This document shows, in pieces, positions 1 through 64,000 of a stretch of DNA of 64,000 nt. The notes under the pieces are model-generated. The model saw nothing but the letters and a program-made list of their open reading frames with translations, had not been told where the DNA came from and did no database searches. The position numbers were made by a program, and so were the translations under genes. The stretch lies in NCBI GenBank assembly GCA_029552745.1, contig JAKPDK010000042.1:1-64000 (forward strand). Reading direction: 5' to 3'. The stretch's first letter is position 1. Every line of letters starts with the position of its first letter. This stretch comes from Candidatus Hydrogenedentota bacterium. Its GTDB lineage: Bacteria > Hydrogenedentota > Hydrogenedentia > Hydrogenedentales > SLHB01.

Positions 1-479
1 TCTTCGCCCTGAACCTCAATAAGCCGTACCAAGTCTTCACAGGATTTTGTGCGGTCGTTCATTTTTCCGCCTTCCACACGGGGATCAACGAAAGTACCTA
101 AACCGGTGCGCGTGACCAGTCCGGGGCGTCCCGCAGCAATCTCACGGTATAGTTGACAAAGAACGCCTTGGGGAAGGTTGTAGGCTTCAATTTGGTTCTC
201 GGCGATAAGGCGCACAATCAAATGATTCAAACCAACATGACCCGCAATGACCCGCCGTACCATGCCGGGCTCGGCAAAGTGATTCATGCCGCGTCGCTCT
301 TCGCTGAAGGGTCCAAGCCCCGCAGCCCACACGACCGTCAGATCGCGGGGATGCCCGGTCTCCAAAAACACGCGGCGAAATGCAGGATAAACTTCTTCGC
401 TGGGTAAAGGATTGACGAGCACGGTGGCGCCGTCGGCGATTTTTCTTATCGCCTCATCTGCTGTTATGATTGTCGCCAT
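1..479 (-). CDS. Acyl-CoA:acetate/propionate CoA-transferase family I (3' end beyond window)
   Basis: Reading leftward from an ATG at 479 the frame stays open to the window edge, giving about 159 N-terminal residues. A GGACT-type Shine-Dalgarno lies just upstream. The translation carries the hallmarks of family I CoA-transferases (YdiF / propionate CoA-transferase type): GLGPFSEERRGMNHFA, a VIAGHVGLN segment, EAYNLPQGV and GLGTFVDPRVEGGKMND. Such enzymes move CoA between acyl-CoA and acetate or related acids through a glutamyl-CoA intermediate; the catalytic Glu lies further C-terminal, outside the window. It is divergent from ddl. Substrate cannot be fixed from this fragment. Confidence 0.88.
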   Translation of the reverse strand, partial: MATIITADEAIRKIADGATVLVNPLPSEEVYPAFRRVFLETGHPRDLTVVWAAGLGPFSEERRGMNHFAEPGMVRRVIAGHVGLNHLIVRLIAENQIEAYNLPQGVLCQLYREIAAGRPGLVTRTGLGTFVDPRVEGGKMNDRTKSCEDLVRLIEVQGE

Positions 480-753
480 GAAGCAGTCCTTTCGCACATG
501 GATGCCAAGAACAGATAAAAGGCATTATTTCAAACCCCGAGCCCGGGGTCAAACCATCACGAACTTCTGGTTATGTATGGTAACAGGTTTCCTAGTTAAC
601 GGACTTTATAATATGAAACGAACATCGTTGTCAACAGAGATCCTGAAAAGATATGGCAAAATTTCCAATTAACTATAGGAAGATTTTGCTTTTAATAAGA
701 AACGATCCAACCCCACGACTCACACCTTTTTCTGTCAATTAAGGAGGTTACCG

Positions 754-1770
754 ATGGCAAAAATTCGCGTGGCCGTCATTATGGGCGGCATGAGTTCGGA
801 ACATGACGTGTCGGTTAAAAGTGGGACAAAAATCGCCGACGCGTTGAATCCTACTGGATATGATGTCCTACGCATCATCATCGAACAGGATGGTCGGTGG
901 GTATTTCCGGACGGAAAATCGTTACCTCTGCACGAAGCGCTCTGCGTGCTCGCCGCTTATAAAGTCGACTGCGTTTTCCCGGCGTTGCATGGTCCCTTCG
1001 GCGAAGATGGCCGCATACAAGGACTATTGGATTTGCTGCAACTGCCGTATGTGGGTAGCGGCTGTGCGGCAAGCGCACTTGCTATGGACAAAATTCGCTC
1101 AAAAGCACTCGTCCATGCCGCTGGAATCCGTGTCCCGGCGGACTATGTCGTGCACGCCTCGGACTGGTATTCGCACCCCACGGATATTCTGGAACAAATC
1201 GAAACCAAATTGGGCTTTCCTTGTGTGGCAAAGAGTCCTTGTCAGGGTTCCAGTTTGGGCATGGGCATCGCTCACGATTCCGATGAACTTGATCATCTAA
1301 TCGTTTCCCTGTTGGAACTGGATTGCGTTGTATTAGTAGAACAGTTTATCCGAGGCACAGAAGTAACATGCGCTGTGTTAGATGTGACCGCCGACGCCCC
1401 CCCTCGCGCCCTTCCGGTGACAGAAATAGTCCCTGTCACGTCCACCTTTTTTGATTACCATGCAAAATATACCCCGGGCGCCTGCCAGGAAATCACGCCG
1501 GCTCGCATATCCCCTGAAGCGACCCATCGCGTGCAACGTACCGCTGTACGCGTACATCGTTTAATCGGTTGTACCGGTTTCAGTCGTAGTGACATGATTT
1601 TGGAACAGGACGAACCCGTTTGGATTGAAATCAATACTATTCCCGGAATGACCGATACATCCTTGTTCCCTCAAGCAGCCGCCAAAGCCGGGATTTCGTA
1701 TGAACAGCTTGTAGATGCGCTTGTCCAAGATGCCCTACGACGGGGGCATGCCTTACACATGACGAAGTAG
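754..1770 (+). CDS. ddl: D-alanine--D-alanine ligase
   Basis: ATP-grasp ligase joining two D-alanines for the peptidoglycan pentapeptide, cytoplasmic. The 338-residue product has family length. Visible motifs are MGGMSSEHDVSVKSG near the N-terminus, HGPFGEDGRIQG at about 79-90, the ATP-grasp glycine loop GSSLGMG at 165-171, YHAKYTPGACQEITPA at 235-250 and the metal-binding EINTIPGMT at 292-300. The start has a strong AAGGAGG ribosome site six bases upstream. It stands alone after a 274-base divergent gap that contains an AT-rich TATAAT at about 607-612, a possible -10 box without a convincing -35. Confidence 0.96.
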   Translation: MAKIRVAVIMGGMSSEHDVSVKSGTKIADALNPTGYDVLRIIIEQDGRWVFPDGKSLPLHEALCVLAAYKVDCVFPALHGPFGEDGRIQGLLDLLQLPYVGSGCAASALAMDKIRSKALVHAAGIRVPADYVVHASDWYSHPTDILEQIETKLGFPCVAKSPCQGSSLGMGIAHDSDELDHLIVSLLELDCVVLVEQFIRGTEVTCAVLDVTADAPPRALPVTEIVPVTSTFFDYHAKYTPGACQEITPARISPEATHRVQRTAVRVHRLIGCTGFSRSDMILEQDEPVWIEINTIPGMTDTSLFPQAAAKAGISYEQLVDALVQDALRRGHALHMTK

Positions 1771-1859
1771 ATCCGTTTTCCAAAATCAAGAAAAATAAAT
1801 CCCGCCCTACGACGCAAACAATACGAGCACTGCTCCTGTCTTCGCGCAACTTGTCGGCG

Positions 1860-2450
1860 TCATCTCCCCGTCGCTTTGCGCACAAGACGCGCCGCATCCT
1901 CAAGCATAGCTAACCTGACATCGTTGCCCACATGAGGCACGGCGCCAAAAAACGTGTGGGCAAGCACTTGAACCCCGCAGAACTCAAAGATGCCGGTGTC
2001 AGTTGTCATCTGCAGCGATTTCGTCATACCGCTTTGGTCGTAGAACTCTTTAGGCGTCCCCATGGTATTGAGGATAATTGCCTTTTTCCCTCGAAGCAAC
2101 TGGCTTATGTTGTGGTTTTCGTCTATGGCGTAGGCAAATCCGTAAGACAAAACCCTATCTATATACCCCTTGACCATAGCGGGAAGCCCTGTCCACCAGA
2201 TCGGATAGATGAACGTCATCACATCGCACCAGCGAATATGATCTTGTTCCATCTTAACATCTTCGAGCACGTGCCCTTGCTGCAACGCCTCAAAATCTGC
2301 TGGTTTCAAAACGGGATCAAAACCGATCGCATAGAGATCACGCACAACCACGAGGTCCCCCAGTGATGAATACGTCTCTGACACCCTCTGCTTTATGGCG
2401 CTGCAAAAGCTTTTTGGATTGGGATGACAATACACAATCAGTTGGTTCAT
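1860..2450 (-). CDS. NAD(P)H quinone oxidoreductase-like flavoprotein (Flavodoxin_2 fold)
   Basis: A 196-residue flavodoxin-like protein of the NQO1/MdaB/KefF group. Its N-terminal strand and phosphate loop read LIVYCHPNPKSFCSAI, and the core segment WCDVMTFIYPIWWTGLPAMV near residues 74-93 is typical of the FMN/FAD-binding face in this family. The family performs two-electron reduction of quinones or related electrophiles with NAD(P)H. The ATG has TAGGAG nine bases upstream. Its neighbours ddl and dapF are on the other strand, so it appears monocistronic. Physiological substrate unknown; a KefF-like regulatory role is possible but no kefC-like gene is present. Confidence 0.85.
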   Translation of the reverse strand: MNQLIVYCHPNPKSFCSAIKQRVSETYSSLGDLVVVRDLYAIGFDPVLKPADFEALQQGHVLEDVKMEQDHIRWCDVMTFIYPIWWTGLPAMVKGYIDRVLSYGFAYAIDENHNISQLLRGKKAIILNTMGTPKEFYDQSGMTKSLQMTTDTGIFEFCGVQVLAHTFFGAVPHVGNDVRLAMLEDAARLVRKATGR

Positions 2451-2626
2451 AGCCGACTCCTACATGTTTACTTTACGAAATAGTTTATTATAGTCTTAAA
2501 GTAGCGAAGACTAAATTCAGAAAACCAAAAGGTTTTAACGACAAACAGTCTATTCTCTTCTCTCATGCGGTGCCTATAGCACAGAAATTCGTTGAAAAAC
2601 TTAAGGATATAAGGCTGATAAGTACA

Positions 2627-3466
2627 ATGGATATTGAATTTACAAAACTCCATGGACTCGGAAACGACTACCTCTTTATCGACGCGGAGCGATATCCCAT
2701 TGCAGCGCCGGACGAACTCTCCCGAAAGATGAGTCACCGACACCTCGGGGTGGGTGCCGATGGAATTATTCTTATTCTTCCCGGAAAAAACGGCGCGGAT
2801 TTCACCATGCGAATCTTCAATGCCGATGGCAGTGAAGCAGAAACCTGCGGGAACGGAATCCGCTGTTTTGCCAAATACGTCTTCGAACGAGGCATGACGG
2901 ACAAAACGGAGTTCGTTATCCAAACAGGAGCGGGTCCCAATCGTGTAAAACTCACCGTGCAAGACGGAAAGGTCGTCTCGGTTCGTTCCAACATGGGGGT
3001 CCCGCGCTTCGAACGCGGCGAAATCCCCATGATCGGTCTGCCAGGACGTGTCATTGAAGAAGACCTCCCCACTGAACGCGGGCTTTTTCGTATCACGTGC
3101 GTCAACATCGGTAATCCCCACGCCGTCGTGTTTACGGAAGATGCCACCAAAGTACCGCTGGCGGAGTACGGTCCGTTAATCGAGAATCACCCACTTTTTC
3201 CGCAACGTACCAACGTGGAATTTGTCCATATCATCGACCGGCGTAACATCGTCATGCGTATCTGGGAACGAGGTAGCGGCATTACCATGGCGAGTGGCAG
3301 CGGTTCCTGCGGAGCAGCCCTTGCATCCATGATCACCGGGCGCACAGAGCGCAAGGTGAATGTGCATTTGGTCTTCGGCGCGCTCACCATCGAGTGGGCG
3401 GAAGACAACTGTGTCTATCAGGAAGGTCCGGCAACCGAAGTCTTCACCGGAAGGTGGAAAGAATAG
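2627..3466 (+). CDS. dapF: Diaminopimelate epimerase, second catalytic Cys replaced by Ser
   Basis: DapF converts LL- to meso-diaminopimelate for lysine and peptidoglycan synthesis. I start at ATG 2627, where MDIEFTKLHGLGNDYLFID matches the family N-terminus, rather than at an upstream non-ATG codon; this gives 279 residues. The first active-site cysteine is present (C74 in AETCGNGIRC). The second should sit in an ACGTG-type loop, but here the loop reads ITMASGSGSCGAA, with Ser223 (codon AGT, 3293-3295) at the catalytic position and a Cys five residues later. Everything else is conserved. purN follows after 44 bases. Either a serine-using variant, a sequencing or assembly error, or a divergent epimerase. 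Confidence 0.92.
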   Translation: MDIEFTKLHGLGNDYLFIDAERYPIAAPDELSRKMSHRHLGVGADGIILILPGKNGADFTMRIFNADGSEAETCGNGIRCFAKYVFERGMTDKTEFVIQTGAGPNRVKLTVQDGKVVSVRSNMGVPRFERGEIPMIGLPGRVIEEDLPTERGLFRITCVNIGNPHAVVFTEDATKVPLAEYGPLIENHPLFPQRTNVEFVHIIDRRNIVMRIWERGSGITMASGSGSCGAALASMITGRTERKVNVHLVFGALTIEWAEDNCVYQEGPATEVFTGRWKE

Positions 3467-3510
3467 ATGGCGGTATCATTTGCCATCAGCAAACTGGGAA
3501 AAGGTGCCAC

Positions 3511-4128
3511 ATGAGTATCCGAATAGCTGTGTTGCTTTCCGGCGGCGGCACAACGCTGCAAAACATCATTGACCGCGCAGAACGCGGCGAACTCGACGTT
3601 GAAATTGCCTGCGTGATCAGCTCACGCGCTGACGCGTACGGCTTGGAGCGTGCAAGAAAACATCACCTACCCGCCTTTGTGGTAAATCGCAAAGAATTCA
3701 GCAGCGACGTTGACGCTTTCAACCGCGAAATATGGAAAATTATTCGCACGCACGAGGTACAGTTAGTCGTTCTGGCAGGTTTTATGAGTTTGCTTCATGT
3801 GCCGGAAGACTATCGACACCGCATTATGAACGTCCATCCCGCGCTCATCCCCGCATTTTGCGGAAAGGGCCTTTACGGGCACCACGTTCACGAAGCCGTG
3901 ATCGCCTATGGGGCCAAAATCAGCGGCGCCACCATCCATTTTGTAGACGAACAGTACGACCACGGTCCCATCATTCTCCAAGAAGCCGTACCCGTTCTCG
4001 ATGACGACACGCCCGAAACCTTGGCAGAGCGGGTGATGGCAAAAGAACGGGAACTGTACCCCCGCGCCATACAACTATTTGCTGAGGGTCGCCTTCGAGT
4101 CGAAGGGCGCCGTGTGCGTGTACTATGA
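3511..4128 (+). CDS. purN: Phosphoribosylglycinamide formyltransferase
   Basis: PurN transfers a formyl group from 10-formyl-THF to GAR in purine biosynthesis. The ATG at 3511 with AAAAGG upstream gives MSIRIAVLLSGGGTTLQNII, the phosphate-binding N-terminus, and 205 residues, normal for the family. The catalytic Asn-His-Asp set is visible: N107 and H109 in MNVHPALIPAF and D150 in EQYDHGPIILQ, matching N106, H108 and D144 of the E. coli enzyme. The stop overlaps the start of the next gene in an ATGA, so the downstream transporter is probably translationally coupled, although no metabolic link is obvious. Confidence 0.95.
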   Translation: MSIRIAVLLSGGGTTLQNIIDRAERGELDVEIACVISSRADAYGLERARKHHLPAFVVNRKEFSSDVDAFNREIWKIIRTHEVQLVVLAGFMSLLHVPEDYRHRIMNVHPALIPAFCGKGLYGHHVHEAVIAYGAKISGATIHFVDEQYDHGPIILQEAVPVLDDDTPETLAERVMAKERELYPRAIQLFAEGRLRVEGRRVRVL

Positions 4129-5573
4129 TGCTGTCTGAACCGGCTACGCCCGCTTCTGAACCCAACCGTTCCGATTCCCAAGGCGATACGGTCGACGCGG
4201 AACAAACCGGGGCTGCTCAAGCCACAGTCCCCTCGACATCTTCGCCCGATGAGCACGCATCCAAAGCCTTCTGGTTGACCGTAGGCAACGGAGCGCTTTC
4301 CATGATGGGCAGTGCGTTTTTCGCTACTGACACCGTGCTCGCGGGCCTTACCGAGAAGCTCACAAAATCCAGCCTCTGTGTCGGCGCCCTCGTTTCAGCG
4401 TCCAGCGTAGGTTGGATGTGGCCTCAAATCTTTGTGGGACATTGGCTCGAAACCAAGCCCCGCAAAATGCCGGCGTATATTCTCTCTGCCGTAGGACGCG
4501 TGGCTTCACTCATTCTTATGGCGGTTGCGGCTTACTTTTGGCGCGGAAGCTCCATGTCACTGTACTGGATTCTTTTCCTTTCCGTTGCCCTTTTCTCGAG
4601 TTTCGGGGGAATCGTCGGTATTCCTTTTATGGATATCGTGGCGAAAACAATCCATCGCCGCCATCTCCCCCTGCTATGGGCATACCGAAACGTATTCGGT
4701 GGTATACTCGGTTTTGTTTCGAGTGGTATCATCGCATATATACTATCCGCACGCAGTAATATTCCCTTTCCCAGAAACTATGCCTTGCTGTTTTCTTTTG
4801 CCATCGTTCTGAACGGCAGCGCTTATGCAATGTTCGCTGTTATACGCGAACCCATCGAGCCCGTGATGACTTCCCGTACTCCATTCCGAGTCTACCTGAA
4901 ACGGGGCATCATGATCTTTAAGCACGACCGAGACTATCGGTTGCTCTACCTGTATCGGTGTGTGTGGGCTGGTGCTACAATGTCACAAGCCATTCTTGTG
5001 CCTTGCGCCGTTCATTATTTTGATGCACCTCCAGCAAAAACGGGTGGCTGGTTTACCGGAGTCATCTTATTGGTAGGAGGTATATCTAGCCTCGCGTGGG
5101 GTTGGCTTACGAGACGAGTTGGCGAAGTGCGCGTCCTTCACGCCACCGGCACGCTGGTTGTCTGTCCAACGCTCATCGCTCTCTTGATGACACTCCTCAT
5201 GCATGTCGGCGGAACCCCAGCGACATTTCTGCGGACGCATTACATGGGGGTCTACATAATCATTTACGCGCTTGCCTCCGCCGTGAATAATGGTAATACC
5301 ATTGCTTACAACGTATACACGCTTTCTCTGCCGCCGCCGGAACTGCGCCCCAGTTACCTCGCTTTTATCAACACGCTCATCGTCCCCTTACTCCTCGCGC
5401 CGACACTCGCGGGATATCTGGTGGAGCTCTTACCCTATCCTGCGGTTTTTGCTTTATCCTGTATCTGTGCCCTGGCGACCATGCGCGTTGCGGCACACTT
5501 GCAACCCCGCACAGCGACCCAATATCCCATCCGCGGCGATAGCAACGGGGTGCTCGTCCTCACCAGCGAATGA
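4125..5573 (+). CDS. Major facilitator superfamily transporter
   Basis: A 482-residue polytopic membrane protein with about twelve hydrophobic segments after a hydrophilic, Ser/Thr/Pro-rich N-terminal tail of roughly 40 residues. Segments such as LYWILFLSVALFSSFGGIVG and the loop-helix pattern between residues 45 and 465 fit an MFS permease of inner-membrane type, but no substrate-specific motif is recognisable. The start codon overlaps the purN stop (ATGA). Its 3' end overlaps the convergent fabH by 14 bases. The substrate is not predictable. Confidence 0.8.
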   Translation: MMLSEPATPASEPNRSDSQGDTVDAEQTGAAQATVPSTSSPDEHASKAFWLTVGNGALSMMGSAFFATDTVLAGLTEKLTKSSLCVGALVSASSVGWMWPQIFVGHWLETKPRKMPAYILSAVGRVASLILMAVAAYFWRGSSMSLYWILFLSVALFSSFGGIVGIPFMDIVAKTIHRRHLPLLWAYRNVFGGILGFVSSGIIAYILSARSNIPFPRNYALLFSFAIVLNGSAYAMFAVIREPIEPVMTSRTPFRVYLKRGIMIFKHDRDYRLLYLYRCVWAGATMSQAILVPCAVHYFDAPPAKTGGWFTGVILLVGGISSLAWGWLTRRVGEVRVLHATGTLVVCPTLIALLMTLLMHVGGTPATFLRTHYMGVYIIIYALASAVNNGNTIAYNVYTLSLPPPELRPSYLAFINTLIVPLLLAPTLAGYLVELLPYPAVFALSCICALATMRVAAHLQPRTATQYPIRGDSNGVLVLTSE

Positions 5574-6540
5574 CCGCAGAACCCCACGTGAGCCCCGCGC
5601 CGAATGCCGCCAACAAAATCAATTTGCCCGGAACAACACGTCCTGCCTGCAGGGCTTGGTCAAGGGCAATCGGTATCGAGGCTGCTGTCGTGTTACCCAC
5701 CTTGTCCAGATTCAAAAATACTTTGTCCCCCGACAGCCCGGCGCGGTCAGCCGCGGCCTGAATGATGCGAACATTCGCTTGATGCGGAATAAACAAATCT
5801 ACATCTGATGCTGATATCCCGTTCTGTTCCAACGCCTTTTGAATTGCCGAACCAAACGCAAGAACCGCGCGCTTGAACAATTCTTGGCCCCGCATCTGAA
5901 AATCATGAACCTCCGTTCCGATATTCTCTTTCGTCGGTACAATCCGCGAGCCTCCAGCCGGCAACATCAACAAATGGGCGTCGGCACCGTCTGCGGCAAG
6001 ATAGGTCGAAAGCACCCCTCTCTCACCCTCCTCCCCCTGTAACACCACCGCGCCAGCCCCATCACCAAACAAAACGGCTGTGTCTCGATTTTTCCAGTTC
6101 AACCGATTTGTAGCTACCTCTGCCCCAATCAACAGTACTCTTCGAAACCGCCCAGACTCTATAAATGCAGTCGCCGTCGCCAAACCGTACACAAACCCTG
6201 AACATGCCGCGTTCAAATCAAACGCCGCTGCATTCCGCGCCTCGATGCGGTGTTGGATTAGACATGCCGTAGCCGGAAATAGGTGGTCGGGCGTAGTCGT
6301 ACAACAGATAATCAGGTCAATATCGAAAGGAGCCAATCCTGCATCTTTCAATGCCCGTTGCGCAGCAAGAACTGCCAGGTCAGACGTGGCTTGGTCTGGC
6401 GCGGCAACATGGCGCTGCTCAATTCCGGTACGTTGCCGAATCCATTCATCGGATGTGTCCATCATCTTTTCCAAGTCAAAATTGGTTAGGACCCGCTCCG
6501 GAAGATAATGTCCCGTGCCGATAACACGTGCTCGAATCAT
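5560..6540 (-). CDS. fabH: 3-oxoacyl-[acyl-carrier-protein] synthase III
   Basis: KAS III condenses acetyl-CoA with malonyl-ACP to start fatty acid synthesis. I choose ATG 6540 (MIRARVIGTGHYLPERVLTN) with GGGAG eight bases upstream over a TTG five codons earlier; this gives 326 residues. The catalytic triad is complete: C113 in LNAACSGFVYG, H253 in IPHQANVRII and N283 in GNTTAASIP, corresponding to C112, H244 and N274 of E. coli FabH. No plsX, fabD or acpP lies next to it, so it is outside the usual fab cluster. The last 14 bases overlap the convergent MFS gene. Confidence 0.95.
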   Translation of the reverse strand: MIRARVIGTGHYLPERVLTNFDLEKMMDTSDEWIRQRTGIEQRHVAAPDQATSDLAVLAAQRALKDAGLAPFDIDLIICCTTTPDHLFPATACLIQHRIEARNAAAFDLNAACSGFVYGLATATAFIESGRFRRVLLIGAEVATNRLNWKNRDTAVLFGDGAGAVVLQGEEGERGVLSTYLAADGADAHLLMLPAGGSRIVPTKENIGTEVHDFQMRGQELFKRAVLAFGSAIQKALEQNGISASDVDLFIPHQANVRIIQAAADRAGLSGDKVFLNLDKVGNTTAASIPIALDQALQAGRVVPGKLILLAAFGAGLTWGSAVIRW

Positions 6541-6560
6541 CTCACGTACTCCCAAATGAA

Positions 6561-6580
6561 AAGGCGCCGTGTAACGCCTT
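6561..6580 (-). promoter_or_regulatory. Hairpin in the fabH leader
   Basis: AAGGCG and CGCCTT, six base pairs with an eight-base loop, sit 21 bases upstream of the fabH start; on the minus strand a TTTTCATTT run follows. It could be a weak terminator, a leader structure or the end of read-through transcription from the pilin gene. Only the inverted repeat itself is seen. Confidence 0.3.
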
Positions 6581-6787
6581 AAAGAACCTAACTCTCAAAC
6601 ATCAACAAGGTGCCCCAAAGACTTTCTACTATCAATCGAAAGCCACTCATCAGCTTATCACGGCCAATCGTAAGCATTCAAACGGTTTAAGTTTTATTGT
6701 CCATATGATGACAGATTTGGCAGGACACGAATCCAATCCCTCAAACGAAAGACACGAAAAGCGGAATCGAACCAATCCTTTGGAACG

Positions 6788-6815
6788 GAAAAAGGAGCCC
6801 CCCGGCTACTTTTTG
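6788..6815 (-). terminator. Intrinsic terminator of the pilin-like gene
   Basis: On the minus strand AAAGTAGCC-GGGG-GGCTCCTTTTT forms a GC-rich stem (AGCC/GGCT extended by AAAG/CTTT) followed by T residues, about 20 bases past the stop codon of the pilin-like gene at 6834. Confidence 0.65.
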
Positions 6816-6833
6816 AGGTCAGTTTTCAACGGT

Positions 6834-7328
6834 TTACTGAAGCAACGGGGAATTGGGACCCGCCACCGTCCCGTCGGCCGTCATACGGATGACATTCGTC
6901 TCATCAACATAATACACTTTTACGCCGGACCGCATAGGACTTTCGGGAAAACCAATGCAAGTGTATCCTGGCGCAGAATTAGGCGCTCCTGGAAAAACCG
7001 TTACGGTGAACCGGTATCCACTTTTCGTACCACTCGCGAGGGTGGCATCAATATAGGGAGGAGTAACTCCCGTCCCATCTGGGTCATGCAACTGTGCCAA
7101 CGTCCCGTAATCCCCTTCGCCGTCATTGTCAAAATCCACAAAGCCGGCCGCTTTGAAGGACGTCTGCGACACTGCAATAAGCCGCATGGAACCCGCCGCG
7201 GATGCTTCTTGCGCGCTCATACGCGCGCGCATTAGATTGGGTATCGCCAGGACAGCAAGAATCATCAGAATCTGTATAACAATGACGAGTTCGAACAAGG
7301 TAAAACCTGAGATAACCAACTTTCTCAT
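6834..7328 (-). CDS. Type IV pilin / type II secretion pseudopilin-like protein
   Basis: Starting at ATG 7328, which has a GGAGGG site seven bases upstream, the product is 164 residues. The N-terminus reads MRKLVISG followed by FTLFELVIVIQILMILAVL: a short basic leader, prepilin-peptidase cleavage after Gly, Phe at +1, Glu at +5 and a hydrophobic helix ending in AIPNLMRAR. The C-terminal part has FDNDGEGDYGTLAQL and is probably the globular pilin head. Export and processing would need a PilD-type peptidase and a type II or IV assembly machine, none of which is in the window. It has its own terminator, so it is probably a single-gene unit. Confidence 0.88.
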   Translation of the reverse strand: MRKLVISGFTLFELVIVIQILMILAVLAIPNLMRARMSAQEASAAGSMRLIAVSQTSFKAAGFVDFDNDGEGDYGTLAQLHDPDGTGVTPPYIDATLASGTKSGYRFTVTVFPGAPNSAPGYTCIGFPESPMRSGVKVYYVDETNVIRMTADGTVAGPNSPLLQ

Positions 7329-7620
7329 GACTCGCCCTCCAGCTCCATCCATCTCCTGGCACCACATTATCCTGTCACGGCTCAAACTGCAACACAAATC
7401 ATGCCAACAAGAAAAAGTTACCTAACTCCTTGCATTACAATTCACTAGCAATACACGGTTTCTTGGTGGGCTCCTTCGAACGCGCTCAAAGAGGCCGGAT
7501 TTTACAATTATTGTCACGGGCGGGTGATTTTACCCACGCCGCTAGCAATTACAAGGTTGGCAATTTTGTTCCTATTGTGGGATAGAATAGACTGGAAATA
7601 TTTAGCACAAGGAGTATGCA

Positions 7621-8514
7621 GTGAAAGTTATCATCAGCGGTGCCAGTGGCCTTATCGGTTCCGCCACAAGTCGTGCGTTGTCGGCGGCGGGTTACGACGT
7701 GGTCAAACTCGCCCGAGCCCCCAACACGGCACACGAAAACACTATTTTCTGGGATCCGTATGGGGGGACTGTTAACCGTTCTGTTGTTGAAAACACGGAC
7801 ATACTAATTCACTTAAGCGGAGTCAATATCGCATCCGGACGTTGGACAGAAAAACGCAAACAGGAAATCCTAGAAAGTCGGACCAAGACAACTCAGTTCC
7901 TGGCAAATGTCTTGACGGAACTTAAGAAACCGCCACGTGTGTGGCTTTGTGCCTCTGCCGTCGGCTATTACGGTGACCGCGGCACCGAAACCTTGACAGA
8001 GGATGCGCCACCGGGCGTAGGTTTTCTTTGCGAAGTTTGCAGTGCTTGGGAGAAAGCAACGACGCTTCCGAAAGGACACGGAACGCGTGTGGTCAACCTG
8101 CGTTTTGGCGCAGTGCTCGACTCTCGTGGTGGAATGTTAGCGCGCCTGCTGCCCCTGTTCCGCTGGGGACTTGGGGGAGTTTTGGGCAGCGGAACACAAT
8201 ACATGAGCTGGGTCACATTGAAAGACGCCGTGCGTGTGATGGAAGCTGTCATCAACGACGATCGGCTCTCAGGTCCCGTCAATGTCGTAGCGCCCGAGCC
8301 GGTCACTAACCGCGAGTTTACCAAATCCCTTGGGAAAGCCCTTCGACGCCCCACCGTTTGCCATGCACCAGCCCCTCTGCTTCGACTTGTCCTGGGTGAA
8401 CTCGCCGATGCCTTGCTCCTCGCGAGCACACGCGCCGTACCAAAAAAACTGGAGTCTGTAGGATTTGAGTTTAGGCACAAGACCTTAAACGATGCCTGGT
8501 CTGCCCTATTGTGA
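7621..8514 (+). CDS. TIGR01777 family NAD-dependent epimerase-like protein
   Basis: A 297-residue short-chain dehydrogenase/epimerase relative (YfcH/SDR39U1 group). It starts with GTG; AAGGAG lies six bases upstream. Visible features are the nucleotide-binding ISGASGLIGSATSRAL, LIHLSGVNIASGRWTEKRK, ASAVGYYGDRG with the Tyr of the SDR active site, and the C-terminal DUF1731-like segment beginning near GPVNVVAPEPVTNREF. The family is widespread but its substrate is not established. It is divergent from the pilin gene; the 291-base gap should contain both promoters, with a possible TAGAAT -10 box near 7582. Confidence 0.88.
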   Translation: MKVIISGASGLIGSATSRALSAAGYDVVKLARAPNTAHENTIFWDPYGGTVNRSVVENTDILIHLSGVNIASGRWTEKRKQEILESRTKTTQFLANVLTELKKPPRVWLCASAVGYYGDRGTETLTEDAPPGVGFLCEVCSAWEKATTLPKGHGTRVVNLRFGAVLDSRGGMLARLLPLFRWGLGGVLGSGTQYMSWVTLKDAVRVMEAVINDDRLSGPVNVVAPEPVTNREFTKSLGKALRRPTVCHAPAPLLRLVLGELADALLLASTRAVPKKLESVGFEFRHKTLNDAWSALL

Positions 8515-8821
8515 TAGCTCTGTTATCATCCCGGGCAACTTACCAATCAACGCATCTCACCCGATACACGCCCCTTTGAACCCTTTCGAAAAGCGCATTC
8601 TCTGTTCCGCAGCAAGAACACGACCCAAGCGGTTTTCCATTGATGCGATGGTACGACGGGATAATCACGGATAACAACATTTCGCCAACACTAATTTCTG
8701 AATTCCCCCTGCCGTAAGTTCTTTACCCCTATAGTCCGCTAAGAGTTGTGGTATTGTGGCAATGACCACGTTCCACACAACTTCCCGCAATACAAAACCC
8801 TATTACAAGGACAATAAGACC
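8515..8821 (+). other. Intergenic, no gene recognised
   Basis: About 300 bases between the converging epimerase and mazG genes. Short open frames exist but lack ribosome sites and family features. I see no convincing terminator or repeat here. Confidence 0.5.
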
Positions 8822-9256
8822 TTACTTTCCCGCGTCGGAGGGAAAGTCTTCTCCGCGTTCTTTGGCTTTGACCGTGTTCCACCTGGCGATCGCTTCTTCC
8901 GGGGTAGCTGCCTTTTGATCGCCAAACACGTGCTCGTGTCGGCGAATCATCTTGGCATGAGCCGATTCCAGCGCATCGCGCAGAGTAAAACGTCCTTCTT
9001 GTTCTGCCGCAACCGCCGTAGCTAACAAAACAAAAAATACGTCCCCCCATTCTTCGGCTATCTGGTCATTTCCGCCCTGTTCAAACCCTTCCACAAGTTC
9101 TTGACATTCCTCCAAAGCGTACCGAGCAAAATCCTGGGCTCGCTGTTCCCGGTCCCAAGGGCAGCCTTTTGGACTACGGAGGTACCGGGCAAGTTCTGTA
9201 AGTGTTTGAAACCATTCTGCTTCGGATTGGGGCGTTCCCGTCAGATGTGGGTACAT
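8822..9256 (-). CDS. mazG: Single-domain MazG nucleotide pyrophosphohydrolase
   Basis: MazG hydrolyses (d)NTPs to NMP and pyrophosphate. The likely start is ATG 9256, giving MYPHLTGTPQSEAEWFQTL and 144 residues; an upstream extension is open but reads as non-homologous. The family signature KGCPWDREQ is at 30-38, the metal-binding EExxE is E49-E50-E53 and the second pair is E69 and D72 in EEWGDVFFVLL. KMIRRHEHVFGD near 102-113 is the usual MazG C-terminal motif. At 144 residues it has one MazG domain, whereas the E. coli enzyme of 263 has two. It is divergent from the zinc-ribbon gene. Confidence 0.9.
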   Translation of the reverse strand: MYPHLTGTPQSEAEWFQTLTELARYLRSPKGCPWDREQRAQDFARYALEECQELVEGFEQGGNDQIAEEWGDVFFVLLATAVAAEQEGRFTLRDALESAHAKMIRRHEHVFGDQKAATPEEAIARWNTVKAKERGEDFPSDAGK

Positions 9257-9334
9257 GTTCAGAAATATCCTCGTAAAAAGTGACTTAAGCTTTTGTGCCT
9301 TTCTGCCGATAATCCTTGACAGAGAGGAGTAGCT

Positions 9335-9541
9335 ATGATGACGGTTCAATGCTGCAAATGCAAACGGGTACGTAATGGCGCCCTGTGGGTAGCCCCTGAT
9401 CCCGCTCCAGAAGGTCCCGTCTCACATACGTATTGTCCCTCGTGCTATTTGGAATCTTGTCTCGAATTCTTCAGTGCAGAGGCGAGCCGCGCTTGCAGTG
9501 CATCGGCAGCCGCATTATCCCAAATCATCCAAGACGTCTGA
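9335..9541 (+). CDS. Small CxxC zinc-ribbon-like protein
   Basis: A 68-residue protein with CCKCKRVRNGALW near the N-terminus and SHTYCPSCYLE about 25 residues later, so two CxxC pairs that could hold one zinc. The start has GAGAGGAG seven bases upstream, which supports real translation. A similar CxxCKxxR...W...S.xxCPxC arrangement is seen in small proteins and tails linked to response regulators, but assignment here would be a guess. Possible terminator at 9568-9602. Confidence 0.7.
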   Translation: MMTVQCCKCKRVRNGALWVAPDPAPEGPVSHTYCPSCYLESCLEFFSAEASRACSASAAALSQIIQDV

Positions 9542-9567
9542 CATCTCCCAAAACCACCCACGCACCC

Positions 9568-9602
9568 AAAAAACACACGTGTGAGTTCCGCGCTTGTTTT
9601 TT
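9568..9602. terminator. A/T-stem hairpin between zinc-ribbon gene and tmRNA
   Basis: AAAAAACA at 9568-9575 pairs with TGTTTTTT at 9595-9602 around a loop containing CACGTGTG. It follows the plus-strand zinc-ribbon gene and lies past the 3' end of the minus-strand tmRNA, so it could end both. Confidence 0.45.
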
Positions 9603-9657
9603 TCCGGCGATTATCTCAAACGTCAGCCGACAACGCGCTTGACCTGACAAAAAATAT

Positions 9658-10016
9658 TGGTGGAGGCGGGGGGAATCGAACCCCCGTCCGAGAGTGTGGC
9701 AGCGGAAGCGTCTACGCGCGTAGCCCTTCTTTTGAAGATTCGCCCCTTCCAGCCGCGTCGGGCTCGCTGCTGAGAAGGCGCTAGGAGGGGTAAGTACTCC
9801 CGCTCGAGCGCCCCTCCGGCATTCGAGCAAGAGGTCTGCTGCCGTCGCCCTATCCCTCTAGCAGACAATCAAGGGTAGGACGGGTTGCCTAATTAGGCAG
9901 CCATTGCCAAAGGTTCATTGGCATTTGTGTTTTAATCGGCTTTTTACGAGGCCAACCGATCAACCTCGGCGCGCAACTTACGCCCCAAGCACCCCCGTCG
10001 AAACCTTGTCGCCCCC
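9658..10016 (-). ncRNA. ssrA: Transfer-messenger RNA (tmRNA)
   Basis: tmRNA rescues stalled ribosomes and tags the unfinished protein. The 5' end GGGGGCGACAAGG (10016 leftward) pairs over seven bases with the 3' end CGCCTCC, followed by an encoded ACCA ending at 9658. The T-arm reads GGGGGTTCGATTCCCCC. The tag frame on the minus strand, 9922 to 9893, reads GCC AAT GAA CCT TTG GCA ATG GCT GCC TAA, i.e. a probable tag ANEPLAMAA; the exact resume codon could be up to three codons earlier, since the frame stays open to AAC ACA AAT. GC-rich inverted repeats downstream of the tag are the expected pseudoknots. Length is 359 nt, standard one-piece form. Confidence 0.95.
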
Positions 10017-10208
10017 AGATACGGGCTCATGCGGGTTTTTGACGGGAACTGCCACCTTATCAAGTGGCACCTATATATTATGCCACATTTCTTGGCAGAG
10101 AAACATTATTTTGTATTCCTCCGGTATCTACTGTATCCAGCCCGTCGCCGCCATCGTGAAATGAAGGGCACTTCGTCACCGTGCCGTCTTGCGTTACGGC
10201 CTTCCACC

Positions 10209-10355
10209 GTCATTGCGAGAAGTGCCGAAGGGGCGACGCGGCAATACCCTTGGCAAGTTGAAGATGCCTCTAACTGTCCCCTCGCCGTTGTCTTCTTGCG
10301 CTGCGCGGCTAAGGGGATTGCTTCGTCGCTTCGGGGACTTGCTCCTCGCAATGAC
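10209..10355. repeat. Palindromic dispersed element, copy A
   Basis: A 147-base element bounded by GTCATTGCGAG and CTCGCAATGAC inverted ends. Inside are subterminal GACGCGGCAATACCC and GGGGATTGCTTCGTCGCTTCG arms and a variable centre. The same element recurs at 23906, 28960, 36263-36873 and 54159. Small open frames crossing it on both strands are artefacts of the repeat, not genes. Confidence 0.85.
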
Positions 10356-10403
10356 AACCAGAGGCATTGGGTGAAAAGCCTTGGACTGGACAGGGTCGGG
10401 GCA

Positions 10404-10423
10404 GGGCGAGGCATGCCTCGCCC
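10404..10423. repeat. Perfect 20-bp palindrome, second repeat family
   Basis: GGGCGAGGCATGCCTCGCCC is a perfect palindrome followed by CTACA. Related modules lie near other copies of the main element, at 24099, 36410, 54086 and 62170. Confidence 0.8.
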
Positions 10424-10440
10424 CTACAAAAGTCAAAGAA

Positions 10441-10477
10441 ATTACTCCGTCGCTTCGGGGACTTGCTCCTCACAAGA
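10441..10477. repeat. Half copy of the palindromic element
   Basis: ACTCCGTCGCTTCGGGGACT and GCTCCTCACAAG match the right arm of the GTCATTGCGAG element with a decayed end. No left arm is present. Confidence 0.6.
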
Positions 10478-10595
10478 AAAACCAGGGGCACTGGGCACGA
10501 ACGATGAACGTCCTATCAAGAGATATCTCAACCGCCCAACATGTTGCGGTTCATTCTCTTCAGGTACCCGCTGGTACCACTTCATAAGGTGACGG

Positions 10596-11768
10596 CTATT
10601 TCACTTGTCTCTTTATAGCGCGAATCCGGTCGTAGCGATAGTCGTATACAGGGGAGCCGCCGCGCTGCGTCGAATAAAACACGTACAACCAAGATTGGCC
10701 GTTCACAGTGGTGGAAAACGCCTGAGGCACATGACAGGCTGCCGCATCGGCATCAGGTGCGATAAAGCCGATGACTTTCCAGTTTATACCGTCGGGAGAG
10801 ACAGCTTCACAGAGCGCTCGCGTCGACCAATTGCGTCCTTCGGGGGTGGAATTGTCTTTGGGCGGAAATCCGGGTGGATCGGCGAAACTAAAATACTGGT
10901 TGCCCACCCGTATGACCGATGGATTAGTCCAGTTGATAATGAGAGGCTCGCCTAAGACATGTCGAATCTGAAAACCATTAGGTTTATCAAACGCTCCGTC
11001 GTTCTCGGCATATCCCATACACACGCCCGTACCCGGAACCCAATAATCAAACCACAATTTCCAGCGTCCCTCATCCCACATCAACGACGGACGATGAAAA
11101 TCGCAAAGGCTCTGAGAAGTGCTCTCCGCTTCCTGTACCTCTTTAGGTTCTATCAGTAATGGCTGTGGGGTTTTCTGCCAATGGATACCGTCAGTTGAGG
11201 TGGCGCCCATGATACACAGCAACATCCCATCCAGGTGGTCTTTTGATTTCTTGTAATAGGGTTTGCTGGTGGCGCTGTACGCCATGTAATACGTGCCGTC
11301 TTTCCAGATCACGGAGGGGTCTCCGTTGTGCCATTCGTCGTAGTAACGGCCGCTCGCTGTGACCACAGGTATCCACTTCTGGGGCTTCATGTCCCTATCC
11401 CAACCTGCCTCGCCGCAATAGACCTCCCACTTCAACAGGTCTTTGGAGCGAGCAAAATAGATGGCATCGCAACCGGGCTGGTTGGGATTACCGTCCTCAG
11501 CCGCCCACCCAAAAAACCACATTTCGTATCGGTACTCTTTTTCCGGGACCTCCACCACACACGGTTGGTACATATTGCAAAAGCCCCAAATCAAGTCTTT
11601 CCCCACCGCTTTCCAAGCATCACGGGGTTGGATGGGGCGTTCCCAGCCATTATCGGGCGGACGGGGCGTCAGGCTCGGTGAGGACGATGTCACGGACTCG
11701 GCGCCTGCCGATGCGATGATCAGGAGCACTGATAAGAAGAGAAACAACGACCTTTTCTTTTTATCCAT
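10596..11768 (-). CDS. Secreted five-bladed beta-propeller glycosidase-like protein (GH43/GH32 fold)
   Basis: A 390-residue protein with a signal peptide (basic start, hydrophobic LFLFLSVLLIIASAGA, cleavage near residue 23). The mature part has propeller-like repeats: YEMWFFGWAAEDG, AIYFARSKDLLKWEVY, HNGDPSVIWKDGTYYMAYSA at about 148-166 and SDGIHWQ/SPDGINWK repeats. These match arabinanase/fructosidase-like propellers, in which such Asp residues are catalytic or structural, but the family cannot be fixed. AGAGGTG precedes the ATG. It lies 13 bases after the 1035-aa gene, so the two form an operon for extracytoplasmic carbohydrate breakdown. Confidence 0.75.
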   Translation of the reverse strand: MDKKKRSLFLFLSVLLIIASAGAESVTSSSPSLTPRPPDNGWERPIQPRDAWKAVGKDLIWGFCNMYQPCVVEVPEKEYRYEMWFFGWAAEDGNPNQPGCDAIYFARSKDLLKWEVYCGEAGWDRDMKPQKWIPVVTASGRYYDEWHNGDPSVIWKDGTYYMAYSATSKPYYKKSKDHLDGMLLCIMGATSTDGIHWQKTPQPLLIEPKEVQEAESTSQSLCDFHRPSLMWDEGRWKLWFDYWVPGTGVCMGYAENDGAFDKPNGFQIRHVLGEPLIINWTNPSVIRVGNQYFSFADPPGFPPKDNSTPEGRNWSTRALCEAVSPDGINWKVIGFIAPDADAAACHVPQAFSTTVNGQSWLYVFYSTQRGGSPVYDYRYDRIRAIKRQVK

Positions 11769-11781
11769 AATTCACCTCTTT

Positions 11782-14700
11782 TTATTTTTCATTCCATAGT
11801 CTGAAAGTCTCAAACAGCCCATAACCAACTGTGTGATATTCGTTCCCAGGCGGAAGCCCACTTTCGGGCGCTCTACGAAACATATCGGGACCTGCGATGC
11901 CGAGCGGCGGACTATTGTGGTGCGGTCCCAACGTGTTTTTGAGCGTACCCAACACGGTCACGGAGATGGTATTTTTGCCACGTTTCACAAACGACGTCAC
12001 ATCGCATTCGAAGGGGCGATGATAAATCGTTCCTGCCTCTTTTTCATTCACTTTCACCGTAGCAACACTTCCGTACCATTTTTCCGGCAGGGCAACGATG
12101 TATTTTCCGGATACATTTTCTACTTGAAACTCTTGCGCGTACTCGACGGCATGTCCATAGAGCGGATATCCTTGTTGATTCCATGGACCTAGCCCGAGCG
12201 GAGTAGGAGGGACGATGACAAACCCTTTTTCGGTTGGCTTAAGCGAAAAATCTCCCAAGATATAAATCGGCTGAATTTCGTGCCACACCATGAAAGGATG
12301 CGCTTCCAGGACGATCTCGTTTTCGCCTACCCGCGCCATACGGCGGATATCCAACCGGCCTGTTTCTCTGTCGATGAACCACTCATGTGGTTCCTCCGTA
12401 AGGAACACGCCATTGCAGTAAATATCATAGATGTCCGTGCGTTCGATGGCGACCTCCAACGACTTTGGAATATCCCCTTCAATCGTGAACCTGTACGTCG
12501 CCTTGAAACCGCTGTCTTCCGGGAACGTCATCTGGATGAACTCATCTCGGAACTGCACCGAATGATCCCAAGGATTTCCAAAAAGCCCATGCTCGTGAAA
12601 CACCTTGTGGGAGGCCGGCCAGTAGTAACTGTTTTGCAGTTTGTTTCCTTTGATTTCGAGATCAAGATAATCCAATGTCAAAACATTCGGCTGAAGGGGC
12701 TGAATTTTCAGATTCCCCGTTGGTTCTACCGCCACGCGTTCGGCAGAGGCAGCAGGCACGGCGTCGAGGCGTTCCTTTGTCAAAAACACCAGCAGGCTTC
12801 CTGCCGGTGATAGTTGGAAAGGCATTCGGATAGTCCCATCCTCGCCTCGATCGAACGGGCAAGTCATAATTTCGCCTGTCTCGGTGTCCCAACGCTGCGC
12901 TCCCCCGGCTTTGGCGTACAAGACGCCTTCCACGGAACGACTGGGATGGGAATTGACGAGAAACACAAGGTCCCCTTCTTTGAAATGACGGCGTTGGTGG
13001 AAAAGAAGATCTTCTGAGGTGGCGGAATACTCGATACGAAAGTCGTCCGCGCTCGCCGCCGAAAGTTGGGCTATGGCATCTTCTAGAGACAGATTCTTAA
13101 AACCATCGGAGCTTCTCAAATCTTGCAATTGCGTTGTTTGCACACCGTCAACGCGGTCTAACCGACACTCCCCGCAGGAAATCACCTTGCCTCCCTCACG
13201 CAAGAATTTTGCCAAGAGATCGACGGTTGTTGCATTGAGATTTTCAACAAACGGCGGAAGCAAAACCGTCGAATAACGCTGTTTTCCAACAACAAACTGG
13301 GCATTCTCGACGGCACCGTGTTCCGAAATCACCTTTTCAGAGCCAAGGTCAAATTCCACCTGCGCCCGTGCGAGCGCCATAAGAAGCCGGTGAAACTCTT
13401 TCCCCAAGGTATTGAGGTGTTCTCCTCCTGATACCTGATACATCCAAGCCGTTGTAGTGGGCTCAATCACCAAAACCTGCGCAGAAGGAGCGCCATGCGA
13501 CAGCGCCGCAGACAGTCTTGTAAAGTGGGTTTCCAACACCGGGTAGGCGTCCCACCATGGGCTATGATAGGAAAAAGTAGGCGGATAGTCCGTCTTACGG
13601 GCGCCGCGTAACGTCGTCCACGACAAATGCTCGTTGATGGTATTCACGCCAAACACCTGAAGCCAGTCACCGATGCGTTTCATGTCCTCCAGCCGCATGT
13701 CCCAACCGCCGCCGCCAAACGCTTCGCACAACGTGCGGCGGCGTCCCAGCTGATTTGCCACACTGCTAATCTCAAGTGCCGCCCGAACGTTTCCCACTTG
13801 CGCATGCGGGTCTTCGCTAAATGGCTGGTTGAAAAGAATGTCTATACCGGGACGTTGCTGCCAGGCTGCCATCGCCATGTTATCCGGAGCCATGACGGCC
13901 TTAGGCCATTCATGTTCCCAGTAATGTCCCGTGAACTCCAGGTTGTATGTTGCACAATACTCAAAGTACGGTTTTGCCCAACGCTCAATGAAAAGGTCCA
14001 ACAGGATTTGGAAATAATTGTGACGAACACGCTTCCAATCTCCCAACTCCGCTACCAACAAAGGCAGATTGTCCAGCAAGGAATAACCCCAACGATTTTG
14101 AAATACTTCCGGTAGATCAGGCGTCCAATGGAGCCCCCCTGCGGGCGCCAGATGCGGTTCATCGGTGAACACGCCGGGAATACGCTTACCAAACTCGGAG
14201 CCAAACCGTTTTCGGTACGCCTCCACCGTGACTTCGAGAAACTTTTCGGTGACGCCTTTACGAAGCAAGTCTACGTAGTATTTCCCAGCAAACCATTGGG
14301 AGGTTCCGGCATATCGCAGGGAAACGACGTAATATTCTCCCTCGGGCAAGGCGTCGCCCGCGCGCACTTTTTCGGTGATATTGGAAAGAGGTTTGTCGGC
14401 TACTGAAGATTTCGCATAAACCGCAAGTATATTTTCGTCCCATTTAGGCGTCTGAGATACTGATTTGACGTCTATACCCTGTCCCCTGGACTCGGGCATG
14501 GCTTCGGGAACCTCCCCGCCGGCAAACCCGGAGGGATACGAGTTTTCATCGTAGATCCACAACAAAATACCCAATCGTTCCGCTTCCGCCAGCGCATGTT
14601 TCCATAAACGGAACCATTCTTCGGAAAGATAAGGTGTCATGAGGCCGGGGCGTGGATGAACGAAAACTTGGCGGATGTTGCGTTGTGCATAGTCTTCCAA

Positions 14701-14889
14701 TGCCCGCGTAATGGCATCATCCGTCATTTCGTCATTCCAAACCCAAAACGGCGCGGTTGTGTATTCTCCCGACGGGGCCGAAAAAAGCCCGCTCACATCA
14801 GAAGCAGAGTCCAAATCCATCCCAGCATACATTGGAAAAGCTCCTCCCATAACTATCATCATTACAAACCACGTTTTGCCGTTCCTCAT
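11782..14889 (-). CDS. Secreted GH106-like (alpha-L-rhamnosidase-like) glycoside hydrolase
   Basis: 1035 residues with a signal peptide (KTWFVMMIVMGGAFPMYAG). The N-terminal segment APFWVWNDEMTDDAITRALE at 45-64, then IRQVFVHPRPG and LGILLWIYDENSYPSGFAGG, resembles the TIM-barrel entrance of GH106-like proteins, where PFWxWN marks the family. Glu/Asp-rich segments such as VFTDEPHL and GHYWEHEW are candidate catalytic sites. The C-terminal third (from about 730) has jelly-roll-like segments such as KSLEVAIERTDIYDIYCNG and KNTISVTVLGTLKN, typical of galactose-binding-like domains. First gene of the operon with the propeller protein. GH106 identity is inferred; a related uncharacterised family is possible. 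Confidence 0.75.
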   Translation of the reverse strand: MRNGKTWFVMMIVMGGAFPMYAGMDLDSASDVSGLFSAPSGEYTTAPFWVWNDEMTDDAITRALEDYAQRNIRQVFVHPRPGLMTPYLSEEWFRLWKHALAEAERLGILLWIYDENSYPSGFAGGEVPEAMPESRGQGIDVKSVSQTPKWDENILAVYAKSSVADKPLSNITEKVRAGDALPEGEYYVVSLRYAGTSQWFAGKYYVDLLRKGVTEKFLEVTVEAYRKRFGSEFGKRIPGVFTDEPHLAPAGGLHWTPDLPEVFQNRWGYSLLDNLPLLVAELGDWKRVRHNYFQILLDLFIERWAKPYFEYCATYNLEFTGHYWEHEWPKAVMAPDNMAMAAWQQRPGIDILFNQPFSEDPHAQVGNVRAALEISSVANQLGRRRTLCEAFGGGGWDMRLEDMKRIGDWLQVFGVNTINEHLSWTTLRGARKTDYPPTFSYHSPWWDAYPVLETHFTRLSAALSHGAPSAQVLVIEPTTTAWMYQVSGGEHLNTLGKEFHRLLMALARAQVEFDLGSEKVISEHGAVENAQFVVGKQRYSTVLLPPFVENLNATTVDLLAKFLREGGKVISCGECRLDRVDGVQTTQLQDLRSSDGFKNLSLEDAIAQLSAASADDFRIEYSATSEDLLFHQRRHFKEGDLVFLVNSHPSRSVEGVLYAKAGGAQRWDTETGEIMTCPFDRGEDGTIRMPFQLSPAGSLLVFLTKERLDAVPAASAERVAVEPTGNLKIQPLQPNVLTLDYLDLEIKGNKLQNSYYWPASHKVFHEHGLFGNPWDHSVQFRDEFIQMTFPEDSGFKATYRFTIEGDIPKSLEVAIERTDIYDIYCNGVFLTEEPHEWFIDRETGRLDIRRMARVGENEIVLEAHPFMVWHEIQPIYILGDFSLKPTEKGFVIVPPTPLGLGPWNQQGYPLYGHAVEYAQEFQVENVSGKYIVALPEKWYGSVATVKVNEKEAGTIYHRPFECDVTSFVKRGKNTISVTVLGTLKNTLGPHHNSPPLGIAGPDMFRRAPESGLPPGNEYHTVGYGLFETFRLWNEK

Positions 14890-14958
14890 CTTTCGTACTC
14901 CATCGTGGTTACGGCAGCGCCGACCCTTCGCTTTTTGAGACCGTCCTATGATGAGTGG

Positions 14959-15963
14959 TCAAACCGAACTACCCGTTGTCTCCTCCCGTTGCACAAAAGG
15001 CTCTTGACGTGTGAAATCGGGAAGAAAAACGTTCTGGCTCTCACACTCCTGTACCAGCAGGTGCTCAAACCCGAGGTCCAGAGCGTACTGTACCACGTCC
15101 TCATATTCCCGCCACGAAAGACTTCTCGCGATTTCAGGATAGTCAGCGGCTCTGTGCTGCGGCGTATACTGACTCATGAGACTCAGGGGGATATCCGTAA
15201 GCCCTTCGTCTTTTAACCATAGCAAAAGGTCATACGTACCCGCCACGTTATCGGGCAACACGAGGTGGCGCAAAATCACCCCACGCTGACTAGAAGAAGT
15301 TTCCACGTCGTAAGGTCCCACTTGACGATACATTTCGCGAATGGCTTCACAGGCGATCTGAGGATAATTCGGCGCGGCGGAGTACCTTGCAGCAGCCTTC
15401 CTGTCCATGTATTTCAAATCCGGCAGGTAAATATCCACGATGCCCTCTAGACACCGCAGGAATTCGACCATCTCATAGCCGTTGGTATTAAAAACAAGAG
15501 GAAGCTGAACCTCCGTTTCATACGCTTTCTGCAAGGCGAGTAAAACGGGGTACATACAGTGAGTGGCTGTGACCAGGTTGATGTTTCCGGCGCCTTTTCG
15601 CTGCAGCTCACAAAAATCCCTAGCCAGCTCGTCCACCGTGGCATCACGCCCTAAACCTTCCCAACTAATTTGGTAGTTTTGACAAAACACACAACGCAAA
15701 TTGCAATGTGTAAAAAAGACCGTGCCGCTGCCGCCGGTACCCACGAGCATGGGTTCTTCACCAAAATGCAACGTGGCGGAGGCATACCGAACCTGAGGGG
15801 AAACCAACGACAAGGGCGTGCGGCAAACACCCAGCTGCCCTTCCCAGCGGTTTACTCCACATTCGCGCCCGCAACACCGGCACGCTTGGAGCATGACCCT
15901 CAGTTGATGGGTTGCTTGACGAAGCCGGGCGATTTTCTTCTGGCGGGTGCACTCGGAAAGCAC
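14959..15963 (-). CDS. PflX-like radical SAM protein (COG1313 type)
   Basis: An iron-sulfur radical SAM protein related to pyruvate formate-lyase activating enzymes. The SAM-cluster motif THCNLRCVFCQNYQ supplies C87, C91 and C94 counted from the GTG at 15963. An N-terminal set, ACRCCGRECGVNR and GQLGVCR, adds extra cysteines, as in the PflX/AmmeMemoRadiSam group. FNTNGYEMVEFL and YLPDLKYMD are typical of the barrel. A TTG at 15984 would overlap the macro-domain stop; GTG 15963, preceded by AGGAATAGGG, is preferred. It is last in a PilZ-macro-radical SAM row. Target protein unknown. Confidence 0.85.
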   Translation of the reverse strand: MLSECTRQKKIARLRQATHQLRVMLQACRCCGRECGVNRWEGQLGVCRTPLSLVSPQVRYASATLHFGEEPMLVGTGGSGTVFFTHCNLRCVFCQNYQISWEGLGRDATVDELARDFCELQRKGAGNINLVTATHCMYPVLLALQKAYETEVQLPLVFNTNGYEMVEFLRCLEGIVDIYLPDLKYMDRKAAARYSAAPNYPQIACEAIREMYRQVGPYDVETSSSQRGVILRHLVLPDNVAGTYDLLLWLKDEGLTDIPLSLMSQYTPQHRAADYPEIARSLSWREYEDVVQYALDLGFEHLLVQECESQNVFLPDFTRQEPFVQREETTGSSV

Positions 15964-15973
15964 TGGCTTTACC

Positions 15974-16507
15974 CTATTCCTCAAGTTCGGAGAAAGCCGA
16001 TTGGTAGTGTTCCACTAGGGCAGGGTCAAAAAGGACGAATCGTACGCACTCGATACCTTCGGTGGTACGCACGAAATCTGCCACGGTTTTCACCGCAATA
16101 CGGGCAGCTTCCTCAAAGGGATAGCCATACACACCGCAGCTGATTGCAGGAAACGCTATGGTTTTTACTCCATTTTCCAGTGCCACTTCCAAACTGCGGC
16201 GATAACAACTTGCCAAGAGTTTGGGTTCGCCGTGGTTGCCGTCACGATAAACAGGTCCCACCGTATGAATAACATACCTTGCGGGCAGACGTCCGCCCGT
16301 GGTGATCTTGGCTTCGCCCGTCGGACATCCGCCCAGTTTCTTGCATTCTTCCAAAATGGCGGGACCGCCCGCGCGGTGGATGGCGCCATCCACGCCGCCG
16401 CCCCCCAGCAATGTGGTATTCGCCGCATTGACGATGGCGTCAACTTGTTCTTTCGTAATATCTCCCTTCACAAGCTCCAAACGAGTCTTGCCAACAGTCT
16501 TGACCAT
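15974..16507 (-). CDS. Macro-domain protein, probable O-acetyl-ADP-ribose deacetylase
   Basis: A 177-residue stand-alone macro domain of the MacroD/YmdB class. It shows VKGDITKEQVDAIVNAAN at 13-30, the ligand loop LLGGGGVDGAIHRAGG at 33-48, GRLPARYVIHTVGP and the phosphate loop FPAISCGVYGYP. These residues bind ADP-ribose and position the catalytic Asn and Asp; family members remove acetyl from O-acetyl-ADP-ribose or mono-ADP-ribose from proteins. GGGGTGG precedes the ATG. It lies 26 bases after PilZ and about 10 bases before the radical SAM start, which suggests co-transcription, though no shared pathway is apparent. Confidence 0.93.
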   Translation of the reverse strand: MVKTVGKTRLELVKGDITKEQVDAIVNAANTTLLGGGGVDGAIHRAGGPAILEECKKLGGCPTGEAKITTGGRLPARYVIHTVGPVYRDGNHGEPKLLASCYRRSLEVALENGVKTIAFPAISCGVYGYPFEEAARIAVKTVADFVRTTEGIECVRFVLFDPALVEHYQSAFSELEE

Positions 16508-16533
16508 CTTCCACCCCTGACCTTACAGTTGCA

Positions 16534-16944
16534 TCAGAAATCATCGAGGGTCTCTTTTTTTCTTCGTAAACCCACGCTGTCTTCGATTTCTTCTTCGACC
16601 TGCGCCACATCCGCGGCGTTGTAACGCACCAAGTTTCGGAGATGCTCCATGCTCTCCTCATCCACCTGACAAAACTCCACCGCAATCCCTTCGTCTGTGC
16701 AACGAACGATACGCCCTGCCGCGTGGATCGACAAGGGAACGGCTGCACCTGGCAAGGAGACGGATACCTGGCACGCGGCCCCCGAAGGCAGTTTCCCTAT
16801 GGGAGAACCCGCTTGAACAAAAAGTCCACTCAAACTCACATCGCGTGCCTGACCAGAAACTTCAGCGCCGTCTTGAGTGGTAATGGTCACGTGGGTTTGG
16901 GCTTGCGCCCGTGTAAAATCGCGCCTGTTAGACTTAGATGTCAT
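16534..16944 (-). CDS. PilZ domain protein, probable c-di-GMP receptor
   Basis: A 136-residue protein that is essentially one PilZ domain. The two ligand motifs are present: RRDFTR near residue 7 (RxxxR) and ARDVSLSGLFVQAG near residue 33 (D/NxSxxG). These bind intercalated cyclic di-GMP in known PilZ proteins. The C-terminal 25 residues are acidic then basic (VEEEIEDSVGLRRKKE) and may form an interaction helix. It heads the PilZ-macro-radical SAM group. Its output is unknown; pili, chemotaxis and exopolysaccharide genes elsewhere in the window are possible but unproven targets. Confidence 0.87.
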   Translation of the reverse strand: MTSKSNRRDFTRAQAQTHVTITTQDGAEVSGQARDVSLSGLFVQAGSPIGKLPSGAACQVSVSLPGAAVPLSIHAAGRIVRCTDEGIAVEFCQVDEESMEHLRNLVRYNAADVAQVEEEIEDSVGLRRKKETLDDF

Positions 16945-17073
16945 CGCTTTTTCCTCGCGATTGGAAAAGGAATAGCGTTCTGTTCTTTTGCCCTTATACT
17001 ACCACGATGTACGTCTCTAGGGCCTGCAACGCCCGTATAACCGGTATCACTTTGGGCAGTACGAGAGCATTCA

Positions 17074-17152
17074 TGGTCGGGGCGCGGGGATTCGAACCCC
17101 GGACCTCCTGCTCCCAAAGCAGGCGCGCTAAACCGGACTGCGCTACGCCCCG
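17074..17152 (-). tRNA. tRNA-Pro (anticodon TGG), CCA encoded
   Basis: The minus strand gives a full cloverleaf: acceptor CGGGGCG/CGCCCCG, D-arm region TAGCGCAGTCCGGTTTAGCG, anticodon stem-loop CCTGC TTTGGGA GCAGG with anticodon TGG, T-arm CCGGGGTTCGAATCCCCG, then A and an encoded CCA at 17074-17076. Read in isolation it would decode CCA and, with wobble, other proline codons. Confidence 0.97.
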
Positions 17153-17262
17153 TATTCCACTATGGCCTATATGCTAACACATAACAGGCGAGAGACGACA
17201 ACCCGCCCTTTTTGTAGTGTATCTTCATCTAATCCGTGACAACCGGGTGAAACGGGTTTACG

Positions 17263-19215
17263 TCACTTTTCTGAAGGGGCGGCGGGTGACTCAGTTTGAG
17301 GTGATTCTGTACTCGGCTGAGAAGCCGTCCCTTCTTCAGACGTCACAGGCGATGTGTCGGCAGATTGGGACTCAGGCGCAGTTTCTGATGAGGTGAGCTC
17401 CAGGATCTCATCGTACACTTTTTGGTCGATACGTAACCCGAGGCGCATGCTTGCATTCCGGAAATAGTCCTCGATGCGCTCTTGTCGCGCCTTTGCCAAT
17501 AGGCGTTCCCGAATTAACGGGGCTTGTTCGTCCCATTTCTCTTTCATGACCGACTCATCGGGCGGTTCCTTAGCCAGGAGTTCCACGAAATACACGGTGC
17601 CGTCAAAACCTTGAATCGGCCCACCCAATACACCCGGTTCTGCATGACCTACGGCTTCAAATACTTCTTGCGGTCTCCACATCGGGCCCATGCCGGGTTT
17701 ATACTCCGCCACCGTAAACCAGTCGGTCTCCGCAGCCATAAATCCTTGGTCTTCATACTTTTTCAAAATATCGTTGATGGACTTAGCGGAAGACTTGATC
17801 TCTTGTGCGATCTTGGTCACTTGTTCGCGATACGATTCAGACATCTGTTTATCCACTATGAAATCGCTTTGCACCCGGTCGCGCACTTCTTCATACGGAA
17901 GCGGGGAAGGCGGTTCGATGGCGGTCACCTGGACAACATAGATATTGCTCCTTGCTTCAATGGGATCCGAGATCTCATGTAGGTCAAGTTCGATCGCAGA
18001 ACTCCGCAACGCCCACGCATCCTCGTTTGGAACGTTTTCAATACGCAACGAGTCTTCTGAGAACATATCGGTCTCTTGAGTTTCGAGCCCCATTGCCGAA
18101 GCGGCTGCGCGCAAATCCTTCGACTCTTTTGCTTTATCAGCAAGCTCTTGTGCTTTCTGTTTGCGTGCGTTGAGCTCTTCTTCGGGGAGCTTGGCGCGAA
18201 TGAGAATCTGACGTGCTTTTACTTCCCGCACATTCTTGACGGGATCCGTTCGTTCCTCTTCGACTTTATAAATATAGTATCCCCCATATGACTCGACGGC
18301 ATCGCTGACTTCCCCGGGCTTTAATGCAAACAGGGGCTTTTGAGCATCGAGGACAACGGGCGACTGCGTCCGCCATCCCATATCACCGCCGCTATCCTTG
18401 TCAGGCCCTTCCGAATATTTCTTTGCAAGTTCTGCAAAATCTTCACCTGCCCGAGCACGCTGAACCAACTCATCTACGATAGGTGGCTTGGGTGGACGGA
18501 TGGAAACAGCGGCGAAAAGTACTTTGCATTTCTTCAATGTCTGATATTTGTCCCGATGGGAATCAAAAAATGCTCGCAGTTCGTCTTCGGTTGGCGTAAT
18601 TTTAGGCGCAATAGCAACATAGCGGACCCGCAGCCGTGTGTAGTTGTCTTCAAATTCACGGCGCACGTCACTTTCCAACACACGCACAGGCGCCAGAATA
18701 CGCTCAAGCACCAATTTCCGTCGTAAGTCAGCTTCCATAGCGGCATAATCCGCATTCCAATTATGCCCTTTTCGCGCGTCAATCCATTCGTTCCACGCTA
18801 CGGGGTCAAATTTCCCATCTTTCTGGAATTGGGGAAGTTTTTTCAATTCTTCGATAAGAAAGTCCTGGGGAAATCTGGCGCCTGTCTGTTCCGCTTCCAT
18901 ATCCAGGATGGTGCGGTTTACGAGATTATTGAGAATCTGCATGGCAGTGCCGTCTTCGTGTAAGTCCCGATACGTAACTTCCGGCTGATATTGTCTGCGT
19001 CTGTTAAGTTCTTCCGCCAGAGCGCTCCGAAAGAGCTGCTGCGGCACCGGCGTCTTACCTACGACAGCAATCGGCGGAAATGCCTCATGTTCGAGCCCTC
19101 GACGGTACCGTCGCAGCCCACTGTACCCGCCCCAGTACACAAACGGGACAATAACCAACAGAAGAATAACCCAAAGAAACGCCGTCTTATGCTTACGCAT
19201 CAGGTCTTGAATCAC
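17263..19215 (-). CDS. SurA/PpiD-like periplasmic peptidyl-prolyl isomerase
   Basis: A membrane-anchored foldase of about 650 residues. The start is set at GTG 19215, eight bases after GAGGAG, rather than the TTG upstream. A basic start and one transmembrane helix (FLWVILLLVIVPFVYWGGY) are followed by a SurA_N-like helical region (LNNLVNRTILDMEAEQTG) and a parvulin domain at roughly 225-330, with RARAGEDFAELAKKYSEGP, SGGDMGW and PLFALKPGEVSDAVES. More helical segments follow, then a Ser/Glu/Pro-rich tail of about 35 residues. The layout (one TM, chaperone, parvulin) is that of PpiD, helping outer-membrane and secreted proteins fold. Monocistronic, next to tRNA-Pro. Confidence 0.88.
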   Translation of the reverse strand: MIQDLMRKHKTAFLWVILLLVIVPFVYWGGYSGLRRYRRGLEHEAFPPIAVVGKTPVPQQLFRSALAEELNRRRQYQPEVTYRDLHEDGTAMQILNNLVNRTILDMEAEQTGARFPQDFLIEELKKLPQFQKDGKFDPVAWNEWIDARKGHNWNADYAAMEADLRRKLVLERILAPVRVLESDVRREFEDNYTRLRVRYVAIAPKITPTEDELRAFFDSHRDKYQTLKKCKVLFAAVSIRPPKPPIVDELVQRARAGEDFAELAKKYSEGPDKDSGGDMGWRTQSPVVLDAQKPLFALKPGEVSDAVESYGGYYIYKVEEERTDPVKNVREVKARQILIRAKLPEEELNARKQKAQELADKAKESKDLRAAASAMGLETQETDMFSEDSLRIENVPNEDAWALRSSAIELDLHEISDPIEARSNIYVVQVTAIEPPSPLPYEEVRDRVQSDFIVDKQMSESYREQVTKIAQEIKSSAKSINDILKKYEDQGFMAAETDWFTVAEYKPGMGPMWRPQEVFEAVGHAEPGVLGGPIQGFDGTVYFVELLAKEPPDESVMKEKWDEQAPLIRERLLAKARQERIEDYFRNASMRLGLRIDQKVYDEILELTSSETAPESQSADTSPVTSEEGTASQPSTESPQTESPAAPSEK

Positions 19216-19362
19216 GATGCGATCTCCTCGTTGATCCTCATATTTGATAGACAATAATCCACACGATTTTTGACACAGAATCGCAAAACATTAGCACATC
19301 TGTGACAAAACCCGCAAGATGAACCCTGTGGTCTTTTGAAAAGTTCCTCAGTCTCCCTCAAT

Positions 19363-21657
19363 CTAGAGGGGATATCGATGTAACACATGGCGGTTTTGAG
19401 GCGGTTCTATCAACCCGCGGATTTCCTGAAGAAGTCCACGTGCCCTGCTCACCAGGTCGCGGGCATTTGCGGCCGCTACTCCGCCTGCCTCTCCTTTGCG
19501 CAAAGCAACTCGAAGCGTGGCTACTTCGCGAGCGAGCGAAATGACTTTGCGTCCCAAGTCTTGCGCTTGACCCGCTTTTCCTCTTGCCAATAACCGACAT
19601 AAGGCGCCGTCGCATGCACACATGATAGAGAGTGCCTCGATGACGGCGCTTCGTGTTTCCACAGCTTCAGGTACGGAATAAAGCAAATCCACAAGCATGG
19701 CGTCGGCGCGGTCCGCCCACTCGAGTCGTTTGACATCGTCTCCCTCTGTGCTGCTCAAGAGATCTTCCACGGGGCGGGTATCCAGCCCATAGGCTCGGGC
19801 AAGATCGATATTTAGCCTGACTTGCCTACGATCATCTTCGACCAAACGGGCGGCAATGAGGTTTTTCCACCACGCACAGACGGGCGGCGCAGCAACCAAT
19901 AGAATTCGGGCTTGCCCGGGGAACATTTCAATGTGACGCTGCAGCGGCATTTGCGCCCATTTCCTCGTGCGCACGAAATCGCCTAAATCGTGTATCTCTA
20001 CTCCAGAAACCAATTTCTCCGGCACAGATATATCCATACCTGTCATGCCGCGAATGTCGTTGCTGACAAAGAAAAAGATGTCGTAATCGACGCCTCGCAA
20101 TCGGAACGCGCTTGTAGGCGGGGTATTTTCAGGAAGTTTGGAATTCTCTCCAGGTTTGCTGACCGCGATTTGCCATTCTGGGGGCATCTCTTCGGGCGAG
20201 GCATGAAGCAACAACAGGGCGATCGCATTGTAAAGGTCCATGCTGATATTCAGCTCCGCCCAAAGATCCGAAAAGGCTACGAAAGGACCTGTGAGCGATC
20301 GTTGCCACATGCCACCCGCCCAAGCCGGGTCATTATGATACGCGCAACTGAACCACCCGCGCGCACCACAGGCAAAACCAAGATTGACCATAAGCCGCAT
20401 TTCGGGACATGTGCTCCACTCAGGCGACCCGGTGTGACCAATAAAGGTCGGCGCATAGACCCATAAATGTTGACAGGAAGAGGCGGGAACATGGGTGGCT
20501 ACCATGCGACCTAATTCCCATGGAGCATGAGATTTGGCAAATCTCAAAGACACTACTGGGAAATATCGGGCAAACAGGGGCAACGACGATGGGGAAGACG
20601 CAGCCACAACAAACGGGTGGCGTGCGTCTATCTCGTGCAGCATTTGGCGCAAACGAATACGGTTGTTCAACTCATCCAGTGAAGTCTCGGCAAACAGCTG
20701 CCACGCCAAAACGCCTCCGGAATTTGCTAAAGCGGCAGCTTGCGGTTTGAAGTCCTCCAGCTCTTGCGGAGAATCCAGTCCCACACCAAACCCTTCTGCA
20801 ATGACGAGCCGAACACCGTAGGACTCCACCAAATTCACGAGTTCCAGTTGTTCCTGCTGCGTTAATTGACCCAGATTGGTCAAAGCGATGCTGTTGTGAT
20901 GGTGTTTTACAATATCTTCCAAGGCCAGCCACCAGTAATCCGCCGTGGAGATGCCCAGCATCTCCGCAAGACGCCGTGCCGCGGCCGCATCCATAAATAC
21001 GCCCAAAGGCATGAACTCGTGAAGAAGGGAGTAATCCGGCGGCTTGGGAAAAGTATCCAAATCGGCCATGACGGCTTGCATGCGTTTGGATTCGGAAGGT
21101 AGAAGCGACCGCAGGGAAATGCTCTCAATCTCGACCGTGGCGGTAGCACGGGATGTCGAATACAGCCTGATAACGACGTTTTCTAAATATTGCGGAAAGC
21201 CCTGTCGGCTTAACACGACCGCTGCTGTCCGTAACCCAGGCGCTGACGGCAGAAAAACCTTCATTTCACTCCCTGGGAACAGACAAACCACACACGGTAC
21301 GGCGTTATCCGTCAAACACTGATAGGTCACCTCAAGCACAGGATACTGCGTAAGATCTACAGGGAGTCGCTCATCCTTCCACCCGATCGTGCCAAGGGGA
21401 ACCCAGTAAAAAAGGGATTCCGGTGGCAGGTCGTCCATGCGCCGCACTTCTTCGAAACGCCCGGAAAAACGGATGACGCTCTCCTTACGCATGCGATGGA
21501 CAGGAATATTCACCCAGTCTTTTTCGCTGGAAAGATCCTTCACCGTCCAGTGAGAAAGGTCCTGAGGGCCAAAACGCAGGCGCGCCGCCGCATTCAACTC
21601 GTCTTCAGACGGTATCTTACCGAAATCTTCCAGACAACCCACGTACTCATAGTGCAT
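19363..21657 (-). CDS. Unknown 764-aa protein coupled to sugar ABC genes
   Basis: I do not recognise the family. No signal peptide or membrane helix is seen, so it is probably cytoplasmic. Residues 60-210 look like beta-rich carbohydrate-binding material (RFSGRFEEVRRMDDLPPESL, VEIESISLRSL). Residues 215-520 look like a TIM-barrel (LGVFMDAAAARRLAEMLG, YWWLALEDIVKHHHNSIALT, AEGFGVGLDSP, CGARGWFSCAYHND, QRSLTGPFVAFSDLWAEL), with candidate acidic residues and a helical C-terminus rich in Arg and Leu. It starts 12 bases after the permease stop, so it is co-transcribed with the transporter and may act on the imported sugar or its glycoside. Confidence 0.7.
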   Translation of the reverse strand: MHYEYVGCLEDFGKIPSEDELNAAARLRFGPQDLSHWTVKDLSSEKDWVNIPVHRMRKESVIRFSGRFEEVRRMDDLPPESLFYWVPLGTIGWKDERLPVDLTQYPVLEVTYQCLTDNAVPCVVCLFPGSEMKVFLPSAPGLRTAAVVLSRQGFPQYLENVVIRLYSTSRATATVEIESISLRSLLPSESKRMQAVMADLDTFPKPPDYSLLHEFMPLGVFMDAAAARRLAEMLGISTADYWWLALEDIVKHHHNSIALTNLGQLTQQEQLELVNLVESYGVRLVIAEGFGVGLDSPQELEDFKPQAAALANSGGVLAWQLFAETSLDELNNRIRLRQMLHEIDARHPFVVAASSPSSLPLFARYFPVVSLRFAKSHAPWELGRMVATHVPASSCQHLWVYAPTFIGHTGSPEWSTCPEMRLMVNLGFACGARGWFSCAYHNDPAWAGGMWQRSLTGPFVAFSDLWAELNISMDLYNAIALLLLHASPEEMPPEWQIAVSKPGENSKLPENTPPTSAFRLRGVDYDIFFFVSNDIRGMTGMDISVPEKLVSGVEIHDLGDFVRTRKWAQMPLQRHIEMFPGQARILLVAAPPVCAWWKNLIAARLVEDDRRQVRLNIDLARAYGLDTRPVEDLLSSTEGDDVKRLEWADRADAMLVDLLYSVPEAVETRSAVIEALSIMCACDGALCRLLARGKAGQAQDLGRKVISLAREVATLRVALRKGEAGGVAAANARDLVSRARGLLQEIRGLIEPPQNRHVLHRYPL

Positions 21658-21669
21658 TGTCCTGTCCCC

Positions 21670-22650
21670 TCATGATGTGGTTTGAGACAGTTTACGACGC
21701 ATAAAGAGTTCATCCGCACATACCCCGACCAGAATAGCCCCGCCAATGACCACATACTCCAGTTGACTAGGTATCTGCAGGATGTTCACCAGATTGCGCA
21801 ACACGACAATTAACGAGGCGCCCACTACAATGCCGAAGACATTCCCCGTGCCTCCGCGAAGGCTGCAACCACCCAATACAGCGCCCGCAATAGCGTAAAG
21901 TTCATAGAAGTTCCCGAAATCGCTCGGTCCCAAGGAGTTCACCTTGAATGCCAACAACAGTCCACCCCATGCCGTAAACACGCTACACAATATATAACAG
22001 ATGATCTTTAATCGGTCCGTCGGAATGCCACTATACCGTGCCGCATCTTCGTTTGCACCGAGAGCGAAAATGTGCCTGCCCGGCGCAGTGAAATGCAAAA
22101 AAGCCCCGGCAATCGCCGCCATAATCAAGAAAACACAAAAGGGCGCGGGTATGAGACTCGTTTCGTACGGAACAAACCCACGTCCGAGCCACCGGAGCTG
22201 CTGAAACCCTATACCGAACCCTTGTGTCGCATCGCCCGCTATGAAACGTGCAATACCACGATAGAAAAACAAGCCACACAGGGTAACGACAAACGGCTGC
22301 ATGCGTACCTTGGTAATCAGCAGTCCGTGTCCCATCCCGATCAGCCCTGCCAAGAAAAGAACTCCCGGAATTACCAGCAACGGGTGCCCTCCCTCTCCGC
22401 GGTTAAGCCAAATGGCAGCAGTGACTCCAATGAGACCGACCATGCTGCCAACCGATAAGTCAATACCCCCCGTAATAATCACGAAAGCCTGCGCGAGGCT
22501 CAAAATGCCGAATAACCCAACCCACGTGAGAAGATTGCGCAAGTTGGCATGGGTGAGAAAACGTACCTCACCATTTCGGGTAAACTCGTAGACACAAGCG
22601 AGTGCAATCAAAGCACAAACCAAGCCTAACATCCCGATGGCTTTTCTCAC
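21670..22650 (-). CDS. Sugar ABC transporter permease (RbsC type)
   Basis: A 326-residue polytopic protein of the branched-chain/ribose permease class. Key segments are SLAQAFVIITGGIDLSVGSMVG (residues about 52-73 as two blocks), MGHGLLITKVRMQPFVVTLC and GAVLGGCSLRGGTGNVFG, matching the conserved core of RbsC/XylH. GTG start with AAGGAG five bases upstream. The binding-protein gene lies 47 bases upstream and the 764-aa gene 12 bases downstream. No RbsA-type ATPase is present in the operon or window, so energy coupling must come from an unlinked subunit. Confidence 0.92.
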   Translation of the reverse strand: MRKAIGMLGLVCALIALACVYEFTRNGEVRFLTHANLRNLLTWVGLFGILSLAQAFVIITGGIDLSVGSMVGLIGVTAAIWLNRGEGGHPLLVIPGVLFLAGLIGMGHGLLITKVRMQPFVVTLCGLFFYRGIARFIAGDATQGFGIGFQQLRWLGRGFVPYETSLIPAPFCVFLIMAAIAGAFLHFTAPGRHIFALGANEDAARYSGIPTDRLKIICYILCSVFTAWGGLLLAFKVNSLGPSDFGNFYELYAIAGAVLGGCSLRGGTGNVFGIVVGASLIVVLRNLVNILQIPSQLEYVVIGGAILVGVCADELFMRRKLSQTTS

Positions 22651-22697
22651 AATTTCTCCTTATTACGCGCTAAGCCCTTTCAATTACATACACAGCT

Positions 22698-23696
22698 TTA
22701 TGTCCGCCCCGTCAGCTGCTTCAACCGCGTCCAAAACTCGTCAACATTTTCTCTCGTCACCGTCAGAACATCAATGTAAATGGCTTTGTTGGGCGGAATA
22801 CGGGACTTATCCCCTTTGGCGAGGTCCACCAACAAACGCACCGATTCGTAACCGAACTCAAAAGGCTGTTGCACAATTGTTCCAAATATGTGGCCATCTT
22901 TTACCCCTTGAAGCGTTTCTTCCTCTTCGTCAAAACAAACGATCTTGACTTGGCCAAGTTTCCTCGAGTCACGAACCCCGTTTAGGATGGCAGGTCCATT
23001 ATAGCTCCACAGCCCCACTAGGCACGCCACGTCGGGATAGGTAACTAATGTATCCTGAACGTTGGCAATTGCCTTGGAACGATCGGTTTCATCCGTCCGC
23101 ACCCCAATGATTTCGATGTTCGTACCTTTTAGAACATCTTCGATACCGCGTTTGCGGTCTTGGGCGTTTTGAGCGTCTAACGTGCCCACAAACAACATAA
23201 TCCGACCACCTTCCGGTAGCGCTTTTTTGATCAGCTCACCCGCCGCGCGCCCCGCATCGTAGTTATTCGTACCAATGTAACAGATACGGTTGCTTTCCGG
23301 TGCGTCGGAATCTTGGGTGATAAGGTTCACTTTTGCGGCAGCTTCATTGAGCATTTCCGTCTGGTTTTGAGGATCTTTCGGGCTGATGGCAATGCCGCTG
23401 ACTCCCGTGACAATGAGGTCCTGAACAATCGATTGTTGCTCTTCGGCAGTTCCTTTGGATGGAATTCGAAAGAGTACTTCACAGCCGAGTTCTTCAGCAG
23501 CCTTTTTTGTGCCCGCCTCGGCAATTTTCCAAAAATCCGACGCGTTATTCGTCACAAACGCCACCCGGACCTTCCCCGGAGAACCGGCAGCGGCCTCTTT
23601 CCCAACGCCTGGAGAGGCATCGCTCGGCACGCCGCCAGAACCGCACCCCGAAATCAATGCTGCAAGCACACAAAGTACAAGAAATTGTCTCACCAT
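22698..23696 (-). CDS. Sugar ABC transporter substrate-binding lipoprotein (RbsB type)
   Basis: A 332-residue periplasmic-binding protein of the Peripla_BP_4 class. The lipobox ALISGC places the lipid-bearing Cys at 18. The mature N-terminus VRVAFVTNNASDFWKIAEAG and the motifs ISPKDPQNQTEMLNEAAAKV, YIGTNNYDAGRAAGELIKKA and VGLWSYNGPAILNGV are typical of the ribose/xylose/galactose group. ATG preceded by GAGGG. It is first in the operon with the permease and the 764-aa protein. Substrate is likely a monosaccharide or related polyol; the exact sugar is not deducible. Confidence 0.92.
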   Translation of the reverse strand: MVRQFLVLCVLAALISGCGSGGVPSDASPGVGKEAAAGSPGKVRVAFVTNNASDFWKIAEAGTKKAAEELGCEVLFRIPSKGTAEEQQSIVQDLIVTGVSGIAISPKDPQNQTEMLNEAAAKVNLITQDSDAPESNRICYIGTNNYDAGRAAGELIKKALPEGGRIMLFVGTLDAQNAQDRKRGIEDVLKGTNIEIIGVRTDETDRSKAIANVQDTLVTYPDVACLVGLWSYNGPAILNGVRDSRKLGQVKIVCFDEEEETLQGVKDGHIFGTIVQQPFEFGYESVRLLVDLAKGDKSRIPPNKAIYIDVLTVTRENVDEFWTRLKQLTGRT

Positions 23697-23849
23697 GAAG
23701 CCCTCACTTCCTTTGTAGACATTGCTTCAAATGACCCCGCCCTGAAGCAGAGGCATACCTTTCAAATATGTACAGTATAAGAAGTTTTCACGGAGCTTTC
23801 CACAACATCCCCTTTTTCTCAGTCCCCCTTTTGCGCTACATCCCGCCAT

Positions 23850-23867
23850 GTCATTGCAAGAAGTGCC
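23850..23867. repeat. Short fragment of the palindromic element
   Basis: GTCATTGCAAGAAGTGCC matches the left end of the main element and then diverges, 56 bases before a complete copy. Confidence 0.5.
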
Positions 23868-23905
23868 GACTGGCACAACACCCTCATGCTTAAGAACCAC
23901 ACGTT

Positions 23906-24048
23906 GTCATCGCGAGGAGCGAGTTTTCGAAGCGACGAAGCAATCCCCTCAACCGCGCAGCGCAAAAGGCCGTCCTGCGGCTGCAGGGATATCTTCCAAT
24001 TCCCTAGGGGGATTGCCACGTCGCTTCTTCAGGGCTCCTCGCAATGAC
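23906..24048. repeat. Palindromic dispersed element, copy B
   Basis: A 143-base copy from GTCATCGCGAGGAGCGAG to GGGCTCCTCGCAATGAC, with the usual GACGAAGCAATCCCCTC and GGGGGATTGCCACGTCGC arms. It lies between the sugar ABC operon and the coiled-coil protein gene. Confidence 0.85.
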
Positions 24049-24098
24049 AAAAATAAATCGCTGTACAAAAACTGGACGGGGTCCTCAATATAGGGGGG

Positions 24099-24127
24099 AG
24101 AGGCGAGGCATGCCTCGATCCTACAGG
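24099..24127. repeat. GAGGCATGCCTC module
   Basis: GAGGCGAGGCATGCCTCGAT followed by CCTACAGG, a relative of the 20-22 bp palindromes at 10404 and 62170. Confidence 0.65.
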
Positions 24128-24289
24128 AGGACAACGAAGAAACCCATATATCTAGACCCCCGGCAGGAATGCCTATGTTGCACTAAAACGAAGCTCAACG
24201 ACTGTCGGACTAGTTTACTGACTCTCCGATGAAGAACAACCCAAAAATAGAATGACGTCTTTCTCTCCTCGTGCCCTTGAAGGCTTCTC

Positions 24290-24349
24290 CTCTTTCCAGT
24301 TTTTCATCCAACATCGCGAAAAGAAGTGCCAAAAGTAACGGACGTATTC
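24290..24349 (+). promoter_or_regulatory. Conserved upstream block, copy 1
   Basis: A pyrimidine-rich stretch TCTTTCCAGTTTTTCATCC, an A-rich AAAAGAAG, then the core GTGCCAAAAGTAACGGACG starting at 24326. It closely resembles blocks at 29243 and 46823. The core starts 53 bases before the -10 box of the proposed promoter and 92 bases before the ATG. Confidence 0.6.
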
Positions 24350-24355
24350 AAGGAC

Positions 24356-24384
24356 TTGCAAAAGCTCTGATTCCAAATTAGAAT
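24356..24384 (+). promoter_or_regulatory. Sigma70-type promoter of the coiled-coil gene
   Basis: TTGCAA at 24356-24361 and TAGAAT at 24379-24384 are separated by 17 bases. The ATG at 24418 follows 34 bases after the -10 box. The conserved block ends just before the -35. Confidence 0.55.
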
Positions 24385-24417
24385 TAGGGGAGGAATCTCT
24401 ACAGGAGAATGAGACCG

Positions 24418-25302
24418 ATGAACCGATCAATGGTCCTTTTCACCGTTATATTCCTAGTAATCATTTCTGTAGTGATTTTCGGAGCTTACCTTTGGAAGAA
24501 AAATGGTGAACGAACACCAGTTTTGCCGCCGGTAGGGAATTCCGAAACTAAAAGTGTGTCGTTTTATCCAATGGTATCTAATAAAACGGAGGAGGAACTT
24601 CCCTCCCCACAGCGGACCGAGAGGGAAGAAAGAACAGCCAAAACACAAGGGCCTGATTACGCTCTCGAACTAGCCAAGCTTCATGCGAGCGTGTTCGGCT
24701 CTCTCACGGAGGTCTATCTCGACGAATTTCGAGATGTTTGGAATCTCCTAAAAACGAATTTTCCCGAAAACACCGAAAGACAAGTCTACCAAGCGGTGAT
24801 GACGATATACAGCTTGCGCAGTTATTATCCCAGTCTCACGCCACTTGATGCTATGGACTGGCTCTTGGCGGAGGTACCTAATGACACGCTAATAAGTGCT
24901 ACTAATGTTAAGCTTCGAGATAGCACCATGTTAGGCGCTGAGGATGACTCCACGCAGCTCTATGCAGGACGGCGAACCTCCGCCGACGTAAATCAAGTAG
25001 ACATTTCGGCGCCTAAAGCAAATGCACAGGAAATAGCAGCGCGAATCTATCGTGAAACAGTAACGGCAAATACACAAGCCGCGGCGCAAACTCTGAATTC
25101 ATTTGCTGCACAGCAACAAGCACAACGCGAGGCAATAAGACAGAACATCATTGCCAAACGTATTGAAGCCCAACAAAGACAGGAATTAAGAAGAATCGAA
25201 CAGGAACAAGCGGAGGCCGAAGTTTGGAGACAACAGATGTTCCGGCATGAAAGCTTCCTCGAAAACCGAGCCCGCAACAACGGAGCAGCCGGTGGATATT
25301 AG
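24418..25302 (+). CDS. Membrane-anchored coiled-coil protein of unknown function
   Basis: Not recognised. Start ATG 24418 is preferred because AGGAG lies ten bases upstream; the ATG at 24409 is too close to it. The 294-residue product has one N-terminal transmembrane helix (VLFTVIFLVIISVVIFGAYL), a Pro/Glu/Lys-rich linker, a helical domain around 90-160 (YLDEFRDVWNLLKTNFPEN, AVMTIYSLRSYYPSLTPLDA) and a C-terminal Gln/Arg/Glu-rich coiled coil from about 210 (QQQAQREAIRQNIIAKRIEA). The topology suggests a large periplasmic part. It stands alone behind a proposed promoter and the conserved block also found before the DegP operon and lipoprotein 46949. Confidence 0.75.
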   Translation: MNRSMVLFTVIFLVIISVVIFGAYLWKKNGERTPVLPPVGNSETKSVSFYPMVSNKTEEELPSPQRTEREERTAKTQGPDYALELAKLHASVFGSLTEVYLDEFRDVWNLLKTNFPENTERQVYQAVMTIYSLRSYYPSLTPLDAMDWLLAEVPNDTLISATNVKLRDSTMLGAEDDSTQLYAGRRTSADVNQVDISAPKANAQEIAARIYRETVTANTQAAAQTLNSFAAQQQAQREAIRQNIIAKRIEAQQRQELRRIEQEQAEAEVWRQQMFRHESFLENRARNNGAAGGY

Positions 25303-25746
25303 CGGATATAAAATAAGGGGATAGGGACCACAAGCAATGTTTATATATATTTTTGCAACATTAACCCCAAAAGAATACCAAAGCCTCTCGTCGTAATGTT
25401 TGGTAACTACCAAATATCGTGTGTTATGTCCTTTCATTATTAACGAGGACTTTTCACAAGCTATGACTTGCGCTAAACAGACAGAGCGAACGCGCGGCAA
25501 AGAAGATACCTCAAGTATATGTAACCCACGAATAACACAAACATCCGTCATTTTCCTCTTGGTTGTCTCCCCTTGGGGCACATCTGGATGAATCGGCTTA
25601 ACAAATGACTTCACAGGGAGAACTCTCTCAGTCACTTAGTAAAAACCACGAACAGGTAGTTTGTCTTTTGTAAACGGGAATGACTTGTATTATATTTAGT
25701 CGTCGGCCTTTGTTTTACGACCAACTTACATTTGGGAGTACCTAAA
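25303..25746 (+). other. Long intergenic region upstream of the giant secreted protein
   Basis: About 440 bases with lower GC than its surroundings. No RNA gene, repeat or convincing ORF is seen. AT-rich sequence near 25685-25696 (TTGTATTATATT) may belong to the promoter of the gene at 25747, but no well-spaced -35 is evident. Confidence 0.5.
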
Positions 25747-28746
25747 ATGTTTCGAGCAGTACCCTCATCTTCAAAGGTCTCCTGGCAAATCTTGATTCCC
25801 TCATTAATTCTTATCAGTGGGTTTTGTGCGAATTCGGCGCTTGCAGACGCTGAGAGTCTGGATTTTCGTGCAAACCGAACGTTTGGCGAACCAGGATTGG
25901 CAATACGGTTTGAACTTCAATACGGGACGTCCGACGCGGAGAATTATTCGTGTGTTTGGGACTTTGGAGATGGTACGACATCAAACGATCTCTATCCCGA
26001 ACATGTTTATAATGAAGCGGGATGCTACACCGTATCTCTCACCCTGACAACCCGCGGGGGATCTTTTTCGAAAACAAAACAAGACTATGTACACATTGGT
26101 AGGCCAAGGGGTAACGAGAAAAGCATCCTCGATCTGCGCCAAGCAACCATCGTTTACAGCGGCGGAACACTCCCAAAAGCAGAGGCAAAGGCGCGCACTG
26201 TACTAATAGAAGAAGTGGAAAAACGCACGAATATACGTCTTCCCGAAAGTACAACATGGCCTTCTTCAGGCCCTGTCATTGCCATAACCGTTCAGTCAGG
26301 CATAGAGGGCCTCGGGGCGGAAGGTTATCACCTCTTCACAGATACATCTGCAAGCGAGCGGCCGGTTGTCTGGATCGTTGGAGTGGACGGTCGCGGTGTC
26401 CTTTATGGCGTAGGGCGATTCTTGCGGGAAATGCTCTGGGACACGGATTTCCTTCAACTTCCAGCACCTCTAGACATTGCCACCTCGCCGGCTTATCCCT
26501 TAAGAGGCCATCAGCTGGGATACCGAAATACAGCAAATTCCTATGACGCCTGGACAGTTGACCAGTATGAACAATATATCCGTGAACTGGTGATCTTTGG
26601 CTGTAACGCCATCGAGAACATTCCATTCGAACCAGAAGGTAACAGCCCGCATTTTCAATTGCCCCCAAGTCAGATGGCGCAAGAGTTGAGCCGCATTTGC
26701 GATGAGTATGATATCCAGTACTGGGTATGGACGCCTGCCGACTTCGATCTAACCAACACGGCTGCGCACAATGCCGCCCTAGTGCAACATGAACAGTTAT
26801 ATGCAGGCTGTACACGACTGGACGGGGTTTTTGTGCCAGGCGGTGATCCCGGAAATAACCCCCCGGAACAGGTAATGGTGTTTTTGGAAGAACTGGCGAC
26901 ACGACTCGCTGCCCATCACCCGAACGCGGGGGTGTGGGTCTCCAATCAAGGGTTTACCGAAGAGGAAAATGATTGGTTCTTTACTTATCTCCAAAATCAA
27001 CATCCTTCGTGGCTGGCTGGTGTCGTTTATGGACCTTGGACACGTCTTACCCTCGAGGAAGAGCGCACACGAACCCCTTCGCAATACCGCATTCGCAGAT
27101 ACCCGGACATTACACACAACGTCCGCTGTCAGTACCCTGTACCGGAGTGGGATGCGGCTTTTGCACACACCTTGGGAAGGGAAGCATCCAACCCCAGGCC
27201 CACACAAACTGCTCACATCCATAACGTGTTTGCACGTTTTGCTGACGGTTTTATTACGTATTCCGACGGCATTCACGATGACGTAAACAAAATTATCTGG
27301 TGCGTGAAAGGTTGGGATCCCGACTCCAACGTCGAAGAAACCTTGAAACAATACGGGCGTTTCTTCTTCGGTCCCTCCGTTGCCGACGGTGCCGCCACGG
27401 GAATACTTCAATTAGAATCAAACTGGTCGGGGCCGCTCGCAGATAATCCCGTTGTGGCAAATACCTTTGCCCACTGGCAGACCCTCGAGTCGGCTCACCC
27501 CGAACTTGCCAGCAATTGGCGATGGCAACTCTGTTTGCTTCGCGCCTATTATGATTTTTACACGCGCGAACGGCTTCACTATGAAACTGAGCAAGAGGCA
27601 CAAGCCAAAACGATCCTTGCTAATGCATCTAGCACAGGCGCAGAGACTACGATGACAAATGCGGAAGCCGTGCTCGCCCTAGCGGACACCGCGCCCGTGC
27701 GACGCGACCTTCAAGACCGCATTCAAGATTTGTGTACCGAGCTATATTCTTCGATAGGCCTCCAGACAAGCACCGCCCCTCCTTTTAATGCCAGTGGGTT
27801 GGAACGCGGCTGTGTGTTAGATACACTCAACTGGCCCCTCAACGACCGTTGTTGGTTACAAATACGTTTCTCTGCTATACGAAGCTTGGGAAACGAAACG
27901 GACAAACTCAGTGCCATTAATGAACTACTCAACTGGGAGAATCCAGGAGAAGGGGGATTCTACGACGACCTCGGGGCGCTCCATAAACAGCCTCATGTGG
28001 TACAACCGCGGGATTGGGCAGTTGATCCGGGTCGCCTGCGTTCCGTACAAAATGAGGTCTCATGGCATAACGGCAACCGACAGGACTTGAAACGGGGCGG
28101 CGGCCGACTTTCTTGGCAGAATCAGGCGCAAACACTCTATGGCACGCCGCTCCAGATGCATTACGCGGGATTACAAGCGGAAAAGCAGTACAAGCTCCGC
28201 GTGGTTTACACAGGACGATTCGCGGCGACCATGCGGCTCACAGCCAATGGCACATACACCGTTCACAGTGATTTGCCTCAACCAGCTACACCGACCGTTC
28301 TCGAGTATCTATTGCCACTCGATGTCACGGCTGGAGGCACGCTGGACTTGCAATGGGACCTTGTCAGCGGACGTGGGTGTCAAGTAGCGGAGGTCTGGCT
28401 CGTACCTCAAGAACCATTCCGAGGACCAGCATCTGTACAGGCGTCTGACGGGGAGTTTGCTGACAGAATACGCATCACCTATAGCCCCGTAGAAGGGGCG
28501 GTCTCCTACTGGATTTACCGTGCGGAGACACCGAACATCAATTCCGCCATACTTATCGCAACGTGGAATCAAACCTCGTTAGACGATTTTTCTATTGAAG
28601 ATCCGCTTCCGCCGGCATGGGGTTGCGCAGGACCAAACGGTTCTCCCCAAGTACGGCTATATTATTACTGGGTCAGCGCCTACAACGGAACAGAGGAAAG
28701 TTTGAAAAGTGGGCCTGATAGCGGTTACGCTGCGCCAAAACGGTAA
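25747..28746 (+). CDS. Giant secreted PKD-domain protein with glycosidase-like region
   Basis: ATG 25747 has GGGAG eight bases upstream and gives 999 residues. A signal peptide (ILIPSLILISGFCANSALA) is followed by a PKD domain at about 45-120 (CVWDFGDGTTSNDLYPEHVY). Residues 130-240 resemble the alpha/beta N-domain of GH20/GH67-type enzymes (VDGRGVLYGVGRFLREML), then a TIM-barrel-like part with RGHQLGYRNTANSYDAWTV, CDEYDIQYWVWTPADFD and HIHNVFARFADGFITY. The C-terminal 250 residues (ELLNWENPGEGGFYDDLG, GRGCQVAEVWLVPQ) match the protein cut by the right window edge, then a fibronectin-like tail. Probably an extracellular polysaccharide-acting protein; catalytic residues not assigned. Confidence 0.75.
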   Translation: MFRAVPSSSKVSWQILIPSLILISGFCANSALADAESLDFRANRTFGEPGLAIRFELQYGTSDAENYSCVWDFGDGTTSNDLYPEHVYNEAGCYTVSLTLTTRGGSFSKTKQDYVHIGRPRGNEKSILDLRQATIVYSGGTLPKAEAKARTVLIEEVEKRTNIRLPESTTWPSSGPVIAITVQSGIEGLGAEGYHLFTDTSASERPVVWIVGVDGRGVLYGVGRFLREMLWDTDFLQLPAPLDIATSPAYPLRGHQLGYRNTANSYDAWTVDQYEQYIRELVIFGCNAIENIPFEPEGNSPHFQLPPSQMAQELSRICDEYDIQYWVWTPADFDLTNTAAHNAALVQHEQLYAGCTRLDGVFVPGGDPGNNPPEQVMVFLEELATRLAAHHPNAGVWVSNQGFTEEENDWFFTYLQNQHPSWLAGVVYGPWTRLTLEEERTRTPSQYRIRRYPDITHNVRCQYPVPEWDAAFAHTLGREASNPRPTQTAHIHNVFARFADGFITYSDGIHDDVNKIIWCVKGWDPDSNVEETLKQYGRFFFGPSVADGAATGILQLESNWSGPLADNPVVANTFAHWQTLESAHPELASNWRWQLCLLRAYYDFYTRERLHYETEQEAQAKTILANASSTGAETTMTNAEAVLALADTAPVRRDLQDRIQDLCTELYSSIGLQTSTAPPFNASGLERGCVLDTLNWPLNDRCWLQIRFSAIRSLGNETDKLSAINELLNWENPGEGGFYDDLGALHKQPHVVQPRDWAVDPGRLRSVQNEVSWHNGNRQDLKRGGGRLSWQNQAQTLYGTPLQMHYAGLQAEKQYKLRVVYTGRFAATMRLTANGTYTVHSDLPQPATPTVLEYLLPLDVTAGGTLDLQWDLVSGRGCQVAEVWLVPQEPFRGPASVQASDGEFADRIRITYSPVEGAVSYWIYRAETPNINSAILIATWNQTSLDDFSIEDPLPPAWGCAGPNGSPQVRLYYYWVSAYNGTEESLKSGPDSGYAAPKR

Positions 28747-28894
28747 AAGCTAATTTCCAATTCTCAAACCACAGAAATGACCTCAAAATAGAAGCGCTTC
28801 TTGATGGCGTTCACTCTGCTTGTCTGCGGCATTTTCGTACCCGCCACATGCCAGGTGTCGCCCGGTAATAGGCATAACCCGACCAGCGGTAAAT

Positions 28895-28932
28895 GTTGCA
28901 TAAGTTCACAAACCTTTGGCACTGCATCGAGG
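28895..28932. repeat. TTGCATAAG...TTTGGCAC motif flanking the palindromic element
   Basis: GTTGCATAAGTTCACAAACC followed by TTTGGCACTGCATCGAGG. Close copies lie at 36901-36940 (opposite strand) and 62089-62117, each next to the palindromic repeats. Confidence 0.65.
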
Positions 28933-28959
28933 AGGCAGACCAGGCTTATACGCTCGGTT

Positions 28960-29101
28960 GTCATTGCGAGGAGCGAGTCCCCGAAGCGACGAAGCAATCC
29001 CCTCAACCGCGCAGCGCAAGAGGGCGCCGCACAAAGTTACGAACTTTCCAAACTACCTGAGGGGATTGCCACGTCGCCCCTTCGGGGCTCCTCGCAATGA
29101 C
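28960..29101. repeat. Palindromic dispersed element, copy C
   Basis: The cleanest single copy, 142 bases, GTCATTGCGAGGAGCGAG to CTCCTCGCAATGAC. Inner arms are GACGAAGCAATCCCCTCAAC and GAGGGGATTGCCACGTCGCC. It lies in the gap between two plus-strand genes. Confidence 0.88.
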
Positions 29102-29242
29102 AGAGCGCGGGCCATAGCGCAATTGGACGTAATAACGAAAAACAAGTAATTTTGAGTGGTCAAACGGGTTCGTAAATAGTTCAAACATACTTCGGGATAC
29201 TACGCGTCGGTGCCTTTTCCTGAATGATCTTCACGGAAAGTC

Positions 29243-29299
29243 CTCTCTTCAATTGCTCACCCCACATAACAAAAAGTGCCAAAGGTACTGGACGAATCC
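29243..29299 (+). promoter_or_regulatory. Conserved upstream block, copy 2
   Basis: CTCTCTTCAATTGCTCACCC, then ACATAACAAAAA and the core GTGCCAAAGGTACTGGACG starting at 29276. Matches blocks at 24290 and 46823. The core is 53 bases before the proposed -10 and 88 bases before the GTG of the protease gene. Confidence 0.6.
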
Positions 29300-29325
29300 A
29301 GATGTTTCATCCGGTAAGCCGTAGT

Positions 29326-29334
29326 TGGTATACT
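29326..29334 (+). promoter_or_regulatory. Extended -10 promoter of the DegP-like operon
   Basis: TGG-TATACT is an extended -10 box (hexamer 29329-29334). The -35 region is weak (TTTCAT at 29305-29310), which is usual for extended -10 promoters or activated ones. Start codon 30 bases downstream. Confidence 0.5.
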
Positions 29335-29363
29335 TTCTCGGAGGTCTTCTAGGAGTTCCAAAC

Positions 29364-30707
29364 GTGAAACAGGTTGCTTTTTTGATAAGTGTTGCGGTTG
29401 TGCTTTCCAGTGGATGCGCTACGCTGGCGCCAAGTCAAGACGCGGCGGTCATTCGTGCAAAAGAAAAAGTAGCGCCTGCACTGGTTCATATTCGACCGGT
29501 CAAAGAGGTTTTCACCGAAGGTAAACGCGAGGAGGTTCTTGTAATCGGCAGTGGGTTTATCATCTCACCCGATGGATACGTGGTGACAAACGAGCATGTT
29601 GCCGGTTCCAGCCGCGTGGTCAACTGTGTGCTGTATACGAAGGAGGAGATGGAGGCTGAAGTAGTCGGAGTGGATCGGTACACCGACATCGCCGTGCTTA
29701 AACTCAAAACCGACCGCCGCGATTTCCCATCGGTCAAATTGGGTTCTTCGTCATCACTGAGGGCCGGTGAAACGGTCTTGGCTCTCGGAAGCCCACACGG
29801 TTTGGCGCGATCGGTCTCGAAAGGTATCGTGAGCGTTCCGGACCGATACTTAAGCACGCCCGATTTCATGGACATTAATTACAACAATTGGATCCAAACG
29901 GACGCCGCTATCAATCCGGGTAACAGCGGTGGACCTTTGGTTAACTTGCGCGGAGAAGTTGTGGGAATCAATGCGCGGCGGTTGGGGGGAGCGGAAAATG
30001 TCGGGTTTGCAATCCCCATAGACGTCGCTAAAGAAGTGATACAATCTATCTTGAAAAACGGACGGATGATTCGCGGATGGATAGGCTTATCGTTTCAAGA
30101 ACTTTCCAGAAAAACCGGCGACGTCAAACAAGAAGGGGTAGTGGTGGCAGACGTCGAACCGCTTTCGCCAGCTGCGGAGGTGGGAATACGTCCCGGCGAC
30201 ATCCTTCTGAGTGTGAATGGGAAACCGACGACAGCACGGTTTATAGAAGATTTGCCGGTGATTAACAAACTAATTGCAGATTTACCTATCGACCAGCCAG
30301 CAACCTTGCATTTGCTGCGGGGCGACCAAGCTCTTGATGTGGAGGTCAAGCCCGAAGAACGCAGTGATGTTGTCGGTAAAGAGGTCGAGTTTCCTGAATG
30401 GGGGTTCACCGCCACAGAATTGACACCCGAATTGGCACGACGGGCACAGATATCCTCCAGACAAGGGGTATTGGTGTCCGGCATCCAGGTGGGAGGACTC
30501 GCCGCAGCCGCTGAGCTGGGTAGGGGAGATATTATCCTTAAGGTGGACGATGCGGAAGTGACAGACCTTGAAACGTTCTCCAAACTGTACCGGGAACGAG
30601 TCGATTCGAAAAAACGTCTCGTGTTATTGGATATACGACGCGGCGCCCTCATGCGCTACATTTTAATAAAACAAGAAACGGAATCAACGAACGGTCAAGA
30701 ACCATGA
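29364..30707 (+). CDS. DegP/HtrA-like lipoprotein serine protease with two PDZ domains
   Basis: GTG 29364 with AGGAG eight bases upstream gives 447 residues. A lipobox VVLSSGC puts a lipidated Cys at 18, so this HtrA is probably membrane-tethered, unlike soluble DegP. The trypsin-like triad is complete: H78 in VVTNEHV, D108 in YTDIAVLKL and S188 in NPGNSGGPL. Two PDZ domains follow (VVADVEPLSPAAEVGIRPGD and VSGIQVGGLAAAAELGRGD). Role: envelope protein quality control. It opens a three-gene operon; its stop overlaps the next start (ATGA). Confidence 0.92.
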   Translation: MKQVAFLISVAVVLSSGCATLAPSQDAAVIRAKEKVAPALVHIRPVKEVFTEGKREEVLVIGSGFIISPDGYVVTNEHVAGSSRVVNCVLYTKEEMEAEVVGVDRYTDIAVLKLKTDRRDFPSVKLGSSSSLRAGETVLALGSPHGLARSVSKGIVSVPDRYLSTPDFMDINYNNWIQTDAAINPGNSGGPLVNLRGEVVGINARRLGGAENVGFAIPIDVAKEVIQSILKNGRMIRGWIGLSFQELSRKTGDVKQEGVVVADVEPLSPAAEVGIRPGDILLSVNGKPTTARFIEDLPVINKLIADLPIDQPATLHLLRGDQALDVEVKPEERSDVVGKEVEFPEWGFTATELTPELARRAQISSRQGVLVSGIQVGGLAAAAELGRGDIILKVDDAEVTDLETFSKLYRERVDSKKRLVLLDIRRGALMRYILIKQETESTNGQEP

Positions 30708-32164
30708 CATTACCTCATACTTTCAGAAGATCTCGGACTATAAACGCACACCGATGGGCCTTACTGGGGATCGTTTTCTGCGCGTCATGGCTTGTTGGAA
30801 GTGCCAACGCGCAAGAGCCTTTCAGCCCGGCGTTTATCCAGACACAATATCAGCGGTATGCCCCCGCTATGGCAGTTGTGTTTTATTCGCTCGAAATTAC
30901 GAACCCGGCGACGGGCGAAGTCGCCCGACGAGATGGGCGTGCGCCAGGCTTGTTGGTTTCGGAATCAGGTTTGGTTATCACTCACGGACATATGCAAGTA
31001 GAGAATATGGAGCCATTCAACATACGGGTCCAAGTGGGACGCGAGGGAAATGAGAAAGAATATCCCGCCAAACTACTTAAGAAACCTGACGACATAAATC
31101 TTTGTTTTGTGCAGATTCAAGCAAGTGAAGGTGAGAAATTTCCCCACGCCGTATTTCAGCCCGGCGCAACCCTCGAACTTGGAGAACCGGTGTTAATCCT
31201 GACTGTTCTGGGAGAAACTTTGGACTATACGCCATCGGTGATGATTCGCCGTGTGGGTGCCATACTGGACAAACCCCGCACGACGTACTGTCTCGATGAA
31301 CCGTTGGGACTTGGCGCTGTTGCGGGTCCCGCTATTAACCGCAAAGGTCAACTGGTCGGTGTTGTGGGCTTTGACCTTTCCCCTCAAGAAGGCGGCGAGC
31401 TATATGTCCGCAGCGGTCATCCCCTTGTGTATCAGTCAGACCTGTTCCGTGCCTATATCGACAATCCCCCTAGTGAATCTCAACCACGGGACGCGCGCCA
31501 AGCGGCATGGCTGGGAATTATCAACCAACCATTGACGGATGACTTGGCGGAGTACTGGGGCTTGCCCAAGAACGGCGGTATTGTCGTGAGCTCGATTGTC
31601 CCGGGGTCACCGGCATCTCAATCCGGACTGCAACGTGGAGATGTTATCGTTGAGTTTAACGGTATTCCTATAAAGGCGCTGCAGAATCGGGAAATGCTCG
31701 CCTTCACCAAATTGGTGCGCGAAACGGGACCCGGAAAAACCGTTCCCATCACTGTATTGCGTAAGGGACAACCGGTACACCTCGAAATCACACTGGGCGA
31801 AAGACCCAAGACTGCCCGAGATGCCGAAGAATACGAGGATACTATCTTTGGCCTTACGGTTCGTGAAATCACGACTGACTTGCGCATGCGGGTGAACCTC
31901 TCTGAGGATGTGCAAGGCGTCATCGTCTCCCGCGTACGCAATGGCAGCGCCGCACAAATTGCAGGGATGCGTCCCGGCGTCATCATCATGAGTGTCGGGG
32001 GGCTTCCCGTGAAGAATCTCACTGAATATGAGGACGCCGTCACGAGAATCGCCCGACAGAAACCTCCGGAGGTCTCGGTGTTTTGTCGGGTGGGTGCACG
32101 CACCGGCTTCTTCCGCATCCGTCCCCGTTGGGAAGCCGATTCTATGGAAACGGAACGGCAATGA
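30704..32164 (+). CDS. Catalytically dead HtrA-like PDZ protein
   Basis: A 486-residue paralogue of the preceding protease with a cleavable signal peptide (LGIVFCASWLVGSANA). The trypsin-like fold is retained: H96 in VITHGHM and D130 in DDINLCFVQI stand where the catalytic His and Asp belong. The nucleophile loop that should read GNSGGPL is GAVAGPA (204-210), with Val206 at the Ser site, so no protease activity is expected. Two PDZ domains follow (VVSSIVPGSPASQSGLQRGD, VSRVRNGSAAQIAGMRPGV). Start overlaps the previous stop and its own stop overlaps the next start. Probably a regulatory or scaffold partner of the active protease. Confidence 0.88.
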   Translation: MTLPHTFRRSRTINAHRWALLGIVFCASWLVGSANAQEPFSPAFIQTQYQRYAPAMAVVFYSLEITNPATGEVARRDGRAPGLLVSESGLVITHGHMQVENMEPFNIRVQVGREGNEKEYPAKLLKKPDDINLCFVQIQASEGEKFPHAVFQPGATLELGEPVLILTVLGETLDYTPSVMIRRVGAILDKPRTTYCLDEPLGLGAVAGPAINRKGQLVGVVGFDLSPQEGGELYVRSGHPLVYQSDLFRAYIDNPPSESQPRDARQAAWLGIINQPLTDDLAEYWGLPKNGGIVVSSIVPGSPASQSGLQRGDVIVEFNGIPIKALQNREMLAFTKLVRETGPGKTVPITVLRKGQPVHLEITLGERPKTARDAEEYEDTIFGLTVREITTDLRMRVNLSEDVQGVIVSRVRNGSAAQIAGMRPGVIIMSVGGLPVKNLTEYEDAVTRIARQKPPEVSVFCRVGARTGFFRIRPRWEADSMETERQ

Positions 32165-32745
32165 GCCGCGTACGCTGTGGGTTACCGCTGCTGCTTCTAC
32201 TGTTAGGAAGTGCCTGTTCCCGCAACACCCCGACGAACCTTTTTGAGCGAGCGGAATACTTGATTCTAGAACAACGCTACGAAGAGGCAATACCTCTGTT
32301 AAAACAATTCCTTCTGAAGAATCCCTATCACAGCGGCGCCCATTACTACCTGGGACGTTGTTATTTTGCACCAAAAGACAAGTTCTGGTTTGCAATAGCA
32401 GAGGGTGAGATTCAAACAGCGCTGGCTTTATTTCTTCGTGATGGGAAGAAAAGCACGATCCAGCGGTTTTCTGCAGAGTATTTTGAATTGATCTGTCATT
32501 TGGACATTGCGAAAATTCGTTTACGACAAGCCATGTTTCTTACCGAAAAACTGGGTGATTTTCGCACGGCGGCCGCTCTCCTTGAACAAGCCACACATTC
32601 CGTAGAAGCTGCGCGCGAGGTCTCACCCAATTCGCCGGATGTTCAACAAATTGACCAGTTGATCCGCGACTTTCGCAGGTCCCTGGAGATGCCCATGCCA
32701 CGTCCCAGCACGCCGCCGCGGGCATTACCCGGCACGCTCATTTGA
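32161..32745 (+). CDS. TPR-containing lipoprotein
   Basis: ATG 32161 overlaps the previous stop in an ATGA. The 194-residue product has a lipobox LLLLGSAC with Cys19. The mature part has tetratricopeptide-like helices: LFERAEYLILEQRYEEAIPL, KNPYHSGAHYYLGRCYF and a later helical pair ending in a proline-rich tail. TPR lipoproteins usually scaffold envelope complexes. Third gene of the operon, it may hold client proteins or the two HtrA-like proteins together; that role is inferred from position only. Confidence 0.82.
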   Translation: MSRVRCGLPLLLLLLGSACSRNTPTNLFERAEYLILEQRYEEAIPLLKQFLLKNPYHSGAHYYLGRCYFAPKDKFWFAIAEGEIQTALALFLRDGKKSTIQRFSAEYFELICHLDIAKIRLRQAMFLTEKLGDFRTAAALLEQATHSVEAAREVSPNSPDVQQIDQLIRDFRRSLEMPMPRPSTPPRALPGTLI

Positions 32746-32802
32746 CAAGCAACTCGTCGCAGAGTACTGAAATCACGGGTTCCGGGTTTATTGAGAGAAG
32801 TG

Positions 32803-34008
32803 CTATTTTGAGAGTGTGAGCGCCCAAACGCGGGCGGGCTCCGTTAGAGAGAATGTACCCAGTAAAACCCGGCCGTCATAGACCGTTAAACATTGAACGC
32901 CCAAAATAGGCTCATGGGTCACACCGTCTTGTCGCATCTCTTGCCAGCGTGTCCCGTCGGCGCTTACGAATAAAGCGCCACCGACAGCTTGGGTCACCTT
33001 CACTCCAGGCGCATACAGCTCGCCTTCGTGAAGGAATCTACCTCGAACACCCACGACAAGCGTACCCTCGCTCACCACCAGGGAGGTCGCCGTAGAAAAA
33101 AGCGGGTTGGTTATTCCGTCTTTGGCTACGCATTCCCAATCCGCCAGCGGCGCCTTTTCAGTTAGCGGCGCCCGCCAAATCTCAAATCCAGAAGCACCGT
33201 TCCATGTCGTTGCATACACACGTCCCTCGAGTACCGCCAGTCCGCCGATGTGTTGGTTGGTGCGCTTACCAAAACCAGGTTCATTGAGCAGTTGCCAAGA
33301 TTCTCCGGCATGACCTTTCACAACTCGGCGAATTTCGCCACCGCTTGCGGGCGGAAGAAGGCTTTCCGTTCCTACAAGAAACTGGTTTTCAAGCACACAT
33401 ACCGACGTGATGTCACTGGTTGCGGGCGCCATCCAGTCCTCTGTTTTGACACGAGACCAATCCGACGGCGCGCCCGTGTTGGAACACCAGATTTGGGCGC
33501 CTTGCGCATAGTCGGCACAGGCGGCATAGAGCGTGTCATCAAAAACCCACAACTGGGAAATAGACTCGCTCGTAGACTGTCCGAATCCGTCGGTTGTAAT
33601 GACTTCCCACTTTACGGGCTCGTCCTTCAAATCACTCCGATACAGCTGGGCTCCCGTCTCGGTATTCCACGTCCCGACGTACAGATACCCCCTATACTCC
33701 CCTATCCCGGTGACACAGAAATTACGGGGATTTCCAAAACCCGGTTCCGCAATACGCTTCCATTTCTTTCCATCTTCCGCCCAAAATACCCCGCCCCCTT
33801 TCGCCGTGTTCCACGTACCGGCAAACACGCCACGAGACGCACTGAACAGACACCAGACCCCCGTATCGTCTTTTTCACCCAATCCTTCAGGAGACACGGG
33901 CTTAAAATCTGCCGCCTCCGCTTCGACTAGAAAAGGAATTGTAGTGAAAAAAATAACTAAACCAAGTCTTTTTCCAAAGCATCTTGCAACGTTTCTGAGA
34001 TAGACCAT
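32803..34008 (-). CDS. Secreted beta-propeller-like protein
   Basis: Start taken at ATG 34008, nine bases after AGG; an ATG at 34017 is possible. The roughly 401-residue protein has a signal peptide (LGLVIFFTTIPFLVEAEA). The mature part repeats a pattern in which GxLYVGTWNTxTGAxLYRS-like strands alternate with loops: FAGTWNTAKGGGVFW, YLYVGTWNTETGAQLYRSD, TLYAACADYAQGAQIWCS, RVYATTWNGASGFEIWR. That is six or so blades of a propeller, like BNR/Kelch-type folds. No catalytic residues recognised; substrate or partner binding is likely. Monocistronic, convergent to the protease operon. Confidence 0.72.
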   Translation of the reverse strand: MVYLRNVARCFGKRLGLVIFFTTIPFLVEAEAADFKPVSPEGLGEKDDTGVWCLFSASRGVFAGTWNTAKGGGVFWAEDGKKWKRIAEPGFGNPRNFCVTGIGEYRGYLYVGTWNTETGAQLYRSDLKDEPVKWEVITTDGFGQSTSESISQLWVFDDTLYAACADYAQGAQIWCSNTGAPSDWSRVKTEDWMAPATSDITSVCVLENQFLVGTESLLPPASGGEIRRVVKGHAGESWQLLNEPGFGKRTNQHIGGLAVLEGRVYATTWNGASGFEIWRAPLTEKAPLADWECVAKDGITNPLFSTATSLVVSEGTLVVGVRGRFLHEGELYAPGVKVTQAVGGALFVSADGTRWQEMRQDGVTHEPILGVQCLTVYDGRVLLGTFSLTEPARVWALTLSK

Positions 34009-34201
34009 GAATGTCATCCTATTAAACAAAATGTGGAATCAACCGCAACACCGTTAATACGACTTTCGCGCAAAAGATGATACGTTGTCCTGTCGGTATT
34101 ACCCAATCAACCCCACTTAGGCCCGCCTTGACGATATCACGCCGTTAGCACAGCCCCCTATTTCAAACGAAAAGAAAAACAACGTTATGCTTACCCATGC
34201 G

Positions 34202-36133
34202 TTACAAATCGGCGGCTGCGAGTTCGTCCAGTTCTTCTTGTATACTCTGGGTAACGGGGAACCGAAATCCCGTTTTTGGATCGAGATCCAAGTCCAACAC
34301 CTTCATAGCAACGGGCAGCTGTTCCCGTTTCCATTGATTCTGGGCGAAAAGAGTGCCGAAACGTTTCGTCCATGCACGAAGTTGTTCCGCATCGTATTCG
34401 GGACGCCTATGGACGAGAATACGCCAACAATCCGGCAGAGACATTCGCCGTCGAGCAAACAAAAACAACAAATCGTCCAGGACAATATAAGGCATGAGGT
34501 CGGCTTCATCTTCTTGATCTGGCGCAAGCTCGGCGCTGGGTGGAATTGCGAGAATCTTTTCAATACTTCGCAACTGGTACCGTTCTGCAGCCCGTTGCAC
34601 CAGACGAGTCACCAACGTCTTCGGCAAGTTGGCTATGGGGGCATATCCCCCTTGGTTGTCTCCACCCGTCGTGGTATATCCCACAGCGGCTTCACTCAAA
34701 TTGGAAGTGACGAGTAGTAATCCACGGGCACTGTTTGCCCAATTGAGCATCATACTTCCGCGTACACGCGCCTGGAGGTTTTGTTTCGCCAATCCAGTCA
34801 CCAACGCAGGATCCCCCATCAACTCGCCGGCTTTTTCGAGGGCGATTTGCGCCTCTTCCGTAATAGAGACAACACGAAACGGCACGCCGAGTTCTTGGGA
34901 GAGCGACTGGGCAGCATCCAGGGTTCGGGAACTGCTGTACTGCGCGTTGGGAAGATAAACGGCCCAAACCCGTTCGGCATATTTGTCCGCTTCGGCGCCC
35001 GCGCGCAGCGCCTTAGCGGCGTCCACGGCCAACAGAAGACATAATGCACTGTCTCTTCCGCCGGAAACCGCCACCAAAAACCGCTCAAAAGCCCCCACCT
35101 TTTCAAAATAATCGCGAAGTCCCAACACAAGGGCGTCGTACAAATCGTCGAGATAATTCGCCGCCCATTCGCGAGGATCTGCCGTAATTTGTTCTGGGTA
35201 GAAAAAGTTCGATGGCAACTGGCGTGCATACGCCGCCACCGGTGCAGGCACCCATTCGCCCGTATCTGCCTCAATGACGCGTACACCGGCAATCCCGTCC
35301 TTTTTAGACGCATACTGCCGCCACGTGGTGTTTTCCGCACGCGCCCGCCCCACTTCTTCCAAATCCACGATACCCGTGGCAAGCGTCCAATATGATCGCG
35401 ACAAGGTTTTCCCTGCGACCAACAGCCCATTCGGCGAAGCGATGAACCCACCGCCGTCAAAAACAAGCCGGCTGTTGTCCAATCCCAACAGATTGGAATA
35501 CGCATACACACAAGCGAGTCGTTCTGCAGCGGTCTGCACCATACGGCGACGCTGTTCGTTCTTACCCGGCGTAAACGGGGAAGCGCTGAGGTTGCATATG
35601 ATCTCCGCGCCTGCAAGCACCCGCCCTTGCGCGGGCGTCTGCGGCGACCACATATCCTCGCAAATCTCCGCGCTGACACAACCAAACGGCAGCCGAAAGA
35701 CAAGATCGCCCGCCGGTACCCCGTTGATCGTTGTCACCCCTTCTCGCCATGCCGTCCAGTTACGCCCCTCGTAGAACACACTGTACGTCGGCAAAAAGCG
35801 TTTCAAGACTAATCCACGTACCACCCCGTCATGCAGCAGCGCCGCCGCGTTGTACATCATCGAATCGTGATGGACCGGCAACCCCACAAAAACAGATATA
35901 TCCCGGCAGCTTTCCGCAAGCGCGACCAAGGTCCGCCAACTCCGCCGCGCAATATCAGGCCACCACACCCGATCTTCCAAGCTGTACCCCGATAACGCCA
36001 ACTCCGGCGTAACCAACAAATTGCAGCCCGCCGCACGAGCCGCTTCGATCAACTCGCGCAAGCGGTCTGAATTGCCCGAAAAATCGCCTACCTTTACAGA
36101 TACACTGCCGACCCCTATCCGAACCAGCCGCAT
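34202..36133 (-). CDS. nadE: Glutamine-dependent NAD+ synthase
   Basis: A 643-residue two-domain enzyme converting NaAD, ATP and glutamine to NAD+. The N-terminal nitrilase-like amidase has the triad E44 (TPELALSGYS), K111 (LKRFLPTYSVFYEG) and C158 (SAEICEDMWSP). The C-terminal synthetase has the P-loop VAVSGGRDSAL at 355-365, the SGGxDS motif of N-type ATP pyrophosphatases, and SNLSEAAVGYTTTGGDNQGG for ligand binding. Length is close to other bacterial glutamine-dependent NadE proteins. It stands alone, followed downstream by the propeller gene on the same strand across a 190-base gap. Confidence 0.95.
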   Translation of the reverse strand: MRLVRIGVGSVSVKVGDFSGNSDRLRELIEAARAAGCNLLVTPELALSGYSLEDRVWWPDIARRSWRTLVALAESCRDISVFVGLPVHHDSMMYNAAALLHDGVVRGLVLKRFLPTYSVFYEGRNWTAWREGVTTINGVPAGDLVFRLPFGCVSAEICEDMWSPQTPAQGRVLAGAEIICNLSASPFTPGKNEQRRRMVQTAAERLACVYAYSNLLGLDNSRLVFDGGGFIASPNGLLVAGKTLSRSYWTLATGIVDLEEVGRARAENTTWRQYASKKDGIAGVRVIEADTGEWVPAPVAAYARQLPSNFFYPEQITADPREWAANYLDDLYDALVLGLRDYFEKVGAFERFLVAVSGGRDSALCLLLAVDAAKALRAGAEADKYAERVWAVYLPNAQYSSSRTLDAAQSLSQELGVPFRVVSITEEAQIALEKAGELMGDPALVTGLAKQNLQARVRGSMMLNWANSARGLLLVTSNLSEAAVGYTTTGGDNQGGYAPIANLPKTLVTRLVQRAAERYQLRSIEKILAIPPSAELAPDQEDEADLMPYIVLDDLLFLFARRRMSLPDCWRILVHRRPEYDAEQLRAWTKRFGTLFAQNQWKREQLPVAMKVLDLDLDPKTGFRFPVTQSIQEELDELAAADL

Positions 36134-36262
36134 ACCAGGTCTCTCCTATCTACGCGCACATAACCTGCTGACCAACCCCAAATAATTCGACAAGATAGCA
36201 CGAAACGTCCTTCCACCTATACAGCATACTCCTCATCCCAAAGAGAATCGAAATCGGCACCC

Positions 36263-36873
36263 GTCCTTGCGAGGAGGGGCGCCAGGCACGACGTGGCAAT
36301 CCCCTGGGAGTTTGGGGAGAATTCCGACTGTTGTCCTTTTGCGCTTCGCGGTCGAGGGGATTGCTTCGTCGCGTCGGGGACTCCGCCCCTTGCAATGACA
36401 ACGGGGCGCATGGGGAGGGCGAGCACGGGGGCTCGCCCCTACAGCGGATCGAAGAGGATAGGTTTTACCCGAGTCTGCTGGGTTACGTTTCTCGCCGGTG
36501 TCATTGCGAGGAGTGCCGCAGGCACGACGTGGCAATCCCCCTGGGAGTTTGGGGAGAACCCCACCCGAAGTCCTCTTGCGCTTCGCGGTCGAGGGGATTG
36601 CTTCGTCGCGTCGGGGACTCCGCTCCTCGCAATGACAACGGGGCGCATGGGGAGGGCGAGCACGGGGGCTCGCTCCTACAGGGGATCGAAGAGGATAGGT
36701 TTTACCCGAGTCTGTTGGGTTACGTTTCTCGCCGGTGTCATTGCGAGGAGTGCCGAAGGCACGACGTGGCAATCCCCTGGGAATTTGGGGAGAACCCCGC
36801 CCCGAAGTCCTCTTGCGCTTCGCGGTTGAGGGGATTGCTTCGTCGCGTCGGGGACTCCGCTCCTCGCAATGAC
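36263..36873. repeat. Tandem array of three composite palindromic elements (237-bp period)
   Basis: Three copies of the 137-base element start at 36263, 36500 and 36737, each separated by a nearly identical 100-base linker, so the period is exactly 237 bases. The linker contains GGGAGGGCGAGCACGGGGGC, a second-family module, and GAAGAGGATAGGTTTTACCC. The third unit lacks the following linker. ORFs running across this array on both strands are repeat artefacts. Confidence 0.9.
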
Positions 36874-36900
36874 AACCGGGGGCGCATGAGCACTGATCTA

Positions 36901-36940
36901 CCCCCTCGATGCGGTGCCAAATGTCTGTGAGCTTATGCAA
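36901..36940. repeat. Inverted copy of the GCATAAG/TTTGGCAC flank motif
   Basis: On the minus strand TTGCATAAGCTCACAGAC then ATTTGGCACCGCATCGAGG. It closes the tandem array on the right, 27 bases after the last unit. Confidence 0.65.
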
Positions 36941-37136
36941 ATCACGCTACATACACCAACGCCCATAAGCCAAATACCCATCCGCTTTCGAAATCCGCTA
37001 TAATCTTTGACTGTGGCAGGATAGGTAGGTCGCACATCCTAGGTTATGGATAGCGAAAGCGAGAAACTTTCTGGGTTGCGGACGCACCGGTTCAATGATA
37101 CGTCAGCCTGTTTACTATGGAGGGAACATCCCAAGC

Positions 37137-38264
37137 ATGTCTGTAGAAGTCCTCTTAATTCGTAGTAGGCCTGTTGCCGATCAAGGCAGATACTTAAATA
37201 CGTTGCGTATGTTTCGCGAACATGGCTTTACTGCACGCACGTTGTGCTGGGATCGACAACGTCAACGTCCGAAAACTGAAACGATCGAGGGTTTTTTTGT
37301 GCGAAACGCGCGCGTACCCGGTGCTTTTAGCAACAGATCGCTCTTGCTCTGGGTTCCTCTATGGTGGGTCTACGAATTCTTTTATCTCATCTTCCATCCT
37401 GCCCATTGTTACTACGCCGCCGACCTCGACACAGCGGTTCCAGTCTTGATTTGGGTGAAGTTCTTGCGCCTGTTTGGACTCAAGCCCTCCTTTATTTTTG
37501 ACATTGCGGATTTCTACACGGCGAAGGCGATGGCGCTACCGAAACCGCTCTACCGACCGCTCAACGCCGTTGAAAGGCTGCTCGCCGTGCAAGCGGATGC
37601 CACGGTGATACCAGACGAGGCACGGATATACCTGCTGGAAGGCGCACAGCCGAAACGGCTGTTCTTTGTACCAAATACCTCCTACGACAAAGTAAAACCC
37701 GAATGGGAAAAGAAAGACAACCACGAATTAGTCCTGTTTTGCGCCGGTTCTTTGACGCCGGATCGCGGCGTGACAAAACTCATCGAGGCTACAAAAGGGT
37801 TAGATCGAGTGCGCGTGGTCTTTGCAGGCAGAGCCATTTCCCAAGAACAAGTAGAAGAATTTCAACAATCACCTCATGTGGAATATCTTGGACTCATCCC
37901 TCAAGAGGAAGTGTTGCACCGCACCGTCGAAGCGGACGTCGTATATTCGTATTACGACCCGTCGCTGGAGATCAATAAGACAGCAAATTCCACAAAGATT
38001 TTCGAAGCGATGATGTGTGGCACGGCCATTTTGTGCAATTCGGAACCGCCCAGTACACGGATCGTCCAAGAGACCGGTTGCGGTGTGTGCCTTCCCTATT
38101 CAGACGACGATGGTTTACGACAGACCATCATCCAATGGAGAGACCTCCGGGAAATCACGAGGGAGATGGGACGGCGCGGCAGAAAGGCGTTTGAAGAGCA
38201 GTACAGTTGGCCGGTCACTGCCGCACCACTTGCCGCGTTTCTGCACGAGCTGCTAGGACATTAG
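37137..38264 (+). CDS. Glycosyltransferase family 4-like protein
   Basis: A GT-B glycosyltransferase. Start is uncertain: ATG 37137 (MSVEVLLIRSRP) has GGAGG thirteen bases upstream and matches the usual first strand; an ATG at 37095 has no ribosome site. From 37137 it has 375 residues. The C-terminal donor half has ELVLFCAGSLTPDRGVTKLI, VFAGRAISQEQVEEF and the conserved end EINKTANSTKIFEAMMCGTA with the Glu that binds the sugar-nucleotide ribose. Upstream, 37018-37094 may be a structured leader but has no ORF. The acceptor and sugar are unknown; surface polysaccharide synthesis is likely. Confidence 0.85.
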   Translation: MSVEVLLIRSRPVADQGRYLNTLRMFREHGFTARTLCWDRQRQRPKTETIEGFFVRNARVPGAFSNRSLLLWVPLWWVYEFFYLIFHPAHCYYAADLDTAVPVLIWVKFLRLFGLKPSFIFDIADFYTAKAMALPKPLYRPLNAVERLLAVQADATVIPDEARIYLLEGAQPKRLFFVPNTSYDKVKPEWEKKDNHELVLFCAGSLTPDRGVTKLIEATKGLDRVRVVFAGRAISQEQVEEFQQSPHVEYLGLIPQEEVLHRTVEADVVYSYYDPSLEINKTANSTKIFEAMMCGTAILCNSEPPSTRIVQETGCGVCLPYSDDDGLRQTIIQWRDLREITREMGRRGRKAFEEQYSWPVTAAPLAAFLHELLGH

Positions 38265-38294
38265 GTGCTGCCGAACACCTCCTGAGGGGTGACA

Positions 38295-39170
38295 TCAGCC
38301 TCCGGCGAGAATGGCGTCTATACGCTGAGACAAGTCAGTCAGGTAGGTCTCGTCGCCAGCGGAAAGTTCCGGGGTCAGATAGCCCTCGTAACCGATTTCG
38401 ACTAAGGCACGGCGGACTTCCTGCCAGTTGACGTCGCCTTCGCGCAAGTTGACCCATTCGTAGCCTTGCCGCCTAAAGTCTTTTAGATGTATTTTGCGTA
38501 TACGTTTGCCAAGGGTGCGGATCCAGTCCTGCGAAAAACCAAACAGGATGACATTTCCTACGTCGAAATAAGCCTGAAGCCAGGGGCTTTGGAACTCGTC
38601 CACATAACGCGCAAATTCCAGAGGACTCAGCAGGAATTTGTTCCAAACATTCTCGACGGCTATGACGATTCCCAATTCTTCCGCTTGGGGTAGGACCTTG
38701 GCTATTTCAGCGTGGGACCGTTCCCAAGCCTCCCGATAGCCAACCGTCTCGGTAACCACTGCCGGCACCAACAGCACCGTATCTGCTCCGGTCGCTTTGG
38801 CAGTTCGTAAGGCGTTTTCCAACTCTCGCAATCCCTTTTCCACATTTTCGGGATTGGGATCCGAAAGGGGATACTTCCAACCTCCGTAACAGATGGAATG
38901 AATGGGAACACCCGCTTCACGGGCAGCGTCGCCTAGCCGCTTCGCCGCTTCCAGATCGTCCATGGGATATGCCTCGATCCCTTCAAAACCGCATTTCCGA
39001 GCGAGTCGGAATTTCTCCGGGTCGGACAGTTCACCGGGCAACATGCCCAGTTGCAACGCTTTTTTCATTTTTTGAGGCTCCTGCTGTTCCACACGATCCG
39101 CCGCCGTTGCAACAAACGTTGCAGCAAACGCCGACGCACCGACCGACTTGATAAAAGTTCTCCGATTCAT
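38295..39170 (-). CDS. Tat-exported sugar phosphate isomerase/epimerase-like TIM barrel
   Basis: 291 residues of the xylose-isomerase-like / AP endonuclease 2 barrel family. The N-terminus MNRRTFIKSVGASAFAATFV is a twin-arginine signal, so the protein folds before export. Barrel motifs are GFEGIEAYP, HSICYGGW, IAVENVWNKFLLSP with the metal-ligand Glu, YFDVGNVILFG, RKIHLKDFRR and GYEGYLTPEL. The metal would be held by the Glu/Asp/His residues in these strands. It lies 39 bases downstream of the oxidoreductase gene, and the two Tat proteins probably act on the same sugar derivative outside the cytoplasm. Specific reaction unknown. Confidence 0.87.
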   Translation of the reverse strand: MNRRTFIKSVGASAFAATFVATAADRVEQQEPQKMKKALQLGMLPGELSDPEKFRLARKCGFEGIEAYPMDDLEAAKRLGDAAREAGVPIHSICYGGWKYPLSDPNPENVEKGLRELENALRTAKATGADTVLLVPAVVTETVGYREAWERSHAEIAKVLPQAEELGIVIAVENVWNKFLLSPLEFARYVDEFQSPWLQAYFDVGNVILFGFSQDWIRTLGKRIRKIHLKDFRRQGYEWVNLREGDVNWQEVRRALVEIGYEGYLTPELSAGDETYLTDLSQRIDAILAGG

Positions 39171-39209
39171 AACTCTCTTAACACCTCGCCCGTTTACAAG
39201 CGTGTCACT

Positions 39210-40562
39210 TCAGACCGGCAACGTCCAGGGGCGGCGGTAATGGGGCTGGAGCATCTCGTTTGCCTCCTTGTCCCCGATCACTTCACAGGCAGCGTCATCC
39301 CAATAGATTTTCCGGCCTAGTTTGTATGACAAGCCGCCCAAATTGATCGGCAAGTGCACGTTGTAGTGGTATTCGACATCGCAGCTACACCGCTGACGAG
39401 ATTTGACGCAATCCAAGAACTCTCTCCCGTGTCCTTCCGAGCGCGGTAACGTTTTGGGAACGTCCGGTATCTGGGCAAGCCGGTCGCCTTCGCTGATGAT
39501 TTCGTGCCAATCGTAATCTGCAAGCAGCGTTCCGTTCACCCCGTGAAATCCAATAGATAACCGCCGGGTAATCCCTTTCCCCCGGTTGACGGCAAGACCA
39601 TGAGAATTGCCGCACATGTTCGACCAGGTCATGATAAAACCATCATACTCAAATACCGCTTCCAATGTGTCAGGGATGGTGCTCATATCGTTAATCACAA
39701 ACTTGCCGCCGACCGCCGACGCCGATTTCGGCGCCTTCATGTCTAACGCCCACACAGGCAAATCAAGGATATGTGGTCCCATTTCACTCAGCCAGCTACC
39801 GACAATCTCAGCAAAATAACGGTGTTGTCCATTCTTGAACCGCGCCCAATTGAAAGGCAGAGGCTGCAGCGGCCCCAACCACAAATCCCAATTCAAATCG
39901 GCAGGGGGATCCACATCGGGCTCAAAACCTATGCCGTTTGGAGCTTCGTTTAAGTTCAACACCGTCCGCACCGTACTGATCTTGCCCAGCATGCCGGAGC
40001 GCACTAACTCAACAACCCGATGGTAATTCTCGTTGGCATGAATCTGCGTGCCTACTTGTGTGACCCGATTGTTGGCGCGGGCCGCTTTAATCATAGCCCG
40101 TCCTTCGATGGGCGTGGAGCACATAGGTTTTTCGCAATAAACGTCTTTGCCCGCTTCACACGCCAGAATAGTCATCAACGGATGCCAATGCGGAGGCGTG
40201 GCCACAATGACTGCGTCGATATCTTTGCGGTCCAGCACGCTCCTAAAATCTTCATAGGCGTCCGCTTTGCCGTCCAGAAGTTCCACTGCTTCCTCGCGAT
40301 GCGGTTTGTATACATCACAAACCGCCGCAAATCGCACGTCCGGACATGTCTTGAACCAAGACATTAACGCCTTACCACGTCCAGCGCACCCAATAATCCC
40401 CAACACAACCGTCTCGCTCGGCGTTGCCTTACCCGTTGGCGCTTTGCCAGCAATTGCCGCGTAAGTGGCTTTCTGTCTGGTGGCACAACCTGCCGTTATT
40501 CCCGCCGATGCCGCCGCGCCTGATGTAATCTTGATAAAGTCCCGTCTCGAATATCTCTTCAT
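39210..40562 (-). CDS. Tat-exported Gfo/Idh/MocA-family oxidoreductase
   Basis: 450 residues with a twin-arginine signal (MKRYSRRDFIKITSGAAASA). The Rossmann domain has LGIIGCAGRGKALMSWF at about 54-70 and VAAVCDVY-like FAAVCDVYKPHRE. The family signature is the catalytic Lys in VYCEKPMCSTPIEG near 141. The C-terminal domain, with HILDLPVWALDMKAPKSASA, is the usual beta-sheet half. Members reduce or oxidise sugars with tightly bound NAD(P), which explains Tat export. GGGAGG precedes the ATG. First gene of a two-gene operon with the sugar isomerase. Confidence 0.9.
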   Translation of the reverse strand: MKRYSRRDFIKITSGAAASAGITAGCATRQKATYAAIAGKAPTGKATPSETVVLGIIGCAGRGKALMSWFKTCPDVRFAAVCDVYKPHREEAVELLDGKADAYEDFRSVLDRKDIDAVIVATPPHWHPLMTILACEAGKDVYCEKPMCSTPIEGRAMIKAARANNRVTQVGTQIHANENYHRVVELVRSGMLGKISTVRTVLNLNEAPNGIGFEPDVDPPADLNWDLWLGPLQPLPFNWARFKNGQHRYFAEIVGSWLSEMGPHILDLPVWALDMKAPKSASAVGGKFVINDMSTIPDTLEAVFEYDGFIMTWSNMCGNSHGLAVNRGKGITRRLSIGFHGVNGTLLADYDWHEIISEGDRLAQIPDVPKTLPRSEGHGREFLDCVKSRQRCSCDVEYHYNVHLPINLGGLSYKLGRKIYWDDAACEVIGDKEANEMLQPHYRRPWTLPV

Positions 40563-41210
40563 CGCCTCAACCTCCCGATTTTATTCCGATCTATCGTAGA
40601 CTAAACCACTCATTTCGTAAGTTCAAATCTTGGTTTGTTCTGACAGAAAGCCATGCAGATGCAACGCGACACACCAAGAATTCCTCTGTAGCCAAACGAA
40701 CTGCGCCGTAACACCAACCTTCCAAGCACATCGCCCCCATTAACAGTACAAACAAGTAAAAGCACCCAAAAAGGCTGTTTTTACCCACCGACTACCAAAA
40801 CGTTTTTGTGGCTAGTTATTAAAGAGATGTTTGTAAGGAATGACGTAAGAGCAGTTATCAACGTTGTGAATGTTATGGAAGAGAGACGACTTTAAGGCGC
40901 ATCAGCGAGACGGATACGACGCGGTCTTATGCATCTTCGAAGACGGCGTTAGAGAAAGGGGGCGGTGCCTACGTAGGTATCTGACATGTAAAACCAAAAG
41001 CAGCAAGATCCTTGTAGGATATCTGAAAGACATTGTTCGTGTTTTCAGGAAAGGACAGCAGGGCAACTACTGAGCCGCAATAAAGGACCCTAAGTGGGTG
41101 GATCCTGGAAGCGGGGGATAACTTTTGACGACTTTTCCCATCGCTGTCGGGGGCTCCTGCGAATGCCCGGTTCCGCGACAAAAACAAAACATGCCAAATA
41201 TGCGAGCGTA
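40563..41210 (+). other. Long intergenic region before the ORP cluster
   Basis: About 650 bases with no gene I can support. A 67-codon open frame at 40870 (MLWKRDDFKAHQRDGYDAV) lacks a ribosome site and any family feature. The region ends at the paired palindromes of 41211-41266. Confidence 0.5.
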
Positions 41211-41266
41211 TATGGTAGCATCTTGCTACTCTTTTAACATTCAATAGTAGCATTTATGCTACCATA
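41211..41266. promoter_or_regulatory. Paired palindromic operator sites upstream of the ORP cluster
   Basis: GTAGCA-TCT-TGCTAC at 41215-41229 and GTAGCA-TTTA-TGCTAC at 41247-41262 have the same half-sites. Their centres are about 32 bases apart, near three helical turns. The outer parts TATGGTAGCAT (41211-41221) and ATGCTACCATA (41256-41266) also form a perfect 11-base inverted repeat. They lie 115 bases before the first gene of the cluster and look like a dimer-binding operator pair. Confidence 0.6.
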
Positions 41267-41379
41267 ACTCTTGAGTGTCATGCCGAGTTTATCTTTTTAA
41301 ACCGTTGTATGACAATGTCTTACGTCTATTTACTTCCCACTTCCTCATATAGGCATAGTAATTGCATCCCTGGTAAGGT

Positions 41380-42045
41380 ATGAAAGAGATGATGAATTTG
41401 AGAGTTGCGTTCTCGCATTGGAACAACCGCATTGCGCCGGTCTTTGATGTGGCACCCCAAGTGAGGATCATCGATGTCGAGAACGGACAAGTCGCACACG
41501 AACAAGAAGAATCATTGGCTGGCGTACTGCCACTCCAAAAGGCGTTGCGGCTTAAGGAACTAGGCGTCAACACGCTTGTCTGCGGCGCAATTTCGCGGCC
41601 GCTATATGCGATTCTTGTTGGCTATGGGATCCACGTGATCCCCTTTGTGGCAGGCAACCTGGAAGAGGTAATCAACGCATGGCTCTCAGGCCAGATTGAG
41701 AACGTTGTGTTCGCCATGCCGGGATGTTGCGGTCAACGCCGCCGTCACGGTTGGCGATTGCAAACTAACTATTGGGAGGAACCCGTAATGTTTGGAAAAG
41801 GACGAGGTGGATCGGGAAAAGGCGGCGGATTGAGCCAGGGACAAGGTCAAGGCCGAGGACAAGGTCAAGGACAGGGCCAGGGGCAAGGCGGTCGTGGACG
41901 CGGCCGTATGGGCGGGCCACAAGCGGGAGGTCCCGGCGGTATGTGCCTGTGTCCCAACTGCGGCCATACGGAACCGCACGAACGCGGTGTCCCATGCGCG
42001 GAGCGCAAATGCCCAAAGTGTGGGACTGCCATGACAAGGCAATAA
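41380..42045 (+). CDS. NifX/ORP-like metal-cluster protein with Gly/Gln-rich linker and zinc ribbon
   Basis: 221 residues. Residues 1-115 are a dinitrogenase iron-molybdenum cofactor (NifX/ORP, COG1433) domain: [19 protein letters not shown] and [21 protein letters not shown] Gly/Gln/Arg tract follows, [20 protein letters not shown], then a four-cysteine ribbon, [18 protein letters not shown] with AERKCPKCG. The N-domain may bind a molybdenum or iron-sulfur cluster, as orange protein does. Possible starts are ATG 41380, 41389 or 41392; no strong ribosome site decides. First gene of the cluster, followed after 37 bases by DUF5320. Confidence 0.8.
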
Positions 42046-42082
42046 CAGACAACCAGTTGGATTTAGAAAGGAGGTGACGACG

Positions 42083-42475
42083 ATGCCCAGAGGAGATGGA
42101 ACAGGACCCATGGGAATGGGGCCAATGACCGGACGCGCAGCTGGATACTGCGCTGGGTTTGGAGTGCCCGGATACGCGAATCCCATTCCCGGTCGTGGTT
42201 TTGGGATGGGGTTCCGAGGAGGCCGTGCTGCCTATGGCCGTGGTTTCGGCGGTGGCGGACGCGGATGGCGGCACTGGTTCTACGCTACCGGTCTGCCCGG
42301 CTGGATCCGCTTCGGCGCTGGCATTCCAGCCTTCGGATACGCGAGCCCCTACGGGAACCTCAACCCAGAGGTAGAGAAGCAAGCGCTCAAAAACCAAGCC
42401 GACGTTTTGCAGTCGGAGTTGGACGCAATCAAGAAACGTTTGAGCGAGCTTGAAACAAGTTCTACGGCGGAGTGA
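42083..42475 (+). CDS. DUF5320 family protein
   Basis: 130 residues. The N-terminus MPRGDGTGPMGMGPMTGRAA followed by GYCAGFGVPGYANP is the DUF5320 signature; a Gly/Arg/aromatic middle follows and a coiled-coil C-terminus (LKNQADVLQSELDAIKKRLSE). The ATG has a perfect AGGAGGT site seven bases upstream. DUF5320 proteins of this kind often sit next to NifX/ORP-like genes; their function is not established, and the Gly-rich part may bind or dock the cluster proteins. The single Cys could be a metal or cluster contact. Confidence 0.85.
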   Translation: MPRGDGTGPMGMGPMTGRAAGYCAGFGVPGYANPIPGRGFGMGFRGGRAAYGRGFGGGGRGWRHWFYATGLPGWIRFGAGIPAFGYASPYGNLNPEVEKQALKNQADVLQSELDAIKKRLSELETSSTAE

Positions 42476-42575
42476 CAACCTATTTCCAGCCGCCGGGTAA
42501 TCACCCGCGGGCCGCGCTTGCCTCATAGGCCGGCGCGGCCTAAGTCCACGCGGGTTCTAGAAAAGGAAAAAAGAA

Positions 42576-42938
42576 ATGAAGATAGCTTTTACAACATCGG
42601 GAAGCGATATCAACGCTCCACTGGACGATCGTTTCGGTCGGGCGGCCAAGTTTCTCGTTTATGATCTGGACAGAAATACTTTCGAGGTATTCGACAACCA
42701 ACAAAACTTGAACGCGGCTCAAGGAGCTGGGATTCAATCGGCAGAAGCCGTGGTTCGTCTGGGAGCGCAGGCGATCGTGACCGCTCATTGTGGGCCTAAA
42801 GCATTTCGAGTTCTTTCAGCAGCTGGTGTCAAAGTCTATAACACCAACGCACGCACAGTGGCCGAGGCCCTTGACCTCTACCGACAAGGGAAGCTAACCG
42901 AGGCCGAATCAGCGGATGTTGAAAGTCATTGGGCATGA
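42576..42938 (+). CDS. NifX/ORP-like dinitrogenase iron-molybdenum cofactor domain protein
   Basis: A 120-residue single domain of COG1433: MKIAFTTSGSDINAPLDDRF, GRAAKFLVYDLD, then GAGIQSAEAVVRLGAQAIVT and a C-terminal NARTVAEALDLYRQGKL. In orange protein and NifX relatives this fold carries a molybdenum-copper or iron-molybdenum cluster precursor without a covalent Cys ligand. AAGGAAAAAAG precedes the ATG. Second of three such proteins in the cluster; the three differ in length and tails, so they may be non-equivalent carriers. Confidence 0.92.
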   Translation: MKIAFTTSGSDINAPLDDRFGRAAKFLVYDLDRNTFEVFDNQQNLNAAQGAGIQSAEAVVRLGAQAIVTAHCGPKAFRVLSAAGVKVYNTNARTVAEALDLYRQGKLTEAESADVESHWA

Positions 42939-43221
42939 GTGAACCGGTCGTCACCAACAGGTTCATCAGTATGATTTACAGCGAAGATTTCGCCACGCGG
43001 GTGGTACCTCTTCAACTGATTTGTGGCAAAACCCGTACAAATCGTGGAAGGACATCTCTGCGGTTTGCGGAAGACTTAAACAAGCTATGTTGGTTCTTGG
43101 GCACCCATTTGACCTATCTATTCCGAGAGTTGGATGCGAGGAATGTTTTTTTCAGGTTGCCGAGCAACGTAACGGCATCGAGCTAAGTTCATCCAAACGA
43201 GTGTTAGAAAGGAACAGAACA
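42939..43221 (+). other. Gap inside the ORP cluster
   Basis: 280 bases before the DUF302 gene. The DUF302 frame stays open upstream to 43021 but the extension (MWQNPYKSWKDISAV...) is unlike any family I know and lacks a ribosome site. No terminator is seen. Confidence 0.4.
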
Positions 43222-43767
43222 ATGGAAAAAACGACACACGAGGAAAACCCAACTAACAAATGTGGGAACGACCAACAACAAGTAAAGATGAACCGATTAT
43301 CGTTTTTTCTATACGGACTCGTCGTTGGAGCACTACTTGTGGGGATTATGGGCTGGCTATCGATGCCAAGTATGATGCTCAAGATACATCAGAGCAAATA
43401 TGACAGCGTTGATGAAACCTGCGCACAACTCAAAGCCGCCATCGAAGCCAATGGATGGCAATGTCCCGCAATCCGGAATCTGAATGAGGCGACAGCGAAG
43501 CAAGGTGTCAAGATAGACAAACAGGTGAGAATTGTAGAACTGTGCAAAGCTGAGTACGCCAAAGAGATTCTTGAGACTAATCCGGAAGTTTCTACCCTAA
43601 TGCCTTGCGCATGGGGTGTTTATGAAGGGAAAGATGGTAAGGTCTACATATCCGCGATGAATACAAGGCTTATGGGAAAGATGTTCGGTGGAAATATCGC
43701 CAAAGTTATGGGAAGAGCGGTTTCAAAAGATGAAGAGCAAATGCTTAAGGACATTATTCAACAATAA
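43222..43767 (+). CDS. Membrane-anchored DUF302 protein
   Basis: ATG 43222 with AAAGGAAC upstream gives 181 residues. A transmembrane segment (FFLYGLVVGALLVGIMGWL) at about 28-46 is followed by the DUF302 domain: YDSVDETCAQLKAAIEANGW, VRIVELCKAEYAKEIL, LMPCAWGVYEGKDGKVYIS and the end segment FGGNIAKVMGRAVSKDEEQM. DUF302 is a small alpha/beta fold seen in redox and thiosulfate-related settings, with Cys residues near the pocket; here C62, C70, about C97 and C116 could matter. Its membrane anchor may place it at the cytoplasmic membrane. It overlaps the next ORF start by one base. Confidence 0.85.
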   Translation: MEKTTHEENPTNKCGNDQQQVKMNRLSFFLYGLVVGALLVGIMGWLSMPSMMLKIHQSKYDSVDETCAQLKAAIEANGWQCPAIRNLNEATAKQGVKIDKQVRIVELCKAEYAKEILETNPEVSTLMPCAWGVYEGKDGKVYISAMNTRLMGKMFGGNIAKVMGRAVSKDEEQMLKDIIQQ

Positions 43768-44051
43768 TGCTACCTGAAGCATTCCTGGGCGGTATCTTTT
43801 TAACAAGCCGCTACACCGGACGCACGCCGCTATCGTTCCCTGCGCTGGTGGGATTGGCGTTCCGCGAGGGTAGTCTGCCCGATTTTGAAAGGTTGGACAT
43901 CCTGAAGAGCGTACCGCTTTTTATTATTAAACCTTGTATGGCAAGAGTTGAGTTTATCGGGACCACGGGCGAAGACGCGCGGGATCTGCTCCATGCAAAG
44001 ACCATAAGGAGACAGGGAAGACGAAACTACATTACCGGAGGCATCCTATGA
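43767..44051 (+). CDS. Small coupled ORF, unknown (94 aa)
   Basis: Not recognised. The frame begins with TAATG overlap to the DUF302 stop and ends in an ATGA overlap with the MinD-like gene, the pattern expected of a translated gene in an operon. The product has SFPALVGLAFREGSLPDF and a basic C-terminus (IRRQGRRNYITGGIL), without cysteines except one. The GGAGG for the next gene lies inside its end. The evidence for translation is positional only; a chance open frame remains possible. Confidence 0.45.
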   Translation: MLPEAFLGGIFLTSRYTGRTPLSFPALVGLAFREGSLPDFERLDILKSVPLFIIKPCMARVEFIGTTGEDARDLLHAKTIRRQGRRNYITGGIL

Positions 44052-44899
44052 TTCTCGCAATTGCGTCAGGTAAAGGCGGAACCGGAAAGACCACAATTTC
44101 AGTTAACTTGGCACAAATGTTTGGCGGCGGCGTGCAGCTGCTCGACTGTGATGTGGAAGAGCCGAACGACCATTTGTTTCTGAAAGGCAAGAGGGTCAGA
44201 GAAGAAACCATCACAAGGAACGTTCCGAAGGTGGACAACGCGCTTTGTGACGGATGTGGCGAATGTGCACGGTTTTGCGTTTACAACGCCATCGCATGTA
44301 TCAACAAAAAACCGTTAGTTTTTGCCGAAATGTGCCATAGTTGCGGTGGCTGCGCAAAAGTTTGCCCCCAAGATGCCATTCGCGAAGTGCCCAATCGGAT
44401 TGGGGTCATCGAAACCATTCAGTCAGGACCTATTACGCTGATTCAAGGGCGTTTAGATATCGGGCAGTCTATGGCACCGCCCCTTATCCGTGCGGTGAGG
44501 GCACGAGGAAACAATGGCGTCCCGGTCATCGTGGACGCACCGCCCGGGACATCATGTCCGGTGATTGCGGCCGTTCGGGATACGGATTTTGTCCTTCTGG
44601 TGACGGAACCTACGCCGTTCGGCCTAAACGATCTGCAGTTAGCCGTTGGGATGGTTCGGGAGCTCGGGATACCGTTCGGTGTTGTGGTCAATCGTGCGGG
44701 AATCGGCGACGACCGAATACATGAGTTCTGTCACCAAGAAAAGATTCCCCTTCTTTTGGAGGTTCCTGATGACCGACGGATCGCAGAGGCGTACTCCAGA
44801 GGAAGTTTGATCGTGGATGCCCTGCCAGAATACCGAGGGCTTTTTCAGACTTTGTTTGAGAAAGTTACGAACTTTCAGCGTGTCGCGCAACACCAATAG
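44048..44899 (+). CDS. MinD-superfamily ATPase with inserted ferredoxin domain, first copy
   Basis: 283 residues (COG1149). The deviant Walker A is SGKGGTGKTT at 7-16, with the signature Lys of ParA/MinD proteins. Between the Walker A and the second ATPase half is a bacterial ferredoxin with two [4Fe-4S] motifs: C67, C70, C73, C77 (CDGCGECARFC) and C96, C99, C102, C106 (CHSCGGCAKVC). The later VIVDAPPGTSCPV is the Walker B-like segment. Such ATPases may load or move metal clusters onto ORP/NifX proteins. GGAGG six bases before the ATG. Confidence 0.93.
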   Translation: MILAIASGKGGTGKTTISVNLAQMFGGGVQLLDCDVEEPNDHLFLKGKRVREETITRNVPKVDNALCDGCGECARFCVYNAIACINKKPLVFAEMCHSCGGCAKVCPQDAIREVPNRIGVIETIQSGPITLIQGRLDIGQSMAPPLIRAVRARGNNGVPVIVDAPPGTSCPVIAAVRDTDFVLLVTEPTPFGLNDLQLAVGMVRELGIPFGVVVNRAGIGDDRIHEFCHQEKIPLLLEVPDDRRIAEAYSRGSLIVDALPEYRGLFQTLFEKVTNFQRVAQHQ

Positions 44900-44929
44900 A
44901 GGCCCAGTTACGAAAATAAATCGGAGATA

Positions 44930-45176
44930 TCCGACATCACCTTGGAGATTTTGCAGGTGACGACAGTAAAACTGCTGACGAAATGTCGCGAAGCTCACGG
45001 AAAAGTTCGACGTGAAGCGTCAGCCGCAAGAAGTTCTCAACGCAGTGGGCAAATTGTGCGCCTGTGGAGCATGCCTGAAATTACGTAATTCTGAATGTTC
45101 CAAGATTTGCCCCTGGTCGACCTTCAAAAACCTCTATGAGACCGTACAAAACTCAGATAGGCTCGTAACAATATAA
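44930..45176 (+). pseudogene. Cysteine-rich coding remnant, possibly frameshifted
   Basis: Two overlapping frames look like parts of one small protein: an upstream frame ISDITLEILQVTTVKLL-type helix, and a downstream frame ending VGKLCACGACLKL then SECSKICPWSTF before a TAA at 45174-45176. Neither has a convincing start. The Cys pattern CxCGxC...CxxxCPW would fit a small redox or cluster protein. It may be a degraded gene, a programmed frameshift or chance; I rate it low. Confidence 0.3.
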
Positions 45177-45188
45177 AAGAGAGTAGAC

Positions 45189-46061
45189 ATGAAGGAACTT
45201 GTAATCATTAGCGGTAAAGGTGGCACAGGAAAGACCAGCGTATCAGCTGCATTTGCCGTATTGGCTAATCATCCGGTTATTGCGGATTGCGACGTAGACG
45301 CCGCCGACTTGCACCTCGTATTCGCGCCGAAGATCGTCGAGCGCCACGAATTCCGCGCCGGCTATGAAGCGGAAATCGACCCTACAAAGTGCTGGGGTTG
45401 CGGCGCATGTTACAGACATTGCCGTTTTGACGCCGTTAGAGAAGAAAATGGCAGCACAAATATAACGACATACCGCATCGATCCGTTCGCCTGTGAAGGG
45501 TGCGGGGTATGTGTTCGGTTCTGCCCTGCACAGGCTATTGATTTTCAAGAAAGAAGTTGTGGCGAGTGGTTTGTTTCTGAAACAAGGTGTGGTCCAATGG
45601 TGCATGCGCGACTCGGGATTGCTGCCGAGAACTCCGGCAAACTGGTGTCGGTGGTTCGGCGCGAGGCACGTCGGATTCTGGAAAAAACAGGCCGTTCCCT
45701 GCTTCTCGTGGATGGGCCACCGGGAATAGGTTGCCCGGTTATCGCCTCAGTTACGGGCGCATCTCTGGTACTCGTTGTCGCGGAGCCGACCGTTTCAGGT
45801 GAGCACGACATAAAACGGGTTTTCTCGTTGACGCGCCATTTTCGAGTTTCCGCCGCAGTGTGTGTAAACAAGTGGGACTTGAACCCGCAGATAGCGGAAC
45901 GTATCGAGCATGCAAGCCGCCAGCTAGGCGCCCAGGTTGTAAGCCGAATACGCTACGACCCAGCTGTGACCGCAGCCCAGATTGAGGGGAAGACTGTCAT
46001 AGAAACAGACGCACCCTGCGCAGAAGATATAAAACGACTTTGGCAGGAACTAGGGATGTGA
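45189..46061 (+). CDS. MinD-superfamily ATPase with inserted ferredoxin domain, second copy
   Basis: 290 residues, paralogous to the gene at 44048. Walker A SGKGGTGKTS at 8-17; ferredoxin cysteines C68, C71, C74, C78 (CWGCGACYRHC) and C102, C105, C108, C112 (CEGCGVCVRFC); VDGPPGIGCPV as the Walker B-like segment. The two copies are the usual pair in orange-protein operons, where they probably heterodimerise. The ATG is preceded by AAGAGAG. About 100 bases later comes the third ORP-like gene, so the cluster is continuous. Confidence 0.93.
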   Translation: MKELVIISGKGGTGKTSVSAAFAVLANHPVIADCDVDAADLHLVFAPKIVERHEFRAGYEAEIDPTKCWGCGACYRHCRFDAVREENGSTNITTYRIDPFACEGCGVCVRFCPAQAIDFQERSCGEWFVSETRCGPMVHARLGIAAENSGKLVSVVRREARRILEKTGRSLLLVDGPPGIGCPVIASVTGASLVLVVAEPTVSGEHDIKRVFSLTRHFRVSAAVCVNKWDLNPQIAERIEHASRQLGAQVVSRIRYDPAVTAAQIEGKTVIETDAPCAEDIKRLWQELGM

Positions 46062-46159
46062 CTCAAAATCATGACCCTGCAAAAAGGTGAATGACTGTCT
46101 GTCTCCTGCATAGGAAACTAAGGAAGTTGTTGGAGTCGTTCAAAAAGGAGGATGAAGTT

Positions 46160-46498
46160 ATGAAGATTGCTATTCCCTTGTCTGAAGGACGTCTATCGAT
46201 GCACTTCGGCCACTGCGAGCAGTTTGCCATCGTCGAGGTAGACCCCGAGCGGAAACAGGTTTTGAGTAGACAGGACGAGCCCAGCCCGCCGCATCAGCCC
46301 GGCCTCTTGCCGGAGTGGCTTGCAGCACGCGGCGTCGATGTGGTCATCGCAGGGGGTATGGGCACCCGCGCCCAATCACTGTTCGCCGCTCATGGAATCG
46401 AGGTCAGGGTGGGTGCACCCAGCGAGACTCCGGAGAAATTGGCTGCGGCGTATATCGCAGGCACCCTGCAGCAAGGCGATAACTTTTGTGCCCATTGA
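46160..46498 (+). CDS. Short NifX/ORP-like protein with C-terminal Cys-His
   Basis: ATG 46160 with AAGGAGG upstream gives 112 residues. The domain is compact: MKIAIPLSEGRLSMHFGHCE, QFAIVEVD and a C-terminal DNFCAH. HFGHC and the end Cys-His are typical of the HxxHC-bearing subgroup of COG1433 proteins. The pocket would bind an iron-sulfur or molybdenum cluster. Last gene of the cluster, closed by the hairpin at 46510-46552. Confidence 0.92.
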   Translation: MKIAIPLSEGRLSMHFGHCEQFAIVEVDPERKQVLSRQDEPSPPHQPGLLPEWLAARGVDVVIAGGMGTRAQSLFAAHGIEVRVGAPSETPEKLAAAYIAGTLQQGDNFCAH

Positions 46499-46509
46499 CA
46501 CTTAGAGCA

Positions 46510-46552
46510 CAGCCGCCGTGGGCGTTTCTGGCTCCGCGGCGGCTCCTTTCTC
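46510..46552 (+). terminator. Intrinsic terminator of the ORP cluster
   Basis: AGCCGCCG (46511-46518) pairs with CGGCGGCT (46536-46543), an 8-bp GC-rich stem with a 17-base loop, followed by CCTTTCTCTT. It is 12 bases past the last ORP-like stop codon. Confidence 0.7.
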
Positions 46553-46717
46553 TTCACACGGCGCTAATCGGCAACAGTCGTGTCCTCATGAAGTGCTTCA
46601 TCCATCCAATCCCCTTTATGGTCAGGGCAAAACGACTTCGAAAAAATGACGTAGCGAACCATGAAGAGTTCAGGGATACATCCTTCTCCACAATACCTTT
46701 CCCATGCAGTAGGCGGT

Positions 46718-46762
46718 AAAGGGGATTGTTCCCTTCATCGAAGATTCCCTCCTCGCAATAAC
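46718..46762. repeat. Decayed half copy of the palindromic element
   Basis: AAAGGGGATTGTTCCCTTCA, then CCCTCCTCGCAATAACA matches the right arm of the dispersed element with several changes. No left arm is seen. Confidence 0.5.
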
Positions 46763-46822
46763 ACGCAGGACCTTGCGTGCAAGGGGACGTCTTCGATGAT
46801 GATGGTGTCTTTATTAGACACT

Positions 46823-46880
46823 CGCTTGTCCAATTTCTCATGCTAACAAAAAAGAAGCGTCAAGGGTACTGGACTTATAC
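46823..46880 (+). promoter_or_regulatory. Conserved upstream block, copy 3
   Basis: CGCTTGTCCAATTTCTCATG, then CTAACAAAAAAGAA and the core GCGTCAAGGGTACTGGAC starting at 46857. It aligns with the blocks at 24290 and 29243 in all parts; the core differs by a few bases. Confidence 0.55.
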
Positions 46881-46886
46881 ATTTTC

Positions 46887-46916
46887 TTGACTGCAGCCGT
46901 GCTGCTGCGTTAGTCT
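46887..46916 (+). promoter_or_regulatory. Proposed promoter of the lipoprotein gene
   Basis: TTGACT at 46887-46892 and TAGTCT at 46911-46916 with an 18-base spacer. The -10 is poor, but the spacing from the upstream core (54 bases) is the same as at the two other sites. Confidence 0.45.
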
Positions 46917-46948
46917 CACTAAAAGAAAACAACAGGTGGAGAGTGACT

Positions 46949-47464
46949 ATGAGACACGTCTGCCGCTTGAGTGCCGTTTGGGTTGGCGCGATCCTTGTTG
47001 TTTGCAGCGGGTGCAATACGTTAAGCCGCCAACCACAACTGATGGACGCTCAGATTACGCCATCGTCATTGCGACCCGGCGATAGCGCCCTAATGACCGT
47101 ACGAGTCAAAGACAAGCATGACGTCGTTAAAGATGTGGTCGGCATTGTTCGCGAGGACCAACGCCAAAAATTCCGACTGCGTGATGACGGTATCGCGCCT
47201 CATGACACGACTGCCGGAGACGGCGTATGGTCTTTCCTTGTTGATGTGCCGTTTTTGGCGCCGCCGGGACAGTTTACGCTTGAATTTACGGCTTTAGATT
47301 CCCGCGGTAAACCCGTGCTTGTCAAGACCCGAGAAGGAACCGTGCCGCTTCGGCAGACGTGTACCTTTTCAATAGAATTTCCAAAGGAACAGCCCCAGAA
47401 TAACCCGCCGCAAGCGGGAACGGCACCCGCAGCGCCTGAAACACCTCAGCCCGCACAAAAATAA
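46949..47464 (+). CDS. Lipoprotein with an Ig-like domain
   Basis: ATG 46949 is preferred over GTG 46943 because of the GGAGAG placing; 171 residues. Lipobox VVCSGC gives a lipidated Cys22. The mature part is one beta-sandwich (MDAQITPSSLRPGDSALMTV, FRLRDDGIAPHDTTAGDGVW) of the kind seen in secreted Ig-like domains, with a Pro/Ala-rich tail. The D-x-G-D-G-x-W pattern could hold calcium. It is followed 32 bases later by the sulfatase-fold gene and may be co-expressed. Function not recognised. Confidence 0.8.
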   Translation: MRHVCRLSAVWVGAILVVCSGCNTLSRQPQLMDAQITPSSLRPGDSALMTVRVKDKHDVVKDVVGIVREDQRQKFRLRDDGIAPHDTTAGDGVWSFLVDVPFLAPPGQFTLEFTALDSRGKPVLVKTREGTVPLRQTCTFSIEFPKEQPQNNPPQAGTAPAAPETPQPAQK

Positions 47465-47496
47465 GCGGCCATTGGTAACAAAACAGGGTGGTTTCG

Positions 47497-48759
47497 ATGT
47501 ACCCGATTTGGATCGCGGTAGTAGGGGCGCTCGTTACAGCGCCGAATCTTGCCTTTATTTCGGTGGATACCCTACGCGCCGACCGTTTGGGCTTTTATGG
47601 GTATGAACGACCGACATCACCGAATCTCGACCGTCTTGCTGCGGAAAGTCTCGTATTCGACGATTGTTTGTGCGAAGTGCCCATTACCAACCCCTCCTTC
47701 GGTGCCATGATGACGTCTCAATTCCCCAGGACAACCGGTACAACGCGGAACGGCCTAAAAATGCCGGAACAGGTGCCGACAGTTGCTGAACAGTTCCAGC
47801 AGGCGGGCTATTTCACGTTTTGTGTCCAAAGTAACTGGACACTCAAACGCAAACTGAGCGGTCTCGACCGGGGATTTGACGTGTACGACGACGATTTCCA
47901 TACCAGACGCTGGGGTGTATTCAAGGCGGAACGATACGCGGATGAGGTGACGCGTCGCGCCGTCAAATTACTGGAGCATCGGGACACGTCAAAACCCTTT
48001 TTTTGTTGGATACACTATTCTGACCCTCACGCGCCGTATCGATTCCATCGGCAATTCAATTCTGTCGGCGCCCCTCATCGATTAAGGAATCACGTCGACG
48101 AGGTTCGCATGAAATATGACTCGGAAGTCGCTTTCACAGATTACCATATTGGGGAATTATTGAAGCACCTACCCAAAGAAGACACGTACATTGTTTTTGT
48201 CGCCGACCATGGTGAAAGTCTATACGAACATGATTACCTGGGGCACGGCAGGCGCATTTATCATACGGAGCTCCGGATTCCGTTGTTTATTCACGGTCCA
48301 GACATCACTCCTCGCCGAACATCTGTTCCTGCGCGCGGCATTGACATAGGACCCACACTTCTGAGACTCGCAAAACTCAGCGTACCGCCGAGCATGTTAG
48401 GCTTGGACCTGCTCTCTCCTGAAATGCCTCAAGAGCGAGTCCGCGTGCTGGAAACGTACGGGGGAGCAGTCCCGCACATTCCCGGGGCACGTTCTATCAT
48501 GGCTGCGCGCCCGCCCATGAGGCAAGGAGTCGTGTGGAATGGCTGGAAACTGATCTTAGGGGGACCGAGGGCCGAGCTCTACCACCTTGCCGACGACCCC
48601 TACGAAACAAAGAATCTCGCAAAGGAACAACCCAACCGCGTCCGGGAACTTTCGAAACTAATTGCTGACTGGGATCAGCGCACCCCTCGAGGCAATGCAC
48701 AGGAAGTCGAATTATCGCCGGACGATATTGACGCCTTAAAAGCGGGAGGCTACTTGTAA
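47497..48759 (+). CDS. Sulfatase-fold hydrolase lacking the formylglycine motif
   Basis: Start ATG 47497 after AGGGTGG; 420 residues. The alkaline-phosphatase/sulfatase fold is clear: metal-site D24 in ISVDTLRADRLGFYGYERP, PTSPNLDRLAAES, and VADHGESLYEHDYLGHG near 240. The nucleophile loop that should read CxPxR is ITNPSFGAMMTSQFP, with Thr64 at the Cys position and Phe at the Arg position. So it should not be a formylglycine sulfatase; Thr is the nucleophile in related phosphotransferases and phosphodiesterases. Its role is therefore open. It shares 24 bases at its 3' end with the convergent peptidase. Confidence 0.85.
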   Translation: MYPIWIAVVGALVTAPNLAFISVDTLRADRLGFYGYERPTSPNLDRLAAESLVFDDCLCEVPITNPSFGAMMTSQFPRTTGTTRNGLKMPEQVPTVAEQFQQAGYFTFCVQSNWTLKRKLSGLDRGFDVYDDDFHTRRWGVFKAERYADEVTRRAVKLLEHRDTSKPFFCWIHYSDPHAPYRFHRQFNSVGAPHRLRNHVDEVRMKYDSEVAFTDYHIGELLKHLPKEDTYIVFVADHGESLYEHDYLGHGRRIYHTELRIPLFIHGPDITPRRTSVPARGIDIGPTLLRLAKLSVPPSMLGLDLLSPEMPQERVRVLETYGGAVPHIPGARSIMAARPPMRQGVVWNGWKLILGGPRAELYHLADDPYETKNLAKEQPNRVRELSKLIADWDQRTPRGNAQEVELSPDDIDALKAGGYL

Positions 48760-49752
48760 CGCCGAACCTTTTCGGAACACCGACATGGGATCGACGGCTT
48801 TGCCATTGACACGGTATTCAAAATGCAAGTGGGGTCCCGTAGCCCTTCCGGAAGATCCTACCTGGGCGATCATGGTTTTTGGATCGACCCTGTCGCCCTT
48901 TTTCGCAAAGAGACGGGAAGCGTGAGCATATCGCGTCTGGGTTCCATCGTCATGCTGCACCACAACGCACCTACCGTACCTACCATTCCACCCACTGAAA
49001 GTCACCTCGCCTGCTTTCAAAGGATAAATTGCCGTGCCCGTCGGTGCGGCAATATCAATCCCTTCGTGATACTCGGGGTCGCCCGTAAACGGGTCCTTGC
49101 GCATTCCAAACCCCGAAGTGATACGTGCCTGTGAGATTTCAACCAATGATTGCCATGACAGAACGTTCTTTGAAGGGCTACTGGAGGCGGCGGCAGGCGC
49201 CTTGCTCAGAATGTCCTCAATGTAACCCGTAATATCCTGAACGGTAGATCGCGGTTCTGAAACCGTAGAAACCTTGGAGAAACTCGACCCAGAATCCCCC
49301 GGGGAGGTGCGGGGTATGTCGGTCGTTTCCCGCAACAATGCCCACTCCAAACCACGCGAAATCGTAGGGGTAATTACAGATACCGCCTGTCTCGAGCGAC
49401 TGGGGGTTTGACGAGGATCAGTATTCAGAACGGAAAGGTCAAGACGCTGTCCAACCTGAAGTTTATCAGGGTCACTCAAACGGTTGGCGGCGGCCACTTT
49501 TTGGACTGCCTCATGGACAGCCCCTGATGGCACGTTTTTTTGGCCCTTCGCCATGGAATCGCGACAAATCTTCCACAACGTTTCACCCGGTTTCACTTCA
49601 TGGACCGTCGTTGACTGAACGGAGCGGGTTTCGACAGCTTGTTGGAGATATCCTGAGAACGGTTTCGAAACGCTGGGCAGCGGTTTTCTACTAGCGGCTT
49701 CCTGCCTAATCGAGCCGAATAGCGGAGGAACCGTCAGCCGCACAATATCCAT
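48736..49752 (-). CDS. LysM-M23 metallopeptidase
   Basis: ATG 49752 with AGGGTGG upstream gives 338 residues. LysM domain at about 47-105 (VHEVKPGETLWKICRDSM, PDKLQVGQRL), a Ser/Thr-rich linker, then an M23 domain from about 205 with the zinc ligands in YHEGIDIA (HxxxD) and HLHF (HxH). Such enzymes cut peptide bridges in peptidoglycan. No signal peptide or helix is visible, which is unusual for an envelope enzyme. Its 3' end overlaps the sulfatase-fold gene by 24 bases. Confidence 0.88.
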   Translation of the reverse strand: MDIVRLTVPPLFGSIRQEAASRKPLPSVSKPFSGYLQQAVETRSVQSTTVHEVKPGETLWKICRDSMAKGQKNVPSGAVHEAVQKVAAANRLSDPDKLQVGQRLDLSVLNTDPRQTPSRSRQAVSVITPTISRGLEWALLRETTDIPRTSPGDSGSSFSKVSTVSEPRSTVQDITGYIEDILSKAPAAASSSPSKNVLSWQSLVEISQARITSGFGMRKDPFTGDPEYHEGIDIAAPTGTAIYPLKAGEVTFSGWNGRYGRCVVVQHDDGTQTRYAHASRLFAKKGDRVDPKTMIAQVGSSGRATGPHLHFEYRVNGKAVDPMSVFRKGSALQVASRF

Positions 49753-50006
49753 AAAAACCACCCTAAACCTTATTCACCTTATGCCTAAAACAATTTAGAG
49801 CAAACTACGTGCCGCGGTTGTACAAGCACCTAAATATTTGAAAACAGTGAAGATATGGAAGTAAGTCCCTTTCAAAACCTTGGAAGTTTTTTCCCACAGT
49901 TGCGAACATCTGTCCCGCAAGGGGTTGACGTCCTGTACCGCTATCGGGATAATGATGTTTTGTAATGGTTAAACAATATGAACGCACGGGCAACATAGGC
50001 GTTTCA

Positions 50007-51116
50007 ATGACGCGGCGGAAACCGTTCCAATTACTCATCAAACCCGTGGGCGCGGATTGCAACCTCCGGTGTGCGTATTGTTTTTACCTGCGGGCGCACG
50101 AACTCTATCCGGAAACCAAACGTCATATCATGTCGGAATCTGTATTGCAGACCATCGTCCGGGGGCTTCTGTCCTATCGTTTTCCGGAAACGGTATTTGC
50201 ATGGCAAGGCGGCGAGCCGACACTAGCCGGACTGGATTTCTTTCGTAAAGCCGTTGCCTTCCAACAGCAGTTCGGCGCCCCCCGCCAAATCGTAGGAAAC
50301 GCCCTCCAAACAAATGGCGTCCTCATCGATGATGCATGGTGCCAATTCTTCTCCCAGTATAACTTTCTTATCGGCTTGAGTATCGATGGCCCGCAAGAGA
50401 TTCATGACGCCAAACGCACCAATATAGGAGGGCACGGCACTTGGGCAAGGGCAATGGCCGCTGCCGAAACCATGAAACGATGGGGCGTCGAGTTCAACGT
50501 GTTGTGCGTGATCAACCGCGATAATGTGTCCCTTGGCGCAGACCTCCTCAAATGGTTCGTGAAAAACGACTTCAGGTTTGTCCAATTCATACCCTGTGTC
50601 GAAAAAGAATCACCGTTTAATGTCTCCCCAGAAGACTTCGGGGAATTCCTCTGCGACGTTTTCGACTATTGGTCGAAAGACGGTTTCGGGCGTGTTTCCG
50701 TGCGTGATTTCGATGCGCTCTTATCTGCCCGAGTGGGCCAGCCCGCGGGCTTGTGCACCTACGGCGAACGGTGCGATGCGTATATCGTTGTGGAACACAA
50801 TGGCGATGTCTATCCCTGCGATTTCTTCGTCTATGCCGATTGGAAATTGGGTAACGTGATGAACGCCCCGCTCCACACGTTCCTAGAGACGGAGAAATAC
50901 AAACAGTTCGCCTATCAGAAGGACAAAGTGCCTGCTTGCCGCGGATGTTCCTGGCGAGCCACTTGTCATGGCGGATGCCAAAAGGACCGATTGGTTGGCG
51001 GCACCCGAGATACACCAAGCGTGTTATGTCCTGCCTACAAGCGATTTTTTGCACATGCCCACGCGCGGCTGAATGCCCTTTCAAAACGACTTAACCAGAA
51101 AGGAATATCACCATGA
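50007..51116 (+). CDS. Radical SAM/SPASM protein, anaerobic sulfatase-maturase-like (anSME)
   Basis: I choose ATG 50007 because MTRRKPFQLLIKPVGADCNL matches the family start; an ATG at 49965 adds 14 non-homologous residues. 369 residues. The radical SAM motif is C18, C22, C25 in CNLRCAYCFYLRA. The C-terminal SPASM-type cysteines are in LCTYGERCDAYIVV, YPCDFFVYA, CRGCSWRATCHGGCQKDR and LCPAYK, two auxiliary [4Fe-4S] clusters. In anSME these turn a Cys or Ser of a target into formylglycine. The stop overlaps the next start in an ATGA, so it is coupled to the 978-aa protein. Confidence 0.88.
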   Translation: MTRRKPFQLLIKPVGADCNLRCAYCFYLRAHELYPETKRHIMSESVLQTIVRGLLSYRFPETVFAWQGGEPTLAGLDFFRKAVAFQQQFGAPRQIVGNALQTNGVLIDDAWCQFFSQYNFLIGLSIDGPQEIHDAKRTNIGGHGTWARAMAAAETMKRWGVEFNVLCVINRDNVSLGADLLKWFVKNDFRFVQFIPCVEKESPFNVSPEDFGEFLCDVFDYWSKDGFGRVSVRDFDALLSARVGQPAGLCTYGERCDAYIVVEHNGDVYPCDFFVYADWKLGNVMNAPLHTFLETEKYKQFAYQKDKVPACRGCSWRATCHGGCQKDRLVGGTRDTPSVLCPAYKRFFAHAHARLNALSKRLNQKGISP

Positions 51117-54049
51117 ACAAGAAAGGGGCTGTCATCCTGTCAATGGCTATCGTCGTGCTTGCCCTTGGGATTTTCTTCGCGTGGCGCGCAAAAAAGCCGT
51201 CGGAGCCAATCCAAGAACCTGTAAAAGCACAAACGACGTCGCCTGCACCCTCTCCTGAGCCCACCCAACCTAATACCTCCTCCACGGAACCACCCGCTTC
51301 CAATCCAAAGCCCTTACGTCTTTATGGAACTGTGATGGACGTATCAAAAGGCGTACCGATCGTGGGGGCTACCTTACGTGTTACCAATCAGTTGGCGGGC
51401 TCGGAGGGAACCAGTCCAAGACGACGTCCCCCTTTCTTGGAACAACCCGAAACCGAGGACGCTACAGCGCCTTCCACAAAAAGCGACGAAAACGGAGCCT
51501 ACTCTCTGGTTCTTGACGACCGAACAAACTGGAAATCCCTTGCCTGTATCGCCGAAGGTTACGCCCGCGAAACTGTAGGACTCCCCGCCGGCGAGCAAAC
51601 CGAGTCCCGGATCGATTTCACCTTGCGCCCTGGCGGACAAATCACAGGTCAAGTCATAGATGCTTCCACGGGACAGGGCATTGAAGGAATGGTCGTCGAG
51701 GCAGTTGACTCCCAACGTAATATCTTCGAATCGTATGCCGCCAATCGAGCGATTGCCCGTACGGATGTATCCGGCGAATATACCCTAACAGGGCTGCCAC
51801 TCGGCTCCTACCGGCTTCGCGCGCGCGCACGGCAACGTGGCTATCTGTTCCAGCCCGAACAGATCCGAATTGTCGAGCTCACGGCTGAGGCAAACGTACA
51901 GAACGTTGACTTTGCTTTAGAACCGGGAGCTGTCGTACGTGGAAAAGTCACGGACAATGCAAAGAAAGCCATTGCCCGAGCAGACGTGAACGTAATTCCT
52001 GGGCAACTCATCCAGACCGCCATGCGTACGCTTGAAACCATGTCGCCGGATGATTTCATAGCACTGTCCGCCCAAACCGACGAACAAGGAAAATTCGAAA
52101 TCAAAGGCTTGGATTTCGCCACAGACTATCGCCTGCGATGTGAAGCCAACGGCTATGCGGAAACGCTTACCGACCTCTTCCGAATTGAAAAGGGACAATC
52201 GCCCAAAGAAATCGAACTGATACTCACAAAAGGCAGTGTCGTTGCCGGTATAGCGAAATACCCCGACGGCAAGGCCGCCGCAAAACGAAACGTTACCCTT
52301 ATGCCCGAGTTTTCGGCAGTCATGTCCGGGAAAATAGGCGGGGGGAAAACAACGACCACTCAAGAAGACGGAACGTTCCGATTTGAAAACGTTTCGCCGG
52401 GAAATTACACCTTGCAACCCATGCGGGCGCCTCTCCCTCCCTTCCTTCAAGGCAATCAATCAAATGTGCTTCAAGTGGTCGTCGAGCCCGACAAAGATAT
52501 CCTAGGGTTAGAGCTCATAGTCCAACCGCAAGGGGACTCGACTCCTATGCCAAGTCCCCAAGGGGTTATCCAGGGTATCGTTATAGACCCATCTGGCAAA
52601 CCAGCGGCAAAAGTGCGTGTTGAAGCAAGAGCGGCCATGATACCCACCGCTGCAGGTTCCGCAACCACCAAAGACGACGGAACGTTCACCATCGAGCATC
52701 TCGCACCGCTTTCGTATAGCCTGCACGTAACGGACGAACAAGGCGTAGGACGAGTCGAAAACGTGTCCACCGGTTCGAATGTGACCATCCGCCTCGTGGC
52801 TCCGGCAATTGTCAGCGGTGTGGTCGTGGACGCAGAAGGAAACCCCGCTGCTTCTTGTCGTGTCGTTCTTCAAAAGAGGGATGCCCTCGACAACGCGCAG
52901 CAACAAATGGCAATGTTCGGAAATCTCTTGGCCAGGAGGCAAAATACGCGCACAACAGACTCGTTGGGCTTTTTTGAATTCAAGAATGTCGAAGCCGGAC
53001 GCTACGTCGTCGAGGCAAGAAGCGACACAGCCGGTACCGGTTCGTCAGCTGAGTTCAGCATCGCTCCAGGACAAACCATGAATGACTTACGCATCGTGCT
53101 CGACCCGGGATCAGAATTTAGCGGCACCGTCGAAGGTCCCCGAGGTGAACCCGTGACGGGGGCCAGAGTCTCCCTAACAAGCTCCTCCACCGGGATGGCA
53201 GGAATAATGGGGATATTCGGAGGAGCCGCCTTTGGCGGAGCATCGGCTGGTTCCGCCACTACCGATGATTCCGGTAATTTCCGCATCACGCGAGTCCCCC
53301 CCGGAGACTACGTTGTGAACGTGGTTCACTCCGATTATGCGCGGTTTCAAGCCGGCGGACTCCATTTTGCTTCAGGACGCAATATAACGGGCTACCGGAT
53401 TCGTCTTACAAAGGGAGGCAAAGCCACCGGACGCGTTATCTCAGGCGGGTCCCCGCGCCCCGGTGTTATGATCTATCTTATGGGACCCACGGGTATATTC
53501 ACCGCTACGACGGACAGCACCGGGGCATTTTCTTTTGATGGAATTCCGCCGGGACGATATACCATTCAGACTTTTGACATGGATACGATGGTCCGAGGCG
53601 CGACAGAAGGATTTTCCTTCCGACCTCATGTCGTCGATATCGCGGACAACGAAGCTGTTCAAATCGACTTGGGGAATGAACACGGCGTACCCGTTACGGG
53701 AAGAATCTCCCTCCAAGGGGAAGGGAATATGATTGTCTACACCCTGCGAAAGCCGGGTGGCCCTGCCCCGGAATCCCTGAACATATTCGACATAAACCAA
53801 ATGATGGAAGCGGCAACGTACACGGTCGGACAAGGAATCGTGGGCTCAGACGGCACCTTCCGTCTTCCCGCTGTGGAACCGGGAAACTACATTATTGACG
53901 TATATGCGCTGAACATTACACCCCAACAACCGCCGGATATGAACAGCTTGCTGTCGGCTTTCCAGACCCCCGTGATACGCCAAGAAATCACGGTGGGCGA
54001 CCAGCAGGTTGAACTGAATCTGACGGCGCATCCTCCAGGAACCCCGTAA
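51113..54049 (+). CDS. Giant surface protein with repeated carboxypeptidase-regulatory-like domains
   Basis: 978 residues, start overlapping the anSME stop. One N-terminal transmembrane anchor (VILSMAIVVLALGIFFAW) and a Pro/Thr-rich stalk are followed by eight or so CarboxypepD_reg-like beta-sandwiches. Each shows G.V.D.S.G....GA.V and T..DG.F...NV..G.Y, for instance GSVVAGIAKYPDGKAAAKRN, GIVIDPSGKPAAKVRVEARA, SGVVVDAEGNPAASCRVVLQ and GTVEGPRGEPVTGARVSL. No catalytic domain is seen. Likely extracellular stalk or adhesin. Coupling to a radical SAM gene suggests it or a nearby protein may be modified, but this is unproven. Confidence 0.85.
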   Translation: MNKKGAVILSMAIVVLALGIFFAWRAKKPSEPIQEPVKAQTTSPAPSPEPTQPNTSSTEPPASNPKPLRLYGTVMDVSKGVPIVGATLRVTNQLAGSEGTSPRRRPPFLEQPETEDATAPSTKSDENGAYSLVLDDRTNWKSLACIAEGYARETVGLPAGEQTESRIDFTLRPGGQITGQVIDASTGQGIEGMVVEAVDSQRNIFESYAANRAIARTDVSGEYTLTGLPLGSYRLRARARQRGYLFQPEQIRIVELTAEANVQNVDFALEPGAVVRGKVTDNAKKAIARADVNVIPGQLIQTAMRTLETMSPDDFIALSAQTDEQGKFEIKGLDFATDYRLRCEANGYAETLTDLFRIEKGQSPKEIELILTKGSVVAGIAKYPDGKAAAKRNVTLMPEFSAVMSGKIGGGKTTTTQEDGTFRFENVSPGNYTLQPMRAPLPPFLQGNQSNVLQVVVEPDKDILGLELIVQPQGDSTPMPSPQGVIQGIVIDPSGKPAAKVRVEARAAMIPTAAGSATTKDDGTFTIEHLAPLSYSLHVTDEQGVGRVENVSTGSNVTIRLVAPAIVSGVVVDAEGNPAASCRVVLQKRDALDNAQQQMAMFGNLLARRQNTRTTDSLGFFEFKNVEAGRYVVEARSDTAGTGSSAEFSIAPGQTMNDLRIVLDPGSEFSGTVEGPRGEPVTGARVSLTSSSTGMAGIMGIFGGAAFGGASAGSATTDDSGNFRITRVPPGDYVVNVVHSDYARFQAGGLHFASGRNITGYRIRLTKGGKATGRVISGGSPRPGVMIYLMGPTGIFTATTDSTGAFSFDGIPPGRYTIQTFDMDTMVRGATEGFSFRPHVVDIADNEAVQIDLGNEHGVPVTGRISLQGEGNMIVYTLRKPGGPAPESLNIFDINQMMEAATYTVGQGIVGSDGTFRLPAVEPGNYIIDVYALNITPQQPPDMNSLLSAFQTPVIRQEITVGDQQVELNLTAHPPGTP

Positions 54050-54085
54050 CTAGGACGTACCGACACATTTCCAGACAACATCCCT

Positions 54086-54114
54086 TGTAGGGGCGAGCCC
54101 CCGTGCTCGCCCTC
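54086..54114. repeat. GCGAGCCCCCGTGCTCGC module
   Basis: TGTAGGGGCGAGCCCCCGTG followed by CTCGCCCTC is a relative of the second repeat family (compare the linkers of the 36.3 kb array). Confidence 0.6.
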
Positions 54115-54158
54115 CCATTCCTGCCCGGAACCATCGTCTTCCGCCCAGTACCCTCTTT

Positions 54159-54303
54159 TATCGCTGCGAGGAACGGCGTCCTCGACGCGACGAAGCGATC
54201 CCCTCAACCGCGAAGCGTAAAACGGCTTCGTTCACAGACGGGGGTGTCTCCGAACGTCCGGGGGATTGCCACGTCGTGCCTAGCAGGCACTCCTCGCAAT
54301 GAC
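54159..54303. repeat. Palindromic dispersed element, copy D
   Basis: A 145-base, more divergent copy, from ATCGCTGCGAGGAACG to CACTCCTCGCAATGAC, with GACGCGACGAAGCGATCCCC and GGGGGATTGCCACGTCGTGC arms. Confidence 0.8.
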
Positions 54304-54343
54304 AGCCGATGAGCGCGTAAGGAGATAAGGTCTTCGAAAGCTC

Positions 54344-54372
54344 AAGCGTAACTGGGAGGGTGACGCTTTTTT
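54344..54372 (+). terminator. Intrinsic terminator
   Basis: AAGCGT (54344-54349) pairs with ACGCTT (54363-54368) around a 13-base loop, followed by a run of T residues. It separates the giant surface protein from the glycosyltransferase. Confidence 0.55.
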
Positions 54373-54536
54373 AGGTATATTCTTAACATGGAGTCTTGAC
54401 AAGCCTTGTTCACAAAGACAACCCGAGCTGCCACAGCTACAGGACTTTCACAACGTGTTGTCTTACTTATGGCAAGTAGGTACACTGTTTCCACTGAAAG
54501 AATCTGTTTGACTGTTTCTTTGGAGCGCATCGCGGT

Positions 54537-55625
54537 ATGAAGGTTACGTTTGTTCTTCCACCTCCTAACCTAAGTGGTGGGATACGTGTTGTGGCTGTCC
54601 ATGCCGCGCGACTTGCCAAACGTGGCCACAAAGTAACGGTGGTCTATCCGCGTCCGGAGGCGCCCGGCCTGCGAGAGGTTTTCCGTGCCCTGGTGCGTGG
54701 TAAAGGTTTTCCAGCACGCCCCAGGGTGGACGCTACTTTTTTCCAAGGCTCCGACGTTAGGCTAATCGAACGCGACAAAGCCGCTATGGAAAACCCGGAC
54801 AGTTATCCCGAGGCGGATGTCATCATCGCCACGTGGTGGGAAACAGCAGAGTGGGTAATCGCTTTGCCGCCTTCGAAAGGAGCCAAGGTCTATTTTCTGC
54901 AAGGCTATGAAGCCTTCGAATACATGCCCGTAGAACGGGTGGAACGTACCTGGACCTTCCCGATGCGCAAGATTGTGGTGTCCCGATGGTTGGCAGATTT
55001 GGCTCGCGAACGTTTCGGAGATAACGACGTGGTCATTGTCCCTAATAGCGTCGACACTAGCCAGTTTTTTGCCACACCCCGTGATAAACAAGAGATTCTA
55101 ACCGTAGGGGTCGTCTATTCCGACATGCCCGTGAAGGGTGTGGATATAGCGCTGCAAGCCTTCGAGATCGTGAAAAAACATGTTCCGGAGGTTTGTCTGG
55201 TCTCCTTTGGCAACACGCCACCGTCCGAGCATTTGCCGCTTCCTTCTTATGTTCGGTTCGAATGCAAGCCCGCACAGGAACGATTGCGAGAAATCTACTC
55301 TCGGTGCGATGCGTGGCTGTTTCCGAGCCGACAGGAGGGGTTCGGATTGCCCATCCTCGAATCTATGGCGTGCCGTACTCCGGTCATTGCGACCCCTGCA
55401 GGAGCGGCGCCGGAACTTCTCGCAAAGGGTGGCGGGCTACTTGTGAAACACGAAGATCCCAATGAGATGGCGCAGGCGATCTTGAAGATTCACGCCATGT
55501 CCAATCAAGAGTGGCAAGAATTGTCGAATCAGGCATACGACATCGCGCACAGCTATACGTGGGGCGACGCCAGCGCGCTGTTCGAGGCGGCATTAGTTAG
55601 CATAGTCCGTCAAAGTCCACGTTAA
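54537..55625 (+). CDS. Glycosyltransferase family 4
   Basis: 362 residues, GT-B fold. The N-terminal acceptor half starts MKVTFVLPPPNLSGGIRVVA and the donor half has KIVVSRWLADLARERFG, IVPNSVDTSQF and the conserved EGFGLPILESMACRTPVIAT, in which the two Glu residues bind the sugar nucleotide. It is 18 bases upstream of the polymerase-like gene, so the two probably form an operon for surface polysaccharide or lipopolysaccharide. No ribosome site of strength is visible before the ATG. Confidence 0.92.
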   Translation: MKVTFVLPPPNLSGGIRVVAVHAARLAKRGHKVTVVYPRPEAPGLREVFRALVRGKGFPARPRVDATFFQGSDVRLIERDKAAMENPDSYPEADVIIATWWETAEWVIALPPSKGAKVYFLQGYEAFEYMPVERVERTWTFPMRKIVVSRWLADLARERFGDNDVVIVPNSVDTSQFFATPRDKQEILTVGVVYSDMPVKGVDIALQAFEIVKKHVPEVCLVSFGNTPPSEHLPLPSYVRFECKPAQERLREIYSRCDAWLFPSRQEGFGLPILESMACRTPVIATPAGAAPELLAKGGGLLVKHEDPNEMAQAILKIHAMSNQEWQELSNQAYDIAHSYTWGDASALFEAALVSIVRQSPR

Positions 55626-55643
55626 GGAGGCGAAACGGTTGTC

Positions 55644-57137
55644 ATGTATACACCGCATGTTTCGCCGCTCGTGGCTGTCATGCTCTTTGCTTGGATTCCC
55701 ATTGTGCTCAGCCTGTTTGCTCTGCTCCCGTCCCGCAACGCCGTGATTACCGCTTTCTTGACCGCTTGGCTTTTTCTCCCAGTACATGAATATGAAATCA
55801 AGTTCTTTCCCGAATACAACAAGATGACAGCGACGTGTCTGGGAATCTTCTGCGCCACGTTGATTTTTGACGCGGAACGCCTGTTACGCTTTCGGCCCCG
55901 CTGGTATGATCTCCCCGCCCTCGTTTTCATTATGGTACCGCTTTGTTCTTCCCTAGCGAATGGACTCGGCGCTTACGACGGACTCTCCGAATCGTTCAAG
56001 CAACTCGTTCATTGGGGACTGCCTTATTTTCTGGGACGCATTTATTTCAATACCCATCGTGATATGCGGGCACTCCTATTTGGTATTTTCATCGGTGGGC
56101 TGATTTATGTTCCTTTCTGCTGGTATGAAATCCGTTTTAGCCCCCAGCTGCATCGTTTGCTGTACGGTTTTCACCAAGCCAGTTTCGTTCAAGTCCTCCG
56201 ATTCGGTGGTTTCCGTCCGATGGTCTTTCTCGAACACGGGCTCATGATAGGCATGTGGATGGCATCGGCTACGTTGGTCGCGGTGGACTTTTGGCTGACG
56301 CGGGCTTATCGAAACCTTTGGGGAATACCGATGCCTGTTTTCGCATCCGTCTTAGGGGTAACCACCCTGTTCTGTAAATCGACAGGAGCTATTGTCTTGC
56401 TTGTCATCGGCGTAGCAACCCTTGTCATCATTCGCCTGGGCGCACGGGCGCTGCCAATCGGTTTGTTGGCAGCCCTTTCCATTGTCTACGTGGTTATCCG
56501 CGCATCGGGGCTTTGGACAGCACAACCCTTAGTTGATTTAGCCGAGAAAGCCATTGGTCCCGACCGCGCCCAATCCTTGCAGACGCGTATCGACAACGAA
56601 AACCTACTGGCAGAGAAGGCTCGGCAACGGCTGTTGTTTGGTTGGGGCGGCTGGGGGAGATCTCGCATTTACGATGAGTATGGCAAGGACATTAGCATCA
56701 CCGACAGCCTCTGGATTATTGTGTTGGGGCAAAACGGGATTGTCGGACTTGGTTCCCTCGTTACTATGATTCTCTTGCCAACTTTTTTGTTGTCCTATCG
56801 ATTACCCGGCATGGCCTTTCATCACCCGGGAGTGGGAGCAACCCTTGGTGCGGCTTTGATTATTTGCATTTGGATGATCGACAATTGTTTCAATGCTATG
56901 GTGAATCCCATTTACGTGGTTTTGGTGGGAGGGCTTGCTGGTATTCCCCGCGTGCGAGCGGTGCAGCTTCCACGAAGGCGCGGCCTGGAAACCAGTTCCG
57001 TTTCAGTAACCGCCCAAACACCGGCGGTGCGTGTAGCCCAACACCGAATTGCGGCGAAACGTGCCGCGCGCGAAATAGACAACTGGCTGCCCGAAAGTCG
57101 GACATTTTCCCACAGCGATGGCACAAAAAATGAGTAG
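55644..57137 (+). CDS. O-antigen ligase/polymerase-like membrane protein
   Basis: 497 residues with about eleven hydrophobic segments from 5 to 430. The large hydrophilic loop near 320-360 (ARQRLLFGWGGWGRSRIYDE) resembles the periplasmic loop of WaaL/Wzy proteins, where Arg and His residues are essential. The basic, proline-rich C-terminal tail of about 65 residues is cytoplasmic. Together with the glycosyltransferase just upstream it may assemble a polysaccharide; ligase versus polymerase cannot be told apart here. Confidence 0.78.
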   Translation: MYTPHVSPLVAVMLFAWIPIVLSLFALLPSRNAVITAFLTAWLFLPVHEYEIKFFPEYNKMTATCLGIFCATLIFDAERLLRFRPRWYDLPALVFIMVPLCSSLANGLGAYDGLSESFKQLVHWGLPYFLGRIYFNTHRDMRALLFGIFIGGLIYVPFCWYEIRFSPQLHRLLYGFHQASFVQVLRFGGFRPMVFLEHGLMIGMWMASATLVAVDFWLTRAYRNLWGIPMPVFASVLGVTTLFCKSTGAIVLLVIGVATLVIIRLGARALPIGLLAALSIVYVVIRASGLWTAQPLVDLAEKAIGPDRAQSLQTRIDNENLLAEKARQRLLFGWGGWGRSRIYDEYGKDISITDSLWIIVLGQNGIVGLGSLVTMILLPTFLLSYRLPGMAFHHPGVGATLGAALIICIWMIDNCFNAMVNPIYVVLVGGLAGIPRVRAVQLPRRRGLETSSVSVTAQTPAVRVAQHRIAAKRAAREIDNWLPESRTFSHSDGTKNE

Positions 57138-57146
57138 ACGAAATTC

Positions 57147-57632
57147 ATGGTGAACACGTTACGAGCTGAATTTGTAAATCCTTTTCTTGAGAGCACATAC
57201 GCATTCTTTTCTTCGATGCTATCCTGCAAGGCACGTCGCGGTATGCCAGGCCTTACCGACGGATCCAAACGCCCCAACGAAGTCCTTGCACTTATCGGCA
57301 TCAGTGGGGCAGTCAGAGGATCACTGGCCATTACCATGCCCGCTGAGACAGCGATTGCCATTGCCGGAAAATTACTGGGTACCCAACTATCCGGATTCGA
57401 CGAGACCGTGTCTGACTGCCTTGGCGAAGCAGTTAACATTATCGCCGGTGGGGCAAAAGCAAAGCTCTCCGAATTGCTGAATACTACGCTCGATTTGACA
57501 TTGCCGACGGTCATTCGGGGCGGTTCGTACGAAATGTATTCACCGTCTCGAGTAAAGTGGCTAGAAGTGCCTTTCAGCAGCGATCTAGGAAACTTCGCAC
57601 TCCGCGTGATGCTGGATATGCCTGCAAAATAG
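57147..57632 (+). CDS. cheX: CheX-type CheY phosphatase
   Basis: 161 residues of the CheC/CheX/FliY phosphatase fold. The signature helix contains the conserved Glu and Asn pair in DCLGEAVNIIAGGAKAKLS at about 91-109, matching ExxN of CheX. ISGAVRGSLAITMPAETA at about 51-68 is the domain core. CheX dephosphorylates CheY or similar response regulators. There is no CheA or CheY in the window, but an MCP gene lies 2 kb downstream. It starts 9 bases after the polymerase-like stop. Confidence 0.88.
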   Translation: MVNTLRAEFVNPFLESTYAFFSSMLSCKARRGMPGLTDGSKRPNEVLALIGISGAVRGSLAITMPAETAIAIAGKLLGTQLSGFDETVSDCLGEAVNIIAGGAKAKLSELLNTTLDLTLPTVIRGGSYEMYSPSRVKWLEVPFSSDLGNFALRVMLDMPAK

Positions 57633-57732
57633 TATTAGCAAGTAACCCTGGGGGAACGATTTTTCCTTTTCCCCAAAAAAGAGTACAATGACTTTCATTC
57701 GTTGGGTTTGTTTTTCTTAAGTGGGGCAACAT

Positions 57733-58680
57733 ATGTCTACCGAAGAAATGCTTGTTTTTGGCGGTTCCGCAAGTCAAAAGCTCACAGAACGAATTTGTAA
57801 TTACCTCGGAATCCAAAAGGCACATAACGAAACACTGCGTTTTTCCGACGGTAATCTTTTTGTACGTATTTTGGAAAATGTCCGAAGACGCCCGGTGTAT
57901 CTTGTCCAGTCAACGGCCTATCCCCCGAATGACAATTTTATGGAATTGTTGTTTTGGGTTGACGCATTTAAGCGCGCCAGCGCAGAGTCCGTCACGGTAG
58001 TCATGCCCTATTTTTCCTACGCCAAAGGGGACAAAAAGGACGAGCCCCGCGTATCCATTCGTGCGCGGGTTTGCGCCGATGCCCTGGAAGCAGCCGGAGC
58101 TGACCGTGTGGTAACGATGGACCTGCACGCTGCCCAGATTCAAGGCTTCTTCCGTATCCCTGTCGACGACCTATATGCCATGCCTTTGCTTTGCGATGCC
58201 GTCAAGCGGCTAGCCCCTAGCGACCTCGTCGTGGTTTCCCCCGACACAGGCTTTGCCAAAAAAGCCCGAAAGTACGCATCTTATTTGGACACCTCTTTTG
58301 CTATCGCCGATAAGGAAAGGACCTCTCACAATGAGACTGTCGACGTACTCGAAATAATCGGGGAAGTGAAAGACAAAACCGCACTCATTGTGGACGATTT
58401 CACGATCTCGGGCGGCACCTTGGTGGAGGTCGCTGAGAAATTGGTAGAACGCGGCGCCGCCCAAGTCTATGCCGCCGTGACGCATGGTGTGTTTTCGCGA
58501 GGTGCTGTGGCTAAAATCGAGGAAAGCCCCATTGAGCGGCTGTTCATTACAGACACGGTTGAAACGCAACCCGAACCATTTGGACCTACGATAGATGTTG
58601 TTTCTGTTGCGCCGCTTTTTGGCGAAGCAATTCGAAGAATTCACCGTCGGGAAAGTATCAGCGTGCTTTTCCCGTCGTAA
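57733..58680 (+). CDS. prs: Ribose-phosphate pyrophosphokinase
   Basis: PRPP synthase, 315 residues from ATG 57733 (a GTG at 57721 is possible). Motifs: FSDGNLFVRI near 37, the flexible loop YFSYAKGDKKDEPRVSIRA, VVTMDLHAAQIQGFF with the Mg/substrate His, and the PRPP loop IVDDFTISGGTL. It makes PRPP from ribose 5-phosphate and ATP for nucleotide and NAD synthesis. The flexible loop differs slightly from the usual YaRqDRK, but length and the rest fit. GGGG lies before the start. Confidence 0.93.
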   Translation: MSTEEMLVFGGSASQKLTERICNYLGIQKAHNETLRFSDGNLFVRILENVRRRPVYLVQSTAYPPNDNFMELLFWVDAFKRASAESVTVVMPYFSYAKGDKKDEPRVSIRARVCADALEAAGADRVVTMDLHAAQIQGFFRIPVDDLYAMPLLCDAVKRLAPSDLVVVSPDTGFAKKARKYASYLDTSFAIADKERTSHNETVDVLEIIGEVKDKTALIVDDFTISGGTLVEVAEKLVERGAAQVYAAVTHGVFSRGAVAKIEESPIERLFITDTVETQPEPFGPTIDVVSVAPLFGEAIRRIHRRESISVLFPS

Positions 58681-58704
58681 TTCGAACAACACGGAATAAA
58701 AGGG

Positions 58705-59526
58705 ATGGCATCAGCAAAGATTCCAGCTTGGTATTACCAACAGTTTGATGCCGATTTTTCCTTGGAGGTACCAGAGGAAGGTTTCGGCGGCTGGAAAAAA
58801 GAGACCCTGGAGTTGGATTGCGACAAGACCGCTGTCGTCGTCATGCATGCATGGGATTGCGGCACCTTCGAGCAGTACCCAGGGTGGCACCGCTGCGTCC
58901 CTTACATCCCCAGAGCGCAAAAGATCGCCCGAGAGGTTTTCCCAACCCTCCTCGAAGCTGTTCGTCGATCTCCCATGAAACTCTTCCACGTTGTTGGAGG
59001 CGGCGACTATTATAAAAACCTCCCAGGTTATGCGCGGGCGGTCGCTTTGGCAGGCCCCGAACTCACACACACCGCCAAAATAGACCCGGACCCTTACTAC
59101 GAAAAACTACTGGCGTTCCGGCGCGATAAGGTACACCCGGGCGCACATAATCTCGCCGATGTTCAACGAGGTTTTGAGCATGTCGACTTTGCTCCGGAAG
59201 CTCGGCCTCTGGAACACGAGGGCACTGCAGAGAATGGACGCCAACTCTACGCCCTGTGTGCCGAAACAGGAATTAATCACTTGATCTATTGCGGCTTTGC
59301 CATCGATTGGTGCCTCTTGCTTTCGCCCGGAGGTATGGCGGACATGCGAAAACGAGGGTTTCTGTGCTCCGCCTTGCGTCAAGCAACCACCGCAGTAGAA
59401 AATAAGGAAACGGCACGCGGTCAACTTTGCAAGGAAGTGGGACTCTGGCGTGTAGCGCTACTCTATGGTTTTGTATTTGACGTCCCGGATTTTATTGCCG
59501 CCTTGGACGAGATGGGGAAAGCTTAA
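58705..59526 (+). CDS. Isochorismatase-like cysteine hydrolase
   Basis: 273 residues of the isochorismatase/nicotinamidase-like fold. D51 in VVMHAWDCG is the catalytic Asp position, a conserved Lys lies in the centre, and the nucleophile Cys is C203 in [18 protein letters not shown]. It is longer than nicotinamidases (about 210) by an N-terminal extension and inserts. Members hydrolyse N-carbamoyl or similar amides; substrate unknown. It is 24 bases after prs and 22 bases before the MCP, possibly one operon. Confidence 0.82.
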
Positions 59527-59548
59527 CTTTTTTGGGAAAGGGAGAAAT

Positions 59549-61228
59549 ATGAAGTTGCAGCATCGGTTACTCCTTTCGAACTTGTTGTATTTGCTTTTGC
59601 CCGTCTTGATCATCGGCAGTCTTCTTTTAACCAATCGACACTTCTCCCAATTGCAAAAAGAACAAGAGGACCTCAAAAACCACGCACAAAACGTCCAGCA
59701 TGCGTTGATGACCGTCCGAGATTTTCTGGAAAAGGGCGCGGCTTTTGAAGATGTCGGGAAAGAGATCGAATCGTTAGGAAAATCTATGCAGGCGCTGCAT
59801 TTGTCGGGTGATATCGTATCAGTACAGAACGCTCTGGAACGCGTTCATGCTATAAAATCCCGCAACAAAGAAATCAGCGAAGCCCTGTTCGAACTGACAG
59901 GAAAATCGATAGAACAGTCGAATGGGTTTATCAAATTAGTCAGCGAAAAACTCGCAGACCCTGCCACGCAAGACCAAGTCTCCACCCTGGAACGGCTGGT
60001 GATCATCGGTGCGAACATCAATACCACCGCTAATTATGAGATCCGAGTGCGATTCAGTTTGCTGCAGGCTGACCCCACTCAGGCAGACTCGCTCATGGCT
60101 TTTCTCGACACCCTCATGCAAAATGTGCGAAATGACGTCGAACGCCTCAAAGACACTCCATTTGCTCAAATGCCCGTGGCGGCGTTACAGGCCAACGAAC
60201 AAGTGAAAAGTCTGGTGACTGAACAAATTGAACTCCAAAAGGAATTCCAGGATAAGAAGCAAACGATTCTTAACATAATGAATGGACTCGCCGCAGACAT
60301 TGAGAAGACCGTAGATGCAAAATATCAAAGCTTTTTTGCCAGTATCCGTGAATCCATTCTGGCACTTTGTCTGGTTGCCGTGGTTTTAGCGTTCATATGC
60401 ATCATCTATTCTCTTGCTACGGCAAAGTCCATTACAAAACGTTTGAGACAGACAGCATCTGCCCTTCAAGAAACCGTTGCCACCGTTACTTCCACCGCGG
60501 AACATATGGCTTCCATAAGCAAAGAGATCGCGGACGCGACTTCCTCTCAAGCGGCTGGAATCGAGGAAACCTCGGCTTCATTAGAAGAAATCTATTCCAT
60601 GACACAGCAAAACGTGTCGAATACCGATGAAGTACGACAACTGATGACCAACGAAGCAGCGGCAAACTTCCAACGACTGCAAGAAAAACTTGCCGTTGTG
60701 ACGGAAAACCTTCATCAAGCCGTCAAAGCCGCTCAACAGACTTCGGGTGTAGCAAAGACCATCGATGAAATTGCTTTCCAAACAAACTTGCTGGCGCTCA
60801 ATGCGGCTGTGGAAGCGGCTCGGGCAGGGGACTCCGGCAAGGGATTTGCCGTCGTGGCAGAAGAAGTGCGCAATCTTGCTCAGCGCAGCGCCACCGCAGC
60901 GAGAGACGCACAGGAACTCTTGCTCAGTGCTTCCCAGAAAAGCAGCGCCGTGGTTACATTGTTTGATGAAATGAAAGCCGCCTTGGATGAGAACGCTTCT
61001 ATAGCGCAACGTGTTAGTGAGTCCGTAAACACCATCGCAGAAGCCTCCACCCAACAGTCCCGTGGGATTGACCAGATTACTACCGCCGTGCAGCAGATGG
61101 AACAGATTGCGCAAAAGAACTCCGGTACGTCGGAGGAGGCTTCAGCTGCTTCTCAAGAACTTGCCGCACAAGCGAACAAATTACAAGAGTTGGCTGACGA
61201 AGTGGTCGCGCTCGTCGGTACGAAATGA
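59549..61228 (+). CDS. Methyl-accepting chemotaxis protein
   Basis: ATG 59549, eight bases after GGGAAAGGGAG, gives 559 residues. TM1 ([20 protein letters not shown]) at 8-27, a periplasmic helical sensor of about 240 residues, TM2 ([20 protein letters not shown]) near 270, then a cytoplasmic signalling domain. The hairpin tip [18 protein letters not shown] is the CheA/CheW-binding site. Gln/Glu pairs in the flanking helices could be methylation sites. No cheA, cheW or cheR here, so it would join a chemosensory array coded elsewhere; CheX nearby fits that. Confidence 0.92.
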
Positions 61229-61337
61229 GCCGCGAAAATATCTCGCGTGCCAGTTTTTTCAGGGAACTAGATGGCGTCTTCGGGTGAAACCAAAGACCTA
61301 GAGTTTTGTTGCGATCCTCTCTTGAATTTAAAAGCAA

Positions 61338-61946
61338 TCACTCCGCACGCAATTCCGAGGATGACGCCACCTGATCGTACGCCGCCGCAAGCACTAATAC
61401 CGACAAAGGCATCGTCACCAATGTGCCAATTCCAACGACGAGCATCCCAGCAAGGTTCAGCAACACAAGAAAAAGCCAAATAATCGACCAGGAAAGGAAA
61501 TTTTTCATGACGGTCGTGCGACTAGCTTCCATAGAAGCCCAAGCCCCCGCATCGCTATCGGCCATGTAGAAAAAAGTCAATAGGTAGATGATCATGACGA
61601 AAAACCCAGGCAAAACGCACAGGGAAAATCCTACGGCTAGGAATACAGAAATGAGCAGACTTGCGAGAAATGTCGGCAAGAACCGCTGAAAGCCGGAAAA
61701 TATCACGCTCAGTTCCCCTGACTCACCTCTCACCAAGCGAAGTGCCAAGACACAGTACCCGTAGCACAGAGGCCCACCAACAATGAAATTCCCAATACTC
61801 CTGGTAAAGTACGCGAGCACACCAAAAATCACATAAAGGATTACCGAGGCAAGTAACAAAGTACCGAGATTTTTGCTGAATACACCCCATGCCTGGGAAA
61901 ATAACGCACCTATCTCCAAGTTCACTGGTCTATCTTCCCCATTCAT
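61338..61946 (-). CDS. Multi-spanning membrane protein of unknown function (DUF975/YciC-like)
   Basis: ATG 61946 with AGGAGGG upstream; 202 residues. Five or so hydrophobic segments (LGTLLLASVILYVIFGVLAY, FLASLLISVFLAVGFSLCVL, FVMIIYLLTFFYMADSDAG, WSIIWLFLVLLNLAGMLVVG). The pattern resembles DUF975/UPF0259 YciC-like proteins, whose role is unclear. No partner genes are apparent. A TATACT box on the minus strand (5' base at 62007) is a possible -10. Confidence 0.65.
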   Translation of the reverse strand: MNGEDRPVNLEIGALFSQAWGVFSKNLGTLLLASVILYVIFGVLAYFTRSIGNFIVGGPLCYGYCVLALRLVRGESGELSVIFSGFQRFLPTFLASLLISVFLAVGFSLCVLPGFFVMIIYLLTFFYMADSDAGAWASMEASRTTVMKNFLSWSIIWLFLVLLNLAGMLVVGIGTLVTMPLSVLVLAAAYDQVASSSELRAE

Positions 61947-62088
61947 CTGGAACCCTCCTATCGTTTTACCCCATGTCACGGTCCGTTACGTTCTACCTCA
62001 TAGTATAACAACAATTGCCCTTCTTTTCATCGTTTTTGTTAACACAAACACATGCCGCACTCATATCAGGTTTACAAAGAGTCTGTTC

Positions 62089-62117
62089 TGCATAAGCCCA
62101 CAGACGTTTGGCACTGT
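62089..62117. repeat. GCATAAG/TTTGGCAC flank motif
   Basis: CTGCATAAGCCCACAGACG followed by TTTGGCACTG, a copy of the motif at 28895 and 36901, again next to a palindromic repeat fragment. Confidence 0.6.
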
Positions 62118-62135
62118 GACCTAATCCCCCGGGCT

Positions 62136-62191
62136 CTCATTGCGAGGAGCGAGTCTAATCGTCCTGTAAGGTGCGAGGCATGCCTCGCACC
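62136..62191. repeat. Element fragment plus perfect 22-bp palindrome
   Basis: CTCATTGCGAGGAGCGAG is the left end of the dispersed element (62136 on), followed at 62170-62191 by GGTGCGAGGCATGCCTCG and CACC, which form a perfect palindrome of the second repeat family. Confidence 0.7.
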
Positions 62192-62277
62192 ATCTCACTT
62201 AGAAAAGCAAGCGCCCGTCCAAAAAGGATTTCCAAAGAGGTTGCTACAGTAGAGTAGTCACGGTATTATTTAGCGGC

Positions 62278-63390
62278 ATGAAAAATCTTATCCAAGAAAT
62301 CCACTCGTGGCTGGTTGTTTCACGAATATTATTCCAATATGTCCTATATCGTTTAGGGTTTCGGGCATGTCCGACGTTCATGGATCATCGCCCGGAATGT
62401 AAACAGGTGATAGGCAGGGTATTGGGCTGGCCCAGGCGACTTCGGGCGACTGGCATGGAATTCTGTCCGAAAGAGCACCCAGCCGTTTTTTGCTGCAACC
62501 ATTTCAAAAAGGATGATCCTTTCGTGGTTGAGGCGGGCATCTACGATGCTAGCGATCGACACATTTGGGTCATCCCGATGATGCGAGACGACTTCTTCAA
62601 GAGTCACCATAGGTTTTTATTATTTGATCCGGACGAACTTATCAATATGTTTGGCACGTTGCGGATCAGCCGCGATAGTGTGACCTTAAGCCAATTGAAG
62701 CCCTTTGTGGAACTGTTGCGTTCCCGCGGGAGTTTTTTGATGTTCCCGGGGCGAACACGGAGCCAGTCGGGTCTATTATTTGAATATCGCGAAGGTATCG
62801 AGGAACCGGGCGGTCCCACGTTTTTTGCAGCACAAGCGCAACGAAACCACCCCGACCTGAAAGTGGCTATCGTCCCTGTGGCGCGGTCCTACAATCCCGC
62901 GACGAAGAAGACGACGGTATCTTACGGGAAGCCGTTGTATTTAGAGGGAAAAACAGACCGAGCTGCTCAACGGGCGCTCGATTTTCGGGTTATCGAAGAG
63001 ATCGGTAATGCGTTGGAATTGAACGTATCAAATGTTTTGGCAGGTTATCTTTTTTTGCATCGCTTGCACCGGCGTAGAACACCCATCCGACTGGAAGAAA
63101 TAGAACAGGATTTGCAGTCCGTTTTTGCGAGCGTGGATAAAACAAGGCGTATAGACCCCGACGCTATGAGTAACTTACCGAAAGAAATTCGCCATTCCCT
63201 CCGCTTTTTTGAAAAAGCCGGTATGTTGCGACGTACGCGCCAAGAGGTTTATCCGAATGACGAAGCGATCCTGGGCGTTCCGGAGCTCGGACCTCTTTAC
63301 CGCAAGAAAAACCCCGTGAAGTTCCTCGCCAATCAGATCGCACACATGGCGGACGTTGTCCGCGCCATCGAAGACGTCGTGTTGGACTGA
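62278..63390 (+). CDS. Glycerol-phosphate acyltransferase-like protein
   Basis: 370 residues of the PlsC/PlsB-like acyltransferase fold. The H(x4)D motif is in CCNHFKKDDPF, near 74-84, and FPGRTRSQSG near 158-167 stands for the FPEGTRS block of family members. Extra C-terminal helices (EIGNALELNVSNVLAG, FLHRLHRRRTPIRLEEIE) recall glycerol-3-phosphate acyltransferases of the PlsB type rather than short PlsC. It probably acylates a lipid precursor at the inner membrane. Alone on the strand; repeats lie upstream. Confidence 0.85.
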   Translation: MKNLIQEIHSWLVVSRILFQYVLYRLGFRACPTFMDHRPECKQVIGRVLGWPRRLRATGMEFCPKEHPAVFCCNHFKKDDPFVVEAGIYDASDRHIWVIPMMRDDFFKSHHRFLLFDPDELINMFGTLRISRDSVTLSQLKPFVELLRSRGSFLMFPGRTRSQSGLLFEYREGIEEPGGPTFFAAQAQRNHPDLKVAIVPVARSYNPATKKTTVSYGKPLYLEGKTDRAAQRALDFRVIEEIGNALELNVSNVLAGYLFLHRLHRRRTPIRLEEIEQDLQSVFASVDKTRRIDPDAMSNLPKEIRHSLRFFEKAGMLRRTRQEVYPNDEAILGVPELGPLYRKKNPVKFLANQIAHMADVVRAIEDVVLD

Positions 63391-63472
63391 TTTCACCCCT
63401 TTGCATCACCGAGCCCAAAACGTGCCAACGCCAGAGCCGCCCATAAAAAATAAAATTTCTGTAAGCAGTCTC

Positions 63473-64000
63473 TCACGTTTGGGGAGATTTGATTAGCCAG
63501 ACTTCGGAAACGTCGCATCCTCTGCCCGTGCCCCCGCTACCGGGTTCTTGATACCATCGCAGGACAAGTGTTCCGTTTTTCGTTGCTTCTCGGGGAATCA
63601 TAAACTCTAGGGGTTGTGCGGGATTTGGCTTGGCGATAAACGGATGAATGGTGATATTAGGTTCCGCCTCCAATCGGATGCGGCGTTCCAACCGAATACC
63701 CGCATAGGTGACACGAATTTTATAGGATGCCTCAGGGTCCAGACCTGTATATCGCATGGTAAGCGGGGCGTCAAAGCGGGCCTCCGCTTGGGTCAGCCAT
63801 GACATGCGGTATCCCGGCACAAACAGCGGGGTTTCCAGCAGGGGAGTAGATCGAAATTCCGGGTCGTTTTCCCAACACGTTTCGCTTACAAGATGAGGCT
63901 GTTCTGTCTCCTTACCGAGGTTGTCGTAAAAACCTCCCGGACCAGGATTCGACCAATTCAGGACGCGGTTCAATGCATCGAGCCGTTCCTGTTCCTGGGG
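63473..64000 (-). CDS. C-terminal part of a second giant secreted protein (5' beyond window)
   Basis: The frame is open to the window edge on the minus strand; the 176 visible residues are only the C-terminus. ALNRVLNWSNPGPGGFYDNL, then LTMRYTGLDPEASYKIRVTY and GRGCDVSEVWLIKSPQT align with the C-terminal 250 residues of the protein at 25747 (ELLNWENPGEGGFYDDLG, MHYAGLQAEKQYKLRVVYTG, GRGCQVAEVWLVPQ). It is therefore a paralogue that may share the upstream glycosidase-like domain. It ends directly after the segment, without the fibronectin-like tail of the first copy. Confidence 0.8.
   Translation of the reverse strand, partial: PQEQERLDALNRVLNWSNPGPGGFYDNLGKETEQPHLVSETCWENDPEFRSTPLLETPLFVPGYRMSWLTQAEARFDAPLTMRYTGLDPEASYKIRVTYAGIRLERRIRLEAEPNITIHPFIAKPNPAQPLEFMIPREATKNGTLVLRWYQEPGSGGTGRGCDVSEVWLIKSPQT

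Follow-up and report, generated by a model that had tools for sequence, protein, structure and literature searches.

Tandem palindromes upstream of an ORP/NifX–MinD gene cluster as a predicted sigma54 enhancer read by a putative trans-encoded activator

The window (the whole 64-kb stretch of DNA analysed) carried a cluster of ORP-type genes, preceded by a predicted sigma54 promoter and, further upstream, by a pair of palindromes forming a predicted UAS (enhancer). The features were as follows:

41211 to 41266, no strand assigned: whole tandem UAS (predicted), bounded by an 11-bp outer inverted repeat
41215 to 41229, no strand assigned: predicted UAS site 1 (distal), GTAGCA-TCT-TGCTAC, a perfect 6+6 palindrome around a spacer of 3 bp, matching the distal palindrome of relatives in position
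41247 to 41262, no strand assigned: predicted UAS site 2 (proximal), GTAGCA-TTTA-TGCTAC, with an N4 spacer and its spacing kept in relatives
41351 to 41366, + strand: predicted sigma54 -24/-12 promoter AGGCATAGTAATTGCA, with GG at 41352 to 41353 and GC at 41364 to 41365 (GG-N10-GC), 9/12 consensus
41380 to 42045, + strand: first cluster gene, NifX/ORP-like (PF02579)
42074 to 42475, + strand: DUF5320 protein (PF17253, E 1.5e-27)
42576 to 42938, + strand: NifX-like protein 2 (PF02579)
43222 to 43767, + strand: DUF302 protein (PF03625), with its likely start at 43222 inside ORF 43021 to 43767
44048 to 44899, + strand: MinD-type ATPase 1, with two 4Fe-4S motifs
45189 to 46061, + strand: MinD-type ATPase 2, with two 4Fe-4S motifs
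46091 to 46498, + strand: NifX/ORP-like protein 3, similar to the C-terminal ORP domain of MrpORP (NF041136, E 6.3e-38, below the family cut-off)

The true start of the first gene was probably ATG 41389 or 41392, since 41380 nearly coincided with the predicted transcription start (near 41377); the first NifX proteins of relatives began with MK-V/I-A at the corresponding point. A DUF302 gene inside an ORP cluster was found in only one other of the compared clusters (G005, L046:8643-9134), and a small ORF lay between the DUF302 gene and the MinD-type ATPase genes of the window cluster. The cluster contained both ORP/NifX and MinD-like genes, the targets that characterize DVU2106-type systems (see below).

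The two palindromes, with site 1 reading TATGGTAGCATCTTGCTAC and site 2 reading GTAGCATTTATGCTACCATA, were present as the original prediction had described them: they lay 32 bp apart start-to-start and 32.5 bp centre-to-centre and were enclosed by a perfect 11-bp outer inverted repeat (arms 41211 to 41221 and 41256 to 41266), which arose because the two palindromes were alike. Each exact site occurred once in the 64-kb window, and the genome scan that had been proposed for GTAGCA-N3/4-TGCTAC, widened to N2 to N5, gave no copies beyond these two in the whole genome (4,355,843 bp). When the 64-kb window was scanned for GTNGCA-N3/4-TGCNAC pairs located 31 to 35 bp apart, ignoring half-site position 3, the twin sites scored 20/20, their own one-base-shifted reading 16/20, and the next best pair 15/20; when the promoter region was dinucleotide-shuffled 100 times, the twin-site score was never equalled.

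The original prediction had seen no sigma54 -24/-12 motif, and this did not hold: two perfect palindromes stood upstream of AGGCATAGTAATTGCA, which matched the consensus moderately (9 of 12 bases, the first being A in place of T), kept GG and GC correctly spaced, and began 89 bp past the UAS end, at a distance conserved in relatives (74 to 101 bp). Nine equally good matches were present on the + strand of the 64-kb window, about one per 7 kb; because such matches are frequent, the element alone would be weak evidence, and its position and conservation carry the weight. In the window, the stretch from UAS to promoter gave no match to the IHF consensus WATCARNNNNTTR (at most 1 mismatch); L043 had a match, and L039, L041, and L045 had near-matches. 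The presence of rpoN in the window genome was implied only through the dozen or so GAFTGA-type activators found there.

The sequence comparison was applied to 68 genomes of the same order, with the presence of the cluster defined by a homologue of MinD-type ATPase 1; this gave 21 genomes, 20 of them other than the window genome and carrying homologues 45 to 68% identical. The homologous NifX/DUF5320/MinD (ORP) clusters of relatives had the same gene order and the same promoter layout: many of them displayed tandem 16-bp palindromes with half-site GTCGCA, located 31 to 33 bp apart before the first nifX, followed 74 to 101 bp further on by a -24/-12 element, usually TGGCAC/T-N6-TGCT, and then by nifX. 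Site 1 had a spacer of 3 bp versus 4 bp in nearly all relatives, and its half-sites were thus shifted by one base. The tandem layout and the spacing of about 32 bp were therefore kept upstream of homologous clusters, in agreement with the operator architecture first proposed for the window. The exact GTAGCA sequence was not kept in close homologues, because base 3 of the half-site had changed together with a helix of the activator (see below), and so the expectation of the same sites upstream of homologues stood for the layout and failed for the letters. Nor did exact GTAGCA sites occur widely, an outcome that the original prediction had named as speaking against it: 4 stray single sites were found in the 67 other genomes of the order.

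The original prediction had rightly observed that no regulator gene stood next to the window cluster. In most relatives, an activator gene with PAS, Sigma54_activat, and HTH_8 domains was located directly upstream of the cluster, and in many it ended just before or inside the UAS. An activator homologue (E <= 1e-150) was present in 20/21 genomes with the cluster versus 5/47 without it (Fisher p about 1e-11); the lone exception, G026, had the cluster and no activator match at this threshold, with a truncated activator ORF near its cluster. In the window genome, the orthologue was encoded elsewhere:

C102:330429-331832: orthologous activator of 468 aa, with PAS, Sigma54_activat, and HTH_8 domains and a GAFTGA loop

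This cognate AAA+ activator was 63% identical to the activator of the relative used as query, the next activator in the genome being 45% identical, and it scored below every NCBIfam equivalog cut-off shown. Among the activators recovered from the window genome, it alone had the helix HKTTLFR. Cluster and activator lay on different long contigs (325 and 615 kb, respectively) and would thus be unlinked, a location that depends on the binning and assembly of a draft genome of 188 contigs. The PAS domain of the activator had conserved cysteines in a C-x3-C-like arrangement, a feature that suits a redox or metal signal; our guess would be that the domain senses a redox, metal, or iron-sulfur signal. 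Autoregulation of the C102 activator in cis was considered and rejected, there being no site near its gene. Downstream of this gene, L079:7364-9629 contained peroxiredoxin, TrmO-like, and metallo-beta-lactamase-fold genes (Pfam).

The activator of G033 was the nearest relative of that of the window (70% identical) and also had HKTTLFR. No clear twin site was found before the G033 cluster, where the best pair was at shuffle level (p 0.51). A long GC-rich inverted repeat with arms GACAAGGC and GCCTTGTC was inserted between the activator end and the nifX start in this locus (L036), and it may have displaced the activator sites.

As an independent check of the match between the GTAGCA half-site and the activator of the window genome, twin GTAGCA sites were sought in 84,980 GTDB species genomes, which gave 7 stretches. 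One of them, in a Candidatus Krumholzibacteriia MAG, was flanked on one side by an activator with IHKTTLFR and on the other by an ORP cluster carrying TGGCACGGGACATGC. This MAG contained four GTAGCA sites in total, namely the twin pair, a site preceding another nifX cluster, and a site preceding the gene of its second ORP-type activator (MHKTTLYR); the last was a single palindrome (L178:1501-1516) placed directly before the gene, which suggests that the second activator is autoregulated, like DVU2106. Further activators were obtained from 80 genomes of the phylum of this MAG, mostly encoded immediately upstream of nifX genes, and the palindrome spacing in this second phylum was 32 to 35 bp. 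The other six matches had no NifX/MinD or activator context in their ORFs (judged by eye from ORF starts). Tandem TAGCA-type palindromes without ORP link were present in Deltaproteobacteria/Myxococcales (L165:2553, L171:1929, L167:1285, and L169:4779); those of L165 and L171 were located where an AAA ATPase gene begins (PRKVGKTSLLL, PRRYGKTSLLLEA), and the palindromes of this group may be operators of another system. In a gammaproteobacterial MAG (L168:1869-1918), twin GTAGCA palindromes were located upstream of an enoyl-CoA-hydratase-like ORF, with a sigma54-like TGGCAACTCACCTGCA nearby.

The comparison was also applied to the activator helix and the third base of the half-site, with site pairs chosen by a score that ignored half-site position 3. 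Three pairings were seen across the two phyla, i.e., HKSTLFR with GTCGCA (the usual one among relatives in the order), KTTLF/Y with GTAGCA, and TTLW with GTTGCA: base 3 was C in 48/60 half-sites for Ser helices, A in 19/24 for Thr+Phe helices and in 3/4 for Thr+Tyr helices, and T in 45/52 for Thr+Trp helices. The GTAGCA sites of the window and the HKTTLFR helix of C102 belonged to the same pairing class. Near-identical loci and the borderline locus L157 were left out of the permutation set, in which 99 of 116 half-sites agreed with helix class; 0 of 100,000 label permutations were as good, and for TTF/Y versus TTW alone 1 of 19,448 exact permutations reached the observed agreement, values that are not formal probabilities as the loci are related. 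In an activator tree computed with the HTH omitted, Thr+Phe/Tyr proteins occupied at least four separate positions, one of them nested within Thr+Trp, with support of 0.83 to 1.0 at the nodes checked. The varying residues lie in what we take to be the recognition helix of the general Fis/NtrC fold. On balance, we favour the view that ORP activators follow a recognition code in the helix H-K-[S/T]-T-L-[F/Y/W]-R, with Ser specifying GTCGCA, Thr+Phe/Tyr GTAGCA, and Thr+Trp GTTGCA, that regulator and operator have co-evolved in at least two phyla, and that the code can find a relocated regulator, as in the window. Of the results obtained, this covariation between two residues of the helix and a single base of the operator is more interesting than the operators themselves, and with its help operators could be predicted in this family from the sequence of the activator.

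The twin palindromes are thus very probably the UAS of a sigma54 promoter driving the ORP/NifX–MinD cluster, read by the trans-encoded C102 activator. From the sites, their spacing, the promoter element, the activator orthologue, and the helix/half-site covariation, all read from sequence, we infer the signal suggested above and, for activator binding, looping, and activation, the following scheme: (i) each palindrome would be bound by one dimer of the activator, a one-component PAS-AAA+-HTH protein, through its Fis-type HTH, (ii) two dimers, with three helical turns between them and on the same side of the DNA, would build an AAA+ ring, (iii) a DNA loop of about 90 bp would bring this ring to sigma54-RNA polymerase at 41351 to 41366, and (iv) the ring would spend ATP to open the promoter. 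On the evidence at hand, the sites are genuine operators, of a type already known, whose regulator has moved away. In this way, a predicted regulator and a predicted promoter can be assigned to an iron-sulfur gene cluster of an uncultured lineage that is associated with anaerobes and as yet poorly understood.

Three other explanations were weighed. A different regulator, i.e., a TetR-, MarR-, ArsR-, or Rrf2-type repressor working at a sigma70 promoter, is unlikely: palindromes of such length suit many dimeric regulators and the activator gene is not adjacent in the window, but many relatives had the same tandem layout with a sigma54 promoter and an activator gene next to it, the varying half-site base tracked the activator helix, and a search of the + strand from the palindromes to the first gene gave no sigma70-like site; a DUF134 HTH protein, tried as a candidate regulator, was absent from the window genome. 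That the 56-bp unit acts as a nucleic-acid structure, either a DNA cruciform or a leader-RNA hairpin, is less probable still. As RNA, the region folded well (z -3.66), and its outer inverted repeat was perfect over 11 bp, yet any pair of like palindromes would give such a fold, and transcription was predicted to start about 115 bp downstream of the unit. In relatives, the single palindromes, their spacing, and the promoter distance were all kept, whereas the extension of the outer repeat beyond GT, 4 bp in the window, was 0 to 4 bp and most often 0; the cruciform suggested in the original prediction therefore found no comparative support. An RNA element was also searched for in Rfam and gave no match at gathering score, the top match, of the hairpin to an miRNA, staying below threshold. 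Chance, or a repeat element without regulatory role, is the least credible of the three and is already contradicted by conservation: unrelated tandem TAGCA-type repeats did occur in some other genomes (L165, L167, L169, and L171), but the window sites were the only copies in their genome, 0 of 100 shuffles were as good, and position and spacing were conserved across genera and in a second phylum.

The reading of the palindromes as a UAS served by the C102 activator was finally compared with known systems. In Desulfovibrio vulgaris Hildenborough, the divergent orp1/orp2 operons are controlled by DVU2106, sigma54, and IHF (PMC3897727; PMC4641369), where the activator sites are palindromes located at -131 and -88 with respect to the two promoters (PMC3897727). 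The original prediction had implied a contrast between the window and the Desulfovibrio orp operons, and this contrast disappears because a sigma54 element is present here; the layout fits the DVU2106/sigma54 scheme, and the enhancer mechanism proposed above has an experimental precedent in these operons. Likened by layout and genes, the window and the DVU2106 system shared ORP-type NifX and MinD-like genes, a one-component sigma54 activator, palindromic sites, and -24/-12 promoters, but they differed in four respects: (i) the window had one unidirectional operon with tandem palindromes and one promoter, while the DVU2106 system had two divergent operons with one site each; (ii) the window activator was unlinked, while DVU2106-type systems have the activator gene within the orp locus; (iii) the window gene set included DUF5320 and DUF302, unlike the D. 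vulgaris orp operons; and (iv) no IHF site was detected in the window, while DVU2106-type systems have one between UAS and promoter. The clusters of the order and of the Krumholzibacteriia phylum (L036-L052, L146-L156, L166, and L179-L201) shared with the window the same genes, tandem palindromes located 31 to 35 bp apart, the sigma54 element, and the activator family; they differed in that the activator was directly upstream in most of them and that base 3 of the half-site was mostly C or T, and A where the helix was KTTLF/Y. Sigma54-controlled orp regulation would occur, beyond Desulfovibrio, in at least two other phyla. Enhancers of the NtrC family (NtrC and NifA) resembled the window in having a Fis-type HTH and dimer sites that stand in pairs ahead of a -24/-12 promoter, with the difference that NtrC is a response regulator, whereas the C102 activator is of the PAS one-component type.
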